DNA of 64,000 bases, taken from contig NZ_CP041345.1 in NCBI RefSeq assembly GCF_013265555.1, positions 62,001-126,000 of the forward strand, given 5' to 3'. The position numbers and the translations under genes are program-made. Positions 1-64,000 of the stretch are shown here, one piece after another (the first letter of the stretch is position 1; every line of letters begins with the position of its first letter). The notes under the pieces were generated by a model. It was not told where the DNA came from. It worked only from the letters and a program-made list of their open reading frames with translations, and did no database searches. The stretch comes from Tenuifilum thalassicum (lineage in GTDB: Bacteria > Bacteroidota > Bacteroidia > Bacteroidales > Tenuifilaceae).

Positions 1-55
1 ATTTTCCTATTCCGTTTGTTATAGTAATTTTGACAAACTTTAAAAAATTGAACCC

Positions 56-1444
56 ATGAACTTTGACCTTATAGTAATAGGAAGTGGTCCTGGAGGATAT
101 GTTGCAGCTATCAGGGCAAGTCAGCTAGGAATGAATGTAGCCGTGGTTGAAAAGGAGAACCTTGGCGGTATCTGCTTGAACTGGGGCTGTATTCCTACTA
201 AGGCATTACTAAAGAGTGCACAGGTTTACGAGTATGCCTCGCATGCAGCCGAATACGGTGTGGTTGCAACCGATGTAAAGCCCGATTTTGAGAAGATGAT
301 TTCCCGCAGCCGTGGTGTTGCCGATGCCATGAGCAAGGGCATTCAGTTCCTTTTCAAGAAGAACAAGATTACTGTAATTGAAGGTTTCGGCAAGTTAAAA
401 GATAACCATACCGTTACCGTAAGCGCAGCCGATGGCGCTCAAACCGATTATACGGCAAAACATATTATTCTTGCCACTGGAGCACGTTCGCGTGAGCTAC
501 CCAACCTCAAACAGGATGGGGTTAAGGTTATTGGCTACCGTCAGGCGCTAACACTTCCCAAGCAACCTGCCTCAATGGTGGTTGTTGGTTCAGGCGCAAT
601 CGGTAGTGAATTTGCTTACTTCTACAATGCCATAGGAACAAAGGTGACACTGGTTGAGTACATGCCCAACATCGTTCCGCTTGAAGATGAGGAGGTGAGT
701 AAAACACTGGAACGTGCCTTTAAGAAGGCTGGGATCACAGTAAAAACACAAGCATCGGTTGAGTCGGTTGATACTTCGGGTGAGCTTTGCAAGGTTACCA
801 TTCAAACCAAAAAGGGAACCGAGGAGGTGGAAGCCGAAGTGGTACTATCCGCTGTGGGAATCACACCCAATCTTGAGGGTATCGGAATAGAAGAGCTAGG
901 AATTGAGCTGGAAAAGGGGAAAGTAAAGGTTGATGAGTTCTATCGAACTAACGTTGAGGGTGTTTGTGCCATTGGCGATATTGTTCCTGGTCCGGCTTTG
1001 GCCCACGCAGCTTCGGCCGAGGGTATAGTTTGTGTTGAAAAGATTGCCGGCCTTGACCCTCAACCTGTAAATTACAAGAATATTCCTGGTTGTACCTATA
1101 CCACCCCCGAGGTATCGAGTGTAGGTATGAGCGAAAAAGCAGCAGTTGAAGCTGGTTACGAAATCAAGGTGGGTAAATTCCCATTTACAGCTTCGGGCAA
1201 GGCAACCGCCGCAGGAAATCGCGATGGTTTTGTTAAGCTTATTTTTGATGCCAAGTACGGGGAGCTTCTTGGAGCGCACATGGTAGGAGGCAATGTTACC
1301 GAAATGATTGCAGAACTTGTAGTTGCACGAAACCTTGAAACTACAGGACACGAGCTGATAAAGAGCATTCATCCTCATCCAACCATGAGCGAGGCAATCA
1401 TGGAAGCAGCTGCCGCTGCATATGGCGAGGCCATTCACATATAA
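56..1444 (+). CDS. lpdA: Dihydrolipoyl dehydrogenase (E3)
   Basis: FAD-dependent pyridine-nucleotide disulfide oxidoreductase, the E3 subunit that reoxidises lipoamide in 2-oxoacid dehydrogenase complexes or the glycine cleavage system. The 462-aa length is normal for the family. An N-terminal FAD-binding GSGPGG motif lies near residues 9-14, the redox-active disulfide is C40/C45 in GGICLNWGCIPTK, a second Rossmann motif (VVGSGAIGSEFA) follows near residue 180, and the C-terminal HPHPTMSEA segment carries the catalytic His. The ATG at 56 is preceded by AT-rich sequence; a TAATTTTG at 25-32 resembles a Bacteroidota -7 box, but no clear -33 box is seen. No E1 or E2 gene is visible, so the partner complex cannot be named. 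A terminator follows directly. Confidence 0.96.
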   Translation: MNFDLIVIGSGPGGYVAAIRASQLGMNVAVVEKENLGGICLNWGCIPTKALLKSAQVYEYASHAAEYGVVATDVKPDFEKMISRSRGVADAMSKGIQFLFKKNKITVIEGFGKLKDNHTVTVSAADGAQTDYTAKHIILATGARSRELPNLKQDGVKVIGYRQALTLPKQPASMVVVGSGAIGSEFAYFYNAIGTKVTLVEYMPNIVPLEDEEVSKTLERAFKKAGITVKTQASVESVDTSGELCKVTIQTKKGTEEVEAEVVLSAVGITPNLEGIGIEELGIELEKGKVKVDEFYRTNVEGVCAIGDIVPGPALAHAASAEGIVCVEKIAGLDPQPVNYKNIPGCTYTTPEVSSVGMSEKAAVEAGYEIKVGKFPFTASGKATAAGNRDGFVKLIFDAKYGELLGAHMVGGNVTEMIAELVVARNLETTGHELIKSIHPHPTMSEAIMEAAAAAYGEAIHI

Positions 1445-1475
1445 TGTAAAGTATCAAACTATAGAATAAAGAAAG

Positions 1476-1499
1476 ACCGCCCATCGAGGCGGTTTTTTA
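1476..1499 (+). terminator. Rho-independent terminator after lpdA
   Basis: A perfect 6-bp stem (ACCGCC at 1476-1481, GGCGGT at 1488-1493) with a 6-nt loop is followed by a T run. It separates lpdA from the convergent small gene ending at 1500. Confidence 0.85.
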
Positions 1500-1724
1500 T
1501 TACGAGAATCTTCGCTTATTTTCCATAAACGTTTTATGCCTTTGTGACTTCCTCGATTTTAACAAAAAGTAAATTACGGGCCCTAGAATAGGAGGGAAAA
1601 AGGCTAGCACAACAATTATTGGTGCTTTTTCTGTTTTAAGACTTCGTAAAACATCAATAAAAGTAAATAGGTGCAATCCGATAACAAGGACATACCCAAC
1701 CAGTTGAATATCAATATTCCACAT
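1500..1724 (-). CDS. Small PLDc_N-like membrane protein
   Basis: 74-aa protein starting at the ATG complementary to 1722-1724. The reading frame stays open upstream to 1850, but that part is intergenic repeat sequence and is excluded. Two hydrophobic helices are visible (about residues 5-23 and 33-52), joined by a short charged loop, followed by a basic tail ending in KRRFS. The spacing and the second-helix pattern (AFFPPILGPVIYFLL) match the PLDc_N / phospholipase D-nuclease N-terminal domain found as small stand-alone membrane proteins in Bacteroidota. No catalytic domain is attached and its role is unknown. It converges on lpdA. Confidence 0.6.
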   Translation of the reverse strand: MWNIDIQLVGYVLVIGLHLFTFIDVLRSLKTEKAPIIVVLAFFPPILGPVIYFLLKSRKSQRHKTFMENKRRFS

Positions 1725-1907
1725 AGCAAAAATTTTAGATAGATAATTTATTGTAAAGTTACAAAAAGAATTTGAGGAAGTTAAAGGAATGATTCGGAAT
1801 GTCTCGGAAATAATCGGGAGCCTTTGTAATGCCGAGCGTAGTAGAGGCATCTCTTCCTGAAGAATATGAGGAAGTTAAAAGAAGTTAGAGGAATTTAAAG
1901 GAATGAC

Positions 1908-2030
1908 TCGGAAGATTTGATTGACCATATTTGTTTTCACCCCTGTTTGACTCTGTGCATTTCTCTGCGTATCTCTGTGGTATAATAAATAAAATGCAGA
2001 TAATCCAAACTAACATTTTATCGTTTAACG
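1908..2030 (+). repeat. Direct repeat copy 1 (~123 bp)
   Basis: Runs from CGGAAGATTTGATTGACC to the TAACATTTTATCGTTTAAC region and is nearly identical to 2561-2684, about 650 bp downstream in the same orientation. Confidence 0.85.
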
Positions 2031-2560
2031 TTTAACGAAATCCGCCTTTTAACCTTATCCTTTATCCTTTGATTTTTATCCTTTATCCTTTAACCATGTA
2101 TTGTCATGCTGAGCTTGTCGAAGCATCTCTTCCTGAAGAATTTGAGGAAGTTAAAAGAAGTTAGAGGAATTTAAAGGAATGACTCGGAACGATTCGGAAT
2201 TAATCGGAAAAAATCGGAAGTTCAAGTGACAATTCTTGAATCTTGAATCTGAAATCTTGAATTATTGTCATGCTGAGCTTGTCGAAGCATCTCTTCTTGA
2301 GGAATATGAGGAAAGTAAACGAAGTTAGAAGAAGTTAGATGAATGATACGGAATGAGTCGGAAATATTCTGAAGGAATCGGAAATTCATTCGACAATTTT
2401 TGAATCTTGAATCCGTCTTAGCCGGACAATTCTGAAATCTTGAATAATTGTCATGCTGAGCCTGTCGAAGCCACTTTTTTCCAAAGAATATGAGGAAGTA
2501 AAAGGATTTTAGAGGAATTTAAAGGAATGACTCGGAACGATTCGAAAATATTCGGGATGA

Positions 2561-2684
2561 ATCGGAAGATTTGATTGACCATATTTGTTTTCACCCCTGT
2601 TTGCCTCTGTGCATTTCTCTGTGTATCTCTGTGGTATAATAAATAAAATGCAGATAATCCAAACTAACATCATATCGTTTAACT
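2561..2684 (+). repeat. Direct repeat copy 2 (~124 bp)
   Basis: Second copy of the 1908-2030 unit, differing at only a few bases (for example GACTCTG/GCCTCTG and CTGCGTATC/CTGTGTATC). The remainder of the spacer (2881-3098) is AT-rich upstream sequence of dnaG without a recognised element. Confidence 0.85.
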
Positions 2685-3098
2685 TTTAACAACTAACTAT
2701 TAACCATTAACGCTTAATGTTTAACGCCTTCTAACCGTCTTCGCCAGATAAGTATGAAATCTTGAATTATTGTCATGCCAAGCGTAGTCGAGGCATCTCT
2801 TCTTGAAGAATATGAGGATGTTAGAGGAACAAATCGGAAATATTCGGAATGATTTCGAAGGTCAGCATGTGGCATCCTAATTAGCAAATTTGTCCTATAG
2901 TTCCTAGCTAGTCATTTAATATTATCCAGCCAATAAGGGGTAAGGATTCGGTAATAGACTTACATCACCTTCTGAAAAAGTTACTAACATTTTTGGAAAA
3001 TAACTTCATGGGAGCTGTTTATAAACCCTTTTAAAAACATTATCACATAAAATCAACTTACACTATCTTTACAAAAAAATTGAGGAGTAGCTTTGGGA

Positions 3099-5039
3099 AT
3101 GATAGACCAGCATACCGTTGATAGAATAATTGCTGCAGCCGATATTGTTGAGGTTGTAAAGGAGTATGTTACTCTTCGTAGGAGCGGAACAAACTATTTA
3201 GGACTATGTCCCTTCCACAACGAAAAAACGCCTTCGTTCAGCGTTAGCCAATCGAAAGGGATATTTAAGTGCTTTGGCTGTGGCAAGGGTGGCAATGTGG
3301 TGAATTTTATCATGGAACATGAGAGGCTAAACTATGTTGAGGCCCTCAAGTTCCTTGCTAAGAAGTATAACATTGAGGTAGAGGAAAAGGAGGTTACACC
3401 AGAGGAGCTGCAAAAGCGCAATGAGCGGGAGAGTTTAATGGTAATAAACTCCTATGCTCAGCGCTACTTTACCGATATGCTTCATAAACATTCCGATGGC
3501 AAAACCATCGCCATGGCCTACTTTCGCGAACGGGGTTTAAAGGATCACATTATAGAGAAATTTCAGCTTGGCTACTGCCTCGACCAGCGCGATGCTTTTA
3601 CTCAAAGCGCCCTACGCGATGGGTATAACCTCGATTACCTAGTAAAAACTGGGCTTACCATCAGGCGCGAAGATGGTACAATCTTCGATAGGTTTGCCGG
3701 AAGGGTTATGTTTCCTATTCATAGCATTAGCGGAAGGGTGATTGGTTTTGGCGGAAGAACTTTAAAAACCGATAAAAAGGTTGCCAAATACCTGAACAGC
3801 CCCGAGAGTGAGGTGTACCATAAAAGCGAGATTCTATATGGCATTTTTCATGCCAAAAAGGCAATAACACAGGAGAATAAATGCTTTTTGGTTGAAGGTT
3901 ATACCGATGTAATATCTCTTCATCAGGCTGGAATTGAGAATGTGGTGGCAAGTTCGGGAACCTCGCTCACGCAGGATCAGATAAAGCTAATAAAACGATT
4001 CACCCCAAACGTTACCGTACTATACGATGGCGATGCTGCCGGGATTAAGGCTTCGTTAAGGGGAATCGATATGATTTTAGAAGAGGGGCTTAACGTTAAG
4101 GTGGTTCTTATGCCCGAAGGTGAAGACCCCGATAGTTTTGCACGCACACACAGCGCTTCGGAGGTACTTGAGTACATCAAAGAAAACGAAACCGATTTCA
4201 TCAAGTTTAAAACCCGCTTGCTACTCGATGATTCAAAAAACGATCCCATAAAGCAAGCAGGGCTAATTACCGATATCGTACGTTCCATAAGCGCTATACC
4301 CGAACAGGTTACACGCGCGGTTTACATTAAGGAGTGTTCACGATTACTGGATATAGGCGAGGAGGTTCTTTACTCTGAGGTTGGGAAAATCCGAAGAAAA
4401 CGTATGGAGCAGCTACTCCAACGTGAACGAAACCAACCCGTTAAGGAACATGAAACCCCCAAAATCCCTTCTTACGTTAAAGGCATAATATGCGAGGAGC
4501 AGGAGCGTGAAATCGTAAAATATCTATTAACATACGGGAATCAAGTACTCTTTACCCATGTAGATGAGGAAACCGAGGAGGAAATAACTATTACCGTTGC
4601 ACAATACATTATTGAAGAGATTCTTAACGATGATCTTGAATTCCAAAATCTAACCTACAAGAAACTTTTTGATGAATATATCAGGCTAATGGAAATACAC
4701 TCCGAGGTTGATAATAGACACTTTATTAACCACATGGATCCTGAAGTAAGCCAGCTTGCTGTTGACTTGCTCACAGAGAAGTATGTTCTTAGCCGGATTT
4801 GGGAAAAGAATAATGCTGAAGTTGCTGAGGCTCCAAATTTTCTAGAAGACGCCATACCCAAAGCAATTCAGGTTTATAAAAGCAAAGTTCTTAAAATGGC
4901 TATCAATAATTTGAACGAAGAGTTGCAAAACCTAAAACCCGATCAGGTTGAAGAAACAAATCATATTCTTTTTAAGCTAAGGGAGCTTTACGCACTAATA
5001 AATAACATGTCGAAAGATTTGGATAGGGTAGTGTTATGA
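3099..5039 (+). CDS. dnaG: DNA primase
   Basis: Synthesises RNA primers at the replication fork. From the ATG at 3099 the protein is 646 aa and begins MIDQHTVDRI, the usual DnaG start. A TTG two codons upstream (3093) could also serve, and a GGAG at 3084-3087 is better spaced for it. Domains in order: CHC2 zinc finger with C37, H40, C58 and C61; the catalytic core with the basic RNAP-like region; the Toprim domain with FLVEGYTDVISL near residue 262 and YDGDAAG near 308; and a C-terminal helicase-binding region that is divergent, as usual. It stands alone, without the rpsU or rpoD neighbours seen in some other phyla. Confidence 0.97.
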   Translation: MIDQHTVDRIIAAADIVEVVKEYVTLRRSGTNYLGLCPFHNEKTPSFSVSQSKGIFKCFGCGKGGNVVNFIMEHERLNYVEALKFLAKKYNIEVEEKEVTPEELQKRNERESLMVINSYAQRYFTDMLHKHSDGKTIAMAYFRERGLKDHIIEKFQLGYCLDQRDAFTQSALRDGYNLDYLVKTGLTIRREDGTIFDRFAGRVMFPIHSISGRVIGFGGRTLKTDKKVAKYLNSPESEVYHKSEILYGIFHAKKAITQENKCFLVEGYTDVISLHQAGIENVVASSGTSLTQDQIKLIKRFTPNVTVLYDGDAAGIKASLRGIDMILEEGLNVKVVLMPEGEDPDSFARTHSASEVLEYIKENETDFIKFKTRLLLDDSKNDPIKQAGLITDIVRSISAIPEQVTRAVYIKECSRLLDIGEEVLYSEVGKIRRKRMEQLLQRERNQPVKEHETPKIPSYVKGIICEEQEREIVKYLLTYGNQVLFTHVDEETEEEITITVAQYIIEEILNDDLEFQNLTYKKLFDEYIRLMEIHSEVDNRHFINHMDPEVSQLAVDLLTEKYVLSRIWEKNNAEVAEAPNFLEDAIPKAIQVYKSKVLKMAINNLNEELQNLKPDQVEETNHILFKLRELYALINNMSKDLDRVVL

Positions 5040-5266
5040 TTTTCATTATAACTTAGCCTCAGCTCTGTTTTGAGTTTAATATCCTTATTGGATTTATTGA
5101 AATTAAAATGATGTAAGTAGCGGTCGTTTTTTCCCTTATATCATCGTTTACTTGTTGTTTTTTCGTAATTTTACCCAAAAGATTTTTTATTGAGTCTTGT
5201 TAAACGTTTACATTTAAGAAGCCTCAAACTATAAGTTGAAATTATAAACCATTAAATTAACATACC

Positions 5267-6082
5267 ATGAAAATCAACACCAACACCCTAAAGGTTCTAT
5301 CCATTGCTTTTTTGTCGGCAATGATGATGGTAAGCTGCGGAAACAAGCAGGCAAAACAAGCCGAAGAGCTTGAGACCGAAACAAAAGAACAAGCCTTCGA
5401 GGAGGTAACTAACTACCCAATTCCTACCTCGTTTGAAGTTATTCAGATGATTAATAAAGCGGGAGCTAGCTTTATTATTGGCATTTGTAATCCAGTTGAT
5501 AATGTAGGTAAGTACATAACAGAAAAGGATATGGCCATTAATCTTGGTATTTATGGAGCCGATTTAGCCTACTCAACCACCTACCAGATGAAACAAGAGA
5601 CTTTGAATTATCTGAAAGTATCAAAAGATCTTGTAGAAAAACTTAATATCAGCGCTGGATTTACGCCAGAACTAGCTAAAAAAGTAGAGGAAAACCTTGA
5701 GAATAAGGATTCGCTAATACTTACTATTACCAACTCATTCTATGAGACTTACCGTTACTTGGTTGAGAATGAAAAAGAGAGCCTTTCTCTTCTTGTTGTT
5801 GCAGGTAGCTGGATTGAAGGAGTATATATTACAACTCAAATAGCTTATACAAGCAGGGATAATACTGAATTCATAAAAATACTTGCCAACCAAAAAGCTC
5901 CTTTAATGAAGCTTATGGAGCTAATGGAGCCTCGTAAAGATGTTCCAGAGGTTAAGGAACTTATGGATAAATTAGCGCCCGTTCAAGAGGTTTATAATCA
6001 AATTGAAGGCGAGAATATTACCAACGAGCAATTTGAAAAGCTAATGGAGGTCATTACATCTGTTAGAGAATCATTAGTTTAA
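5267..6082 (+). CDS. Predicted lipoprotein of unknown function
   Basis: 271 aa. The N-terminus is a lipoprotein signal peptide: basic and polar start, hydrophobic core (VLSIAFLSAMMM), then lipobox MVSC with the lipidated cysteine at C24. A charged linker rich in Glu, Lys and Gln follows (residues 28-45). The rest is predicted alpha-helical with no motif I recognise, and is probably periplasmic or outer-membrane-anchored. It is a single-gene unit: about 225 bp of gene-free AT-rich sequence precedes it and a terminator follows. Function not assigned. Confidence 0.8.
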   Translation: MKINTNTLKVLSIAFLSAMMMVSCGNKQAKQAEELETETKEQAFEEVTNYPIPTSFEVIQMINKAGASFIIGICNPVDNVGKYITEKDMAINLGIYGADLAYSTTYQMKQETLNYLKVSKDLVEKLNISAGFTPELAKKVEENLENKDSLILTITNSFYETYRYLVENEKESLSLLVVAGSWIEGVYITTQIAYTSRDNTEFIKILANQKAPLMKLMELMEPRKDVPEVKELMDKLAPVQEVYNQIEGENITNEQFEKLMEVITSVRESLV

Positions 6083-6106
6083 AAATTACCGTTAACTTAT
6101 CTATTT

Positions 6107-6140
6107 AAAAAGGGTGTCTATATGATAGATGCCCTTTTTT
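6107..6140 (+). terminator. Rho-independent terminator after lipoprotein gene
   Basis: AAAAAGGGTGTCTA pairs with TAGATGCCCTTTTT across a TATGA loop, including two G-U pairs. The A-run/T-run arms allow it to act on either strand. Confidence 0.75.
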
Positions 6141-6228
6141 ATATAACAACCTTAACAAAAACAATTCAATATTCATTTTATTGTAACTTTTAGGCCTGAA
6201 AAGCATCTAAGAGTAAAAACTAATTCAA

Positions 6229-9200
6229 TTGGATAAAACGACAGCTACAGAATTTGTTAATATTTTAGCTGATTTAGCTCAAAATGAATGGGATATTGAG
6301 CAATGTGAATATGTAATCTCTGCAATTTTAGATGAAAGCAGCAGTGTAAATTATGAAGACCTTTTAACCGTTTTTCACTCCAAGCTCAAAAGTGATAAAG
6401 AAAAAACTTGTAAAAACCTCACCCTTGAACAGCGAATAGAGATTGCCACGCTATTTTATAAGGCAATAAGACGATTGAAGTTAGACGATAGCAATGTGGT
6501 TCAAATTTGGAACGCATTGGGAGTAACGATTGATGAGGCTGTTTGTTTGTACCAGCTGCTCACATTTGAGTTATCGGCAAAGGTAGATATTGCTGAACTA
6601 ATTGCACAACAACCTAATAAATTTGATAAGAGCATAAGTGAAAATAATTGTCGAATTATCTATATAGAAAGTCCCAAAGTGGGAGTTAAGGATAACATTA
6701 TAAACGAATCATACTTTCAGCAAGGGTTTGAAGGGCAGTTAGTGTTGGTTTTCTTTCCAAAAATTGCGAGCTATCTGTGTCGATATGTTGGACCCAACAA
6801 CCTTCTTGTTGATGATGAATCGGTTTTACCTAATTCATGCTTCTTTTTCCGACCAGGTTCTTCATTAACCACCAAAAACAACATTACATTTAGATATGAT
6901 GATATTAATAGAATTAGACTAAAAATAGGAGGTATTCAGCCTTTACAGCTAGCAGTTGATGAGCTTGAGTTTTCCTTTGCCGATAGCAACCAGGGGATAA
7001 AAAAATTTTCAACTGTCGAGGAGTCGGGGCGAATTGTCGGAATCCTTGGAGGGAGTGGTGTTGGTAAATCAACATTGCTTAACCTATTAGCAGGAAAGCT
7101 AAATCCTCAGAATGGCCGGGTGCTAATCAACGGGTACGATGTTTATAAAGAGCAGGTTGACCTGATGGGGGTAATCGGTTTTGTCCCCCAGGACGATTTG
7201 CTCATTGAAAACCTTACGGTTTATCAGAACATGTACTACAACGCCCGCTTATGCTTTGGCAATTTTTCCAAGCAGCGAATAAAAGAGATGGTAGAGTATA
7301 CCCTAAAAAGCTTGGATTTATGGGAAGTTAGAAACTTAAGGGTTGGTAGCACTCTCGATAAGGTTATAAGTGGCGGTCAACGTAAGAGGTTAAACATTGG
7401 GCTTGAGCTACTTCGCGAACCAGCCTTACTTTTCCTAGATGAGCCAACAAGTGGACTGTCGTCAAGCGACTCTGCTATGGTGATGAGCTTACTTCGCCAG
7501 CTGGCAGATTCGGGAAAGCTAATAGTTGTAAACATACACCAACCATCGGAACGGCTATTTAGAATGTTCGACAGGCTTTGGGTTTTAGATAAAGGAGGAT
7601 ATCCAGTTTTTGTTGGTTTCCCTGAAGATGCAGTTAAGTACTTTAAAGAAAAATCAGCTAAAACAGGTAGCTACCTGGCTTCAAGCTTACCTAAGCATAG
7701 GTATAATCCCGAAGATATTCTTGATATTCTTGAACAACGTGAGGTTGATAGTGATGGTTCATATACTGCTAAGAGGGTTGTTGCCCCAGAAAAATGGTAC
7801 AAGTATTATTGTGAGGATATAAAACCATTATATCAGACAGAGAAACAAAAGAATCCCCTTCCAAGAAGTAAGTTTCGGCTACCCGATGTTGTTAAGCAGT
7901 TAAAAGTATTCAGTATAAGGAACTTCCTCTCTAAGCTTTCCAATAAGCCATATATCATTTTAAACATTTTAGAGCCAATTTTACTTGGCCTTATATTGTC
8001 GTTCTTTATTAGGTATTCGCCTGGTAGTGAATATGTTTTTGAAGCAAACAAGAATTTACCGGCCTACATTTTTATGAGTGTTATTGTTTCCCTATTTCTA
8101 GGATTAAGTGTAAGCGCCGAAGAAATAATAGGAGACAGGAAGATTCTTGAACGCGAATCGTTTCTGAATTTAAGTCGATTTAGCTATATCAATTCTAAGG
8201 TTCTATATCTTTTTGCCCTTTCTGCCATCCAAACAATTTTATTTTTAGCGGTTAGCTTATCAATAATAGGCATCTATGGGCTAACCTTTAAATATTGGGT
8301 TGTGCTTTTTAGCTCGGCTTGTTTTGCTAATATGCTGGGATTAGTCATTAGCGCAATAATGCGTTCGGTTGTGGCCATTTACATAACCATTCCTTTACTC
8401 TTAGTACCACAAATTCTGCTTAGCGGGACTGTTGTAGATTTCGATAACCTAAATTCAGCTTTAACACGAAGAATATACGTTCCTGTTATTGGAGATATGA
8501 TGACTTCACGTTGGGCATACGAAGCGCTAGCGGTTACACAGTTTATGGATAATAGGTACGAAAGGAATTTTTTCGATGCCGAAATGCAAGTTAGTCAGTC
8601 GGCTTTTAAAGCTTCGCTTCTAATACCTCGGTTACAGGTAAAATTGGATGAGAGTATAAGACTATCATCATTAAGCGATAGTAACAGAAACGACATTGCC
8701 CGTCACTTAAAATTTATTGCCAACGAATTAGAAATTCTTGAAAAAAGAGACAATATTCCCCAGTTTGAGCTAATTAAAGATCTAAAAATTGGAAACCTTA
8801 ACGATCAGGTGGCTTCCGAATTAAGTGGTTACTTGCTTTATATCAAAAAGGTGTTTCAGCAGAATTTGCAAAAGGCAACGGGAAAAAGAGATAGCATCTA
8901 TGAAAGCCTAAAGGAAGAGTTAGGTGAGAAAGGTATCTATAAGTTAAAACAGAATTATCACAATAAGGCTTTGTCCGATTGGGTTTTACGTAATAACGAA
9001 GTTGCCAAATATTTAGAAACGGATGAGAGGTTAATACAAAAGGCCGAACCTATTTTTATGTTACCCGATCACCCATTTGGTCGGTCACATTTTTATGCCC
9101 CATACAAGTATTTTAATGGCCAGTATGTTAAAACCATTTGGTTCAACGTGATTGCCATATGGTTGTTTACAATATTTCTGTATACTATTCTAAATCTCTT

Positions 9201-9270
9201 TATACTAAACAAAAAAACCGGCAAGGCGCCGGTTTTGAAAAATGCTATAATGAAATTTATTCAACGCTAG
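6229..9270 (+). CDS. ABCG-like ABC transporter, fused ATPase and permease
   Basis: 1013-aa inner-membrane ABC protein. Residues 1-130 are a helical N-terminal region, possibly TerB-like. Residues about 140-235 form a beta-rich domain, perhaps FHA-like. The ATPase follows: Walker A GGSGVGKST at 274-282, Q-loop FVPQDD near 318-323, signature SGGQRKR at 381-387, Walker B LFLDEP at 401-406, and H-loop NIHQPS near 437. The ABC-2 permease begins near residue 565 with about six membrane helices; a large extracytoplasmic or loop insertion (about 770-940) separates the last helix. The half-transporter order (ATPase then permease) is that of ABCG exporters. The start is TTG at 6229; no in-frame ATG lies nearby. 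Substrate unknown. Its 3' end overlaps the convergent gene by 14 bp. Confidence 0.85.
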   Translation: MDKTTATEFVNILADLAQNEWDIEQCEYVISAILDESSSVNYEDLLTVFHSKLKSDKEKTCKNLTLEQRIEIATLFYKAIRRLKLDDSNVVQIWNALGVTIDEAVCLYQLLTFELSAKVDIAELIAQQPNKFDKSISENNCRIIYIESPKVGVKDNIINESYFQQGFEGQLVLVFFPKIASYLCRYVGPNNLLVDDESVLPNSCFFFRPGSSLTTKNNITFRYDDINRIRLKIGGIQPLQLAVDELEFSFADSNQGIKKFSTVEESGRIVGILGGSGVGKSTLLNLLAGKLNPQNGRVLINGYDVYKEQVDLMGVIGFVPQDDLLIENLTVYQNMYYNARLCFGNFSKQRIKEMVEYTLKSLDLWEVRNLRVGSTLDKVISGGQRKRLNIGLELLREPALLFLDEPTSGLSSSDSAMVMSLLRQLADSGKLIVVNIHQPSERLFRMFDRLWVLDKGGYPVFVGFPEDAVKYFKEKSAKTGSYLASSLPKHRYNPEDILDILEQREVDSDGSYTAKRVVAPEKWYKYYCEDIKPLYQTEKQKNPLPRSKFRLPDVVKQLKVFSIRNFLSKLSNKPYIILNILEPILLGLILSFFIRYSPGSEYVFEANKNLPAYIFMSVIVSLFLGLSVSAEEIIGDRKILERESFLNLSRFSYINSKVLYLFALSAIQTILFLAVSLSIIGIYGLTFKYWVVLFSSACFANMLGLVISAIMRSVVAIYITIPLLLVPQILLSGTVVDFDNLNSALTRRIYVPVIGDMMTSRWAYEALAVTQFMDNRYERNFFDAEMQVSQSAFKASLLIPRLQVKLDESIRLSSLSDSNRNDIARHLKFIANELEILEKRDNIPQFELIKDLKIGNLNDQVASELSGYLLYIKKVFQQNLQKATGKRDSIYESLKEELGEKGIYKLKQNYHNKALSDWVLRNNEVAKYLETDERLIQKAEPIFMLPDHPFGRSHFYAPYKYFNGQYVKTIWFNVIAIWLFTIFLYTILNLFILNKKTGKAPVLKNAIMKFIQR
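9210..9236 (-). terminator. Terminator for the Yip1-like gene, inside the ABC gene
   Basis: Perfect 9-bp stem (AAAACCGGC at 9214-9222, GCCGGTTTT at 9228-9236) with a 5-nt loop. Read on the minus strand it is followed by a run of seven T, so it terminates the leftward gene. It lies within the last 20 codons of the rightward ABC gene. Confidence 0.75.
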
Positions 9271-10414
9271 CTTCCTTCTCGAGGTTGCTTATTTTTTCCC
9301 AGTTATCGTAAACCAGCATCAGGTCTGCTTTGGTTAGTTTTCCTGCTTTTATGGACTGAGAGGCAGCAGATTTTAGCATTTCGTCAACCGTGTATAGTTC
9401 GGCAGCTTTTTTTTCTTCTTTTGAACCGTTTATCAGCATCTTTTCTATGGCATTTAAACTTGAAACGGCTGTAATTCCTGCCATTACCACTGTAAAATCG
9501 TTGGTGTAATCTGCTATGTTAGAGTAATTGTACTCTTGTAGTAGCTCCATAAGCTTATCACTATCACTTTGAGCATTATTCATTTTTTTTGTTAGCTCAA
9601 TAAGGTTGTCAATTTTTTCCTGAGTAATCATGTTTTCTCCATCAGAGAGGTTTTCTTTAACAAGGTCGAGCGCTTTACTAGGAAACTCTGCCGGTTTCTC
9701 ATTGCTATAGTAATCAGAGTCATCTGCATCCTCATTGTTGTAATCCTCATCGTCGGAATATGATTCATAATCACTTTCTTGCTCTGAGTACATTTCCTCA
9801 TATTTAGATAACTCTCTAAACGATTTGCGCATCGCTCTTTTGCCCAGATATCCAAATATTTGGGTTATCAATAAGAGTGCTAAAAGAACATAAAGAATGA
9901 TTTTTGCAGTTTCAACCTTAGCCCCTAATGACTTAGTTAGAGCAACAAACAGCAGGTAGAGCCCATAAGCTCCTAAGGCAATTGATATAAGCGTGCCTAG
10001 GAGGCCTCCAATAAGCCCAAAAACGTTTAGAAACGCGTTAATAGGCATAAGTACCATTAGAGATGCACTAACTCTTAGGTTTGCTTCAAAATCGGTGTTC
10101 CCGCTACAAATTGCAGAAAGTAATAGAATAATGACAGCACCTAAAAATAATCCTATTAAAGCACCAAAGATTGTTCCTATAAAAGCCATTATTCCTATAG
10201 CACCACCAAATAGGCCTCCTGTTATTGCATTTCCGAAAAACAATCCCCATAAAAGATTTATAACGGCAGCAATACCTCCATATATTAAGGCTTTTACTAG
10301 AGGCTCAACCATTCCACCAGTGGTGCTCATCGATTCAAAGAAACCCTTTGGATTGAGAAGTGTTTCTTTTGAGTCGGCTAAGAACTTGTTGAAGTCAAAT
10401 TTACTTTCACTCAT
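9257..10414 (-). CDS. Yip1-family-like membrane protein
   Basis: 385 aa. Residues 1-35 are cytoplasmic and include the LLNPKGFFESM motif typical of bacterial Yip1/DUF1282 proteins. Residues 38-205 contain about five glycine-rich transmembrane helices. From about 206 a long soluble tail begins with a very acidic Asp/Glu/Tyr/Ser-rich stretch (about 210-240) and continues as helices. The tail is longer than in ordinary Yip1 proteins. It is probably an inner-membrane protein; function unknown. It is transcribed alone, convergent with and overlapping the ABC gene. Confidence 0.65.
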   Translation of the reverse strand: MSESKFDFNKFLADSKETLLNPKGFFESMSTTGGMVEPLVKALIYGGIAAVINLLWGLFFGNAITGGLFGGAIGIMAFIGTIFGALIGLFLGAVIILLLSAICSGNTDFEANLRVSASLMVLMPINAFLNVFGLIGGLLGTLISIALGAYGLYLLFVALTKSLGAKVETAKIILYVLLALLLITQIFGYLGKRAMRKSFRELSKYEEMYSEQESDYESYSDDEDYNNEDADDSDYYSNEKPAEFPSKALDLVKENLSDGENMITQEKIDNLIELTKKMNNAQSDSDKLMELLQEYNYSNIADYTNDFTVVMAGITAVSSLNAIEKMLINGSKEEKKAAELYTVDEMLKSAASQSIKAGKLTKADLMLVYDNWEKISNLEKEASVE

Positions 10415-10494
10415 TTTAGTTTGGTTTTGGTTTAATAAATAAAGTTCGGGTAAAAAAAACAGAAAGTCAACTAAATGAGTGAATTTTATAAAGG

Positions 10495-11823
10495 CTAGCT
10501 CTCAATGCCATACTGTTTAATCTTGTTGTACAGGGTTTTCCTATCGATATTTAATAGTTTAGCAGCTTTGGTTTTGTTGTATTTTACCTTTTCTAGTGTA
10601 GAGATTATCAGTTCCTTTTCTGCTTTTTCCTTTGAGTTTTTAAGGTCGGGAGTTTTAGAATTGTTGGTTTTATGTATGCTGCCAACAATATCGTAGGGTA
10701 AGGAGCCGATAGTAATATTTTGAGTTTGTTCAAGGAGAACAGCACGTCGGATTGCATTTCTTAACTCCCTAATGTTTCCAGGCCACGAATAGTTTAACAT
10801 GGCATCAATTGCATTGGAATCAAACCCAGAAATGTTTTTTCCCAGCTCCCTATTTGCTTGCATTAAAAACCACCTGGCATATACCATCATGTCATCCTTT
10901 CGCTCACTTAGAGGCGCTATCCTAATTGAGAACTCGTTAAGTCTATGGAACAGATCTTCTCTGAAAGCACCTTTGCTAACCATGCTAACCAGGTCGTCGT
11001 TGGTGGCAACAATTATTCTTACATCGACTGGAATTTCTTTGCTGCTTCCTATTCGTTTTATCTTACGCTCCTGTATTGCTCGAAGCAGGTTAACCTGAAC
11101 CTCGTAGGGGAGATTTCCAATCTCGTCAAGGAAAAGTGTTCCGCCATTTGCTACTTCGAATTGTCCAACCTTATCGGCAATTGCACCGGTAAATGAGCCC
11201 TTAACATGCCCAAAGAATTCACTTGCTGCAAGCTCTCGTGGTAGCGCACCACAGTCGATGGCTACAAAAGGCTTCCCTTTTCGTTTGCTCATTTTGTGAA
11301 TTTGACGGGCAACAAACTCTTTACCTGTGCCACTTTCGCCCTGTATGATTACAGAAAGATTAGTAGGTGCAACTATGCTAATATGTCGCATTAGCTCCTG
11401 ACTAAACTGGCTTTTGCCTTCAATAAACGTGTAGGGGTCATCAAAGGATGGTTCTCCAGCCGAAACGCTGGAAAGCGCATTATTTATGGTTGCAAGTATC
11501 TCTTCGGGGTTAACTGGTTTGGTTACATAATCGAAGGCTCCATGCTTGATAGTTTTTACAGCCATTCGGATATCACCATAACCAGTCATAATAACGACAA
11601 CAGTATCGCGGTTCTTCTTTTTAGCCTCAATTAACACATCCAGCCCCGATTTTTCGGGAAGACGAAAATCTGTAAGAACTACATCAAACTTATTATCATT
11701 AATGGCACGATATGCCTTATCGTATGAGAAAGCATCTGTCACCTTATGCCCGTTGCGGGTAAGGAAAGCTTTGAGCATTAAGCAAAAGGTAGAGTCGTCG
11801 TCAACTACAAGTATTTTGGCCAT
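10495..11823 (-). CDS. Sigma-54-dependent response regulator (NtrC/AtoC type)
   Basis: 442 aa. An N-terminal receiver domain has the acidic pocket D8-D10, phospho-acceptor D52 in LTDFRLP, and the conserved Lys in TKPVNP near residue 102. The central AAA+ domain has Walker A GESGTGKE near residue 166, the sigma-54 contact loop as GSFTGA (a common variant of GAFTGA), and Walker [13 protein letters not shown]. The C-terminus is a Fis-type helix-turn-helix ([18 protein letters not shown]). It should activate sigma-54 promoters after phosphorylation. No sensor kinase is adjacent, so it is an orphan here. The two giant secreted genes start 236 bp away on the other strand; I found no clear -24/-12 site there. 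Confidence 0.92.
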
Positions 11824-12058
11824 TACATCAGTCCCATTTGTATAGCTAATGTAACAAGTTTTTGGGAGACTGTGAAATTGTTAAACTTTTTGTTTGTTTA
11901 AAGCCCGTTAATGGGCAAAAGATAACATTTGGCTTTATACAAAACATTGAAATACAAGTAAATAAAATTAATGGACTGATATTTGTAAAATTATATAGGT
12001 TTGCTATATCATTTTGTAAATATTTTTCAATTAGCTTAGTAAATAAAATAAAAAATAT

Positions 12059-15000
12059 ATGAAGGGAAATATACGCCTACACAGTTCACTTCTAACAAGC
12101 ATGTTGTTAATATTTGCTATAAATTCCTATTCACAGACTGGTCCTGGTGGAGTTGGAAATAGGGATGGTTCAAATGGCCAGCCCAAAAACGTTATATGGT
12201 TCGATGCCTCAGCGCTGGGTCTGAACGATAATGATCCTGTTGCAACCTGGACCGACATGTCTGGAAATGGAAACGATGGTGTTCAACTTACAGCAAGCGC
12301 TCAACCGATATATAGGACCGGACAGATCAATGGAATGCCTGCTGTTATTTTTGATGGTACCGATGATTATATTCCCTTCGATGGAAGTACCATTGTTAAC
12401 TCCGATTATACTGTCATTGTGGTGACTCAACGACGTTCTAACAGGTACAGAAGAGTAATTATAGGAGGATCAACTTCAGCTTCAAATCAGAATTTGCATG
12501 TTTACTGGGAGAATAGCACAAACTTCAGAGCACATCACTATGGGAACGATCTTAGTACTCCGATGATACCAGTTACACAACCCGATTCGGGTGGTACCGA
12601 TCCTAATGTATATGGTATTTTTTCAACCCTGCTATCATCGGGCGATGCAACCGATAATAGAAGAAACTATCAGAATAATACTTTGCTAGGAACTAGAACT
12701 AACTCAACAAAACTCTCCAGCTATAATGGTGCGGCTATTGCACGATATGGTGCCTTAAATGAATACCATGACATTGATGTTGCCGAGCTAATTATCTTTA
12801 GTAATGCCCTTAGCGATGCTCAGCTCCAGATTGTGCATCAGTATCTAAATGTTAAGTATGACATAAATATCAATAACGACTATTTTGACCCCGATGCTAG
12901 CTACACTCACGGAGTGATTGGTATTGGTGAAGAGTTAAACGGTGAGCACTCCGAGGCTGGTGCAGCGGGTTTCTATCTTACAGCGCTTAGTGGGCTAAAC
13001 GTTGGTGAATACGTTTTTGCCTCTCATAACAATCTGGTAAACAATAGCGCCAACTTCAGAACCGATGCGGAGGTTACAGCTGCAGGTGCTGAGGCTGCAT
13101 ATAACCGAATTTGGTATGTTAAGCCTGTTGGGACTCCTGCTGCTCAAATAGCTTTTGATTTTAGCGAGGTGCTTGAAGATGGACTTTTCCCAACCAATAT
13201 TTCAAACTACTGCTTGCTCTATAGAGCTGGAACAACTGGTAATTTTACTAAGGTAAAAAATGCCGATGGGATAAAAAATGGTGATCAGCTTTTCTTCTCA
13301 CTAACCGAAGCCGAGTTAAAGGAGGGTTACTATACGCTTGGTACCGAAGATAATACCAATACTCCTTTAAGGGGTGCTCCAAATAAAACTTGGTACACAT
13401 TAATCTCTGGAAATTGGGGCGACTGGGAGATATGGACTCTTGATCCATCTGGTGCGTTACCCAATAACCCCGACCATTTAACTCCCGATAAATCGCCAAC
13501 AGCCAGCTTCGACAATGTGGTAATCCTTACTGGTAGAACCGTTGTTGTTGATACCATCAATAATCTTCAGCATTCAAGTATTAAGGTTGATGGCCGTTTA
13601 GACCTTACTACAACAACGGGACATAGCTTTAGTACGATTAGCGGATCGGGCCGAATACTTTTAGCAGCTGATAACTTTCCAACGGGCGATGCTACAAATT
13701 TTGTTACTAAAAGTTTGGGTGAGGGAACGGTAGTTTATTATGGAGGCAGTTACGATTTAACCACTGCTCGAGAGTTTTTTGATGTTGAGGTTGAGCTTTC
13801 TAACTCTTCAAATACTATAACCCTACTAAACAACTATACTATTAATGGCGACCTTAGAATAAATACAGGGACCCTTAAAATTAACGATGATGTCTCAACA
13901 ACCATCTTAAACCTTACTGTTAAAGGTGACGTAAGCGTTCAAAGCACAGCGAGCATAGTAACTGGATTAGGGGATACAAGAAGCGCTTATCAAATTGGAG
14001 GCACCATGCCCGCCGACGATGGGAAAAATTATCACGATATTTTCCATCAGTTCTATATTTATGGCGATTTTAATAACTATGGTGTTGTACGGTTCACTAA
14101 CCTAAATGCTCCCGATTACGATAGTTTTGCTGATAATGGTGCGGTTACCGTTCGTTTTATGGGTGCAAGCAATGCCGAGATGAACCTCTACAATACCACC
14201 GATTTTTATAACCTAATTATTGATAAGGGAACCGATAAAACATATAAGGTAAAGGTTTATTCCGATAATAATAGCTATTTCCGGCTTTTTGGTCCTAACA
14301 GTTGCGGAAGAACAACAGGTGCACCTTTTTCAGCAGAAAATCCCCAAGTAAGAAAGGCTTTATGGATATACCATGGTACGCTACAGCTAACAGGTAACAT
14401 TGATATACCCACATTAAGCGAGGGCGGGTTAGCTGGTGGTAATGGAGATTATGCAATCGGGAAAAGTGCTCGATTATGGATCGATGGCAATAGTGTAACG
14501 GTTTATTCCACCGCTAGTAGTGTCGATCAAGTTACAGGCTTTACTTCAAGCGACCCCAACCCTGCTGATGGAGTAAATACTGGCTCTAGCAACCAGGCTA
14601 TGTCGGTTTATGGCGAGTTTAAAATTACGAAAGGTTTCTTTGGAACCCGAAATAGTGCAGGATTCATATTCTGGGCAGCCTCAAATGCTCAGCTAAAAAT
14701 TGAGGGAGGTACCTGCTACGTTGCACAGGTTCGAAGTGCTGGTGGTGGTGGAGGAATAGCATCGTATGTTCAGACAGGAGGTACCATGCAAGTTTTTGGT
14801 AATGAGGCTAGCTACGGTGGCGAGTATACAAGTGCTTACCCCCTATTTGGACTAGAGGGAACCGATGCTGTTTTCCAAATGTCGGGTGGTATTATCCTTC
14901 TTCAAGATGATGATGCGACTAACATGCCTGAATTCTCAATCAATTCTGCTGAAGGCAATTACCAGGTAACGGGAGGTTCCATTAACTTTCAGCTACAAGA

Positions 15001-18000
15001 TGGCCGTTCGGCTCAAATACAATCTACTGCTAATCTATGGAATTTAACCCTTAACAATAGTAGCGGAACAGGTACTGTAGTGTATCAGCTTGATACAAAT
15101 CTTGTTGTTTCAAACGATTTAACCTTGAACCCAAATATTGAACTTGATGTTGAAGATCCTACTGTGACTGGTCTTTATCATGATGTTTCTATTGGAAGGA
15201 ATTTTAGTATATACGAAGGTGCAACATATACCTATGGGCAAAATACAACAACCTTTAATGGCACCCAGGATGGTACTTTCTACATTGGCCATAATACCGA
15301 TGATGGCTATGAGCAATACTTGTGGAACCTTACGGTTAATAAGTCGGCTGGAAGAAGAATCACAATAACAGGAGACCCCAATAAGGATCCTGATAATGTT
15401 TCGGCGGAGTGGCATAACCGACTTGTTCATGTGGTGAACGATGCTAATATAGAAAGTGGTATCCTTGACCAGGGACGACAATCAATACGACTTTTTGCTG
15501 GTGTTTATGTTAAAAAGAATGGTCAGCTTGGTACCTATGAACATGGTACAACACCTACTTCCGCCTATGTTATGTTTAGGGATGGCGATTTAACAATTAA
15601 CTCCGAAAAGGGAGCCACCTTTGGTAATATTAAGTTTAACTCAACTGGTACTGTAACCTTCACAAGCGATATCTATATTAAACGAATTGGGTTTTATCAG
15701 GGTTTATACAATATTCAAAAATATAACCTAAAGGTTGACTACTTCCATAACCTGGCAACTACAAACAATATCGCTGTTTCAAACGGTAGTGTTTCAGAGA
15801 TGATTTACACCAGTGGCAACGCCTCCGACGGGGGAGTATCAATACTAGTTAATTCAAATGGTACGTATTCTTTTCCAATCGGTGTTTCTGGAAAATATAC
15901 ACCTGCACAAGTTGATGTAACTAACTTTTCTGACTCTGGTTATGTAAAAATTGTACCAGTTAATCACTATTTATATACTCTAACAGGAGGATCTTCAAAT
16001 GTGCTGCAGTATTACTGGAAAGTTGATGAAGAAGATTTCAACACATTACCAAATGTATACTGGACATTTTTTTACGATCAAGCAGATGTAGATGGTAATG
16101 AAACTTCTTATAGATCAGCACGCATTATAAACTATAAGACCGTAGAAAATCTAGGAAACTGGTCAGTAGATAGAAATAATAATGAGATTTATTTTGCTGA
16201 TGATGCAACTCAGAATCCAATACCCCTAAAACCTGGTGATTATACTGCTGGTAACCCGAGTGTTTTCAACGCAACGGTTAGAACATTATATGCTCGTAAA
16301 AATGGAGTTTGGCACGATTACACAACTTGGTCTACTACTCCTGATGGAAATACTCCATTAAATAATAAAAATCAACTTCCAACGTATGGGGATATTGTAG
16401 TAATTGGAGAGGCCGCTAGTCATGGAGATGAAAACAAGAATTACTCTGTTGCCATTGATAATACACATCCTGATTACGCGCCGATAAATATTGCAATGCT
16501 TTGTATTCTTCGTTATGGAACTGGAGAGAGTTCTTTGGTTACAGTTGGTCAAAATGGTGCCGATTGTAACTTTGGTGTTGTCACCAATAGAGACCCAGAT
16601 GCAACAAATCCAGATACTTCAATAAACCATGCAAGTAAGATAATTGTTTCTGGGCCAGTATTACCAAATGGCGATTTCGGAGAATTTTTAACTGCTCCCT
16701 ATACAATCTTTACTTTCTCACGAGCCTTCCCTGGTACTAATGCAACAATTGATGATGGATTAGGGGGAACACTTTCTAATAATTATTATGCTTCCTATAA
16801 AATTGGAAATTCAATTACAGAGTACCCTATATTGCAATTTGAGTATGATGGTTATTCAGGCGGTTATATTGAACTACCAGATGTTGATATAACCGTTCAT
16901 AGCGATTTGAGAATGTTCAAAGGTGATCATCATTTGAAGTTTGGAAATTCAACAAATGGAAACTTAACCGTAGAAGGAGACTTTGAGTTTAATGATGGGA
17001 GTTCTTATAATATTGAATTTCAGGCAAGTGGTGTCGAAAGAGTCCTCACAATAAATGGCGATATCAATTTTAACAATCAAACAAATTCGCAATTTTCTGT
17101 AGAAAACGCGGCATCAAGTCTTGTGCATAAAATAAAGTTACAGGGTAGTGTTATTAATCCAAGTACTACTTCTTCATTTAATTGTTTTAATGGTTCAGGC
17201 AACGCAGCTGCCAGTCTTGAGTTCATTGGTTCAGCTAACTCTACGTTTAATGACATGATTACTATCCCCGATTTTTATCAATTAATAATGAATAAGGGAA
17301 CCAATCAAACCTACGTTGCAACTATTAATACTGAACTTAATCTAGGTTCTGATGCTTCATCTACATCTGACTTAAAACCTATCCAGCTATTAAATGGTAC
17401 TCTCCAACTTAATCACCCTACAGGTAATATTGATATTTCTACTGGGGGCGAAAACTTTGAAATTCCATCAACCGCTTGTCTGCAAATTACTCAGGGTACG
17501 GCTAATGTATATGGTGATAATACTGGAATACGTCTCGATGGTAAGATACTGATAGATGGCGGAACTCTCGATATGATTAGTGGGGCTGGGAATGGAAATA
17601 ACTACATCGAGTACTCTGCATCAGGAAATGCACAAATTGAGATAAGTTCTGGAAATCTTTGGGTTGGCTCTCAGATTAGGAGAAGTTTAAATTCAGAGGA
17701 AGGAATCCTTAAGTTTAACCAATCGGGTGGTGAGGTATTACTCGGTGTAAACAGCGGTGGCGATAACGATAGGGCAATCTTCGAAATACTTAACAATGGT
17801 AGTTCATTCTCTAATACTGGTGGCGATTTCTACCTTGTAAACGATTATCGTACTGCCCCAACCATTGCATCAATGTATTTCGATCCACAGATTCTTAGCC
17901 TTTCTTCAGGCTCTACCGTTCATTTTGGACATACTAGCACGGTTGCTGGAAATGCCGATTTTACCTTATATGCCGGAAGAGCATTAAGAAATATTCAGGT

Positions 18001-21000
18001 GAATTCTACCAATTCGCCATCATTAACACTTGATGTTGTTCCTTTAACCTTATATGGTAATCTTACTATTAATTCTGGTGCAACCTTCGATGCTAATGGG
18101 CTCGATTTAAATATTTATGGCAACTTTACAAACAATGGAACCTTTATTGCCAATTATAACAGCACCTACTTTAAAGGAAGCGTTGATCAGCAAATTACTG
18201 GCCAAACCACTTTCTATAATCTTTACAAGACAACATCCAACAAACTCTCAATAAACGATGATATCGATGTTGATAATGATCTTGGATTAAATGCAGGTTC
18301 ATTCTTTGATAATGGTAATACATTATCGGTTCAAGGCGATGTTAATATGGATATCACCACCACTTGGGGCGGAATTGGCGATGGAATATTGATGAATGGC
18401 TCTACACAGCAGGTATTAACTGGTAATGGAACTTTTGGTAAGCTATCTATTAATAATATTTCTGGTGTAGTTTTACCTATCGGAAATGAGTTTACCATTG
18501 AAGATGTGCTTCAGCTTGAAAGTGGAGTTTTTGATATCGATAAAAACCTATTGACATTAAACGCCAATGCAATAATAGTGGAAAAGAATCCCTTCTCAGA
18601 CCATAATATGATTCAAACTAACATTTCGTTTACCGATGCTGGTGTTAAAAAAATCTTTCCATCAATTGTTCCTGCCGACAATTACGGATTTATATATCCC
18701 CTTGGTAGCGAAGGTCGATTCACGCCAGTTGAATTTGATATCGATAATGTTGATGCAGGAGGCTATATAAGAGTTACAGCTGCACACGAGCGCCATCCTA
18801 CCATTGTGAATGATTCCGAGCCTTGTCAGGAAATAGTTGACACAGCGAATGTTCTAAACTATCACTGGTTGTTAGATGCAAATGGAATATCAAACTTTAC
18901 TGCAAATGCTCGCATGAAGTATGATGAAGGAGATTTCCAGCTAAACAATCCTTATTACGATGTAACACATTATATTGCTGCACGACTTTTGTTGAATACT
19001 ACGCTCTGGAATAAGTTTGACCCTGCTAGCTTTGATGAGGCAAACTCTCAGCTTCTTTTCAGTTTTGTTGGTACCGATGATAATGGTGTAAGTGGCGATT
19101 ACACAGCGGGTGTGGAGGATCAGAATGGTACTTGTGAAGGTGCTATCCCCGATGAGGTTCCAATTTACATCACAAAGCAAAACGGACCATGGACCGATGC
19201 CAATACCTGGGATACCTATCCTACTTCAGGTGGTACAGTTCCTGCTGGAGGACCAAGAGGTGCTGTGGTTATTATTGAGCACGAGGTTACTACACCACCT
19301 GTGAACTATATTTTGAACTACAAAACAATTATTAATTCTACAGGGGTAATTAAAATTGGAACAACCTATGGTCATCGTCTTGGTATTGTTGAAGGAACTG
19401 GTAAAATACAACTTGAGCGAGGCGATTTACCTGCAGGTATTTATGACGATTTCTTTGGCAGAAGTGGTGGGACACTTGAATTTACTGGTAGTTCCGACTA
19501 TGACGTGTTAAGCGAAATAACCCATGTTCGTAACCTAATATTCTCAGGAACAGGGCAAAGGCGTTTACCAAACCTCGATCTTGAAATTTACGGCCAGCTT
19601 ACTATTGATGGCTCCGATAATAACCTTTGGGTAAGAAATGAACATTATAGAGACCTTACCCTAGATAGTAATATTGTATTTAACCAAGGGCAATTCTATG
19701 CAGGAATAGATCCTTCAAAAGTTATTTTTAATGGGTCTTACCCTCAAACCATAACAGGAACAGGGAGTTTTACAGGTTCTAACTCCTTCCTTAATGTAGA
19801 TCTTGACAATTCGACTGGCCTTACCTTGGATAGTCCGGTTGAAATTAAAGGGTCGCTAAATTTAATTTCTGGCATTATTACTACCGATAACATAAACATT
19901 CTAACCATTAATAATGCATCGGAGACTGCTGTAACAGGTTATAGTAGTTCAAATTATATAGATGGTCCTATGCAAAAGTTGGTTTCAACTGGTGGCGATT
20001 ATCTATTCCCAGTTGGCGATGCAGGACGTTATGGACCAGTATCTATATTTAATGCATCTAACTCATCAGCAGCTTATTGGAAAGCGGAATATTTCAATAG
20101 TGCCACACCAAATAACGCCTCTCTTGCTGGAAATCTTCAGGCTGTTAGTTCCGACGAGTACTGGGAGATAACAAATCCTAATGCTGGTGACCAGGCTCAA
20201 GTCCAATTACGTTGGGATTCAAATAGCGAAATTACACCCGTTGTTACTGGTAATATTAATGATATTGTTGTAGCTGAATTTAATGGAACGAATTGGGTAG
20301 ATAAAATATCAACTGCCACTGGAGGTAGTTATAGTGGAACGGTAAAAACTTCAAGTAATATTAATGTTGATCCAAAGCAGTATACCTTAGGTTCTAAGGT
20401 TCTAATTACTGCAAAGGCCTATTTTACTACTCTAGACCCAGCTTGCCAGGGTAGTTCAATACCCGTTTCATTTGCAGGAATTATTGACCCCGACAACATG
20501 TATCTTACCCTTTCATATGAAATTGATGGAGTTCCCCAAACCGACATTACCGTTAACAGCTTACCTTATAGCCTACCAGCTACAATTGCAGGTAGCTATG
20601 TACTAACTGGTTTAAAATATAATTCCGATGCTAAAACAGGTGTGGTAGACAATGGCTCTGTTACGGTTAATCCAGCTCCTTCAATATTTAATGTTACCGG
20701 CGGTGGCCAGTATTGTGAGGGTGGTGCTGGTGTCCCAGTAAATCTTGATGGATCTGAAAGTGGTGTTACCTACACATTATATCGAGATGGTAATCCAACC
20801 GCCACATCACTCAGTGGTACGGGTGCAGCATTAAGTTTTGGTAATCAAACTGTACCTGGCTCTTATACGGTTGTTGCTACTAACTCTACAACAGGATGTT
20901 CTCAAACCATGGCAGGCAATGCAAACGTAACAATGAACCCGAATCCTGTGTTCTCAATATCTGGCTCTGCTTCTGCAATTTGTGATGGCGATAATTTCAC

Positions 21001-21286
21001 CTTAACCACAACCTTCACAACTGTAAGTACTCCTTACGATATTGATATAATTAAAGATGGAAGTTCTGTTACTGGTTCTCCTTTTAATTCAAGCAGTAAT
21101 CCTTATGTTTATAGCGAGAACCTACCTTGGTCTGGCCCTGATCCTAGTAATAGCTTTACTTACACGGTAACAGTAACCGACAATAAAGGTTGTTCTAGTA
21201 GTTCATCTTCACCTGTGACTGTTAATGTTTATAAAATACCAGAAACTGGACCTGAATACCATATACCAAATAATTTTGCGTTTTAA
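12059..21286 (+). CDS. Giant secreted multi-module protein 1
   Basis: 3075 aa with an N-terminal signal peptide (hydrophobic core LLTSMLLIFAI, probable cleavage before Q26). Residues about 38-270 resemble a LamG/concanavalin-like domain (VIWFDAS, WTDMSGNGNDG). Three large beta-helix-like modules follow, each opening with an SGNW..W motif: YTLISGNWGDWEIW near 445, ARKNGVWHDYTTW near 1410, and ITKQNGPWTDANTW near 2370. Each contains many GDL.IN.GT.. and NLTLNNSSG.. repeats. The last ~290 residues hold Ig/PKD-like domains with paired cysteines, ending in KIPETGPEYHIPNNFAF. It is likely a surface or extracellular adhesin. No full-length type IX secretion C-terminal domain is seen, so the export or anchoring route is unclear. 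It is paralogous to the next gene. Confidence 0.85.
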   Translation: MKGNIRLHSSLLTSMLLIFAINSYSQTGPGGVGNRDGSNGQPKNVIWFDASALGLNDNDPVATWTDMSGNGNDGVQLTASAQPIYRTGQINGMPAVIFDGTDDYIPFDGSTIVNSDYTVIVVTQRRSNRYRRVIIGGSTSASNQNLHVYWENSTNFRAHHYGNDLSTPMIPVTQPDSGGTDPNVYGIFSTLLSSGDATDNRRNYQNNTLLGTRTNSTKLSSYNGAAIARYGALNEYHDIDVAELIIFSNALSDAQLQIVHQYLNVKYDININNDYFDPDASYTHGVIGIGEELNGEHSEAGAAGFYLTALSGLNVGEYVFASHNNLVNNSANFRTDAEVTAAGAEAAYNRIWYVKPVGTPAAQIAFDFSEVLEDGLFPTNISNYCLLYRAGTTGNFTKVKNADGIKNGDQLFFSLTEAELKEGYYTLGTEDNTNTPLRGAPNKTWYTLISGNWGDWEIWTLDPSGALPNNPDHLTPDKSPTASFDNVVILTGRTVVVDTINNLQHSSIKVDGRLDLTTTTGHSFSTISGSGRILLAADNFPTGDATNFVTKSLGEGTVVYYGGSYDLTTAREFFDVEVELSNSSNTITLLNNYTINGDLRINTGTLKINDDVSTTILNLTVKGDVSVQSTASIVTGLGDTRSAYQIGGTMPADDGKNYHDIFHQFYIYGDFNNYGVVRFTNLNAPDYDSFADNGAVTVRFMGASNAEMNLYNTTDFYNLIIDKGTDKTYKVKVYSDNNSYFRLFGPNSCGRTTGAPFSAENPQVRKALWIYHGTLQLTGNIDIPTLSEGGLAGGNGDYAIGKSARLWIDGNSVTVYSTASSVDQVTGFTSSDPNPADGVNTGSSNQAMSVYGEFKITKGFFGTRNSAGFIFWAASNAQLKIEGGTCYVAQVRSAGGGGGIASYVQTGGTMQVFGNEASYGGEYTSAYPLFGLEGTDAVFQMSGGIILLQDDDATNMPEFSINSAEGNYQVTGGSINFQLQDGRSAQIQSTANLWNLTLNNSSGTGTVVYQLDTNLVVSNDLTLNPNIELDVEDPTVTGLYHDVSIGRNFSIYEGATYTYGQNTTTFNGTQDGTFYIGHNTDDGYEQYLWNLTVNKSAGRRITITGDPNKDPDNVSAEWHNRLVHVVNDANIESGILDQGRQSIRLFAGVYVKKNGQLGTYEHGTTPTSAYVMFRDGDLTINSEKGATFGNIKFNSTGTVTFTSDIYIKRIGFYQGLYNIQKYNLKVDYFHNLATTNNIAVSNGSVSEMIYTSGNASDGGVSILVNSNGTYSFPIGVSGKYTPAQVDVTNFSDSGYVKIVPVNHYLYTLTGGSSNVLQYYWKVDEEDFNTLPNVYWTFFYDQADVDGNETSYRSARIINYKTVENLGNWSVDRNNNEIYFADDATQNPIPLKPGDYTAGNPSVFNATVRTLYARKNGVWHDYTTWSTTPDGNTPLNNKNQLPTYGDIVVIGEAASHGDENKNYSVAIDNTHPDYAPINIAMLCILRYGTGESSLVTVGQNGADCNFGVVTNRDPDATNPDTSINHASKIIVSGPVLPNGDFGEFLTAPYTIFTFSRAFPGTNATIDDGLGGTLSNNYYASYKIGNSITEYPILQFEYDGYSGGYIELPDVDITVHSDLRMFKGDHHLKFGNSTNGNLTVEGDFEFNDGSSYNIEFQASGVERVLTINGDINFNNQTNSQFSVENAASSLVHKIKLQGSVINPSTTSSFNCFNGSGNAAASLEFIGSANSTFNDMITIPDFYQLIMNKGTNQTYVATINTELNLGSDASSTSDLKPIQLLNGTLQLNHPTGNIDISTGGENFEIPSTACLQITQGTANVYGDNTGIRLDGKILIDGGTLDMISGAGNGNNYIEYSASGNAQIEISSGNLWVGSQIRRSLNSEEGILKFNQSGGEVLLGVNSGGDNDRAIFEILNNGSSFSNTGGDFYLVNDYRTAPTIASMYFDPQILSLSSGSTVHFGHTSTVAGNADFTLYAGRALRNIQVNSTNSPSLTLDVVPLTLYGNLTINSGATFDANGLDLNIYGNFTNNGTFIANYNSTYFKGSVDQQITGQTTFYNLYKTTSNKLSINDDIDVDNDLGLNAGSFFDNGNTLSVQGDVNMDITTTWGGIGDGILMNGSTQQVLTGNGTFGKLSINNISGVVLPIGNEFTIEDVLQLESGVFDIDKNLLTLNANAIIVEKNPFSDHNMIQTNISFTDAGVKKIFPSIVPADNYGFIYPLGSEGRFTPVEFDIDNVDAGGYIRVTAAHERHPTIVNDSEPCQEIVDTANVLNYHWLLDANGISNFTANARMKYDEGDFQLNNPYYDVTHYIAARLLLNTTLWNKFDPASFDEANSQLLFSFVGTDDNGVSGDYTAGVEDQNGTCEGAIPDEVPIYITKQNGPWTDANTWDTYPTSGGTVPAGGPRGAVVIIEHEVTTPPVNYILNYKTIINSTGVIKIGTTYGHRLGIVEGTGKIQLERGDLPAGIYDDFFGRSGGTLEFTGSSDYDVLSEITHVRNLIFSGTGQRRLPNLDLEIYGQLTIDGSDNNLWVRNEHYRDLTLDSNIVFNQGQFYAGIDPSKVIFNGSYPQTITGTGSFTGSNSFLNVDLDNSTGLTLDSPVEIKGSLNLISGIITTDNINILTINNASETAVTGYSSSNYIDGPMQKLVSTGGDYLFPVGDAGRYGPVSIFNASNSSAAYWKAEYFNSATPNNASLAGNLQAVSSDEYWEITNPNAGDQAQVQLRWDSNSEITPVVTGNINDIVVAEFNGTNWVDKISTATGGSYSGTVKTSSNINVDPKQYTLGSKVLITAKAYFTTLDPACQGSSIPVSFAGIIDPDNMYLTLSYEIDGVPQTDITVNSLPYSLPATIAGSYVLTGLKYNSDAKTGVVDNGSVTVNPAPSIFNVTGGGQYCEGGAGVPVNLDGSESGVTYTLYRDGNPTATSLSGTGAALSFGNQTVPGSYTVVATNSTTGCSQTMAGNANVTMNPNPVFSISGSASAICDGDNFTLTTTFTTVSTPYDIDIIKDGSSVTGSPFNSSSNPYVYSENLPWSGPDPSNSFTYTVTVTDNKGCSSSSSSPVTVNVYKIPETGPEYHIPNNFAF

Positions 21287-21299
21287 AAAGCATTTGAGT

Positions 21300-21322
21300 A
21301 AAGCCCCGAGAATCGGGGCTTT
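21300..21322 (+). terminator. Rho-independent terminator after giant gene 1
   Basis: Perfect 10-bp stem (AAAGCCCCGA / TCGGGGCTTT) with a GAA loop, 13 bp after the stop codon. It shows that the short C-terminus is not a truncation running into further coding sequence. Confidence 0.85.
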
Positions 21323-21719
21323 ATGTTTAAAATATTGTGGATGTTTTACCTTGTTTTATCTGGAAATAAAGGTACTTGCAGAAATGTTTAATTTTGCATA
21401 GCAAATATAGGCCAAAAAACACATAAACGGTCAAAAATTACAAATGTTAAACATATATGTGCATGTGTATCATATAGATAGTGTTTTTTGTTTTAACTTT
21501 GAATAAATTTTAGTGGTAAAAAGAAACCTTTTTGCATATTTCTCGATTAATAAAGTTAACAGTTTGGGGAAAATTAAGATATATGAAAACACATATCTTT
21601 AAGCAGCTATCTGAATTAAGATCATTCTTATAAGTATTGGTTTGATATTTTTACATTCTGAAAGTAACCATTAAGATGGTTTTTAAGTAAGCAAGCAATA
21701 ATTGATAATTCAATATATT
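21323..21719 (+). other. Spacer between the giant genes
   Basis: AT-rich, gene-free. A TAACTTTG at 21494-21501 fits the Bacteroidota -7 consensus TAnnTTTG, but the -33 element at the expected distance is not convincing. If used, it would give a leader of about 210 nt for giant gene 2. The terminator before it suggests separate transcription of the two genes. Confidence 0.4.
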
Positions 21720-24700
21720 ATGGGCACAAAAAATATACCTGACATAAGTTATGGTCAGAATAGGGTAGTTGGCCAAAAAACAGTAAAGGCTTTTTTAACA
21801 CTCATTATTCTCATGGCTACCTCATTCGGTTCTTTTGCACAGAAAACTTGGGATGGAGGGGGTGATGGCAGTAGTTGGAGTAGTGCCAATAACTGGAATC
21901 CCAATGGGGTTCCCTTGCCTACCGAAACTGTTACAATTTCATCGAACGCCAACTTAACAATTAATGTTGATGGTGATTTTACCTGTGCAGGGCTTACGCT
22001 ACAGCTAACAGGAAATCAAAATGGCAATAGAACCTTAGCTTTAAATGTTTTATCAGGGAATACTCTAACTGTAGATGGTTCTGTAACAATAGATAATATT
22101 TCAACAAGGAATAATAGAACAAAAGTTTGCTTTATAGATGTTCAAGGAACGTTGAACGCAAATGCTGGTATTACAATTTCAAATACAACAAGAACTAATA
22201 AGATAGGAAGTTTAAGGGTATCGGGTGGTACTATAAATGTTGTAGGTGATATAATAATGTCAGGCAATCCCCCACGAAATGATATAACATTTACTACTGG
22301 TACTATAAATATAACAGGTACTATCTCTGGAGGTGCACTAAACGAAGGCACTGGAACAGTTAATTACAATTCCTCTGGCAATCAAGATATCGGTGCTTAT
22401 ACCTATTACAACCTGTCTGTAACGGGGGGAGGAACAAAATCGTTAACAAATAACACTACGATTAATAACACGCTAACAATTACAAACTCTATTCTTAGTT
22501 TAGGTAACAATAACCTAACTTTATCTAATTCCTCAACAAGTGATGTACAGGGCGGTCCGTTTAGTGCATCTTGTATGATTGCTACTGATGGTACTGGTTA
22601 TGTTGAACAAGCAGTTCCATCTGCAACGCCCTATACAATGCCCATAGGTTCTAATGGGGTTTACTCTCCAGTTGTTTTAAGTAGCATTACTGGCTCCACT
22701 TTCCTAAGGTTTAGAACTGTATATAATACTACATTAGGTTCTCAGTATTTAAAACGATACTGGCAAATAACAGGTTCGGGGGCATCAACGGCTACAATCT
22801 CATTTCAATACGATGCAACCGAAAACCCTGTTGACCCAACTCTTATTTGGGTACGCCCAACTGCAGGAGCATGGGCTGCACCCTCTGGTACACAGACGTT
22901 CGATAGCGGTGCAAAAACATTTACTGTTACTAACACTACCGATATAACTAACGTTACTTCAGAATGGACTGCTGGTTTTCCTGTAAGAACATTCTTTTCC
23001 TACCAATCAGGGAATTGGGATGATGCATCAACGTGGACTAACGATCCAGGCGGAACAACCTGGACAAACATAGGCACACCATCATCTGATGGCGATATCG
23101 TTGTTATACTTTCTGGTAGAACGGTATCCCTTAGCTCCGATGTTACTACAGCAAACCTTGAAATTAATATTAATCAGGGTGGTATCCTCGATATGGGATC
23201 TTTCCAATTTACAAATCCCCTTGGTAAGCTTTCAGGGCAAGGGATTCTTAAACTGGCAACAACCAATTTCCCTACTGCTGCAACCAATACTTTTGTTGAT
23301 GCAGGTGGAGGTATAACTGAGTATTATAACCCCACCGATTTTACTCTCCCTGTTGGTCAAACAACTTATAATACTTTAAGAATTAACGCGCCTGGAGTAA
23401 TAGCCACACAGCTCAACAATCTTACTTTGAATGGGGATTTGCATGTAATGCAGGGTACATATCGAATTAACGATAACACCTCTGCTAGACGAGAGCTAAC
23501 CATTATGGGAAGTGTGACAGTTGAGAGTGGTGCATCAATTACTGTGGGAAATGGTGTTACCAATACAACCACAAATCCTACTGCTGTGGCCGAAGGAGGA
23601 ACTGCTCCCCTTACAAACTATTACTACACTCAATCGCATACCGTTCAAGTTTATGGCGATTTCACCAACTATGGTACTGTTCGATTTACAAACCTAACAT
23701 ATCCTGTGTATAACCAGCTACCCCCTACAACACTTGGTTCTACTTCGGGGTATGCAACAGTATTTTTTAGAGGAACAACAAATAGTACCTTATGGTGTGA
23801 GGGCACTACAGATTTTTACAACCTTGTACTCGATAAAGGGGTCGATCAAACCTATAGCCTTACAATTTATTCAACAGCTTATCAGAATTTTAGGCTCTTT
23901 GGTGCTAATATTGCAGGTGGTTATGGAGGTGGAGCAAACCCAAATCTTGATAAGGCCCTCTGGATTAGAACAGGTACGCTTGTATTACAGGGAACAACAA
24001 TAATCCCTTCACTTAGCGAAGGAACATGCGATAGTGGAACAGGTGGTCCTAATTCCGACTATTTTATTCCTGGTAATGGGGCTTTAGTTCTCGACGGCGA
24101 TAATGTGGTTGTTCTCACCACCGCCGATAGCTATCAGGAGGTAAACGTGGCCTATAATGTTAGCGCACCCAACGATGCCTCAATGGGAATAAACACATCC
24201 GCTGGTTGTAGTTCATTTTCGATATATGGCCTCTTAAAGATTAATAAGGGTTATATTTCCACACGTGAAAGCGGTGGATTTATCCAATGGCCAGTAGCAT
24301 CAGGTCAGTTCGAAATTAATGGGGGAACTGTTGATGCTAAGCAGTATAGAACAGCTGGAGCTGCAGGTGGATTAGCTTCGTTCACTCAAACAGGTGGTAC
24401 ATTCTACCTGCGTGGTAGGTTCACTCGTACCCCTTCGGCATATTCGTCGGTAAACGATCTTATAAATGCGCCTATTAGCACAAATCGCTCTACTGGCGGC
24501 TTACAAGGTGCTGTGGGTACATTTAACCTTAACGAGGCCGAGAATGTGTTTAACATGAGTGGTGGCTCAATTTATATTTATGATGTGTGTGGCGATGGCT
24601 CTTCGGCTGCCCAACAAAAGGTTTTTGAGGTTTATAGCGATCAGAGCAATGTTGAGGTTTCTGGTGGTTCAATTATTATTATGCCTACTACTGGAACGGG

Positions 24701-27700
24701 TGCCGCCGATTCACCAATTTACCGAATTGTTTCAACCGCTCCATTTGGGAACCTTTCTATTAATAGACTGAGCGGCACTTCAAATGTGATGCTCGATACT
24801 TATCCTCTCACTGTAATCTCTAACTTTTCAATCTTATCTGGCGATTTTGATGCAAACAGCCTGAATGTTACAATTGGTGGAAACTTCTTTGTAGCATCTG
24901 GTACTACATATACTACAGGCGACAACTGGACAATCTTTAATGGCATTGCCAACCAAACAATAACTTCTAACACAGCCACTCCACTTGTGTTCAAAAAGCT
25001 AAAAATGGATAAGCTGGCTGGTAAAATACTTAACTTTTCTGGCAGTCAAACCGATTTTCATGTACAAGATTCTTTAATGCTTGTTTCTGGTACTTTTAAC
25101 GATGGTGGCAAAACCATTTCTCTAATCCCGTCGACTACATCTACAACATCATACATTTACAATAGTGCAACTCATTTAGGTAGTGGAAAAATTGTAATTG
25201 CAGATGATGATCCTACTGTAATAGATGGCGATGGTAATGGTGTTTTTAACAATCTAGAACTTAACAACACCGATGCTCTTGATGCCCCTGTAAGCTTAAG
25301 TAATAACATCTCGATTACAGGAACATTAACCTTTTCGCAGGATAAATTGCTCGATATAAATTCATACAATATCAGGTTTTCTTCAATGGCAAGCGTTGTC
25401 GGAGCTAGTTCAACACGCTACATTACAAGTTCCGGAGAAGCAGGAAATGGAGGAGTAACCCGTTCGTTTACTTCAGGAGCTACTAGCTTCACATTCCCTG
25501 TTGGAGCAGCATCAACATCCCACGCAACTCCTGCTTATACTCCAGCCACAGTAACCATAACAGGAACACCTAATTCTTGGGGCGATGTTACCATTGTACC
25601 TGTTGGTTATGAGCATCCTGCAACCACTAACAAGGGACGCTCACTTACCTATTACTGGAGAGTAAAAACTACTAACTTAGATCTTGGATCGGCCACCGCT
25701 TCATTAGGATTTACATACGATGATGCTGATGTGGTAACTGGAGGTGATATTTCAGAGAATGAGTATGTTGCAGCACGTTTTAACATAGACGCTGCCACAT
25801 GGACTAGTGGTACTGCTTCTGATGTTGATGAAACCACAAACCTAATAGGAGAGCCTGGAACAGGTAGTTTCCTTGAGAATCTCTCTTCTATTGATGGCGA
25901 TTATACTGCTGGAGACAATAACCCAACTAATCCTTTTGGAACTCCAACTGTATATTACAGCCGACAATCGGGAAATTGGAATAATGTAAACACTTGGTCA
26001 ACGGTTAGCCATACAGGTCCTGCTGCTAGCTCTACTCCTGGTGCAAGTGATATTGTAATCGTAGGAAATGGTAACACCGTAACTCTTACTCAAAATGAAA
26101 ATTGTGCAGTTTTACAAATCGAAAATGGGGCAACTCTAGATATTTATACATATACTGGAAGTAATTTTGCTTTGGTAGCAAATCATCCAAGTGGTTTAAA
26201 TGGTTTATTTAGGGTAACAACGCCAAAAACCAGTTCAAATTCTGTCCCTGGTGTGTTTTCATTTCCAACTGGTGATTTTAGCGAATTTAATGTAAACAAG
26301 GGAACTACTGAGTTCTATGATATTGATGGAACTGCTGGTGCACTTTATATTTTACCTGCTAATGTTAATTCATATGGTAATCTTATACTAAGAGCAAAGG
26401 GTGGTGATAATTTGGTTTTACCTAACAATTCATATACTAAAATTTATGGTGATTTAACATGTACTGGAGATGCTTCAACGGCTTGGATCGCTTTGTGCTG
26501 GAATACTAACATTTGGCCTTACTATACTTCTGATTACGATCCAACTATTGAAAAAACAGTATATGTTGATGGTAATTTGTACGTAGATGCTGGTACATTT
26601 ATTTTCTTTAACGATGAGCAACCTCAACATTTAATTGTTGAAGGAAATGTTCAGGTTAATACAGGTGCTACTCTTAGAATTTATCCAGCATATCCTTTTG
26701 CAACACCTGTTATTACTAATAATACTTTAAAAATTGGAGGCTCTTTAATTAATAACGGTACTGTGTCTTTAAGAGAGACTTCTGGTGGACGAACATATTT
26801 TGTAAATACAACATTTTTCAATTCTAACACTTCTTATATTACAAATACAGGTGGAAATCCTACAACAATTTTTAATAATGTTATTGTAGATAAAGGTTCT
26901 TCTCAAGCCGACTCGCTTATAATTGATATTGGAGGAACTCTAACAACCCCTACCGACAACTGGCTTACCCTTCAAAATGGTACGTTGGTTTACAGAAGGA
27001 CCGACCCTAACTCCGATTTTACTATTTCAACAACTACTCCTTTTATAATTCCAGAAACCGCTGGTCTTTTAATTGATTACCCAAATAACGCAAATAATAC
27101 TAGTGTTCTAATAGCCAATGCGAATACAAACTCTAATGACGTAACCCTTGCTGGGAAATTTGCTGTTAGAGCCGGTCAGGTTTACGTGGGCCCCACAAAT
27201 GGAACAACCAATAGTAATAACGATATTGTTTATACTGGCGATGGAAATTCCACCCTGGTTATTGATGGAGGGCAGCTGTTTGTTAATGGACAAATACGCC
27301 GAAATACAGCTACAACCACAGGTGTACTTAAGTATTACCAAACCGATGGAGAGGTTTACATTAACGGTCAGGGAGCCGATGCAACTGCATTAACTAGAGC
27401 GAAACTTGAAGTTACCAATAATGGTAGCGTGTTTAATATGAGCGGCGGGATAATTAATATAATTCGCGGAGGTGGAACAACATATGGCGATTTATACATT
27501 CGACCCCAAAGCTCAAGTGTAACCGGAGGTGAGATTGTATTTAGCTCAATCCCCAGCTCTTGGAGTGCTGTAAATGCAAACCAAACCTATAGAATTGATG
27601 CCAATGTTCCCCTTAATAATATTACTATAACTGGAGATAATATTGGAACCCCCTACTCCGCCACCGTATCGTTAATGGTTAATCCTCTCGTTCTGAATGG

Positions 27701-30700
27701 TTCGCTAACTTTAAGCAATATTCAGAGTTTCTTGGTAACTAATGATATTGATGTTTCATTAAAGGGCGATTGGGTTAATAATGGAACATACACATCAGGA
27801 AGTAATACTACCACCTTTAACGGGAATGCACAGCTAGTTTCGGGTGCTTCGCTAACTGCTTTTAATAACCTGGTAATTAACCCAATTACCTCGGTAACAT
27901 TATCTACCAATGATATAGATGTTAATGGTGATTTGACCCTATCAAACGGAACGCTTATTTGCAACAGTTACCAGGTTAATTTAAAGGGCGATTTTACCAA
28001 TGATGCTACCTATACAGATAATGGAAATAATACAGGGGTTATCCTTAATGGGACGGCATTACAATATATTTCCGGAACGGGTACATTTAGTACACTAGAA
28101 CTTTACAATACAAGCGGGGCACGCCTGCAAAACTCTATTACGCTAACCAAGAACCTGGTTCTAACCCAGGGTATTTTTAATATTAACCAGTATATGCTTA
28201 ACCTGGGTATTAATAGTATTGTTGATGGCGCTCCTTTTGGTACATCAAAGATGGTTATGGTTGATGGAGCATTTAGTAATGTGGGTATTAGAAAATATTT
28301 TGACGCCTACTCCGGTGCTGCACAAACCTTTACCTATCCTCTTGGTGTAATGGGCAAGTACACGCCTGCAGAATTTACTTATACCGACAATACTACCACA
28401 GGATACATCAGGATAAATGCTATTAATTCTCATCACCCCGGTGTTCTCGATCCAAACAGGGTACTACAATACTATTGGGAGGTTGAAAATAATGCCGTGG
28501 CAGGTCTAAATGGCAGCCTTGTGTTCTACTATGATAATGCAGATGTTAAAGGCTCTGAGGTTGACTATGTTTCTGCCCGAACAGTTAATAATACTAGTTG
28601 GAGTAAATCAGCACCAGGCCCTACAACCGACAATGTCGATGAAACAAATGATATTATTACTTTCATCCTCATAAATACCAATGACATTACCGGTGAGTTT
28701 ACAGCAGGTGAAGACCCCGCCATTCCTAATAATATTCCACAATTCACCTCTCAAAAAGATGGGAATTGGAACGATCCTACAGTTTGGGTTCAAACCGGAG
28801 GAGACCCGTACGTATTAACCGGCGGGCCTAACGGGTTTATTGTAACAGTTAGCGAGCAGGACACTGTTGACCTAAACCAGAATCAAGCTTTTTGCTATAG
28901 GATGACAATTAATGGTACCTTGAGGGTAGTTGAACCCTACTATGGCCATAATATTGGTACGGTACTTGGCCAAGGAACCCTTTACCTCGATCGTGGTCCA
29001 TTCCCTGCTGGCCGCTACGACAGCTTTGTCGATTGCTCTACCGGTGGAACAATTGAGTATGGTGGTAACACCGATTACAATATTGCTGCTGATTTATACA
29101 GCCAGGTTCGTAGGCTTCATTTTACTGGAACAGGAATCAGGTATCTACCCAATAAGGACCTAACCATATGCGAACAACTCTTAATTAACGGTCCTACAGT
29201 TGATAACTCATTAAATAACCGCAAGCTAACCATACTTGGATCCATGGAACGATATGGTACCGGTCTTTTCAAAGCGGGAACCGGAGTAAATGCCATAGTT
29301 GAACTTGCCGGTTCGGCAGCACAAACAATTGGTGGTCCAACCGGAGACTTCTCCGGGACAAGCAAGTTTAATCATCTTATAATCAACAATTCATCGGGAG
29401 TGTCAGTCGGCAATAATGGCTTAGTTGAGGTTAGTGGTAATCTTTACTTAACAAATGGAGTAGTTACAACCACTTCAACCAATCGACTTTATTTAAACAA
29501 CTCGGCTATTAGCTGTGTATTCCCTTCTGGCGGCTCTTCATCTTCGTATGTAGATGGACCTTTGACCAAGAAAATTTTACAGGGTGACTCATTCAAATTT
29601 CCTATAGGAAAGGGAACAACTCTTGGAAATAAGTTAACCCTTACCTCATCGCAGTCTGGAACCATTGATTGGACAGTAGAGTTTTTTACCCCGAACCCAA
29701 CTTATAACTCTTACGCTTCGCCTCTTACCTATGTTAACTCAATGGAGTATTGGACGGTTAGCGCTACTGCTGGAAGCTTAGCCTACGTGGCATTGGATTG
29801 GGATGCAGCAAGTGACCTTACTCCACTTATGACTCAAAATGGTCTTTCCGATATGCGTGTAGCGTATGATAATGCTGGCGTTTGGACAGAACTATCGTCC
29901 ACTGCTTCTGGTACATCAACTGCTGGAACAGTAACAACTTCATCAAGGATAACCATACCTGCATCAGGATCTCAAACCTATACAACCTCATGTATTAATA
30001 CCACAAAGCCAAGGGCTAGGTTTAACCCCTCAGGCCCTGTTTGTGGCGATGCTGGAATACCTGTGATATTTATAGGTTCAGTTAAGCCTCTTAATTATGT
30101 GTTAGAATATACTAAAGATGGAGTACCACAAACTCCTGTTACGGTAACATCTGTGCCTTACACACTACCAACCGATCCTACAGGTGCAACCTATCAGCTT
30201 ACTAGTTTTACTTACAACAATCCGGGTACTCCTACAACCGGAGTGGTTGACCCAACTCCTGTTACCACCTATACCCCACCTACTACTGCTGCTGCGGGAC
30301 CCGATCAATCGCTTTGCGGTGCTACTCAGGCAACCCTGGCGGCAAATACTCCTACAGTTGGAACCGGACAGTGGAGTATCGTTTCCGGGTTGGGCGGCAC
30401 TATTCAGCAACCAACCATTCCATCTAGCTTGTTTGATGGGATTAACGGCAATAGTTATACATTACGTTGGACCATTACAAATGGCGGCTGTACCTCTTCC
30501 GATGATGTAAATATTGCTTTCCCCTTACTTCCCGAAACACCTGCTGCCTTTGTTACATCCGACAATAGTGTTTGCCAAGGTGATGTTGGGGTTGCATACT
30601 CTGTCGCTAATAATCCCTCCTTAACTTACACATGGTCATATTCCGGAACAGGAACTACAATCAATGGTTCTGGAAATGCCATTACCATTGACTATGGCTC

Positions 30701-31133
30701 AGCGGCAACTTCAGGTGATGTGAGCGTTTATACAACCAATGGTTGCGGTAATAGCGCTCCATTAACACTACCCGTTACTGTAAACGAGAGACCTACTGCT
30801 ACTATTGCCATTACCGGCAGTAATCCTATTTGCGATGGCGACCAGTCTGAACTTACCATAACTCTAAGCGGTGGTACTTCTCCTTACGATTTTCAACTTA
30901 CCGATGGTACCAATACGTATAGTTTTACCAACGTTACCTCACCTTATGTTTATACAACACCAAACCAAGCATGGACCGGCCCAGGTGCAAGTAATACTGT
31001 TACTTATTCAATACCAACAGTTACTTCTGCAAACGGATGTAGCAATCCTGGTTCAAACACCGTTGATGTTAACGTTTTCAAAATCCCCGAAACAGGACCT
31101 GAGTATCATATCCCAAATAATTTTGCGTTCTAA
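21720..31133 (+). CDS. Giant secreted multi-module protein 2
   Basis: 3137 aa from the ATG at 21720; a TTG six codons upstream is less likely. Signal peptide core is AFLTLIILMATSFGSFA, cleaved before QKTW. It opens with a short SSWSSANNWNPNGVP module instead of the LamG-like domain of protein 1. Three large modules then begin at FFSYQSGNWDDASTW (near 425), YYSRQSGNWNNVNTW (near 1410) and FTSQKDGNWNDPTVW (near 2340), almost the same positions as in protein 1. Sequence similarity is clear, for example YGDFNNYGVVRFTNL versus YGDFTNYGTVRFTNL. C-terminal Ig/PKD-like domains and the identical 17-residue tail follow. It is a tandem paralogue, likely a cell-surface or extracellular structural protein or adhesin. 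Confidence 0.85.
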   Translation: MGTKNIPDISYGQNRVVGQKTVKAFLTLIILMATSFGSFAQKTWDGGGDGSSWSSANNWNPNGVPLPTETVTISSNANLTINVDGDFTCAGLTLQLTGNQNGNRTLALNVLSGNTLTVDGSVTIDNISTRNNRTKVCFIDVQGTLNANAGITISNTTRTNKIGSLRVSGGTINVVGDIIMSGNPPRNDITFTTGTINITGTISGGALNEGTGTVNYNSSGNQDIGAYTYYNLSVTGGGTKSLTNNTTINNTLTITNSILSLGNNNLTLSNSSTSDVQGGPFSASCMIATDGTGYVEQAVPSATPYTMPIGSNGVYSPVVLSSITGSTFLRFRTVYNTTLGSQYLKRYWQITGSGASTATISFQYDATENPVDPTLIWVRPTAGAWAAPSGTQTFDSGAKTFTVTNTTDITNVTSEWTAGFPVRTFFSYQSGNWDDASTWTNDPGGTTWTNIGTPSSDGDIVVILSGRTVSLSSDVTTANLEININQGGILDMGSFQFTNPLGKLSGQGILKLATTNFPTAATNTFVDAGGGITEYYNPTDFTLPVGQTTYNTLRINAPGVIATQLNNLTLNGDLHVMQGTYRINDNTSARRELTIMGSVTVESGASITVGNGVTNTTTNPTAVAEGGTAPLTNYYYTQSHTVQVYGDFTNYGTVRFTNLTYPVYNQLPPTTLGSTSGYATVFFRGTTNSTLWCEGTTDFYNLVLDKGVDQTYSLTIYSTAYQNFRLFGANIAGGYGGGANPNLDKALWIRTGTLVLQGTTIIPSLSEGTCDSGTGGPNSDYFIPGNGALVLDGDNVVVLTTADSYQEVNVAYNVSAPNDASMGINTSAGCSSFSIYGLLKINKGYISTRESGGFIQWPVASGQFEINGGTVDAKQYRTAGAAGGLASFTQTGGTFYLRGRFTRTPSAYSSVNDLINAPISTNRSTGGLQGAVGTFNLNEAENVFNMSGGSIYIYDVCGDGSSAAQQKVFEVYSDQSNVEVSGGSIIIMPTTGTGAADSPIYRIVSTAPFGNLSINRLSGTSNVMLDTYPLTVISNFSILSGDFDANSLNVTIGGNFFVASGTTYTTGDNWTIFNGIANQTITSNTATPLVFKKLKMDKLAGKILNFSGSQTDFHVQDSLMLVSGTFNDGGKTISLIPSTTSTTSYIYNSATHLGSGKIVIADDDPTVIDGDGNGVFNNLELNNTDALDAPVSLSNNISITGTLTFSQDKLLDINSYNIRFSSMASVVGASSTRYITSSGEAGNGGVTRSFTSGATSFTFPVGAASTSHATPAYTPATVTITGTPNSWGDVTIVPVGYEHPATTNKGRSLTYYWRVKTTNLDLGSATASLGFTYDDADVVTGGDISENEYVAARFNIDAATWTSGTASDVDETTNLIGEPGTGSFLENLSSIDGDYTAGDNNPTNPFGTPTVYYSRQSGNWNNVNTWSTVSHTGPAASSTPGASDIVIVGNGNTVTLTQNENCAVLQIENGATLDIYTYTGSNFALVANHPSGLNGLFRVTTPKTSSNSVPGVFSFPTGDFSEFNVNKGTTEFYDIDGTAGALYILPANVNSYGNLILRAKGGDNLVLPNNSYTKIYGDLTCTGDASTAWIALCWNTNIWPYYTSDYDPTIEKTVYVDGNLYVDAGTFIFFNDEQPQHLIVEGNVQVNTGATLRIYPAYPFATPVITNNTLKIGGSLINNGTVSLRETSGGRTYFVNTTFFNSNTSYITNTGGNPTTIFNNVIVDKGSSQADSLIIDIGGTLTTPTDNWLTLQNGTLVYRRTDPNSDFTISTTTPFIIPETAGLLIDYPNNANNTSVLIANANTNSNDVTLAGKFAVRAGQVYVGPTNGTTNSNNDIVYTGDGNSTLVIDGGQLFVNGQIRRNTATTTGVLKYYQTDGEVYINGQGADATALTRAKLEVTNNGSVFNMSGGIINIIRGGGTTYGDLYIRPQSSSVTGGEIVFSSIPSSWSAVNANQTYRIDANVPLNNITITGDNIGTPYSATVSLMVNPLVLNGSLTLSNIQSFLVTNDIDVSLKGDWVNNGTYTSGSNTTTFNGNAQLVSGASLTAFNNLVINPITSVTLSTNDIDVNGDLTLSNGTLICNSYQVNLKGDFTNDATYTDNGNNTGVILNGTALQYISGTGTFSTLELYNTSGARLQNSITLTKNLVLTQGIFNINQYMLNLGINSIVDGAPFGTSKMVMVDGAFSNVGIRKYFDAYSGAAQTFTYPLGVMGKYTPAEFTYTDNTTTGYIRINAINSHHPGVLDPNRVLQYYWEVENNAVAGLNGSLVFYYDNADVKGSEVDYVSARTVNNTSWSKSAPGPTTDNVDETNDIITFILINTNDITGEFTAGEDPAIPNNIPQFTSQKDGNWNDPTVWVQTGGDPYVLTGGPNGFIVTVSEQDTVDLNQNQAFCYRMTINGTLRVVEPYYGHNIGTVLGQGTLYLDRGPFPAGRYDSFVDCSTGGTIEYGGNTDYNIAADLYSQVRRLHFTGTGIRYLPNKDLTICEQLLINGPTVDNSLNNRKLTILGSMERYGTGLFKAGTGVNAIVELAGSAAQTIGGPTGDFSGTSKFNHLIINNSSGVSVGNNGLVEVSGNLYLTNGVVTTTSTNRLYLNNSAISCVFPSGGSSSSYVDGPLTKKILQGDSFKFPIGKGTTLGNKLTLTSSQSGTIDWTVEFFTPNPTYNSYASPLTYVNSMEYWTVSATAGSLAYVALDWDAASDLTPLMTQNGLSDMRVAYDNAGVWTELSSTASGTSTAGTVTTSSRITIPASGSQTYTTSCINTTKPRARFNPSGPVCGDAGIPVIFIGSVKPLNYVLEYTKDGVPQTPVTVTSVPYTLPTDPTGATYQLTSFTYNNPGTPTTGVVDPTPVTTYTPPTTAAAGPDQSLCGATQATLAANTPTVGTGQWSIVSGLGGTIQQPTIPSSLFDGINGNSYTLRWTITNGGCTSSDDVNIAFPLLPETPAAFVTSDNSVCQGDVGVAYSVANNPSLTYTWSYSGTGTTINGSGNAITIDYGSAATSGDVSVYTTNGCGNSAPLTLPVTVNERPTATIAITGSNPICDGDQSELTITLSGGTSPYDFQLTDGTNTYSFTNVTSPYVYTTPNQAWTGPGASNTVTYSIPTVTSANGCSNPGSNTVDVNVFKIPETGPEYHIPNNFAF

Positions 31134-31140
31134 TAAAAGT

Positions 31141-31168
31141 AAAAAGCCCCGGACTACCGGGGTTTTTT
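31141..31168 (+). terminator. Rho-independent terminator after giant gene 2
   Basis: AAAAAGCCCCGG pairs with CCGGGGTTTTTT across an ACTA loop (one G-U pair), ending in six T. It lies 7 bp past the stop codon. Confidence 0.88.
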
Positions 31169-31194
31169 GTTAGATTGAGATTTATTTTCATCAG

Positions 31195-31420
31195 TGAGAT
31201 ATTAATTACACCACAGTGTTTCACAGAGGAATGCACAATGTAACGCACTGCATGAAATTCCAAATTTAAGATTTGTCACTTGAGCTTCCGATTCCTTCTG
31301 AATATTTCCGATTCATTCCGTATCATTCCTCTAACTTCCTCTAACTTCCTTTAACCTCATCACATTCTTCAGAAAACGTGGCTTCGACAGGCTCAGCCAC
31401 CGACAGGCTCAGCCAAAAGG
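31195..31420. repeat. Dispersed repeat modules
   Basis: Contains a CACAGTGTTTCACAGAGGAA module, an inverted purine-rich module (TTCCGATTCATTCCG, CTAACTTCCTCTAACTTCC), and tandem GACAGGCTCAGCCAC/AAA units at about 31385-31420. The rest of the spacer to 31549 shows nothing recognisable. Confidence 0.75.
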
Positions 31421-31549
31421 TAAGGGAAAAAAAATAATTGGACTATCTTAAAATCGAATAAAGGAGCGAGGTCCGCAAACATATTCTAAAGGCTTTGTTT
31501 ATGTGTGCTAATGTGTTGCTACCTTAAAAAAAATGCACCGAGGAACTCA

Positions 31550-32509
31550 CTATTCAGCTGTATTGTTGTATCTGTATGCAGCCTTACGAAGCCTATCCAT
31601 TATGGCGATTCCTATGCCTGTTTCTGGTACGGGATCAGCAACAATGTAATCGACATCCGAATCCTCAAAAGCGTGAAGCTTTTCAAAAAGATGAGCAGCT
31701 GCTTCAACCAGGTCGCCTTTTTCTGAAAGAAACTCCACATCCTTATAGTTACCCTGGGGAGTATGGCCAAATGCAATATAGCCAGCGCGTGTTGGGTCAA
31801 TCGTTTTATTGGTTTCTCCTAAAATGAAAAGCGGTTTATTTGGGCTATAGTGCGATTTGAGTAAACCAGGTGAAATTAAGTTTTTTTCAGGCTTTTTAGC
31901 AGATGAAGGGGTTAAAACCTCCGATAAATCGGCATGGGTAATAGCTCCATGACGGAGTACAATGAAGCCCTCCTCATCGAGCGTAACAACAGTAGATTCA
32001 ATTCCAACAGTAGTTTTACCACCATCAAGAATATAATCGACATCGGGAAGCTGTTTAAGCACATGTTCAGCGCGAGTTGGGCTAACCCTGCCAAATTTGT
32101 TAGCGCTTGGAGCAGCAACTACACAACCCGATTTGGAAATTAGCTCAAGAGCAATGGGGTGGTTTGGCATTCTGATACCGACTGTTTCCAAATCGGATGT
32201 TACTATTCCTGGTACAATATCGGATTTTGGAACAACAATGGTTAATGGGCCAGGCCAAAAACGTTTTGCCAATTTAAGAATACGCTCATCGGTGCTAGTT
32301 GTAAGCTTATTTATGCTATCTAAATCGGCTACATGTACAATTAAAGGGTCGAACGACGGGCGTTCTTTCAATCCAAAAATCTTTGCCACAGCATTAGGGT
32401 TAAGGGCATTGGCCCCCAACCCATAAACCGTTTCGGTTGGAAAAGCAACAACTCCCCCTTCGGCAATTAGCTTTGCAGCGTATTCCACATCCTTTCCAAC
32501 AGCTGTCAT
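31550..32509 (-). CDS. Threonylcarbamoyl-AMP synthase (Sua5/YrdC family)
   Basis: 319 aa. Makes L-threonylcarbamoyladenylate from threonine, bicarbonate and ATP for t6A37 modification of tRNA. The N-terminal ~200 residues are the YrdC domain: GGVVAFPTETVYGLGANA near 18-35, KIFGLKERPSFDPLIVH near 43-59, and the SAN..G motif SANKFGRVSPT. The C-terminal ~100 residues form the extra Sua5 domain, introduced by SPGLLKSHYSP. The length fits Sua5 rather than the short TsaC/YrdC form. It is the last gene of the leftward cluster, 10 bp after purE. Confidence 0.93.
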   Translation of the reverse strand: MTAVGKDVEYAAKLIAEGGVVAFPTETVYGLGANALNPNAVAKIFGLKERPSFDPLIVHVADLDSINKLTTSTDERILKLAKRFWPGPLTIVVPKSDIVPGIVTSDLETVGIRMPNHPIALELISKSGCVVAAPSANKFGRVSPTRAEHVLKQLPDVDYILDGGKTTVGIESTVVTLDEEGFIVLRHGAITHADLSEVLTPSSAKKPEKNLISPGLLKSHYSPNKPLFILGETNKTIDPTRAGYIAFGHTPQGNYKDVEFLSEKGDLVEAAAHLFEKLHAFEDSDVDYIVADPVPETGIGIAIMDRLRKAAYRYNNTAE

Positions 32510-32519
32510 TCCTTAAGTT

Positions 32520-32990
32520 TTATTGTAAATTTTTATCGGCTTCCTCAATATCAGCACGTTTCTTTTCCTGATAAGCATCAATTTTTTGTTGGATATCGGG
32601 ATTTGTAAGCCCAATAATTTTGGCAGCAGCTATAGCTGCGTTTTCGGGGCTAAGAACCGTGAGCGGTGCAACACCCGAAGGCATTCGTAAACTAGAATAT
32701 ATATCGGCACCAGCAAACTTATCGCTATAAGGTGGGCATGCAATTACAGGGCAATGGGTTTGGGCATCGGCAAAGCCGCTAAGAGCATTACTCATTCCAG
32801 CGATGGTAATGAATACAACATTTTCTTTTTCATACTGCTTAATCAGCTCATAGCATTTTAGCGGAACCTTATGTGCCGAAGCAATACGAGTTACCACTTC
32901 GATGCCAAAACCTTTAAGCGGTTCTTCAATTTTTTTGGCCCAGTCCAAATCGGCCTTTGAGCCCATAATAATTACAACCTTACGATTCAT
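32520..32990 (-). CDS. purE: N5-carboxyaminoimidazole ribonucleotide mutase
   Basis: 156 aa from the ATG complementary to 32988-32990, giving MNRKVVIIMGSKADLDWAKK; the open frame upstream lies in lspA and is not used. Class I PurE converts N5-CAIR to CAIR in purine synthesis. Visible motifs are MGSKADL at the phosphate-binding loop, the SAHKVP segment with the catalytic His, and AGMSNALSGFADAQTHCPVIACP. No purK is adjacent. The start overlaps the end of lspA by 11 bp, so the two are probably translationally coupled. Confidence 0.95.
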   Translation of the reverse strand: MNRKVVIIMGSKADLDWAKKIEEPLKGFGIEVVTRIASAHKVPLKCYELIKQYEKENVVFITIAGMSNALSGFADAQTHCPVIACPPYSDKFAGADIYSSLRMPSGVAPLTVLSPENAAIAAAKIIGLTNPDIQQKIDAYQEKKRADIEEADKNLQ

Positions 32991-33654
32991 GATTTGTTTG
33001 ATTTTGGTGTTTTGAGTTGATAAATATTGAGTTCCTATGAAAAAGTAGTAAATAAATAACACCAATTGTAATTGAAGAATCGGCTATGTTAAAAACAGGA
33101 CGGAAGAAAAGAAAATTTTGTCCACCCCAAATTGGCACCCAGTCAGGAATAACGGTATCTATTATAGGAAAATACAACATGTCAACCACACAACCCTGAA
33201 GAAATCCAGCATATCCCTCAAAATTTAGCTTAGAAACACCATAGTATGAAACCCATTGGTTAAACTGCTCGCTGTAGGTTGTCCCTGTGTCAAACAAAAA
33301 GCCATAGAATGCGCTATCAATAATATTTCCAATAGCCCCTGCTAGTATAAGTGAAATCCCAACAATTAAGCCTGTCTTAACGTTTTGTTTAATAAGGTGA
33401 TTTAGATAGTAACCAATAGCCACAATTGCTCCAATACGAAATATGCTTAGAGCAATTTTACCCCAAATACCCCAAAACTTAAGGCCAAAAGCCATTCCTG
33501 GGTTTTCAGTAAAATGAAGGATAAACCAGTTGCCAATAACCTTAACCTCGTCGCCTATGGCAAAGTGTGTTTTTATCCAAACCTTAGAAACCTGATCGAT
33601 AAATAGAATCAGAAGAACTATCAGAACCGCTAACTGCCTCTTATTTAGTCTCAT
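32980..33654 (-). CDS. lspA: Lipoprotein signal peptidase (signal peptidase II)
   Basis: 224-aa inner-membrane aspartyl protease that cleaves prolipoproteins before the lipidated cysteine. Four membrane helices are predicted. Conserved blocks are DQVSKVW near residue 20, FTENPGMAFGL near 48-58, GNIIDSAFYG with the first catalytic Asp, and FNIADSSITIG with the second. It is longer than the ~160-aa enterobacterial enzyme because of an insertion between the catalytic blocks (GTTYSEQFNQ... to DMLYFPIID), which is common in Bacteroidota. A terminator separates it from the upstream dksA-like gene, so lspA-purE-sua5 may have its own promoter. Confidence 0.95.
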   Translation of the reverse strand: MRLNKRQLAVLIVLLILFIDQVSKVWIKTHFAIGDEVKVIGNWFILHFTENPGMAFGLKFWGIWGKIALSIFRIGAIVAIGYYLNHLIKQNVKTGLIVGISLILAGAIGNIIDSAFYGFLFDTGTTYSEQFNQWVSYYGVSKLNFEGYAGFLQGCVVDMLYFPIIDTVIPDWVPIWGGQNFLFFRPVFNIADSSITIGVIYLLLFHRNSIFINSKHQNQTNHES

Positions 33655-33685
33655 ATATGAAGATAAATTAAGGTGTAAAACTAAT

Positions 33686-33715
33686 ATAAAAAGACAAAGC
33701 GACCAAATGGTCGCT
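33686..33715 (-). terminator. Rho-independent terminator after the dksA-like gene
   Basis: AGCGACCA (33698-33705) pairs with TGGTCGCT (33708-33715) around a 2-nt spacer. Read leftward, the stem is followed by a T-rich run. Confidence 0.75.
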
Positions 33716-33745
33716 CTGTATGATTTAAGCTATTAACATAATCGG

Positions 33746-34123
33746 CTATCGCTGGTTATTCTTAGCCTCAATGCTAAGAGTTGCATGCGGTACGGCACGA
33801 AGTCGCTCTTTTGAGATTAGCTTGCCGGTTTCGCGGCAAATACCATAGGTTTTGTTTTCGATACGAACTAAAGCCGCCTCAAGGTGTTGAATAAACTTTA
33901 ACTGACGTTGAGCTAGGCGCCCAGCCTCCTCTTTTGAAAGGGTTGAAGCACCCTCTTCCAGCACCTTAAAGGTTGGCGATGTATCTTCGGTATCGTTGCT
34001 TTCATCCATGGTAATGGCACTCTTAAGGATTTCGTAATCCTTACGTGCTTTTTCGAGTTTTTGCAGAATTATCTCCTTAAATTCCGCCAACTCCTCGTCC
34101 GAATATCTAGTTTTCTCTCCCAT
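33746..34123 (-). CDS. TraR/DksA-family protein lacking zinc-finger cysteines
   Basis: 125 aa from the ATG complementary to 34121-34123 (MGEKTRYSDEEL). An N-terminal coiled-coil hairpin with conserved acidic residues near the tip (about residues 10-95) is followed by a DksA-type C-terminal segment, TYGICRETGKLISKERLRAVPHAT. Only one cysteine of the usual C4 zinc finger remains, with Thr and His-Ala-Thr at the other positions. This degenerate form is common in Bacteroidota and the fold may be metal-free. It probably modulates RNA polymerase. It lies 49 bp downstream of ileS and is probably co-transcribed with it. Confidence 0.88.
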   Translation of the reverse strand: MGEKTRYSDEELAEFKEIILQKLEKARKDYEILKSAITMDESNDTEDTSPTFKVLEEGASTLSKEEAGRLAQRQLKFIQHLEAALVRIENKTYGICRETGKLISKERLRAVPHATLSIEAKNNQR

Positions 34124-34172
34124 GGCTTTAAATTTTGCTAAATATATAAAAAAACATGGTAGATGATTCAAT

Positions 34173-37100
34173 TTAGTCGTTAATCTTTTCAACAACTATT
34201 TTGGTAGTTAAATCATCTAACTCTATTACGTTAGAATTTCCATTTAGTTCCCCATCAACAAGATTTATTTCACGAGCAAGGGTTTGAGTTGATATATAGT
34301 TACGATGTACCTCAACAGCCTTGTTCAACTTTTCATGTTTTTGAAGGGTAATACGAATTTTATCGGTAACCTCAAAGCCCGATTCTTTACGGATGTTCTG
34401 TACCCTGTTAATAAGTTCACGGGCAATACCCTCCATTCGGAGCTCCTCGGTTACAGTAACATCAAGCGCAACGGTATACCTACCCTCGTTGGCCACAAGC
34501 CATCCAGGAATATCCTCCGACAGGATTTCCACATCTTCTAAATTCAATTTGATGTCCCCATCGGGTGTGTTAATTGTGAATTGACCATTACGTTCAAATG
34601 CTGCAATATCCTCTTGGGTCATTTTAGCAATTGCAGCAGAGATTGATTTCATAGCCTTGCCATACTTTGGCCCTAAGGTTTTGAAGTTGGGCTTAATCTT
34701 TTTAACCAGAATACCTGCAGTATCGGTCAGGTATTCCAACTCCTTAACGTTTACCTCGCTAAGTATCAAGTTTTCAACCACAGCAAGCTGATCTTTGAAC
34801 TTTTGATCGAGAATCGGAATCATTATTTTTTGGAGAGGTTGACGCACTTTAATGTTCACCTTACGACGTAAACCAAGTACAAGTGAACAGATGGTTTGAG
34901 CCATCTCCATCCTTTCCTCAAGATCCTTATCAATTAGTTCAGGGTTATACTTTGGAAAATCGGAAAGGTGAACGCTTTCGTCTTTGTGACGGCCCGATAC
35001 CCTATTCAAATCGGTAAACAGTTGATCCATATAGAAAGGAGCAATTGGTGCTGCAAGCATTGCTACAGTCTCTAGGCAAGTATATAGGGTTTGGTATGCA
35101 GCAATCTTATCGGTATTATACTCACCACCCCAGAAACGCTTACGATTAAGCCTTACATACCAGTTGCTGAGCTGCTCAATAACAAAATCTTGAATTGCAC
35201 GACCTGCGCGAGTAGGTTCAAAATCTTCGTAAGCCTCTTCAACCTCTTTAACTAAGCTGTTAAGTAATGAAAGAATCCAACGGTCAATTTCTGGACGTTG
35301 GTCAAAGGGAACCTCCTCCTCGGCGTAGGTAAATCCATCTACATTAGCATAAAGTGCAAAGAATGAATATGTATTGTAAAGCGTTCCGAAGAATTTACGT
35401 TTCACCTCGTCAACCCCATCGATATCAAACTTAAGGTTGTCCCAGGGTTGAGCGTTTGTAATCATGTACCAGCGTAAGGGATCGGATCCATACTTCTCAA
35501 TAACCTCCCATGGGTCAACGGCATTACCAAGGCGTTTACTCATCTTGTTGCCGTTCTTGTCAAGTACCAATCCGTTGGAAATAATATTCTTGAAGGCAAC
35601 CGAATCGAAAAGCAGGGTAGCCAGTGCATGAAGCGTATAGAACCAGCCACGGGTTTGGTCAACTCCCTCGGCAATGAAGTCGGCCGGGAAAACCTCATTG
35701 AATAGCTCCTTGTTCTCAAAAGGATAATGAATTTGAGCATAAGGCATTGCACCTGAGTCGAACCAAACGTCAATCAGGTCGGTTTCGCGGAACATCTTTT
35801 TGCCGCTAGGTGAAACCAGGATGATATTATCGACAAACGGGCGATGCAAATCGAAGGACTCATAGTTTTCCTTGCTAAAATCTCCCTCTTTATAGTTGGC
35901 AAGAGGGTTCGATTCCATGAATCCAGCCTTTACTGCCTTGTCGATTTCCGCTTTAAGTTGAGCAACAGAGCCAATGCAAATCATCTCGCTTCTGTCCTCC
36001 GATACCCAAATAGGTAGCGGGGTTCCCCAGAAACGTGAACGCGAAAGGTTCCAATCTAAAAGATTTTCGAGCCACTTACCAAAACGCCCGGTTCCAGTGC
36101 TTGCAGGTTTCCAGTTGATGGTTTTGTTAAGCTCAATCATTCTATCCTTAAGGGCGGTTACCTTTATAAACCAGCTGTCGAGCGGGTAGTACAGAACGGG
36201 TTTATCGGTTCTCCAGCAATGGGGATAGTTATGTACATGCTTTTCTATTCTAAAGGCTTTGTTTTCCTTTTTAAGTTCAACGGCAAGGTCAACATCAAGG
36301 GTAGGCGCATCTTCGGGAAGGGTGGGGTCGTAATCGTTTTTAACAAATCGACCAGCGTAAACCTTATATTGCTCAACATTGATATTGTTTTTTACAAAGT
36401 CGGGGTCAAGCTCCTCAATGGGATAGAAACGTCCACGGCGGTCAACCATGGGTTCTATATTCTTATACTTGTCGCGAAGAATAAGCGGAGCGATTCCCGA
36501 AGCTTTGGCAACCCTGTCGTCGTCGGCACCAAAGGTTGGAGCGATGTGAACCACGCCGGTACCATCCTCGGTGGTAACAAAATCGCCAGCGATAACCCTG
36601 AATGCATCCCCCTCGGGTTTCACCCATGGGAAAAGCTGCTCGTAACGTATACCAACAAGTTTTGCACCATCAACCTCGGTAAGCACCTTAAAGGGAACCT
36701 TTTTATCGCCAGGCTTATACTCGTTGAACGATAGTTCTGCATTAGCTTCGGGGAAGTAGTAGCTGAGCCTGTCCTTAGCAAGAACAACAGTTAAGGGCTC
36801 ACCGCTATAAGGGTTGAAAGTTCGAACAACCGAATACTTAATATTTGCATTTACCGCAAGAGCAGTGTTCGAAGGGAGCGTCCAAGGTGTGGTAGTCCAT
36901 GCTATAATATGCACATCGGGTGTATCGGTAAGGTCAAAAAGGAAGTTCGATTCGTTATTCTTAACCACCTTGAACTGTGCAACGATAGTTGTATCCTTAA
37001 CATCGCGGTAGCAACCGGGCTGATTCAGCTCGTGAGTGCTAAGACCGGTTCCTGCTGCAGGTGAGTATGGCTGAATGGTTTTGCCCTTGTAAAGTAAACC

Positions 37101-37616
37101 CTTTTCAAAAAGCTTTTGAAGTAAATACCATAATGTTTCGATATAGCGGTTATCATAGGTAATGTAAGGGTCGTCCATGTCAACCCAGTAACCAATCTTA
37201 TGGGTGAGGTCCTCCCATAAGTCGGTATACTTCATTACCTCCTTACGGCAAGTTTTATTGTACTCCTCAACAGAAATTTTGGTTCCAATATCTTCCTTGG
37301 TTATGCCAAGCATTTTCTCTACCCCAAGTTCTACAGGCAAACCGTGAGTATCCCAACCGGCTTTACGCTCAACTAAAAAGCCCTTTTGTGTTTTAAATCG
37401 ACAAAAGATATCCTTGATGGTTCTTGCCATAACATGGTGAATACCAGGCATTCCATTGGCTGAAGGAGGGCCTTCGTAGAAGATAAATTTTGGATGGCCC
37501 TTGCGTGTTTCCAAACTTTTGCGGAATGTATCCTGTTCATCCCAGGTTTTAAGTACGTCTTTATTTACCTGCGATAAATCTAATGCTTTGTACTCTTTAA
37601 ACTTCAGGTTACCCAT
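34173..37616 (-). CDS. ileS: Isoleucyl-tRNA synthetase
   Basis: 1147-aa class I aminoacyl-tRNA synthetase that charges tRNA-Ile and edits Val-tRNA. The HIGH signature appears as GIHH at residues 58-61, the CP1 editing domain occupies about 190-400, WFDSGAMPYAQIHYP lies near 615-630, and KMSKR is near residue 690. The anticodon-binding and C-terminal regions follow. The length and C-terminus suit the eukaryote-like IleRS form widespread in Bacteroidota, rather than the ~940-aa form. The ATG at 37616 gives the normal MGNLKFKEYKALDL start. It leads the leftward group ileS, dksA-like, lspA, purE, sua5. Confidence 0.97.
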   Translation of the reverse strand: MGNLKFKEYKALDLSQVNKDVLKTWDEQDTFRKSLETRKGHPKFIFYEGPPSANGMPGIHHVMARTIKDIFCRFKTQKGFLVERKAGWDTHGLPVELGVEKMLGITKEDIGTKISVEEYNKTCRKEVMKYTDLWEDLTHKIGYWVDMDDPYITYDNRYIETLWYLLQKLFEKGLLYKGKTIQPYSPAAGTGLSTHELNQPGCYRDVKDTTIVAQFKVVKNNESNFLFDLTDTPDVHIIAWTTTPWTLPSNTALAVNANIKYSVVRTFNPYSGEPLTVVLAKDRLSYYFPEANAELSFNEYKPGDKKVPFKVLTEVDGAKLVGIRYEQLFPWVKPEGDAFRVIAGDFVTTEDGTGVVHIAPTFGADDDRVAKASGIAPLILRDKYKNIEPMVDRRGRFYPIEELDPDFVKNNINVEQYKVYAGRFVKNDYDPTLPEDAPTLDVDLAVELKKENKAFRIEKHVHNYPHCWRTDKPVLYYPLDSWFIKVTALKDRMIELNKTINWKPASTGTGRFGKWLENLLDWNLSRSRFWGTPLPIWVSEDRSEMICIGSVAQLKAEIDKAVKAGFMESNPLANYKEGDFSKENYESFDLHRPFVDNIILVSPSGKKMFRETDLIDVWFDSGAMPYAQIHYPFENKELFNEVFPADFIAEGVDQTRGWFYTLHALATLLFDSVAFKNIISNGLVLDKNGNKMSKRLGNAVDPWEVIEKYGSDPLRWYMITNAQPWDNLKFDIDGVDEVKRKFFGTLYNTYSFFALYANVDGFTYAEEEVPFDQRPEIDRWILSLLNSLVKEVEEAYEDFEPTRAGRAIQDFVIEQLSNWYVRLNRKRFWGGEYNTDKIAAYQTLYTCLETVAMLAAPIAPFYMDQLFTDLNRVSGRHKDESVHLSDFPKYNPELIDKDLEERMEMAQTICSLVLGLRRKVNIKVRQPLQKIMIPILDQKFKDQLAVVENLILSEVNVKELEYLTDTAGILVKKIKPNFKTLGPKYGKAMKSISAAIAKMTQEDIAAFERNGQFTINTPDGDIKLNLEDVEILSEDIPGWLVANEGRYTVALDVTVTEELRMEGIARELINRVQNIRKESGFEVTDKIRITLQKHEKLNKAVEVHRNYISTQTLAREINLVDGELNGNSNVIELDDLTTKIVVEKIND

Positions 37617-37724
37617 ATGTTAATAGCTTTAAATACAGAAAAATAGTCTTTCAGAAAAATTTCACAAAATTAGAGTTTTTTTCAGATAATCAAAACAATA
37701 GAATTTTTTAATGGTGGGATAGTG

Positions 37725-38640
37725 TGCAGTGTACAGTGTGCAGAATTTTTAAATTACACCAATAATGGCTGCTTGTCGGTGGCTGAGCCTGTCGAAGCCA
37801 CGTTTTCCGAAGAATATGAAGAAGTTAGAAGAAGTTAGAGGAAGTTAGAGGAATGATACGGTATGAGTCAGAATGAATCGGAAGATTTGAGACCGTGTTT
37901 GGTTTTTAGTTTTTGGTATTTAGAAAAGAAAGCACAGAATCAATCAACTAATAAAGATTGAAAACATAGCCCCGTAGGGGCTAAGTAATGGTAGAATCAA
38001 CAAGACCAAAAGAGTTTTGCGATGCACGAAAGAACCACGCCAAAGAGCGAATATGAGACGTTGCATCGCAATTTCAAGTAATACCCCCAAGAATCAATTT
38101 GTCATGCTGAGCTTGTGGTGGTTGAGCTTGTCGAAGCCACGTTTGTTTCCCCTTCTTTTGCCTTGATGCAAAAGAAGCAAAAAATCAAGGCTGAAAAGCC
38201 TGTTCCGATGGGTGCCCCGTGGTCGTGTCTTCCGCGCGGCGCAACTCGCCATGCCGCAGGCATGGCTCAAACAGCACCGCTTACTTAACCCTACGCAACG
38301 ACCCGCCCACGACCCATTGGCGGAACAGCCTTTTATGCCGTTATCTTGAAAACCGAGAATCCTACCTGTTGGTCAAATCTTGAATCCTTCTTCGCCAGAC
38401 GCAGTTTTGAATTCGTCTTCGCTAGACATTCTTGAATTTGGAATTCACCCACTAAGTAACATCGTTCATTCCTCTGTATATCTCAGTGGTATAATAAAAT
38501 ACAGTTGACCCAAACTAACATTTTTTCGTTTAACTTTTTACTTTTAACTATTAACTACTAACTATTAACGCTTAACGTTTAACGATTAACTTTTAACTAC
38601 TAACTATTAACCATTAACTAGTAACCTTAACGCTTCCCGA
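37725..38640. repeat. Repeat mosaic left of the thiS block
   Basis: Order: purine-rich GTCGAAGCC...GGAAGTTAGAGGAA module; a CATAGCCCCGTAGGGGCTAA palindrome near 37967; an ACGTTGCATCGCAA palindromic motif near 38060; the GC-rich hairpin module (38140-38375); an 'ATATCTCAGTGGTATAATA' module; and a long TTAACTATTAACTACTAAC-like tract (38515-38630). It contains no credible gene. The same modules recur in reverse order and orientation at 41.80-42.72 kb. Confidence 0.85.
38140..38375 (+). repeat. GC-rich hairpin repeat (module B), copy 1
   Basis: About 240 bp, much richer in GC than its surroundings. It contains a perfect 10-bp hairpin CTTCTTTTGC/GCAAAAGAAG at 38152-38177 and an ATGCCGCAGGCAT hairpin. 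Two further copies lie on the other strand at 42336-42580 and 47291-47535. The frame that is open in those copies has a stop here, so I treat it as non-coding. Confidence 0.85.
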
Positions 38641-38710
38641 TATTCCCCTTTTTATAACATCACCCTGCTATTTCATTTCCAGTAAAAAAACAAAAGCTCA
38701 TCAAAATTTA

Positions 38711-38742
38711 TTTTAAAATGCATTGGGTAATGGCTATATTTG
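38711..38742 (+). promoter_or_regulatory. Possible promoter for thiS and downstream genes
   Basis: TATATTTG at 38735-38742 matches the Bacteroidota -7 consensus TAnnTTTG. A TTTT at 38711-38714 sits at the right distance (20 bp) but is an imperfect -33 box. Confidence 0.35.
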
Positions 38743-38856
38743 CGTGAGGGATGCGGAGGGTGCGAAGCAGCACTGCCACGCCGGATGGCGTGGATTGCCG
38801 GAGCGAAGCGTAGCCCGTAGCAGCCCGACCCCGTTAGGGGGCACGCCCATAAAAAT
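38742..38856 (+). ncRNA. GC-rich structured leader element before thiS
   Basis: A GC-rich block in AT-rich surroundings. The ends can pair (GCGTG at 38742-38746 with CACGC at 38842-38846). Inside are a perfect 7-bp hairpin CCACGCC-GGAT-GGCGTGG (38776-38793) and CCCC-GTTA-GGGG (38829-38840). It could be a structured 5' leader or a mobile repeat with RNA structure. It lacks the TPP riboswitch core and I cannot assign it to a known RNA family. Confidence 0.45.
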
Positions 38857-38865
38857 ATTTGAGCC

Positions 38866-39075
38866 ATGGATATAATTTTGAATAACCAAGCCGAACATCT
38901 TGAAACTAATAAAGCCACCATTACAGTGAGTGAATTGCTAGCCATCAAGAATTTTACCTTTAAAATGCTGGTGGTTAAAATAAACGGAAAACTTGTAAAG
39001 AAAGACGAGTATGCAAAAGCTACGATTCAGGATGGCGACAACGTACAGGTTATTCATCTGATAAGTGGAGGTTGA
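38866..39075 (+). CDS. thiS: Sulfur carrier protein ThiS
   Basis: 69-aa ubiquitin-like protein ending in Gly-Gly, the residue pair that is adenylated and thiocarboxylated to donate sulfur for the thiazole of thiamine. Conserved segments are the central VSELLAIKNF, the VVKINGKLVKKDEY segment and the C-terminal DGDNVQVIHLISGG. No other thi gene and no TPP riboswitch is nearby, so its enzymes must be encoded elsewhere. The next gene starts 3 bp after its stop. Confidence 0.9.
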   Translation: MDIILNNQAEHLETNKATITVSELLAIKNFTFKMLVVKINGKLVKKDEYAKATIQDGDNVQVIHLISGG

Positions 39076-39078
39076 TTG

Positions 39079-39396
39079 ATGCCCATTAACGAGCTTACAT
39101 TTTGGAAATGGATTTTACCCAAGTTAAGGAATAAGTTTTTCCTTACAGGACTAATTTTTTTGCTTTGGATGCTTCTTTTTGATAGTAGCAACTGGGTGGA
39201 AATGTACTCTACCAGGCAGAGAATAAAAAAGCTTGAGGAGGAGAAGGTTTACTACCTTAATAAGATTGAGGAGGATAGAAAAAAAATACACGAGCTGCAA
39301 ACCAACCTGGAGAACCTGGAAAAGTTTGCTCGTGAGCAATACCTGATGAAACGTCCTGATGAGGATATTTTTATTGTAGACGAAAACGATTTATAA
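39079..39396 (+). CDS. FtsB/DivIC-like septum formation protein
   Basis: 105 aa from the ATG at 39079. A short cytoplasmic N-terminus, one transmembrane helix (FFLTGLIFLLWMLLF, about residues 20-34), then a coiled coil (RQRIKKLEEEKVYYLNKI to LENLEKFAREQYLMKR) with the typical ending 'ARE.Y.MK...E.IF.V'. This fits the FtsB/DivIC family of divisome proteins that bridge FtsL and FtsQ. The GGAGG at 39067-39071, which overlaps the thiS Gly-Gly codons, is a well-spaced ribosome binding site. It is coupled to thiS. Confidence 0.88.
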   Translation: MPINELTFWKWILPKLRNKFFLTGLIFLLWMLLFDSSNWVEMYSTRQRIKKLEEEKVYYLNKIEEDRKKIHELQTNLENLEKFAREQYLMKRPDEDIFIVDENDL

Positions 39397-39398
39397 CC

Positions 39399-40445
39399 AT
39401 GGAATTTAGCTCAAGCCACTGGGGAAACCTAAATGGTCGAGATTTATTGATTTATACCGTAACCACAGAAAGCGGTTTGGAGGTAACCTTTTCGAACCTT
39501 GGTGCAACCTTAGTATCGATGCGATTGCTTAATAACCATAACGAACCTTTAAATTTAGCTTACGGTTTACTAAGACCAAACGATTATCTTAAAGCAAACT
39601 ACTATCCAGGCGTTATTGTTGGCAGGTATGCCAACCGTATTGAGGGAGCAAAATTTTACATCGAAGGCCAAGAGTACCGGTTGACAGCAAACGAAGGAAA
39701 TAATATCCTTCATGGCGGAACGGAGGGCTTTAGCCATAAGGTGTGGGATAGTGTGCTATTTGAGGAGCACAACGGTGTTTGCCTTTTAGAGTTTCATCTT
39801 AAAAGCCCCGATGGTGATGAGGGATTTCCTGGAAATGTTGAGGTTTGGGTGATTTACCAAATAACCGACGATAACCAGATTAGCATAAGTTACAGAGCAA
39901 CTACCGACAAACCAACCCACATTAACCTTACTACGCATGGTTACTTTAACCTGGGCGGTTTTAAGGGCGATGTGCTAGACCATATGCTTAAAATTGATGC
40001 CAATAAGTATCTACCTGTAAATAGCGAGCTAATTCCCACAGGTGAGCTAAGGGATGTTGATGGTTCACCATTCGATTTTAGGAAATTTAAGGCCATTGGA
40101 GCTGACCTAGACCTAGCAGGAGAGGTATATGACCATTGTTTTGCGTTAAATAATCCAACAATTGAGAATGCCTCTGTTGTTCTTTATAACCCTAAAACAC
40201 ATATTGGCATATCCATTTACACTACGCAACCAGGAATCCAGCTTTACACTCCAATTAACAAACCCAATGTTGAGAACCCGCTAATTAAACTTCCCGAGAA
40301 AGGAAACTGGGCTGTGTGCATGGAACCTCAACACTTCCCAAATTCTCCAAATACACCACACTTCCCCTCAACGCTTTTGCTCCCTGGTGAGGAGTATGAT
40401 CATACCACAATTTTTACAATATCGATTGGTGGGGTTGCCAGGTAG
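39399..40445 (+). CDS. galM: Aldose 1-epimerase (mutarotase)
   Basis: 348 aa. Interconverts alpha and beta anomers of galactose and other aldoses. Conserved features are the N-terminal NLGATLVSMRL, GRYANRIEGAKF near 72-83, NNILHGGTEGFSHKVWD with the substrate-binding His, the HINLTTHGYFNLGG block with the catalytic His, DHCFALN, and the C-terminal CMEPQHFPNSPN with the catalytic Glu. No signal peptide is seen, so it is probably cytoplasmic. It starts 2 bp after the ftsB-like stop and is probably in the same transcript. Confidence 0.95.
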   Translation: MEFSSSHWGNLNGRDLLIYTVTTESGLEVTFSNLGATLVSMRLLNNHNEPLNLAYGLLRPNDYLKANYYPGVIVGRYANRIEGAKFYIEGQEYRLTANEGNNILHGGTEGFSHKVWDSVLFEEHNGVCLLEFHLKSPDGDEGFPGNVEVWVIYQITDDNQISISYRATTDKPTHINLTTHGYFNLGGFKGDVLDHMLKIDANKYLPVNSELIPTGELRDVDGSPFDFRKFKAIGADLDLAGEVYDHCFALNNPTIENASVVLYNPKTHIGISIYTTQPGIQLYTPINKPNVENPLIKLPEKGNWAVCMEPQHFPNSPNTPHFPSTLLLPGEEYDHTTIFTISIGGVAR

Positions 40446-40487
40446 CTAGTGATAAGTTTTTTTTGATACTAACTAAAATCAATAAAG

Positions 40488-41789
40488 ATGAAAAACAGGA
40501 TTGAAAGTTTTTTTGGTATAGTTAAAGCTAACTCCACCATAAGAACAGAGATTCTAGCGGGTATAACTACATTTATGACGATGGCTTATATTCTTGCCGT
40601 TAATCCCAATATACTTTCCGAATCGGGAATGAGCAGAGATGCACTTTTTACCACAACAGCATTAGCATCGGTAATTGCAACCGTAGTAATGGCTCTTTGG
40701 GCTCGTCTTCCATTTGCACTTGCTCCAGGAATGGGACTTAATGCCTTTTTTGCTTTTACTGTTGTTAAGGGCATGGGACATAGCTGGGAATTTGCTTTAA
40801 CTGCAGTCTTCCTTGAAGGAATAATTTTCATCCTGCTTACATTTTTTAATGTTAGAGAAAAGATTATTGATGCTATACCTTTTAGCCTGAAACATGCAAT
40901 ATCGGCTGGTATTGGCTTGTTTATTGCTTTTATTGGATTACAAAATGCTGGTGTTATTGTAAATAATGATAAGGTGTTAGTTGGTCTAGGCGATATGGGT
41001 TCAGCAGCTGTTCTACTTTGCTTTGCTGGAGTAATTGTTTCGGGCATTCTTCTGGCGCTTAGAGTTAAAGGAGCCTTGCTAATTGGAATATTTTTGGTGA
41101 CCTTGGCAGGTATTCCTTTTGGCTTAACACATGTTCCAGAAAGTGGGCTTTTTAGCCTTCCACCATCAATTAAACCTATCGCATTTAAGCTCGAGTTTAG
41201 CAGCATCCTTAGCTTAGATATGCTGATTGTGGTGTTTACCTTTCTTTTTGTCGATATGTTTGATACCCTTGGAACGCTTGTTGGGGTTGCATCAAAAGCA
41301 GATATGATAAATAAGGATGGAAAACTTCCTAGAGTAAAGCAGGCCCTATTTGCCGATGCCATTGGTACTACAGCAGGAGCACTACTTGGCACAAGCACCG
41401 TTACTACTTATGTAGAGAGTGCTGCTGGAGTAGCTGAAGGTGGTAGAACTGGGTTAACATCGCTAGTTACAGCTATCCTGTTTCTTTTAGCACTCTTTCT
41501 CTCACCAATATTTTTAATGGTGCCAGCAGCAGCAACTGCACCGGCGCTTATACTGGTTGGTTCGTTTATGATGAGCCCTATCCTTAAAATTAACTTCGAC
41601 GATTTCACCGAGTCGATTCCCGCTTTCCTAACAATTATTATGATGCCATTAACCTATAGTATTGCCGAGGGCATCGCGTTTGGAATGCTTTCGTATGTAA
41701 TACTTAAAGCGCTTAGTGGAAGGGTTAAGGAGATTAGCTTGGTGATGTGGATTTTGACATTATTCTTTTTGTTGAAGTTTATGGTGTAG
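40488..41789 (+). CDS. NCS2-family purine permease
   Basis: 433-aa integral membrane protein with about 12-14 helices. It belongs to the AzgA/PbuG-like (adenine/guanine/hypoxanthine) branch of NCS2 proton-coupled transporters. The signature begins TEILAGITTFMTMAYILAVNP near 19-39; LAPGMGLNAFFAFTV lies near 83-97, and FVDMFDTLGTLVGVASKADM and the GTSTVTTYVESAAGVAEGGRTGL substrate-site region follow. The likely substrate is guanine/hypoxanthine or adenine, not resolved here. It is 42 bp after galM and may be the last gene of the thiS transcript. Confidence 0.92.
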   Translation: MKNRIESFFGIVKANSTIRTEILAGITTFMTMAYILAVNPNILSESGMSRDALFTTTALASVIATVVMALWARLPFALAPGMGLNAFFAFTVVKGMGHSWEFALTAVFLEGIIFILLTFFNVREKIIDAIPFSLKHAISAGIGLFIAFIGLQNAGVIVNNDKVLVGLGDMGSAAVLLCFAGVIVSGILLALRVKGALLIGIFLVTLAGIPFGLTHVPESGLFSLPPSIKPIAFKLEFSSILSLDMLIVVFTFLFVDMFDTLGTLVGVASKADMINKDGKLPRVKQALFADAIGTTAGALLGTSTVTTYVESAAGVAEGGRTGLTSLVTAILFLLALFLSPIFLMVPAAATAPALILVGSFMMSPILKINFDDFTESIPAFLTIIMMPLTYSIAEGIAFGMLSYVILKALSGRVKEISLVMWILTLFFLLKFMV

Positions 41790-41802
41790 GAAAGGAGAGG
41801 GT

Positions 41803-42720
41803 TGTTAAGCGTTAATAGTTAGTAGTTAAAAGTTAAAAGTTAATCGTTAAACATTATGCGTTAATGGTTGATTGTTAGTTGTTAAAAGTTAAATGAAAAA
41901 ATGTTAGTTTGGAGCATCTGCATTTTATTTTTACACCACAGAGTTACACAGAGGAATACACAGAGGCATTCAGGAGAAAAAACAAATATGGCTACTTAAA
42001 TCTTCAAGTTCATTCCAAATATTTCCGTGTCTTTCCGAATCATTCCTTTAACTTCCTCATATTCTTCAAGAAGAGATGCCACGACTACGCTCGGCATGAC
42101 AATAATTCAAGATTTCAGAATTGTCCGGCGAAGACGGATTCAAAAATTGTCGAATGAATTTCCGATTCCTTCCGAATATTTCCGACTCATTCAGATTCAT
42201 TCCTTATCATTCCTCTAACTTCTTCTAACTTCCTTTAACTTCCTCATATTCTTCAACAATAGATGCTTCGGCTACGCTCGGCATGACAATAATTCAAGAT
42301 TTCAGAATTGTCCTGCGAAGACGGATTTAAGATTTGACCAACAGGTTGGATTCTTGGTTTTCAAGATAACGGCATAAAAGGCTGTTCCGCCAATGGGTCG
42401 TGGGCGGGTCGTTGCGAAGGGTAAAGGAAGCGGCGCTGTTTGAGCAATGCCTGCGGCATGGCGAGTTGCGCCGCGCGGAAGACACGACCACGGGGCACCC
42501 ATCGGTACAGGCTTTTCAGCCTTGATTTTTTGCTTCTTTTGCATCAAGGCAAAAGAAGGGGGAACAAATGTGGTTTCGACAGGCTCAGCCACCACAAACA
42601 CAACATTGGCAGGTTCGAAATAACAAGGCGCTTCCGACTCATTCCTTTAAATTCCTCTATCTTCCTTTAACTTCATCATATTCTTCAAGAAGAGATGCAT
42701 CGACAAGTTCAGCATGAAAA
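41803..42720. repeat. Repeat mosaic between permease and capE
   Basis: Order: TTAATAGTTAGTAGTTAAAA tract; ACACCACAGAGTTACACAGA module; inverted purine-rich modules with CGGCATGACAATAATTCAAG (twice); GC-rich module B on the minus strand; and another GACAGGCTCAGCCACC plus purine-rich unit. It mirrors 37.7-38.6 kb (inverted) and resembles 46.8-47.6 kb (same orientation). No gene is supported. Confidence 0.85.
42336..42580 (-). repeat. GC-rich hairpin repeat (module B), copy 2
   Basis: Opposite-strand copy of 38140-38375 with the same 10-bp CTTCTTTTGC hairpin and an ATGCCGCAGGCAT hairpin variant. A frame of about 99 codons is open across it but is interrupted in copy 1. Confidence 0.85.
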
Positions 42721-42830
42721 ACTGTTCTTTAGACTATTGATAGAATCACATAGATGCACAAAGTTTTACAATGTAAAAGCTCAAAGTCTGAATAAATTAC
42801 CTTCTATACGATTCGCATGCTAACCAAAAA

Positions 42831-42862
42831 CTTGGTAGTTCTTAAACTAATGGTTAATTTTG
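42831..42862 (+). promoter_or_regulatory. Predicted promoter of capE
   Basis: TTG at 42832-42834, 20 bp, then TAATTTTG at 42855-42862. This matches the Bacteroidota -33 / -7 arrangement (TTTG-N19-21-TAnnTTTG). It would place the transcript start a few bases before the ATG at 42882. Confidence 0.5.
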
Positions 42863-42881
42863 ATAAGTAAACCTAATCTAT

Positions 42882-43931
42882 ATGACAAAAAGTTTTTTCG
42901 ATAATAAATCGCTGCTCATTACTGGTGGTAGTGGGTCGTTTGGCAATGCTGTTTTACGTCGATTTCTTAATACAAGAATTCGCGAGATAAGAATTTTTTC
43001 CCGTGATGAAAAGAAACAGGACGATATGCGCCGCTTCTACAACGATAAGCGTATAAAGTTTTACATTGGAGATGTAAGAAACGAATCGAGCGTGCGTTCA
43101 GCCATGGTTGGTGTCGATTACGTTTTTCATGCCGCTGCCTTAAAGCAAGTTCCATCCTGCGAGTTTTTCCCTGTAGAGGCGCTTAAAACCAATGCTATTG
43201 GAACCGATAACGTTCTTGATGCCGCTGAGAAATATGATGTTAAGCGTGTAGTTACCCTTAGCACCGATAAGGCTGTTTACCCTATTAACGCCATGGGAAT
43301 TACCAAAGCTCTCATGGAAAAGATAATGATAGCCCGATCTCGGAATAACGACCCCAACAAGCAGGTATTCTGTGGTACACGCTATGGGAACGTTATGGCA
43401 TCACGTGGATCGGTTATTCCCCTATTTGTTGAACAGATTAAAAACGGACAACCCCTTACCATTACCGACCCTGGAATGACCCGCTACATGATGACACTTG
43501 ATGATGCTGTTGACCTTGTGCTATTCGCCTTTGAGCATGGCCAACCCGGGGATATCTTTGTTCAAAAGGCACCCGCTGCAACTATAGAAACCTTGGCAAA
43601 GGCATTGCTTGAACTTTACCAGGCAAAAAATCCGATTAAGGTAATTGGAACACGCCATGGCGAAAAACTCTACGAGACCCTGCTAACCCGCGAAGAGATG
43701 GTTAAAGCAATTGATATGGGAGATTACTTTAGAATCCCTGCCGATAACCGAGATCTTAACTATGGGCTATACTTCAATGAGGGACAGGCTGATATCACCA
43801 GAATAGAGGAGTATAACTCCCATAATACACAAAGGCTTGATGTAGAAGGAATGAAAAAGTTACTCCTGAAACTTCCAATGATAAGGAAGGATATCCTCAA
43901 CGAGAGCTCTGGGCATATTTATGAGCCTTAA
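42882..43931 (+). CDS. capE: UDP-GlcNAc 4,6-dehydratase/5-epimerase (CapE/FnlA type)
   Basis: 349-aa extended short-chain dehydrogenase. First step of UDP-L-FucNAc synthesis: dehydration of UDP-GlcNAc at C4-C6 with C5 epimerisation. The NAD-binding motif TGGSGSFG is at residues 14-21, an FSRDEKKQDDMRR strand follows near 41, and the active-site region STDKAVYPINAMGITKALMEK lies near 126-147. The C-terminal RHGEKLYETLLTREEM block is typical of the CapE/FnlA/WbjB branch. It leads the three-gene FucNAc set; capF and capG follow after short repeat-bearing spacers. Confidence 0.9.
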   Translation: MTKSFFDNKSLLITGGSGSFGNAVLRRFLNTRIREIRIFSRDEKKQDDMRRFYNDKRIKFYIGDVRNESSVRSAMVGVDYVFHAAALKQVPSCEFFPVEALKTNAIGTDNVLDAAEKYDVKRVVTLSTDKAVYPINAMGITKALMEKIMIARSRNNDPNKQVFCGTRYGNVMASRGSVIPLFVEQIKNGQPLTITDPGMTRYMMTLDDAVDLVLFAFEHGQPGDIFVQKAPAATIETLAKALLELYQAKNPIKVIGTRHGEKLYETLLTREEMVKAIDMGDYFRIPADNRDLNYGLYFNEGQADITRIEEYNSHNTQRLDVEGMKKLLLKLPMIRKDILNESSGHIYEP

Positions 43932-43940
43932 ATTGTATTA

Positions 43941-43987
43941 GTGTCACAATGTTTCACGGAGTTACCACACAGAGTTACTCAGAGTTC
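43941..43987. repeat. CACAGAG-type short repeat
   Basis: CACAATGTTTCACGGAG and ACACAGAGTTACTCAGAG, members of the same class as the CACAGAG modules in the larger spacers. It immediately precedes the decayed GxxExxY gene. Confidence 0.6.
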
Positions 43988-44358
43988 ATGGATATAAATG
44001 TATTAACACACGAGATTTTGGATTCGGCATATAAAGTTCATACTACACATAGCCCAGGGTTGCTTGAATCAGCATATAAGCATGCCTTGTTTATGAGTTA
44101 AAGAAGAAGGTACTTTTTGTTGATGTTGTAAAACCAATACCTCATTATTTATGAAGAAATAAAGTTAGATTGTGGATATAGGCAGATATTATTGTTGAAA
44201 ATAAGATTATTGTTGAACTTAAGAGTGTAGAAGCATTCACCGATGTTCACATAGCACATGTTTTGACTTACTTAAAACTAACCAACTTACATCTTGGACT
44301 TCTTCTTAATCTTAACACTAAGAGCCTAAAAGATGGAATAAAGAGAATAATTTTATGA
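43988..44358 (+). pseudogene. Decayed GxxExxY-family gene
   Basis: The first frame reads MDINVLTHEILDSAYKVH and then the family signature GLLESAYKHAL, and stops after about 37 codons. Shifting frame restores LVYELKKK, then EEIKLDCGY, then ADIIVENKIIVELKSVEAFT, LTYLKLTNLHLGLLLNLNTK and KDGIKRIIL. At least two or three frameshifts are therefore present. Intact members of this Bacteroidota family are ~125 aa with a PD-(D/E)XK-like core, of which VELK is the remnant. It is probably non-functional. Such genes often sit beside CACAGAG-type repeats, as here. Confidence 0.8.
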
Positions 44359-44421
44359 CAAAATTCTGTATAGCATTGTGATTTACTTTGTGTAACACTG
44401 TGAGACTATTAAAACCAGAAA

Positions 44422-45564
44422 ATGATGATTAAAGTAGGCATTACCGGACAGTCAGGATTTATTGGTACCCACCTGTACAACACCCTTGGGTTATACCCAG
44501 ATGTGTTTGAACGCATCCCTTTTGAGGATAACTATTTTGAAAACTCTGAAAAGCTTTACCAATTCGTTAAATCCTGCGATGCCATAGTCCACCTGGCCGC
44601 AATGAATCGCCATAATAATCCACAGGTTATTTACGAAACCAATCTTAGTTTGGTTAATAAGCTTATTAATGCCTGTGAGGCAACTGGCTCCAAGCCTCAT
44701 ATTCTATTTTCTTCCTCAACACAAGAGGAGCGCGATAACCTTTATGGAAAATCTAAACGAGAAGGGCGGATGCTTTTTGAGAATTGGGCTAAGCAAAACC
44801 ACTCTCAGTTTAGCGGTTTTGTCATTCCCAATGTTTTTGGACCTTTCGGCAAGCCCTACTACAATTCGGTGGTTGCAACCTTTTGCCATCAGCTTACACA
44901 TAACGAAGAGCCCCGAATTGAGGTGGATGGCGAGCTTAAACTCATCTACGTTTCGGAATTGGTTAAGCATTTTATCGACAGAATACTACTTTTTGCCGAG
45001 TCAAAAGCTGGCTCAAACACCGAAACCTTTAATGTTCCACATACCAAAACCATAAAGGTCTCATCTATTCTAGCTAAGCTTAACGATTATAAGTCCAGCT
45101 ATTTCGAAAATGGTATCTTCCCAAATCTTAACGACCCATTCGACCGTAACCTTTTTAACACCTTTGTCTGCTATATTGACCATGAAAAGTTCTTCCCGCG
45201 CATGCTGGAGCTTAAGACCGACGATAGGGGATCGTTTGTTGAAACCGTGAAGCTGAATAGCGGTGGACAGGTTTCGTTTTCAACCACAAAACCTGGTGTT
45301 ACCCGAGGAAATCATTTCCATACCCGCAAGGCCGAACGGTTTGCGGTAATTAAGGGTAAAGCGGTTATTGAGCTACGTCGTATTGGTACGGATAAAAAGT
45401 TTACCTTTGAGCTCGATGGCGATAGAAACCCATCGGTTGTGGATATGCCAATATGGTTCACCCACAACATTAAGAATGTTGGCAACGATGATGTTTACAC
45501 CATCTTCTGGATTAGCGAACACTTCGACCCAAACGATACAGATACGTTTTTTGAAGTAGTATAG
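44422..45564 (+). CDS. capF: UDP-FucNAc pathway reductase (CapF/FnlB type)
   Basis: 380-aa bifunctional enzyme. The N-terminal ~245 residues are an NAD(P)-binding SDR domain (GITGQSGFIGTHL at 6-18, HLAAMNRHNNP near 59-69, YGKSKREGR active-site YxxxK near 110). The C-terminal ~130 residues are a cupin (KLNSGGQVSFSTTKPGVTRGNHFHTRKAERFAVIKG) with metal-binding His residues. Together they give the UDP-L-TalNAc-forming step between CapE and CapG. Two adjacent ATG codons at 44422 and 44425 could each be the start. The gene lies downstream of the decayed GxxExxY remnant. Confidence 0.9.
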   Translation: MMIKVGITGQSGFIGTHLYNTLGLYPDVFERIPFEDNYFENSEKLYQFVKSCDAIVHLAAMNRHNNPQVIYETNLSLVNKLINACEATGSKPHILFSSSTQEERDNLYGKSKREGRMLFENWAKQNHSQFSGFVIPNVFGPFGKPYYNSVVATFCHQLTHNEEPRIEVDGELKLIYVSELVKHFIDRILLFAESKAGSNTETFNVPHTKTIKVSSILAKLNDYKSSYFENGIFPNLNDPFDRNLFNTFVCYIDHEKFFPRMLELKTDDRGSFVETVKLNSGGQVSFSTTKPGVTRGNHFHTRKAERFAVIKGKAVIELRRIGTDKKFTFELDGDRNPSVVDMPIWFTHNIKNVGNDDVYTIFWISEHFDPNDTDTFFEVV

Positions 45565-45570
45565 TTTTTA

Positions 45571-45640
45571 AATTTACACAGAGTTTCACCGAGCAAAAGC
45601 ATTGTGTAACGCTGTGTAGACATTCTGTAACACCCTGTAA
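45571..45640. repeat. CACAGAG-type short repeat between capF and capG
   Basis: ACACAGAGTTTCACCGAG, then GTGTAACGCTGTGTAGAC and TGTAACACCCTGTAAC. It is the same repeat class as before capF (44371-44410) and after capE, and fills the capF-capG gap. Confidence 0.6.
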
Positions 45641-45648
45641 CTAGTATA

Positions 45649-46782
45649 ATGAAAAAACTTAAAGTACTAACCGTAGTAGGAACGCGTCCCGAGATAATTC
45701 GTCTCTCGCGTGTAATGGCCAAGCTCGACGAAAGCCCTGCCATAGAACACATTACTGTTCATACTGGTCAGAACTACGATTACGAGCTCAACCAAATCTT
45801 TTACGATGATATGGGCATCCGCAAGCCCGATTACTATCTTGATGCAGCAGGTGAAAGCGCTACTGCCACCATTGGCCAGATTCTAATTAAAATTGACCCG
45901 CTACTTGAGGCACTAAAACCTGATGCCATGCTGGTTCTAGGCGATACCAATAGCTGCCTTTGCGCTATTCCTGCAAAGAAGCGACATATCCCCATTTTCC
46001 ACATGGAGGCTGGAAACCGCTGTTTCGATCAGCGCGTACCCGAGGAAACCAACCGAAAGATAGTTGACCACATTGCTGATATAAACCTAACCTATAGCGA
46101 TATTGCTCGTGAATATTTGCTCCGCGAAGGGCTACCTGCCGACAGGGTAATAAAAACGGGATCTCCCATGTACGAGGTGTTGAACCACTACCTCCCTCGC
46201 ATTGAAAAGTCCGATGTTCTTGCTAGGCTGAACCTTAAAAAGGGTGAATACTTTGTGGTTTCCGCCCACCGTGAGGAGAATATTAACTCCGAAAAGAACT
46301 TTAACAACCTTATCGCGTCGCTAAATCTTATTGCAGAAACCTATGGATACCCAGTAATTGTTAGTACCCATCCACGAACAAGGAAAATGATTGATGCAAA
46401 AGGAGTAAAGGTAAACTCCCTTGTTAACTTCCTTAAACCGCTTGGCTTTACCGATTACAACGCGCTGCAGATTAACGCATTTGCTGTACTTTCCGACAGC
46501 GGAACCATTTCGGAGGAATCAAGCATCCTCAACTTTAGGGCATTAAACATACGAGAGGCACATGAGAGGCCCGAGGCCATGGAGGAGGCCTCAGTTATGA
46601 TGGTGGGGCTAAACCCCGAGCGTATCATGCAAGGATTAGCACAGGTACAGCAACAAAAAATCGGCAAAGAGCGAAACTTCCGTCCTGTTGCCGATTATTC
46701 AATGCCTAATGTTTCCGATAAGGTGATAAGGATTATTCTAAGCTATACCGATTATGTGAAGAGAGTGGTGTGGGGGGAGTAG
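45649..46782 (+). CDS. capG: UDP-N-acetyl sugar 2-epimerase (CapG/FnlC type)
   Basis: 377 aa, WecB-like GT-B-fold epimerase. In this context it converts UDP-L-PneNAc/TalNAc-type intermediates to UDP-L-FucNAc. Motifs are VVGTRPEIIRLSRVM at 9-23, HTGQNYDYELN near 38-48, VLGDTNS near 97, HMEAGNRCFDQRVPEETNR near 119-137, SAHREENIN near 207, and the SDSGTISEESS sugar-nucleotide site near 284. It completes the capEFG set. Repeat-rich sequence follows its stop. Confidence 0.9.
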   Translation: MKKLKVLTVVGTRPEIIRLSRVMAKLDESPAIEHITVHTGQNYDYELNQIFYDDMGIRKPDYYLDAAGESATATIGQILIKIDPLLEALKPDAMLVLGDTNSCLCAIPAKKRHIPIFHMEAGNRCFDQRVPEETNRKIVDHIADINLTYSDIAREYLLREGLPADRVIKTGSPMYEVLNHYLPRIEKSDVLARLNLKKGEYFVVSAHREENINSEKNFNNLIASLNLIAETYGYPVIVSTHPRTRKMIDAKGVKVNSLVNFLKPLGFTDYNALQINAFAVLSDSGTISEESSILNFRALNIREAHERPEAMEEASVMMVGLNPERIMQGLAQVQQQKIGKERNFRPVADYSMPNVSDKVIRIILSYTDYVKRVVWGE

Positions 46783-46799
46783 CACGATTAAAGGATAAA

Positions 46800-47566
46800 G
46801 CTCAAAGGATAAAGTAAAAAGACGAATTTCGTTAAAAGTTAAAAGTTAATGGCTAGTAGTTAGTGGCTAATTGTTAAACGTTAAGCGTTAAACGATAAAG
46901 GGTTGTTTGAGGTATCTGCATTTTATTTCTTACACCACAGAGTACACAGAGATACACAGAGAAGTGCACAATGTTATGCAGTGCGTAAAATACCAAATTT
47001 AAGAATTGTCCGGCGAAGACGGATTCAAGGCTGTGTCCGGCGAAGACGGATTCAAGATTTCAGATTTAATAATTGTCAAATGAAATTCCGATACTTCCGA
47101 ATAATTCCGAGTCATTCCGTATCATTCTTCTAACTTCCTCTAACTTCCTTTAACTTCCTCATATTCTTCAAGAAGAGATGCATCGGCTTCGCTCGGCATG
47201 ACAATAATTCAAGATTTCAGATTCAAGATTTCAGAATTGTCCGGCTAAGACGGATTCAAGAATTGTCCAGCGAAGACGGATTCAAGATTAGACCAACAGG
47301 TAGGATTCTCGGTTTGCAAGATAACGGCATAAAAGGCTGTTCCGCCAATGGGTCGTGGGCGGGTCGTTGCGAAGGGTTTAGGAAGCGGTGCTGTTTGAGC
47401 CATGCCTGCGGCATGGCGAGTTGCGCCGCGCTGAAGACACGACCACGGGGCACCCATCGGAACAGGCTTTTCAGCCTTGATTTTTTGCTTCTTTTGCATC
47501 AAGGCAAAAGAAGGGGAAACAAACATGGCTTCGACAAGCTCAGCCACCACAAGTGCAACCTTGGCT
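46800..47566. repeat. Repeat mosaic right of capG
   Basis: Order: TTAAAAGTTAATGGCTAGTA tract; CACCACAGAGTACACAGAGA module; purine-rich inverted module with TCGGCATGACAATAATTCAAG; several GTCCGGCGAAGACGGATTCA units; then GC-rich module B on the minus strand. Same order and orientation as 41.80-42.58 kb, making direct repeats around capE-capF-capG. Confidence 0.85.
47291..47535 (-). repeat. GC-rich hairpin repeat (module B), copy 3
   Basis: Third copy of the ~240-bp element, over 90 percent identical by eye to the other two, with the same CTTCTTTTGC hairpin. It is adjacent to the left inverted repeat of the polysaccharide locus. Confidence 0.85.
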
Positions 47567-47727
47567 GGTTAGGAGCAACAAGACTCTTCCGATACATTCC
47601 GATTATTTCCGATTCATTACGAATCATTCTTTCCTTCAAACGACCCCTCCATACCTCCCCTGAGAGGGGAGGCTTAAACTCCCCTCTCCTCTCAGGAGAG
47701 GGGCTAGGGATGAGGCCAAAAAAATCT
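47567..47727 (+). repeat. Left inverted repeat of the polysaccharide locus
   Basis: From GGTTAGGAGCAACAAG through CCTTCAAACGACCCCTCC to CTCTCAGGAGAGGGGC and GATGAGG. It matches the reverse complement of 63854-64000, with one 10-bp tandem duplication (ATTACGAATC region) and a few substitutions. It includes strong internal palindromes (CTCCCCTGAGAGGGGAG; CCCCTCTCC...AGGAGAGGGG). Confidence 0.9.
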
Positions 47728-47739
47728 ATACACCAAAAA

Positions 47740-48000
47740 CGATAAACGATAAATGTAAAACGTTAAGCGTTAAACGATAAAGATTTGTTTATCTGAGGCA
47801 TCTGGATTTTATTTTCTACACCACAGAGTTACACAGAGGAATGCACAGAGTTTCGCAGTGCGTGAAATTCCAAATTTAAGATTCAAGATTCAAGATTCAA
47901 GAATTGTCATATGAGCTTCCGATTCATTCCGAATCATTCCTTTAAATTCATCTAACTTCTTTTAATTCCCTCAAATTCTTCGACAAGTGATGCTTATATT
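47740..48000. repeat. Further dispersed repeats before the wza-like gene
   Basis: AACGTTAAGCGTTAAACGATAA tract, an ACACCACAGAGTTACACAGA module, tandem AAGATTCAAGATTCAAGATTC (47877-47900), and a purine-rich inverted module. 48001-48090 shows nothing recognisable before the promoter. Confidence 0.8.
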
Positions 48001-48090
48001 AGCCCAGCCAACTTAAGACTCAGCCACAGATAAGTAGGATTAATAAATTATGTACACAGTAGGCAGTATACTTCAAACTATTTATTTAGT

Positions 48091-48123
48091 TTTGTTGATT
48101 TAATCCTCAAAATACTATATTTG
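48091..48123 (+). promoter_or_regulatory. Predicted promoter of the polysaccharide locus
   Basis: TTTG at 48091-48094, 21 bp, then TATATTTG at 48116-48123: a full match to the Bacteroidota TTTG-N19-21-TAnnTTTG promoter. Transcription would start about 10 nt before the ATG at 48141. Confidence 0.65.
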
Positions 48124-48140
48124 TGTAATATTTGCATGGA

Positions 48141-48899
48141 ATGAGGAAATTTTTGATCATAATAGCAACTCTTATTGCTTCTGTTTCATGTAACAGAAAG
48201 GCTCAGCTGGTTTATCTTAATGATGTCACCAATGAAACACTTGGTGCAATAAAAGCACCTGTTTACCTTATTAAGCCAGGTGATGTTCTTAGCATTCAAA
48301 TTTATACACAGGATCCTAACATTAGCCAACTTTTTAACCTGGCAAACACTCAAAACACCAATGCGAGCTATAACACGGAAATCTCGAGTTACATTAGTGG
48401 GTTCTCAGTAAATGATTCGGGACAGGTTAACCTGCCGGTTATTGGGAAAGTGAAAATCTCCGAACTATCAGTGCGCGATGCGCAGGAATCCATCCAACAA
48501 GCTGCTAACAAGTACCTAAAGGATGCCCTTGTTGTTGTGAAACTTTTAAGTTTTAGAGTAACAGTTCTTGGCGAGGTTAAACTTCCAGGCACCTACACTA
48601 ACTACAAGGATAACCTTAATATTTTTGAAGCCATTGGAATGGCTGGCGATCTTACAGATTTTGGAGAGCGTAGCAACGTTCTTGTACTAAGAAACACGCC
48701 TCAAGGAGTTAAAACGTTTAGGATGAACCTTCAGGATAAAAACATTGTAACCTCCGAAGGTTTTTTTCTTCAACCCAATGATACTGTTATAGTAGAACCC
48801 CGAAAAGGGAAAGTTATGGCTCTAAATACCCCAAATATCCAACTTATTTTATCGACACTTACTACGGTTTTACTATTTTTGAATTTCTTAAAGAAATAG
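48141..48899 (+). CDS. Wza-like polysaccharide export lipoprotein
   Basis: 252 aa from the ATG at 48141; a TTG three codons earlier is open but less likely. Lipoprotein signal with lipobox ASVSC (C17). A Poly_export domain follows (YLIKPGDVLSIQIYTQDP near 43-60; DSGQVNLPVIGKVKISELSVRDAQ near 93-116), then an SLBB-type segment (RVTVLGEVKLPGTYTNYKDNLNIFEAIGMAGDLT). The C-terminus is a hydrophobic helix (LILSTLTTVLLFLNFL). It forms or contributes to the outer-membrane channel for polysaccharide export, working with the Wzc-like kinase encoded 57 bp downstream. Much shorter than E. coli Wza, as usual in Bacteroidota. Confidence 0.92.
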   Translation: MRKFLIIIATLIASVSCNRKAQLVYLNDVTNETLGAIKAPVYLIKPGDVLSIQIYTQDPNISQLFNLANTQNTNASYNTEISSYISGFSVNDSGQVNLPVIGKVKISELSVRDAQESIQQAANKYLKDALVVVKLLSFRVTVLGEVKLPGTYTNYKDNLNIFEAIGMAGDLTDFGERSNVLVLRNTPQGVKTFRMNLQDKNIVTSEGFFLQPNDTVIVEPRKGKVMALNTPNIQLILSTLTTVLLFLNFLKK

Positions 48900-48956
48900 C
48901 TGTTAAAGATATGGTTCATGTTCAACTAAATTAGCTTTATAGGAGGAATTATTTGA

Positions 48957-51437
48957 ATGGTACAGGACGAAAACATGAATCAAGATATTATACCACGTAA
49001 TCCAAACGGTTACCCAGAGGAGGAAACCCTCGATATAAAACAGCTACTATACCGCGTGATTGCAAACTGGTACTGGTATGCCATTACCGTCTTTATCGCA
49101 CTTTTTGTTGCCTACCTGATTAACCGTTACTCCCAGCAGGTTTACAGTGTTACCTCCAGCGTGATTGTACGTGACGATGACAATACAAAATCGTATGTTG
49201 GGGCCGAGCAGCTAATACAAAGCTTAAGGCTAACCAAAAATACCAAAAGTGTTCAGAACGAAATTGGAATACTTCAATCGTACTCCCTTGCCCGCCAGGC
49301 AATAGATGAGCTTGAGGAGTTCAAGGTTACTTACACCGCCGTTGGCAGGCGTGGAATTAAGGAGTCGCAGCTCTATAAGCGATGCCCCTTTAAGGTGATA
49401 ATTGACAGCGGTGCCAATAACCTGCTAAACTATCCCATTTATGTTACCATTCTCGATTCAATAAGATATAGACTTGAAATTGACGATGGAATGGGGATTG
49501 AACAAACCCTAAGGTTTGGGGAACGCTTCACCAATGAGAATTTTAACTTTACTGTGGTTCTACGCAACCCATCAAATAAGTTAGAGCAGGGTAGCGTTAG
49601 CAAGTACTATTTTACTATCAACGATCCCAACAGCATGGCGCTACAGTATAAATCAAAGGTAAGCGTTACGCTTAACGATAAAAAGGGATCACTTCTAACG
49701 CTCAGCACAAGTGGCTATGTTGCCGAGCAGGAGGCCGACTATCTGAATAAGCTTATGGAGGTATATATCCGAAGGGGTTTGGAGGAGAAAAACCAGATAG
49801 CTGAGAATACCGTAAAATTCATTGATAAGCAGCTGGCACTTATGACCGATTCGTTGCGTAATGCTGAGCAGCGCCTTCAGGACTTTAGAACTAACAACCG
49901 GGTATTAGACATTTCACGCGAGGGGAATATGCTAATCGATCGGATTAAATCGATACAGCAGGAGCAGGGAAATATTGAGTTAAGGGGTTACTACTACAAT
50001 TACCTAAAAGATTACCTCTCGCAACGCAAGGACCTTAATACCCTAATAGCTCCATCGGTCCTTGGAGTTGATGACCCACAGCTAAATACGCTACTTGCCG
50101 AAGCTTCAAGAGCATACATTGAACGCGAGGAGATGCGTGCTACCGTTAAACCTGGTAGCCCGGGATTGGAACAACTCGATATAAGAATTGAAAATCTGCG
50201 CCAATCGCTTATTGAAAAGGTTAACAGCTTGGTTGAGGCCAATGCCATTGCACAAAAGCAGCTCAAGAATCGTATTAAAGAGGTTGAAACAGAGATGATG
50301 CGCTTGCCTGTAAACGAAAGGCAGCTTATTGGATTTGAACGCGATTTCAACCTTATTGATAAGATGTACACCTACCTTCAGGAAAAACGTGCTGAGGCTG
50401 CTATAGCACGCGCTTCAAACATCTCCGATAATAAGATACTCGACTATGCCCGACCCGAGAACGCCACAATGATTAAACCGCAAAAATCGCTCAACTATCT
50501 TATTGCCCTTCTTATTGGACTAGCTCTGCCTTTTATTGTAATGCTAACGTACGACTTTTTTAACGATAAACTGGTTGACCTAAAGGAAATCTCAAGGCGG
50601 ACCAAGGTGCCTGTTATCGGTACGCTTGGTCATAATCGCTATGAAACAGAGATGCCAACCATTGACAAGCCAAAATCAACATTAACCGAATCGTTTCGTG
50701 GGCTTAGAATAAACCTGCAATACCTACTACGTGAACCAGATAAAAAGGTAATAGCTGTATCCTCGACAGTTGTGGGTGAGGGAAAAACATTTACTGCAGC
50801 TAATCTAGCTGCAATTATTGCTGTAACAGGGAAAAAAGTGCTACTACTTGGTCTTGACCTTCGTAAACCAAGAGTTCATCGACTGTTTAGCTATACTGGA
50901 GCAATAGGTGTAAGCACCTACCTGATTGGTCGAAGCAATATTGAAGATATTATATTCCCATCGGAGGTTGAAAATCTTTACTTTATGCCTAGTGGTCCCA
51001 TCCCACCCAACCCTGCCGAACTGCTTGGGTCAAGCAAAATGGATGAACTTATTACCTGGGCTCGCCAAAATTACGATTACGTTATTATCGATAGTCCACC
51101 CGTTGCTATTGTTTCCGATGCTTTCCTTATTGCTCGTTTTACTGATGCAAACCTGTTTGTAGTTCGCTATGGGTACTCATCGCGCGAGGTGCTTAACCTT
51201 ATTAACGATATATACAAGCACCAGGAAATTCGAAACCTTGCACTTGTAATTAACGATTTTGCACCACGCAGAGGCTATGGCTACAGCTATAGCTATGCCT
51301 ACAGCTATGGGTATAGCTATGGATATGGATATTATTACGGAAAGGGTTACTATAACAAGTACTATGGAAGTGGTTACTATTCCGATGATGATGAGCCACC
51401 ACTTTCGTGGAAGGAAAAGATAAAACTATTATTTTAA
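48957..51437 (+). CDS. Wzc-like tyrosine kinase / chain-length regulator
   Basis: 826-aa inner-membrane BY-kinase controlling polysaccharide polymerisation and export. The N-terminal Wzz domain has helix 1 near 40-56 (WYAITVFIALFVAYL). A long coiled-coil periplasmic region follows (about 280-480), with the GNVR domain, then helix 2 near 513-530 (LNYLIALLIGLALPFIVML). The cytoplasmic kinase has Walker A VVGEGKT near 606-612, Walker A' LLGLDLRKPR near 636 and Walker B YVIIDSPP. The C-terminus is a tyrosine cluster (YGYSYSYAYSYGYSYG...), the autophosphorylation tail. AGGAGG at 48941-48946 supports the ATG at 48957. It is in an operon with the wza-like gene. Confidence 0.94.
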   Translation: MVQDENMNQDIIPRNPNGYPEEETLDIKQLLYRVIANWYWYAITVFIALFVAYLINRYSQQVYSVTSSVIVRDDDNTKSYVGAEQLIQSLRLTKNTKSVQNEIGILQSYSLARQAIDELEEFKVTYTAVGRRGIKESQLYKRCPFKVIIDSGANNLLNYPIYVTILDSIRYRLEIDDGMGIEQTLRFGERFTNENFNFTVVLRNPSNKLEQGSVSKYYFTINDPNSMALQYKSKVSVTLNDKKGSLLTLSTSGYVAEQEADYLNKLMEVYIRRGLEEKNQIAENTVKFIDKQLALMTDSLRNAEQRLQDFRTNNRVLDISREGNMLIDRIKSIQQEQGNIELRGYYYNYLKDYLSQRKDLNTLIAPSVLGVDDPQLNTLLAEASRAYIEREEMRATVKPGSPGLEQLDIRIENLRQSLIEKVNSLVEANAIAQKQLKNRIKEVETEMMRLPVNERQLIGFERDFNLIDKMYTYLQEKRAEAAIARASNISDNKILDYARPENATMIKPQKSLNYLIALLIGLALPFIVMLTYDFFNDKLVDLKEISRRTKVPVIGTLGHNRYETEMPTIDKPKSTLTESFRGLRINLQYLLREPDKKVIAVSSTVVGEGKTFTAANLAAIIAVTGKKVLLLGLDLRKPRVHRLFSYTGAIGVSTYLIGRSNIEDIIFPSEVENLYFMPSGPIPPNPAELLGSSKMDELITWARQNYDYVIIDSPPVAIVSDAFLIARFTDANLFVVRYGYSSREVLNLINDIYKHQEIRNLALVINDFAPRRGYGYSYSYAYSYGYSYGYGYYYGKGYYNKYYGSGYYSDDDEPPLSWKEKIKLLF

Positions 51438-51535
51438 ATATTTTTAAACATATTTCGGATATGTTACTTATATAATGTAAGTAACAAAACGAAGTATTAT
51501 ATTGAGAATAAAAATAACTTTTAAAAACTTTGAAT

Positions 51536-52320
51536 ATGAATTTGGTTGATGCATTTCACTATAGTAAGTACAAATTACTTAAAATATCCCTTAAATTTTT
51601 AAAGAGGAGATACATCGTCTATCGTTCAAATTACGGCTTTAAGTTAAATTTAAGATTGGATAGATCAGTAGATAGGAGAATAATAACGAGAAAATTTGAA
51701 AATGATAACATTGAATTATTTAAGAAAGTAGTTAAGAATTCTGATTGTGTTATAGACATTGGTGCAAACATTGGTGTTTATTCACTAATTGCAAGTTCTC
51801 TGGTTTCTGAAGAAGGAATTATTTACAGTTTTGAACCAAGTGTAAACATTTTTAAGGAACTTAATAATAATATTAAATTAAATGATATTAAGAATGTAAA
51901 AACTTACAACCTAGTCTCAGTGATAAAGATGGTAAGTCCAATTATTATATTTGTGAAGACCACGCCTATAATTCTTTAGCTAATAAGCCATTACAGCCTA
52001 TAAAAGAAGTGGTTACAGTTGAAACAATGCAATTAGATAAATTTATAGAAGAGAATAATATAAGCAGAGTTGACGTTATAAAATGTGATACAGAGGGTGC
52101 TGAATATTTAGTTTTCAAAGGCTCTGACAACATTTTAAGGAAGTATAAGCCTAAATTATTTTTTGAGTACAACCCATTTGTAAAAGGATTTATGCATAAG
52201 CATGACGATGTTTTTCTGCTATTAAAGAAATATGGATATGAATTTTATGAATTTAGAAATCATACTTTATGTAAAGTAGAAAATTTTAATTTTCAAACTA
52301 ACGACATATACGCAGAATAA
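51536..52320 (+). pseudogene. FkbM-family methyltransferase, frameshifted
   Basis: From the ATG at 51536 the SAM-binding part is clear: CVIDIGANIGVYSLIASSL, then IYSFEPSVNIFKELNNNI. Near 51912 the frame is lost. In the next frame the protein resumes as SDKDGKSNYYICEDHAYNSL, VTVETMQLDKF and VDVIKCDTEGAEYLVFKG, the normal FkbM C-terminal half. The total length, 785 nt, is one base short of a multiple of three, fitting a single-base deletion. Apart from this it has no internal stop, so the lesion is recent or a sequence error. It probably methylates a sugar of the surface polysaccharide if functional. Confidence 0.8.
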
Positions 52321-52347
52321 AATTGTTGCTTAATTCTTTTATTTCAA

Positions 52348-53692
52348 GTGAAAATTACATTTCTAAAGAACTTTTTTTTACCAAACACAAACGAGACACG
52401 ATCCATAAAAGCCAATAAAAACGCTTTATTTAGTCTTTTTTTAAAAGCAGCAGGAATTGTTATAGGATTGGTGCTTGTACCTGTATCATTAAATTTTCTC
52501 GACACTAAACTTTATGGAGTATGGATAGCTATTTATTCAATTCTTTTTTGGTTAAGTTATTTTGATCTTGGTCTTGGACATGGTTTAAGAAATTATTTAG
52601 CTAAGTCTTTAGCACAAAAAAAAATAAAATTAGCAAAAGAATACATTTCAACAACTTACTTCCTACTTAGTGTAATATTTACTTTATTGGCTATATTGCT
52701 TTTATTCTTTAATCATTTAATATATTGGCCTGACATATTAAACTGTCCAGAAGAACTTTCTCAAACCATTACTCAATTAATGTCCATTTTGATAATTGTA
52801 GTAAGCATACGTTTTGTATTTCAGATAGTTATTCAAGTGTATGAGGCCAATCAAAGAGTGGCTTTTGGTAGTTTGATTAATACTATAGGACAAACTCTTA
52901 GTTTATTGTTAATAATATTATTACCATATTTTCAATGGGAAAATAAATTACTTGTTTTTGGTTCTATTACGACTAGTGTTCCTGTAGTTGTATTGCTTTT
53001 TTTTACAGCTTATACATTTCGATATAAATATACAACAATATCGCCTTCAGTTAATTATATAAAACTTTCGCATTCAAATAAACTTCTTAGCGTTGGATTC
53101 AAGTTTCTAATAATACAAATATCTATTTTGATTATTACTCAATTACCTAATATTATAATCTCACATCATTTTGGTCCAGAGAGAGTAACTCTATTTTTCA
53201 CAACACAGAAATATTTCTCAGTTATTTATATGATTTATTCAACAGTAATAAAATCATACTGGCCATTTACAGAAGCATATACTAAAAACGATTTTAATTG
53301 GATCAAAAAGCATTTAAAGATTTACAAAAATAATTTTTATTCTCGGAACTATTGGAATCATAATGCTATTAGGGAGCAATTATATCATTACTTTATGGAC
53401 ACTTAAGAAGGTTCAACCTGATTTTTGGCTTTCGTTATCTTCATTTATATATTACATAATTATTTGCTATGGAGGTATATATTCAACTTTTCTTGGAGCA
53501 ATTAATAGACTCAATACTATTTCTTTAATGTATACACTCGGTGCTATAATTTTTTACCCAATTGTAATTTTACTTATAAAATATACAAATATAGGAGTTG
53601 TAGGGGTTGTTGTTAGCATGATAATTTCATCAATGGCATATTTTACTGCACCTTTTGAGGTCAAAAGAATTCTAGCAAAAAAACATTTATAA
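52348..53692 (+). pseudogene. Wzx-like O-unit flippase, frameshifted
   Basis: MATE/PST-type polysaccharide flippase with a GTG start at 52348. Part 1 carries about nine to ten membrane helices beginning with ALFSLFLKAAGIVIGLVLVPVSLNFL. Near 53326-53339 (AAAAATAATTTTT) the frame shifts; the remaining frame reads ILGTIGIIMLLGSNYIITLW and continues through three to four more helices to 53692. The length, 1345 nt, is one base over a multiple of three, fitting a one-base insertion. Restored length is about 447 aa, normal for Wzx. It would flip lipid-linked repeat units across the inner membrane. The next gene starts directly at its stop. Confidence 0.85.
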
Positions 53693-54895
53693 ATGAAGAA
53701 TCTTAAAAGAATTTCGATATATACAAATTCAGACTTTCCGTATGGTGGGCCTGCTGAAAATTTTGTCCGGCAAATGGTTTTTGGGATTAAGGAAAATGGA
53801 ATCAATGTTGATATTGTGTTGGTTAAAGGGAAAATAACAGAACACTTACGTGATAGTCAGATCTTTTGCAAGAATCTACTTTTTTTAAAACGACCCAAAA
53901 ATAATTTACTAAAAGTTTTGCAGCTAATTCTCATACAATTAAAACTTCCATTTTCAATATTATATAATCGGTGTTTTAGAAAATCTCGAATTTTTATACT
54001 TTACGGATTGGAGTATTTCTATTTTACATTGCCTTTCCTTTTGATGCGTATAATTTTAAGAATTAAGGTATATAGAGTTATAACAGACAGATATCCGATA
54101 CATGTAATATCACCTAAATGGTGGAAAAAACCTAAATTATTCTTTTACAATATTCAGTACAAGTTTATAGATAAATATTTAGACGGCCTTATTTGCTTAA
54201 GTTCCTATTTAAAAAAAGATGCAATAAAAAATGGGGTTAAAAGTAATAAGATAATAGTTATCCCTCATTTTATAGATATCTCTTCATTCTACAGCGTTTC
54301 AAATTTTTCAAATTCTAATGATAATAGTAAGATAAGAATTGGAATGTGTGGAACTCTTAACGAACAAAATGGAATATTAGAATTACTATATGCCTATAAA
54401 AAAGTGCTAAGCGGTTATGCCAATGTTGAGCTTTTGCTTGTTGGTCCAATTAAAAAAGAAATTATTGAAAGAATTAAGAATATATTTAATTATAAAGATA
54501 TTAACTCAATTATACTTACAGGTAAAGTAGATAGTCAAAAGGTACCAGAACTATTAAACAGTTGTGATATTTTAGTTAATCCAAGAAAATCAGGTGTTGT
54601 TGCTGAGGCTGGGTTCCCAACCAAACTAGGAGAATATCTCGCAACAAAAAAACCAGTTGTTGCTACAGCTGTAGGAGATTTAAAAAACTACTTTAAAGAT
54701 AAAAAAGAATTAATTTTAGTTAACCCCGATTCCGCAGATTCTCTTGCAAGGGGTATTATCTTCTTAATTGAGAATAAACATATAGCAAATGAAATATGTT
54801 TAAATGGATATAATTGGGCTTTAAATAATTTAGATTATAAGAAATCATCAAAAAAGTTATTAGATTTCATTTTTAATACTGAACTTACTTTGTGA
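53693..54895 (+). CDS. Glycosyltransferase, GT4-like
   Basis: 400 aa. GT-B fold with an N-terminal acceptor domain (YTNSDFPYGGPAENFVRQM near 9-27) and a C-terminal nucleotide-sugar domain (IRIGMCGTLNEQNGILELLYAYKK near 214; VVAEAGFPTKLGEYLATKKPVVATAVGDL near 304-332, the EX7E-type site; NPDSADSLARGI). Intact. Its ATG is the first codon after the wzx stop, indicating tight coupling. It probably adds one sugar of the repeat unit; donor and linkage are unknown. Confidence 0.88.
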   Translation: MKNLKRISIYTNSDFPYGGPAENFVRQMVFGIKENGINVDIVLVKGKITEHLRDSQIFCKNLLFLKRPKNNLLKVLQLILIQLKLPFSILYNRCFRKSRIFILYGLEYFYFTLPFLLMRIILRIKVYRVITDRYPIHVISPKWWKKPKLFFYNIQYKFIDKYLDGLICLSSYLKKDAIKNGVKSNKIIVIPHFIDISSFYSVSNFSNSNDNSKIRIGMCGTLNEQNGILELLYAYKKVLSGYANVELLLVGPIKKEIIERIKNIFNYKDINSIILTGKVDSQKVPELLNSCDILVNPRKSGVVAEAGFPTKLGEYLATKKPVVATAVGDLKNYFKDKKELILVNPDSADSLARGIIFLIENKHIANEICLNGYNWALNNLDYKKSSKKLLDFIFNTELTL

Positions 54896-54954
54896 AAATT
54901 TTAACTTAATATGCTTTTTCTAAAGATTAGTAATTAGAACATAATATTATTAAA

Positions 54955-56197
54955 ATGATTAAGTTCTTGTTTTATCTTTTTTTGCTAGTTATTTTAATAT
55001 ATGTATTTAAAACTAGAAAAGATTTTATATACTTTATTCCATTATTCAATGTTATATCAGACACTTCTTTTTCCTTTTTTTCTGGATTCTCAGAAGTAAC
55101 TATACTCAGAGCATTAACACTAGTTGTTTTCATCGTTTTAACTTTTCGCTCTGTTATATTAACAAAGTTTTGGGTTTATTATTTATTTATTTCTTTTATA
55201 TGTTTTTTATTAGTAATCAATTCTAACGAATTTGAGTATTCAATTAAAGTTTACTTTCAGATTTTAATACCGTTTTACATTTTTATTTTCTCTTTTCAAT
55301 TTTTGATTCATTTCATAAAATTAAGCGTTTATTAAAACTATCATTATATATTCTACCCCTTAGTATACTATTTACATTGGCTGGTTATTTATGGGGTGTA
55401 GGTAGAGTATTAGAATATACTTTAAATAGTGTAGACTCAGAAGAAGTTGTTGGTATGTTGGGTAGCGGTGGGCAATACACCCCTGCAATTATCATTTCTC
55501 TCTTGCCATTGATTTCTTACATTTATAATAATAAAAGAGATTATTTATATACTATATATGGGGATTTATTACTTACATTTTTATACTTCTAAACATGCGA
55601 AGGACAGCAATACTAATTCCAATTATTGGTTTGATACCTCATCTAATCTTCAGTAAATACAAAAATCAAATATTAAAATATCTCCTTCTGTTTTTCACAA
55701 TTTTATTAATATCATTTCCATTATACAAGGATGTTTTACTTGAAAGGTACGAATTACGTGCAGAAAAGGGACGTTTTGAAAAAGACTTTTATAAAACTGA
55801 AGCAAGATATATTGAAAATGTTGAAATGCTAGACGAAATCTCAAAATTTGACGATCCCTATAAAGTTTTATTTGGTATAGGAAATAATGCATTTGCCGAG
55901 GCAATATCCAATGGACAAGTAGTAAGAAGAATGTATCACTCCGATACGGCCAAACTTTATCATAGTGTTGGATTGTTTGGATTATTCTTCTACTTTTCAA
56001 TTTATTTAATACTTCTAAAAGAGATATTGAAAATAAGAAATGTTAAGAATAATAACCATTTTAAAATTGCAGCTCTTGGATTACTTTTCATTCAATTATT
56101 CGTATCTTTAAATGGTAGTATAACGATTATTACTTTTAGAACCGTTAGCTTTTTATTTATGGGTGCATTTATCGGATTTGCAAAAGCTAATACTAAA
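54955..56197 (+). pseudogene. Wzy-like O-antigen polymerase, two frameshifts
   Basis: Hydrophobic multi-helix protein in three frames. Part 1 (54955-55300) begins MIKFLFYLFLLVILIYVF. It is lost near TCTTTTCAATTTTTG (55291-55304), where the alternative frame continues DSFHKIKRLLKLSLYILPLSILFTLAGYLWGVGR. The frame is lost again near 55574-55590, before LLNMRRTAILIPIIGLI. The last part keeps the large-loop and final helices of an O-antigen polymerase (FGIGNNAF...YHSDTAKLYHSVGLFGLFFY). Both lesions fit one-base deletions. No stop separates it from the following AsnB-like region, so the genes now read as one frame; the boundary used here is the Met at 56198. Confidence 0.7.
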
Positions 56198-57842
56198 ATG
56201 TTAAAACATGAAGCATTTCCCGTCAATATTCCTCACAATGATGAAAACATTTCATTTGATGAGAACTTCTCCAAGATAGAGATAGATGAATATTTCCTTT
56301 GGTATAAATCTAATATTATTAACTTTTATCATACAAGTCACAATGGAACAGAGGTTATTGCACATGCCAACCCAAAGTTTATACACAACCTAAATTCACT
56401 TAATAATTTTGAATTTATAGAGTCATGGGCTGAAGACCTAAGTTGGGGTGTACTTATTTATAACGATAAAAATAAGAAAAGGCTAGTCATTAAAAATGAT
56501 ATTTACGGCATCTATCCTTTTTATTTCTCAGAACTTAATGGTAAAATATATTTTTCAAACGACTTTGATTTACTTGTTAACATTCATCGAGGCTTAACAA
56601 TCAACAACTTTGCAATAGCCGATATTTTTCTTTTTAATTACCCTTTACTAAATCGTACAATTTTCAATGAGATTTCTAGAGTTGAGTCTTTTTCTACCAT
56701 ATTTGTAAAAGGTTCTGATTATTATATAGAAAGAAAAGATATTCTTAAATCCATTTATAATAAAAAGAAATATCCTTTCGATTTGTCTATAAGTTCAATA
56801 AAAGATGATGTAAAAAGAAATTGTATTCCAGAACTAAAAAAACATTTAGCCTTAACAGGAGGTTTTGATTCAAAACTATTACTATCAACTCTTTTATATG
56901 AAGGTTTTGAATTCGAAACGTTTACATGGGGAAATAAATCAACAGCAGATAACTTATCTGCCACAAAAACCTCAATAAATCTCAACTTAAAGCACAACAA
57001 TATTTCTCAAGATAGTTTAGAGGACAATCCATTAGAATATATTTCACGACTCATAGATTATCAACCAAATTTTCCTGTTGCTGATACCTTAATGAATTAT
57101 ATCCTTGTTAATGACACTTTAGATTCTTCAAATATATTTACAGGAATTATGGGCGGAGAACTGATTGTAGGCCCAATAATTAAGGCAGAGCTAATTGCAA
57201 CAAGATATGCTTCATACTTAACAAACACAAAAGATTATATTATTTTTATGATTTATTACTTAAAGACTTACCAAATAATTGTGTGGTTAACGAGAAGTAT
57301 ATCAAACGTAACTTTAGAAACTATTACGAATCAATTAAAGCATACTCTTCATCAAAAGTATTCCAAAAGAACGAAAGCGTTGTTAAATTTCTACTAACAG
57401 AGGCATATCCAAAGTTCTTTGGCACTGTTTTAAATATACTTTTTAGTAAACATAACCTAATTGCTCCATTAGTAAATATTAAACATTTACAGTTTTTATT
57501 GAATTCCAAATATCGTTTTACGAAATCAAAACCATTTGGGAAAAATCCATTGTCTCATTTTTTGTCAAGACGATTTTATGCAAACTTTGTAGAAAAAGTT
57601 TATCCGACAGTTTTAGATACACCAATGGATAGAGGATATAAACTGTCTCATTTTAAAAATTTATTTACGTTAATAATACCTGCAATTAATTATATTAAGA
57701 GACATTTTTTAAAAGAAAACCTCAATTAAAAGAGTTTGGGTATATAGATAAATTAATATATTTCACAAACGAAATAATTGATGAATCACCAGTTAACAAA
57801 ATAGATGCGTTAGATCTAACCAGGTTAAAAATTATATATTAA
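56198..57842 (+). pseudogene. Asparagine-synthetase-like protein, frameshifted
   Basis: Residues after the Met at 56198 give an AsnB-like N-terminal fold (WGVLIYNDKNKKRLVIKNDIYGIYPFYF) without the N-terminal Cys nucleophile. A PP-loop ATPase motif LALTGGFDSKLLLSTL follows, a variant of SGGxDS. Near 57250-57265 the frame is lost and continues as LKDLPNNCVVNEKYIKRNFRNYYES. Near 57705-57714 (T run) it is lost again, continuing FKRKPQLKEFGYIDKLIYFTN to a stop at 57842. Both fit one-base deletions. Such proteins in polysaccharide loci may transfer amino groups or make amides, but the function is unproven. The 5' end may instead be a true fusion to Wzy. Confidence 0.65.
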
Positions 57843-57944
57843 AATACAACAATGGTTATAGAAACAACAGACTAACGCAGAATACACTACAAGTGCTTCT
57901 TTTACACATGATAATCACAAAGTATCAAGATAAAAATATTACAT

Positions 57945-58975
57945 ATGAAAACAATTAAAATTATAATAGATTATAAGGGTCACTTTGGGACAAAATTCAC
58001 AGCAAAACCCTACAGGAGTGGTTTTGATAAATCGAAACTAATTATTATTTTAAAGAATATGATTATACAGTTAATTTTATTTATCCTTGGCAAGTAGATT
58101 TTAATAATTGCAGGAACCAACTTTACTTATATACTTCATCTGAAGATAAAAACTTACATTATAAATCGTATCTTGAAGATATTGTATTAGGATTAAAACT
58201 TGCTGGAGCCATAGTAATTCCAGATTATCATTACTTAAGAGCCCATCACAATAAAGTATTAATGGAGATTATTAGAAAAATCTCCAATGACAAAAACATA
58301 AAAACAATAGATTCTCAAGTCTACGGAACTGTTGAGGAACTTATTAGCAGTAAAAACATTTATTCTAATAAATCTGCTTATGTAATTAAGCCTTCGGAAG
58401 GAGCTATGAGCAAAGGCATTTCATTAGCTAAAGATTTCAAACAACTTTTAGCAGACGCCAAAAAAATATCCGCTACTCCTTCTTTAATTATCGACTTAAT
58501 TGATAGAATGAGGACATTAAAGCATAAAGGGTATATAAAAGAATCTACTCATAGAAAAAAGTTTGTTGTGCAGGATTTTATCCCAAACCTGCAAGGTGAT
58601 TGGAAAGTATTAATTTACTGGAATAAATTTTATGTATTAAGAAGGTTAAATAGAGAAAAAGACTTTAGAGCAAGCGGGGGTGGAAGATTGTCTTATACTA
58701 GAGATATTCCAAATGGTATGCTAGATTATGCAAAATCTATTATCAAGCATTTAAATTTACCCAATGTCTCATTAGATATTGCATTTGATGGAAAAACATT
58801 TTATCTACTAGAATTTCAGGCTGTTTATTTTGGCACATATACACTTGAACATTCGAGTTTTTATTTTTCATTTAACAAGGAATGGGAAATAGTAGAGAAA
58901 AAATCTATTTTAGAAGATGAGTATGTAAGAAGTATTATAAGTTACATCGATAATGATTTGAAATATTTAGAATAA
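57945..58975 (+). pseudogene. ATP-grasp ligase (RimK-like), one frameshift
   Basis: Begins MKTIKIIIDYKGHFGTKF at 57945. Near 58035-58043 a base is missing; the next frame reads NYYFKEYDYTVNFIYPWQVDF and continues uninterrupted through 58975. ATP-grasp features: YVIKPSEGAMSKGI, VVQDFIPNLQGDWKVLIYWNKFYVLRRLN, SGGGRLSYT, and the metal/ATP site SLDIAFDGKTFYLLEFQAVYFG. The total of 1031 nt is one base short of 344 codons. Like other polysaccharide-locus ATP-grasp enzymes it may ligate an amino acid or another carboxylate to a sugar. The intact downstream part (58262-58975) alone lacks the N-terminal domain. The preceding 57843-57944 shows nothing recognisable. Confidence 0.75.
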
Positions 58976-59914
58976 ATGAAAGTTCTGTTTATATCAAGTG
59001 GAAATAAAAATACAGGAGAGGTTGGGATTCTTGTTAGAAATCAGGCAAACTCGTTAATTAAAGAAGGTGTTGAGGTTGATTTTTTTCTAATAAAAGGGAA
59101 AGGTTTTTGGGGGTATATTAAAAACATACCAAAAATACGTAAAGCATTTCTTAAAGGCAGCTATTCGCTAATACATGCGCATTACAGTTTGAGTGCCTTT
59201 GCGGCATCATTATCTGGATGTTTCCCCATAGTAGTCTCTCTTATGGGGTCGGATGCTTATATGTCTCTTTTTTACAGGGTGTTGGCAAAAGTATTTTATT
59301 TAGTTCGATGGAAGAGGACTATAGTAAAAACTGAGCGAATGAAGGTTTTGCTTAAAATGAAACAAGCAGTAGTATTGCCTAATGGTGTTGATGTTGAAAG
59401 GTTTAAGCCTATTCCCAAAGAGATTGCAAGAGAAAAAATCGGCTATACACAAGATTCTAAATTAGTAATTTTTATTGCTGATCCTAGTAGGGCAGAAAAA
59501 AATTTTGAACTAGCTCAAAAAAGCTTCGATTTATTAAAGGATAAAGTAAACAATGTGGTGTTAATGACAGTTTATAACAAACCAAATTCGTTAATTCCAT
59601 ATTACTTAAATTCTGCTGATGCATTGCTTTTGACTTCGAAATGGGAGGGTAGTGTTAACGTTGTTAAAGAAGCAATGGCCTGTAATTTGCCAATTATAAG
59701 TACTGATGTAGGTGACGTAAAATCTAATATTAACGGTGTTGAGAATTGCTATATTTGTTCTTTTAATCCCATGGATATTGCAGACAAACTTGAGTTGGCA
59801 TTAAATGGAGAAACTACTTCAAATGGCCGTGACATCTTGCTAAAAAAAGGACTCGATTCACGTTCAATTGCTAGAAAGATTATTCGAATATATGAAGACA
59901 TTGTTTCAAAATAA
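58976..59914 (+). CDS. Glycosyltransferase, GT4-like
   Basis: 312 aa, intact. N-terminal domain begins MKVLFISSGNKNTGEVGILVRNQANSL with HAHYSLSAFAASLSG near 63-77. The C-terminal domain has VLPNGVDVERFKP near 138, VIFIADPSRAEKNFELA and the EX7E active-site pattern EGSVNVVKEAMACNLPIISTDVGD near 224-247. Shorter than the usual ~370 aa but with both lobes present. It starts immediately after the preceding ATP-grasp stop and overlaps the next gene by 23 bp, so the three are co-translated. Sugar specificity unknown. Confidence 0.87.
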   Translation: MKVLFISSGNKNTGEVGILVRNQANSLIKEGVEVDFFLIKGKGFWGYIKNIPKIRKAFLKGSYSLIHAHYSLSAFAASLSGCFPIVVSLMGSDAYMSLFYRVLAKVFYLVRWKRTIVKTERMKVLLKMKQAVVLPNGVDVERFKPIPKEIAREKIGYTQDSKLVIFIADPSRAEKNFELAQKSFDLLKDKVNNVVLMTVYNKPNSLIPYYLNSADALLLTSKWEGSVNVVKEAMACNLPIISTDVGDVKSNINGVENCYICSFNPMDIADKLELALNGETTSNGRDILLKKGLDSRSIARKIIRIYEDIVSK

Positions 59915-61073
59915 AAAGGGTGCAATAATAATAGAAGGACATATACAGGGCTTATCTAACACAAGATCTTTAGGAGAGGTTGGTATTCCTGTATATGTAG
60001 TTGATAAGAATAATTGTATCGCTCAATATTCAAAATATTGTAAAAAATTTTTTAAATGCCCTGATTACAAATCTGAGGACTTTATCAACTTTTTAATTGA
60101 AATTGCTAAAAGTGAAAAACTAGAAGGATGGGCTTTAATTCCTTCCAACGATCATGCAGTTTACAATATATCAAAAAACAAACATATCTTACAAAAGTTT
60201 TATAGTGTTATTACTCCAGATATTGATATCATAAATAATATTTATGATAAAAGAAACTTATTAAAGATTGCAAAAGACTTAAATATTCCAATCCCAAAAA
60301 CAATTTTTCTCTCTTCTGCAGACGAAGTAAACAGTAATTCAGAGTTAGATTTCCCCCTTATAACAAAAGGAAGATTTGGTTTATCATTCTATAAAACAAT
60401 GGGGAAAAAGGTTTTTCTTTCAAAAAATATAAATGAATTTAAAGAGCATTTAAAAATAATAGAAAGTAAGTATAACATATCTGAAACATTTACCCAAGAG
60501 CTAATACCTTATTATGGTAATAATAAAACAGTTTCATTTACTGCATTTTGTATTGAGGGCGATGTTAAAACATACTGGATTGGTGAAAAGATAAGGGAGC
60601 ACCCCATTCAGTTTGGAACAGCAACATCTGCTCGAAGTATAATAGAAAAGGAACTTTTAGAACAAAGCAAGATTTTGCTTAAAAATCTAAATTATACAGG
60701 TGTATGTGAAATTGAATACATTTATGACCCGCGGATTGAAAAGCACTTATTAATTGAAATTAATGCACGTACTTGGTTATGGGTAGAACTTGCAAAAAAG
60801 TGTGGAATTAATTATGCCCTTTATATTTACAACTATTTAAATGGCCTCTCAATTGATTTCCCGAAACATTATTCAGAAGATGTATATTGGGTAAATTTAT
60901 TTACTGATATTCCTTATTCATTAATAGCACTTATAAGGAACCAACTTAATATTAAAGAATTTATACAAAGTTATAAAGGTAGAGTTATTTTTGCTACATT
61001 TAATAGTAAGGATTTAATGCCAAGTTTTATGTTTTTCATACTTTTGCCTTATATTTTTATCAAAAGAACTTAA
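59892..61073 (+). CDS. ATP-grasp protein (carboxylate-amine ligase-like)
   Basis: 393 aa from the ATG at 59892; a TTG at 59868 is also in frame. N-terminal pre-ATP-grasp Rossmann lobe (GAIIIEGHIQGLSNTRSLGEVGIPVYVVDK), a clamp (DKRNLLKIAKDLNIPIPKT), and the ATP-grasp lobe with TFTQELIPYYGNNKTVSFTAFC, GVCEIEYIYDPRIEKHLLIEINARTWLW (metal-binding Glu/Asn). It resembles the carbamoyl-phosphate-synthase-like ATP-grasp proteins found beside glycosyltransferases. It may form an amide on a polysaccharide component. Its start lies inside the glycosyltransferase gene; its stop is 11 bp before the psd-like ATG. Confidence 0.82.
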   Translation: MKTLFQNKKGAIIIEGHIQGLSNTRSLGEVGIPVYVVDKNNCIAQYSKYCKKFFKCPDYKSEDFINFLIEIAKSEKLEGWALIPSNDHAVYNISKNKHILQKFYSVITPDIDIINNIYDKRNLLKIAKDLNIPIPKTIFLSSADEVNSNSELDFPLITKGRFGLSFYKTMGKKVFLSKNINEFKEHLKIIESKYNISETFTQELIPYYGNNKTVSFTAFCIEGDVKTYWIGEKIREHPIQFGTATSARSIIEKELLEQSKILLKNLNYTGVCEIEYIYDPRIEKHLLIEINARTWLWVELAKKCGINYALYIYNYLNGLSIDFPKHYSEDVYWVNLFTDIPYSLIALIRNQLNIKEFIQSYKGRVIFATFNSKDLMPSFMFFILLPYIFIKRT

Positions 61074-61084
61074 ATTGTTTGAAT

Positions 61085-61897
61085 ATGGAAATAATAATTA
61101 TAATACTATCAACTGTAATCTTATCCACATCATTATTTATATTCTGGGTTGCAAAAGGTGGCTTTAATAAAAAGTACCTTTATACTGATAACATTGTGTT
61201 GTTCATAGTTGCATCAGTAATAAATGTTGGAATTTATAATCTTATTAAGATGCCATTATGGGTAATAACACCATTCATAAGTGGTTTTATTGTCCTTATT
61301 TTTTTCATTGCTCTATTTTTTTACCGGTTCTTTCGTAATCCAAAACGTCAAATTCCAGGTGATAAAAATGATATTGTTTCACCAGCAGATGGAAGAATAA
61401 TTTACATTAAAGAGCTTGAAAAGGATCAAATACCTGTTTCAGTTAAAAAGAAAAGAATAGCATCTATAAAAGAGATAACCAAAACAGATATATTAGAACA
61501 ACCCTGTTATCTTATAGGAATAGCCATGACCCTTTTCGATGTTCATTATAATAGAGCACCGATAGATGGTAAAGTAATTATGGTAAAGCATACACCTGGT
61601 TCCTCAATTGGGTTAAACACTCCAGAATCAACATTGGTTAATGAGAGGAATACTACCGTTATTCAAAGAGAGGATGGTGTAATGGTTGGTGTAGTTCAAA
61701 TTGCTGCAAGATGGGTTAATCGTTGCATTGTAATGGCAAAAGAAGGAGAATCTCTTAAGCGTGGTGAGATTTTTGGAAAAATCCGTTGGGGCTCTCAAGC
61801 CGATTTAATTATTCCTAGAAATTGTGAAATCCTTGTTCGCGAAGGAGAACAAGTTTATGCAGGCTCAACCATTATTGCTAAACTTCTTGAAGATTAA
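61085..61897 (+). CDS. Phosphatidylserine decarboxylase-like protein
   Basis: 270 aa from the ATG at 61085. Three hydrophobic helices occupy residues ~1-90, longer than in the usual short Psd. The Psd domain follows: FFRNPKRQIPG, VSPADGRIIYIKE, and MTLFDVHYNRAPIDGKV with the conserved His. The autocleavage site is probably G236-S237 in IRWGSQADLIIP, the short-Psd equivalent of LGST; the serine becomes the pyruvoyl group. Standard Psd makes phosphatidylethanolamine. Its place in a polysaccharide locus, between an ATP-grasp gene and a DUF354 gene, suggests a lipid- or polymer-decorating variant, but it could be the housekeeping enzyme. Confidence 0.85.
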   Translation: MEIIIIILSTVILSTSLFIFWVAKGGFNKKYLYTDNIVLFIVASVINVGIYNLIKMPLWVITPFISGFIVLIFFIALFFYRFFRNPKRQIPGDKNDIVSPADGRIIYIKELEKDQIPVSVKKKRIASIKEITKTDILEQPCYLIGIAMTLFDVHYNRAPIDGKVIMVKHTPGSSIGLNTPESTLVNERNTTVIQREDGVMVGVVQIAARWVNRCIVMAKEGESLKRGEIFGKIRWGSQADLIIPRNCEILVREGEQVYAGSTIIAKLLED

Positions 61898-61899
61898 AA

Positions 61900-62991
61900 A
61901 TGAACCTACTTTTTGACATTGGACATCCTGGTCAGGTGCATTTGTTTCGGAATGCGATTAATATTTTAAAAGAAAAAGGGCACAACGTTGTTGTTACAGC
62001 TAAGAATTCACCAAACATTTTGGATTTACTTGAAAAACTAAATATTAAATATTTTAATCTTGGAGACAAATATGATGAATTACACTTAAAAGCCTTTAAC
62101 CAAATTAAATACAATAAGAACCTTCTTAAAATCGTAAATTCAAATAAAATAGACATAGGCATTGGTTCATCATTAACAATCGCTCAAGTTTCAAAAATTT
62201 CTAGAATAAAATCGATAATCTTGGATGACGATGACACCGATGCAGTTAAACTATTTGCATGGTTTGCCCATCCATTTGCCGATGCTATTCTATCGCCTAT
62301 AGCACTTAAGCATGATAGAAAACGGAAAAAAGATATTTTATACTCAGGTACCCATGAGTTGTTCTACCTTCACCCTAACTATTTCTCTCCCGATCCTAAC
62401 ATTTTAAAGCAACTAGGGATTTCATCTAATGAAACTTTTTTTGTATTACGTTTTGTATCGGGTAAAGCATATCATGATATAGGAGAAAACTGGGTTTCGC
62501 TAAAACAGAAGCTTCAAATAATAGATAAGCTTAGTAGATTTGGTAAAATCTTTATTACTACAGAAAGAGTAATTGAACCAGAATTAGCCAAATGGCAGCT
62601 AAAACTTTCTCCAGAAAAAATTCACAGCCTTCTATACTATGCTAAAATGTTTATAGGTGATAGCCAAACAATGACCTCTGAGGCTGCTATTCTGGGAACT
62701 CCTGCCTATAAATGCAATTCTTTTGCTCATAGATTATCGGTGCCTAATATGTTAGAATATGAATACGGCTTATGCTATTCTTATAAGGTAAATGAATTTG
62801 ATAAACTAATTAACAAAATTTCTCATGATATAGAAAAACCAGACATTAAGAAAGAATGGGAAGTTAAGAGGCAAAAATTTTTATCGGATTCAATTGATCC
62901 AACAGCATTTCTTGTTTGGTTTATTGAGAATTATCCAAAGAGTGCAAAAATTATGAAAGAAAACCCCGATTATCAATATAACTTTAAATAG
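61900..62991 (+). CDS. DUF354-family glycosyltransferase-like protein
   Basis: 363 aa. It has the DUF354 N-terminus (LLFDIGHPGQVHLFRNAINILKEKGHNVVVTAK), GIGSSLTIAQVSKISRIKSIILDDDD near 88-113, and the C-terminal FIGDSQTMTSEAAILGTPAYKCNSF, which resembles the UDP-binding region of GT-B enzymes such as UDP-GlcNAc 2-epimerase and MurG. Family members occur in bacterial and archaeal surface-polysaccharide clusters; the activity is not established. It starts 2 bp after the psd-like stop and ends 1 bp before the deacetylase ATG, so it belongs to the same transcript. Confidence 0.82.
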   Translation: MNLLFDIGHPGQVHLFRNAINILKEKGHNVVVTAKNSPNILDLLEKLNIKYFNLGDKYDELHLKAFNQIKYNKNLLKIVNSNKIDIGIGSSLTIAQVSKISRIKSIILDDDDTDAVKLFAWFAHPFADAILSPIALKHDRKRKKDILYSGTHELFYLHPNYFSPDPNILKQLGISSNETFFVLRFVSGKAYHDIGENWVSLKQKLQIIDKLSRFGKIFITTERVIEPELAKWQLKLSPEKIHSLLYYAKMFIGDSQTMTSEAAILGTPAYKCNSFAHRLSVPNMLEYEYGLCYSYKVNEFDKLINKISHDIEKPDIKKEWEVKRQKFLSDSIDPTAFLVWFIENYPKSAKIMKENPDYQYNFK

Positions 62992-62992
62992 C

Positions 62993-63838
62993 ATGGATTT
63001 TACACTAGTAAAATATAGCAATGTGCTTAAACCCCTGATAGCAAAGGGGTTTTTGTTTACTTCTTTTTGTGAGTTAGCAGATGAAACCCATTTAGGTCAG
63101 GGCAATAAAATAATAATACTCCGCCACGATGTAGACTTAAAACCAGAAAATTCGCTAAAAACTGCAACTATTGAACACAACCTTGGAATACGTGGTACGT
63201 ACTATTTTCGTATTGTCAAGGAGAGTTTTGATGTTGATATAATTAAGCAAATTGCCGATTTGGGTCATGAGATAGGTTACCACTATGAGACAATGGATAC
63301 GGCAAGTTCAAAATTCAAGATTCAAGATTCAAAATTAACTGATAAGCAGAAAGAACAACTAATTGATGCAGCCTACGAGGAGTTTTGTGAAAATTTAGAG
63401 GTTTTTAGGAAGATTTACCCGGTAAAAACTATTTGTATGCATGGCAGCCCCAAATCGGCGTTCGATAATAGGGATATCTGGAAAAAGTATGATTATCGTC
63501 AATTAGGCATAATTGGTGAGCCTTACTTTGATATTGATTTCGACAAGTTTTTTTATTTAACTGATACCGGGCGTTGTTGGAATGGATATAAATACTCCGT
63601 GCGCGACAAGATGCCTCAGCAGGAGCAATGGATAAAACAGGGTTTGGTTTTTAAAACAACCAATGATATTATTAAAGCTGTGGCAGAAAATCGTTTCCCT
63701 GAAAAGGCAATGATAACGATCCATCCTCAACGTTGGACCGATAATTACCTTGAATGGACTAAAGAGCTTGTAGCTCAAAGAGCAAAAAACATTATCAAAT
63801 GGGGTTTAATGCGGTATAGAGCAGCGTTTCATTTATAG
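62993..63838 (+). CDS. Polysaccharide deacetylase-like protein
   Basis: 281 aa. NodB-like fold: IIILRHDVDLKPENS near 39-53 carries the catalytic/metal Asp pair, GTYYFRI follows, then the metal-binding DLGHEIGYHYE near 90-100, TICMHGSPKSAFDNRDIW near 143-160, and AMITIHPQRW near 239-248. No signal peptide, so it may act on a lipid-linked or cytoplasmic precursor. Residues about 105-115 (SKFKIQDSKL) are encoded by a copy of the tandem TTCAAGATTCAAGATT repeat otherwise found between genes. Last gene of the locus; the right inverted repeat begins 16 bp downstream. Confidence 0.85.
   Translation: MDFTLVKYSNVLKPLIAKGFLFTSFCELADETHLGQGNKIIILRHDVDLKPENSLKTATIEHNLGIRGTYYFRIVKESFDVDIIKQIADLGHEIGYHYETMDTASSKFKIQDSKLTDKQKEQLIDAAYEEFCENLEVFRKIYPVKTICMHGSPKSAFDNRDIWKKYDYRQLGIIGEPYFDIDFDKFFYLTDTGRCWNGYKYSVRDKMPQQEQWIKQGLVFKTTNDIIKAVAENRFPEKAMITIHPQRWTDNYLEWTKELVAQRAKNIIKWGLMRYRAAFHL
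63306..63336 (+). repeat. Intergenic-type repeat inside the deacetylase gene
   Basis: Three imperfect units of TTCAAGA/TTCAAAA, matching the tandem tract at 47877-47900. Here it is in frame and encodes KFKIQDSK between the two metal-site regions. Confidence 0.7.
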
Positions 63839-63853
63839 TATTCGGCGTTTTGA

Positions 63854-64000
63854 TTTTTTGACCTCACCCCCTGCCCCTCTCCTGAGAGGAGAGGGGAGTT
63901 TAAGCCTCCCCTCTCAGGTGAGGTTTGGAGGGGTCGTTTGAAGGAAAGAATGAATCGGAAATAATCGGAATGTATCGGAAGAGCCTTGTTGCTCCTAACC
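63854..64000 (-). repeat. Right inverted repeat of the polysaccharide locus
   Basis: Reverse complement of 47567-47727, lacking one 10-bp tandem unit. It reaches the window edge, so the repeat may continue beyond it (the left copy is preceded by module B). Confidence 0.88.

Follow-up and report, generated by a model that had tools for sequence, protein, structure and literature searches.

Two giant secreted proteins with the same C-terminal peptide

The window analyzed here, a 64,000-nucleotide stretch of the Tenuifilum thalassicum genome, contains neighboring genes for two giant secreted proteins that end in the same 17-residue peptide, hereafter the tail (Table 1). The two giants are paralogues (32% identity across 2685 aligned columns). 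A degenerate form of the tail pattern has exactly two matches in the window, at the two giant ends, and none in 100 shuffles. An earlier reading of this DNA from sequence alone had placed the start of the first tail at 21234, one nucleotide off; the terminators that it reported after both stop codons were recovered as probable ones. Elsewhere in the window (42882-63838) lies a surface polysaccharide cluster, judged from translations by eye, with genes for sugar epimerases, a polysaccharide export protein, a Wzc-like kinase, a flippase and glycosyltransferases.

Table 1. Giant genes and associated features, in window coordinates
Feature	Position	Strand	Remarks
Giant secreted protein 1	12059..21286	+	3075 aa; tail at C-terminus
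Signal peptide of giant 1, MKGNIRLHSSLLTSMLLIFAINSYSQ			Read by eye
Ig_3-like match near C-terminus of giant 1			Pfam E=0.00028, below curated cut-off
Tail 1, KIPETGPEYHIPNNFAF	21233..21283	+	Stop codon 21284-21286
Hairpin 3' of giant 1, probable terminator	21300..21322	+	10-bp stem; read directly, absent from hairpin scan
Giant secreted protein 2	21702..31133	+	At most 3143 aa; tail at C-terminus; TTG start listed at 21702, ATG at 21720 likelier
PKD_6 domain near C-terminus of giant 2	30543..30776	+	Residues 2948-3025; Pfam E=1.4e-11
Tail 2, KIPETGPEYHIPNNFAF	31080..31130	+	Stop codon 31131-31133
Hairpin and T-run 3' of giant 2, probable terminator	31147..31168	+	Hairpin 31147-31162, listed by the scan on the opposite strand; T6 follows it on +

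As the sequence-only reading had stated, the tail codons of the two genes differ at synonymous positions only: a Nei-Gojobori count gives 7 synonymous differences over 10.3 sites and 0 nonsynonymous differences over 40.7 sites. The surrounding regions have indeed diverged. Ungapped amino acid identity in the codons preceding the tail is 50, 37, 25 and 21% over 10, 30, 60 and 100 codons, respectively, and the 100 nucleotides 3' of the stops are 31% identical. Given these synonymous differences and diverged flanks, the identity of the two tails does not represent a recent conversion tract. Selection on the peptide itself, also proposed from the two copies, is borne out in the window's family: pN/pS is 0.14 in the 11 core codons both of 34 large tail proteins and of 22 small ones, versus 0.78 and 0.91 in the respective preceding 30 codons, the latter two values being inflated by ungapped comparison.

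Recent gene conversion or shared ancestry alone can hardly account for the identical ends. The giants are neighboring paralogues, and both carry a rare GPE variant, with E for the usual Q, that is seen in only these 2 of the 55 distinct tails described below. However, 7 of about 10 synonymous sites differ, and the tail is also present on proteins with no detectable similarity to one another; its wide distribution refutes conversion or ancestry as a sufficient cause. The rare E common to the two giants appears to be either a parallel change or an old exchange, a recent one being excluded by the synonymous differences.

The giants carry no recognizable T9SS C-terminal domain (CTD). For the type B CTD (about 85 aa), neither an NCBIfam match nor CHU_C (Pfam) is found in them at E<=1; the type A CTD TIGR04183 (about 72 aa) gives no match to the giants at the same threshold, despite 31 matches in the window genome. 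No PorP/SprF gene lies beside the giants: the ten PorP-family matches of this genome (G000) are located at C1:183287 and beyond, the window corresponding to C1:62001-126000. The similarity that had been pointed out to the start of a type B CTD is weak, amounting to about five residues (IPNxF, by eye). Of the five motifs, A to E, that PMC12618676 reports as required for secretion, the giants show by eye no more than this IPNxF likeness, after which the chain ends.

The tail is a terminal module on unrelated proteins

A search of 60 related genomes with the last 28 residues of the giants matched 30 of them at E<=10, including 24 of the 27 genomes in the window's family (G000-G026); G003, G018 and G022 had no match at this threshold. 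We collected 55 distinct tails, of the form V-x-[KP]-x-P-x-T-G-P-x-Y-H-[IV]-P-N-[NTS]-[FYW]-[AG]-x-stop. The P at -2 (the P-x-T-G proline) is conserved in 55/55, N in 54/55 and H in 53/55, the T-G being imposed by the collecting pattern. The module may be summarized as P-x-T-G-P-x-Y-H-[IV]-P-N-x-[FYW], with two main subtypes, PETGPQYH on giants and PVTGPIYH on a small protein; in one giant (G007) the tail reads LPETG.

A hidden Markov model built from 42 tails gave 150 matches over the ORFs of the fetched loci, of which 146 end 0-6 residues before the stop codon (overlapping loci are counted more than once) and four are internal, all weak. The terminal matches correspond to 110 distinct ORFs. 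Since loci were fetched for having tail matches, this count measures the position of the tail, not its frequency; the motif is not mostly internal. In agreement with the proposal of an unnamed module, no NCBIfam model matches the tail and no Pfam model covers it in the two giants. Nor did we find it described in the literature searched, which consisted of open-licence texts, so that a description may be in print.

Tail carriers fall into three classes. The first comprises giants with ORFs of about 2000-5100 aa (some truncated by contig ends), often two per genome. The second is a small secreted protein of about 270-460 aa, with no Pfam relatives in 21/21 proteins scanned, no PDB relative by sequence, and no convincing NCBIfam match in the two proteins scanned. 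The third class, whose members measure about 1060 aa except for one of 467 aa, adjoins secreted FGE-sulfatase-like proteins. These FGE-sulfatase-domain neighbors (L043:8149-9672, L047:10152-13229 and L122:8068-11145) were recognized by Pfam for one protein each in L043 and L047 and otherwise by eye; one weakly matches GldK (E=0.006).

When the 115 residues preceding the tail were compared between large and small tail proteins, hhalign detected no profile similarity (probability 0.7 and 0.9%, with 55 and 57 rows, excluding 5 of the 122 tails, for which no split was possible). The tail is thus what large and small carriers have in common. A whole shared C-terminal domain, or 'type C CTD', was also considered and is opposed by this result on the terminal domains. 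An AlphaFold2 model of one small tail protein displays Ig-like beta domains and a tail in coil, whose pLDDT of 59 falling to 49 fits either a free peptide or the shallow alignment used (21 rows). Foldseek comparison of this model to the PDB returned generic Ig, fibronectin- and cadherin-like folds, with query TM-scores of 0.15-0.31 among the 50 best-listed rows. The suggestion that the tail caps a beta-helix is not supported: where they can be named, the domains that it follows are Ig-like, and the preceding 115 residues differ among carriers. We conclude that the tail is a conserved C-terminal peptide module on otherwise non-homologous secreted proteins.

At E<=1e-3, the tail is found in 37 of 393 genomes sampled from the order Bacteroidales (43 at E<=0.01) and in 1 of 395 genomes sampled across the phylum, namely the window's own. 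T9SS genomes at large thus do not have it. The translocon protein SprA is present in 8/8 tail-bearing genomes tested; an association with T9SS, expected at the outset, holds in this sense, but the tail is confined to one order. In the window genome itself, 11 matches to the type B CTD (8 above cut-off), 31 to type A and 10 to the PorP family were counted. The named loci that encode the small protein are labeled as Bacteroidales, Bacteroidetes or Bacteroidota metagenome-assembled genomes, and include one Perlabentimonas gracilis (Tenuifilaceae; L141), one locus labeled Rikenella microfusus and one labeled Acidobacteriota, probably a misplaced contig.

A cassette with a type B anchor

In the window genome, the small tail protein belongs to a cassette (L035) in which its gene (C1:252651-253604) is followed by that of a protein that we call the anchor (C1:253702-254793) and by a PorP/SprF gene (C1:254935-255930). 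The 363-aa anchor combines Ig-like domains with a type B CTD, scoring 58.6 bits with TIGR04131 (cut-off 35) and 68.3 with CHU_C (cut-off 27); the PorP/SprF protein, whose match lies at C1:254950, scores 225 bits with TIGR03519 (cut-off 90.55). This cassette includes no giant. It is located about 127 kb beyond the window and about 160 kb from both giants, and the tail of its small protein is atypical (IPTTWAN vs IPNNFAF). In more distant families, giant, small protein, anchor (about 360 aa) and PorP/SprF genes follow each other in a single operon (L113-L118 and L120, by eye). Among 22 named small-protein loci, a text-pattern count, in which not every unflagged locus was inspected, finds CTD-B and PorP together downstream in 15, and each counted alone in 18.

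Other elements recur around these cassettes. The small protein is sometimes tandemly duplicated (L119, L126, L127 and L131), and small proteins in tandem whose tails are degenerate (PKTGIIEHIKNL, PATKKLQHVRNM, PTTSPIQHLKNL and similar) are present in or near cassettes in these four loci, in L162 and in L163. A conserved protein of about 290 aa, with R.PQ.[VI]RRV.V...YE... near its start (by eye), is often encoded upstream of the small tail protein (L037, L038, L044-L046, L049 and L125). In G026 (L042:2-2511), gldM- and gldN-like genes were recognized by eye within a few kb of the cassette. At L169:122-2347 (G013:C47), another anchor-like protein of the standalone type, the second one there (4e-40), is followed by a PorP-like gene; no tail protein is flagged in the 7 kb covered, and the contig starts just before the anchor-like protein.

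The cassette PorP proteins may also inform on the type of display. The twin cysteines of SprF are described as forming a disulfide with GldK on the gliding track (PMC12635249). Of nine tail-cassette PorPs, six, including that of the window genome, have no cysteine and three have cysteine only in the first 20 residues. They thus differ from SprF in lacking its twin cysteines, and the display that they would support is expected to be static.

Tails co-occur with standalone anchors

We searched the 393 genomes of the order with a profile of the anchor Ig region, without CTD (27 rows). Because the Ig repeats match 264 genomes at E<=1e-12, a standalone anchor was counted only at E<=1e-40 and in an ORF of 410 aa or less; up to seven candidates were scored per genome, so that a weaker second anchor may be missed, and a partial match cut by a contig end (G270) was kept. 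Standalone anchors were found in 36 genomes, 32 with a tail and 4 without; 5 genomes have only the tail and 352 have neither (Fisher p 2e-37). By family (about 120), 10 have both elements, 2 only the tail and 1 only the anchor (p 6e-12). Both p-values are optimistic as genomes are related. Most exceptions are explained on inspection: contigs end at the anchor in G178 and G266 (L160 and L161), G068 has the divergent tail PTTSPIQHLKNL (L159), G389 carries a different tail, described below, and in G107, G298 and G143 a weaker anchor or a CTD-B protein adjoins the tail protein (L132, L174 and L163). G210 and G402 stay exceptions.

In eight loci (L158, L164-L167 and L171-L173), the anchor is fused to long adhesin-like proteins: its Ig region is found toward the C-terminal end of a longer ORF, with a type B CTD at the end (judged by eye) and an adjacent PorP gene (by text pattern in four loci, by eye in the other four). 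These ORFs range from 433 to at least 3745 aa, the latter being open at a contig or locus end. Another genome, G156, looks fused by ORF length alone (536 aa). Three genomes have standalone and fused anchors together with the tail (G270, G405 and G067). Five others, representing only two families (f8 and f15), have only the fused form among strong matches (G033, G150, G247, G040 and G252), and none of them appears in the tail list. Such a pattern would be expected if a tail and a separate anchor were to replace a covalent joint. Two standalone anchors have no PorP seen alongside (L163 and L170), and in G094 an anchor-like region opens a 569-aa ORF without visible CTD (L176, partly masked), fitting neither form.

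The tail type follows the anchor: certain standalone anchors are accompanied by different shared tails, and this can be so even inside one genome. The two cassettes of G062 have tails like TGPVYHLPNN (L119) and PEPVLDNITSN (L170), and in G389 (L157) a standalone anchor and PorP are preceded by two proteins with the common tail GDIxSSxSLTRR. In G219, four of five tail proteins were examined, and all end in [VI]AK. Giant and small tails also co-vary: their identity within a family is 0.52 at positions +4 to +12, compared to a permutation mean of 0.39, and apart from the true pairing none of the 40320 family permutations attains 0.52 (36 genomes from 8 families; for G270, the giant row was scored as gaps). 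Phylogeny is partly responsible for this co-variation.

Proposed docking on the anchor and alternative explanations

The sequence-only reading had suggested a sorting, anchoring or assembly tail. The sorting and anchoring part is partly supported in that a type B CTD protein, usually with a PorP/SprF protein, is encoded beside the tail; rather than a complete sorting signal acting alone, the evidence favors a tail that docks on a separate anchor with a type B CTD. Other proteins with a type B CTD are reported to be exported by the T9SS and bound to the surface by a cognate PorP/SprF protein (PMC9143113, PMC12618676). We may hypothesize that the anchor is exported in this way and held on the surface by PorP, as for PG1035-PorP and SprB-SprF, and that the giant and small tail proteins, which have no CTD of their own, would bind it non-covalently by their tail. 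Such a split adhesin has, in our estimate, an even chance of being the right model. A one-piece type B adhesin (adhesin-Ig-CTD) would be replaced by two pieces, and one anchor could serve several proteins. Passage of the tail proteins through the outer membrane might occur together with the anchor, as its passengers, or through separate recognition of the tail.

The comparison to SprB-SprF and PG1035-PorP is apt in that the window-genome anchor is a type B cargo with an adjacent PorP-family gene; however, the tail proteins have no CTD, and a short anchor with separate proteins takes the place of one large adhesin. Several observations argue against docking. The co-occurrence and co-variation of tail and anchor are partly phylogenetic, 12 families having the tail, 11 the anchor and 10 both. 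The window giants lie far from their cassette, whose small-protein tail is the atypical one, and neither the two anchors without adjacent PorP nor the G094 form is accommodated. To our knowledge, there is no precedent for exporting a passenger of 3000 aa attached to a carrier of 360 aa. Furthermore, giant and small tails mostly differ (PETGPQ vs PVTGPI), which implies that their partners may differ as well.

An alternative that we consider unlikely is that the tail on its own acts as a minimal sorting signal for the T9SS, read by SprA or by the cassette PorP/SprF, the anchor being a further cargo of that barrel. None of the scanned tail proteins matches a CTD model although SprA is present in the genomes tested, the cassette usually includes PorP, and IPNxF recalls type B CTD openings such as RIPNTFTPN in L127. 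However, according to PMC12618676, each of five motifs across the last 100 residues of the SprB CTD is needed for secretion in F. johnsoniae. The tail also tracks the standalone anchor rather than PorP and CTD-B in general: the five fused-anchor genomes with PorP are not in the tail list. Less probable still is an assembly contact among tail proteins themselves, for example of the giant on the small protein, for which the anchor would only be a base. Operons with giants also encode the small protein, which in some cases is duplicated in tandem, and the co-variation of giant and small tails would fit as well; yet both carry the tail, so that a single acceptor is more economical.

The P-x-T-G core raises a further question: could it be the site at which a sortase-like or PorU-like transpeptidase cleaves the protein and joins it to the surface? 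Its P is invariant among the collected tails, T and G are conserved (by way of the collecting pattern), and the LPETG of the G007 giant resembles the sortase LPXTG signal, as does the position of the core near the C-terminus. Against this, sortase PF04203 is found in 0/8 tail-bearing genomes versus 3/14 controls, there is no hydrophobic (membrane) segment by eye and no basic end, and the YHIPN beyond the core is about equally conserved. We rejected the tail as a sortase substrate and regard cleavage in general as very improbable.

Returning to docking on the anchor, a more precise form, tentative and rather doubtful at present, is a natural split Ig domain. The tail would provide a linker and first strand and the anchor the remainder, as its N-terminal Ig domain (Ig1), the two being joined non-covalently by donor-strand complementation, with a tail code specific to each anchor paralogue. 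Type V pili and chaperone-usher pili are donor-strand systems, and SpyTag/SpyCatcher is a split-Ig tag/catcher pair; the likeness is that an Ig-like domain, here a candidate acceptor, may be completed by a short peptide from the end of a different chain. The anchor profile has no invariant lysine and thus, unlike SpyTag/SpyCatcher, no sign of an isopeptide bond. Open-licence papers pairing type IX secretion with donor strands were judged to cover fimbriae, plus a review.

Support for the tail as a first Ig strand is mixed. In four of the eight fused proteins (junctions PVSGPIMAQH..., PNTGNIETITN..., PETPQIMAEDN... and PAVGEIQVQD...), 19-22 residues separate the linker proline from the first Cys of the anchor module, and 12-13 in the other four (hand count). 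The longer spacing is close to the sum of the tail (15) and the usual 6-7 residues (range 5-12) before Cys in standalone anchors. By a crude signal-peptide rule, Ig1 begins 5-12 residues before the first Cys in 38 of 47 proteins, with three implausible calls and six proteins giving no value. With a tail position-specific scoring matrix, the fused junction is the top-ranking site within its protein in four of eight cases, and ranks second in two, fourth in one and eighteenth in one, at scores (-17 to +4) far under those of real tails (39.5 or more). In an AlphaFold2 model of the anchor, Ig1 has a short strand before the Cys and a next strand, much as Ig2 and Ig3 do. No confident earlier strand is seen in any of the three, so that a strand missing from Ig1 is only a possibility.

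A one-piece analogue of the proposed arrangement is seen in GhpA, the giant grappling hook protein of Aureispira (PDB 9flp), a T9SS cargo. The anchor profile matches its C-terminal part, the best stretch aligning profile positions 178-350 with chain residues 5709-5889 (whole sequence E=3e-85 over 19 stretches). GhpA differs in that anchor region and adhesin are on a single chain.

If docking on the anchor is correct, the tail would define, for Bacteroidota, a new class of tag for surface display from the C-terminus, by which proteins of about 3000 aa would be shown at the surface via a common anchor, without a T9SS domain of their own. Secretome prediction would change, since the tail proteins scanned match no CTD model, and the system would allow a direct test of whether the T9SS carries passengers. 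Should the tail bind the Ig domain, it would also provide a peptide tag that is genetically encoded and of which several variants occur in nature.
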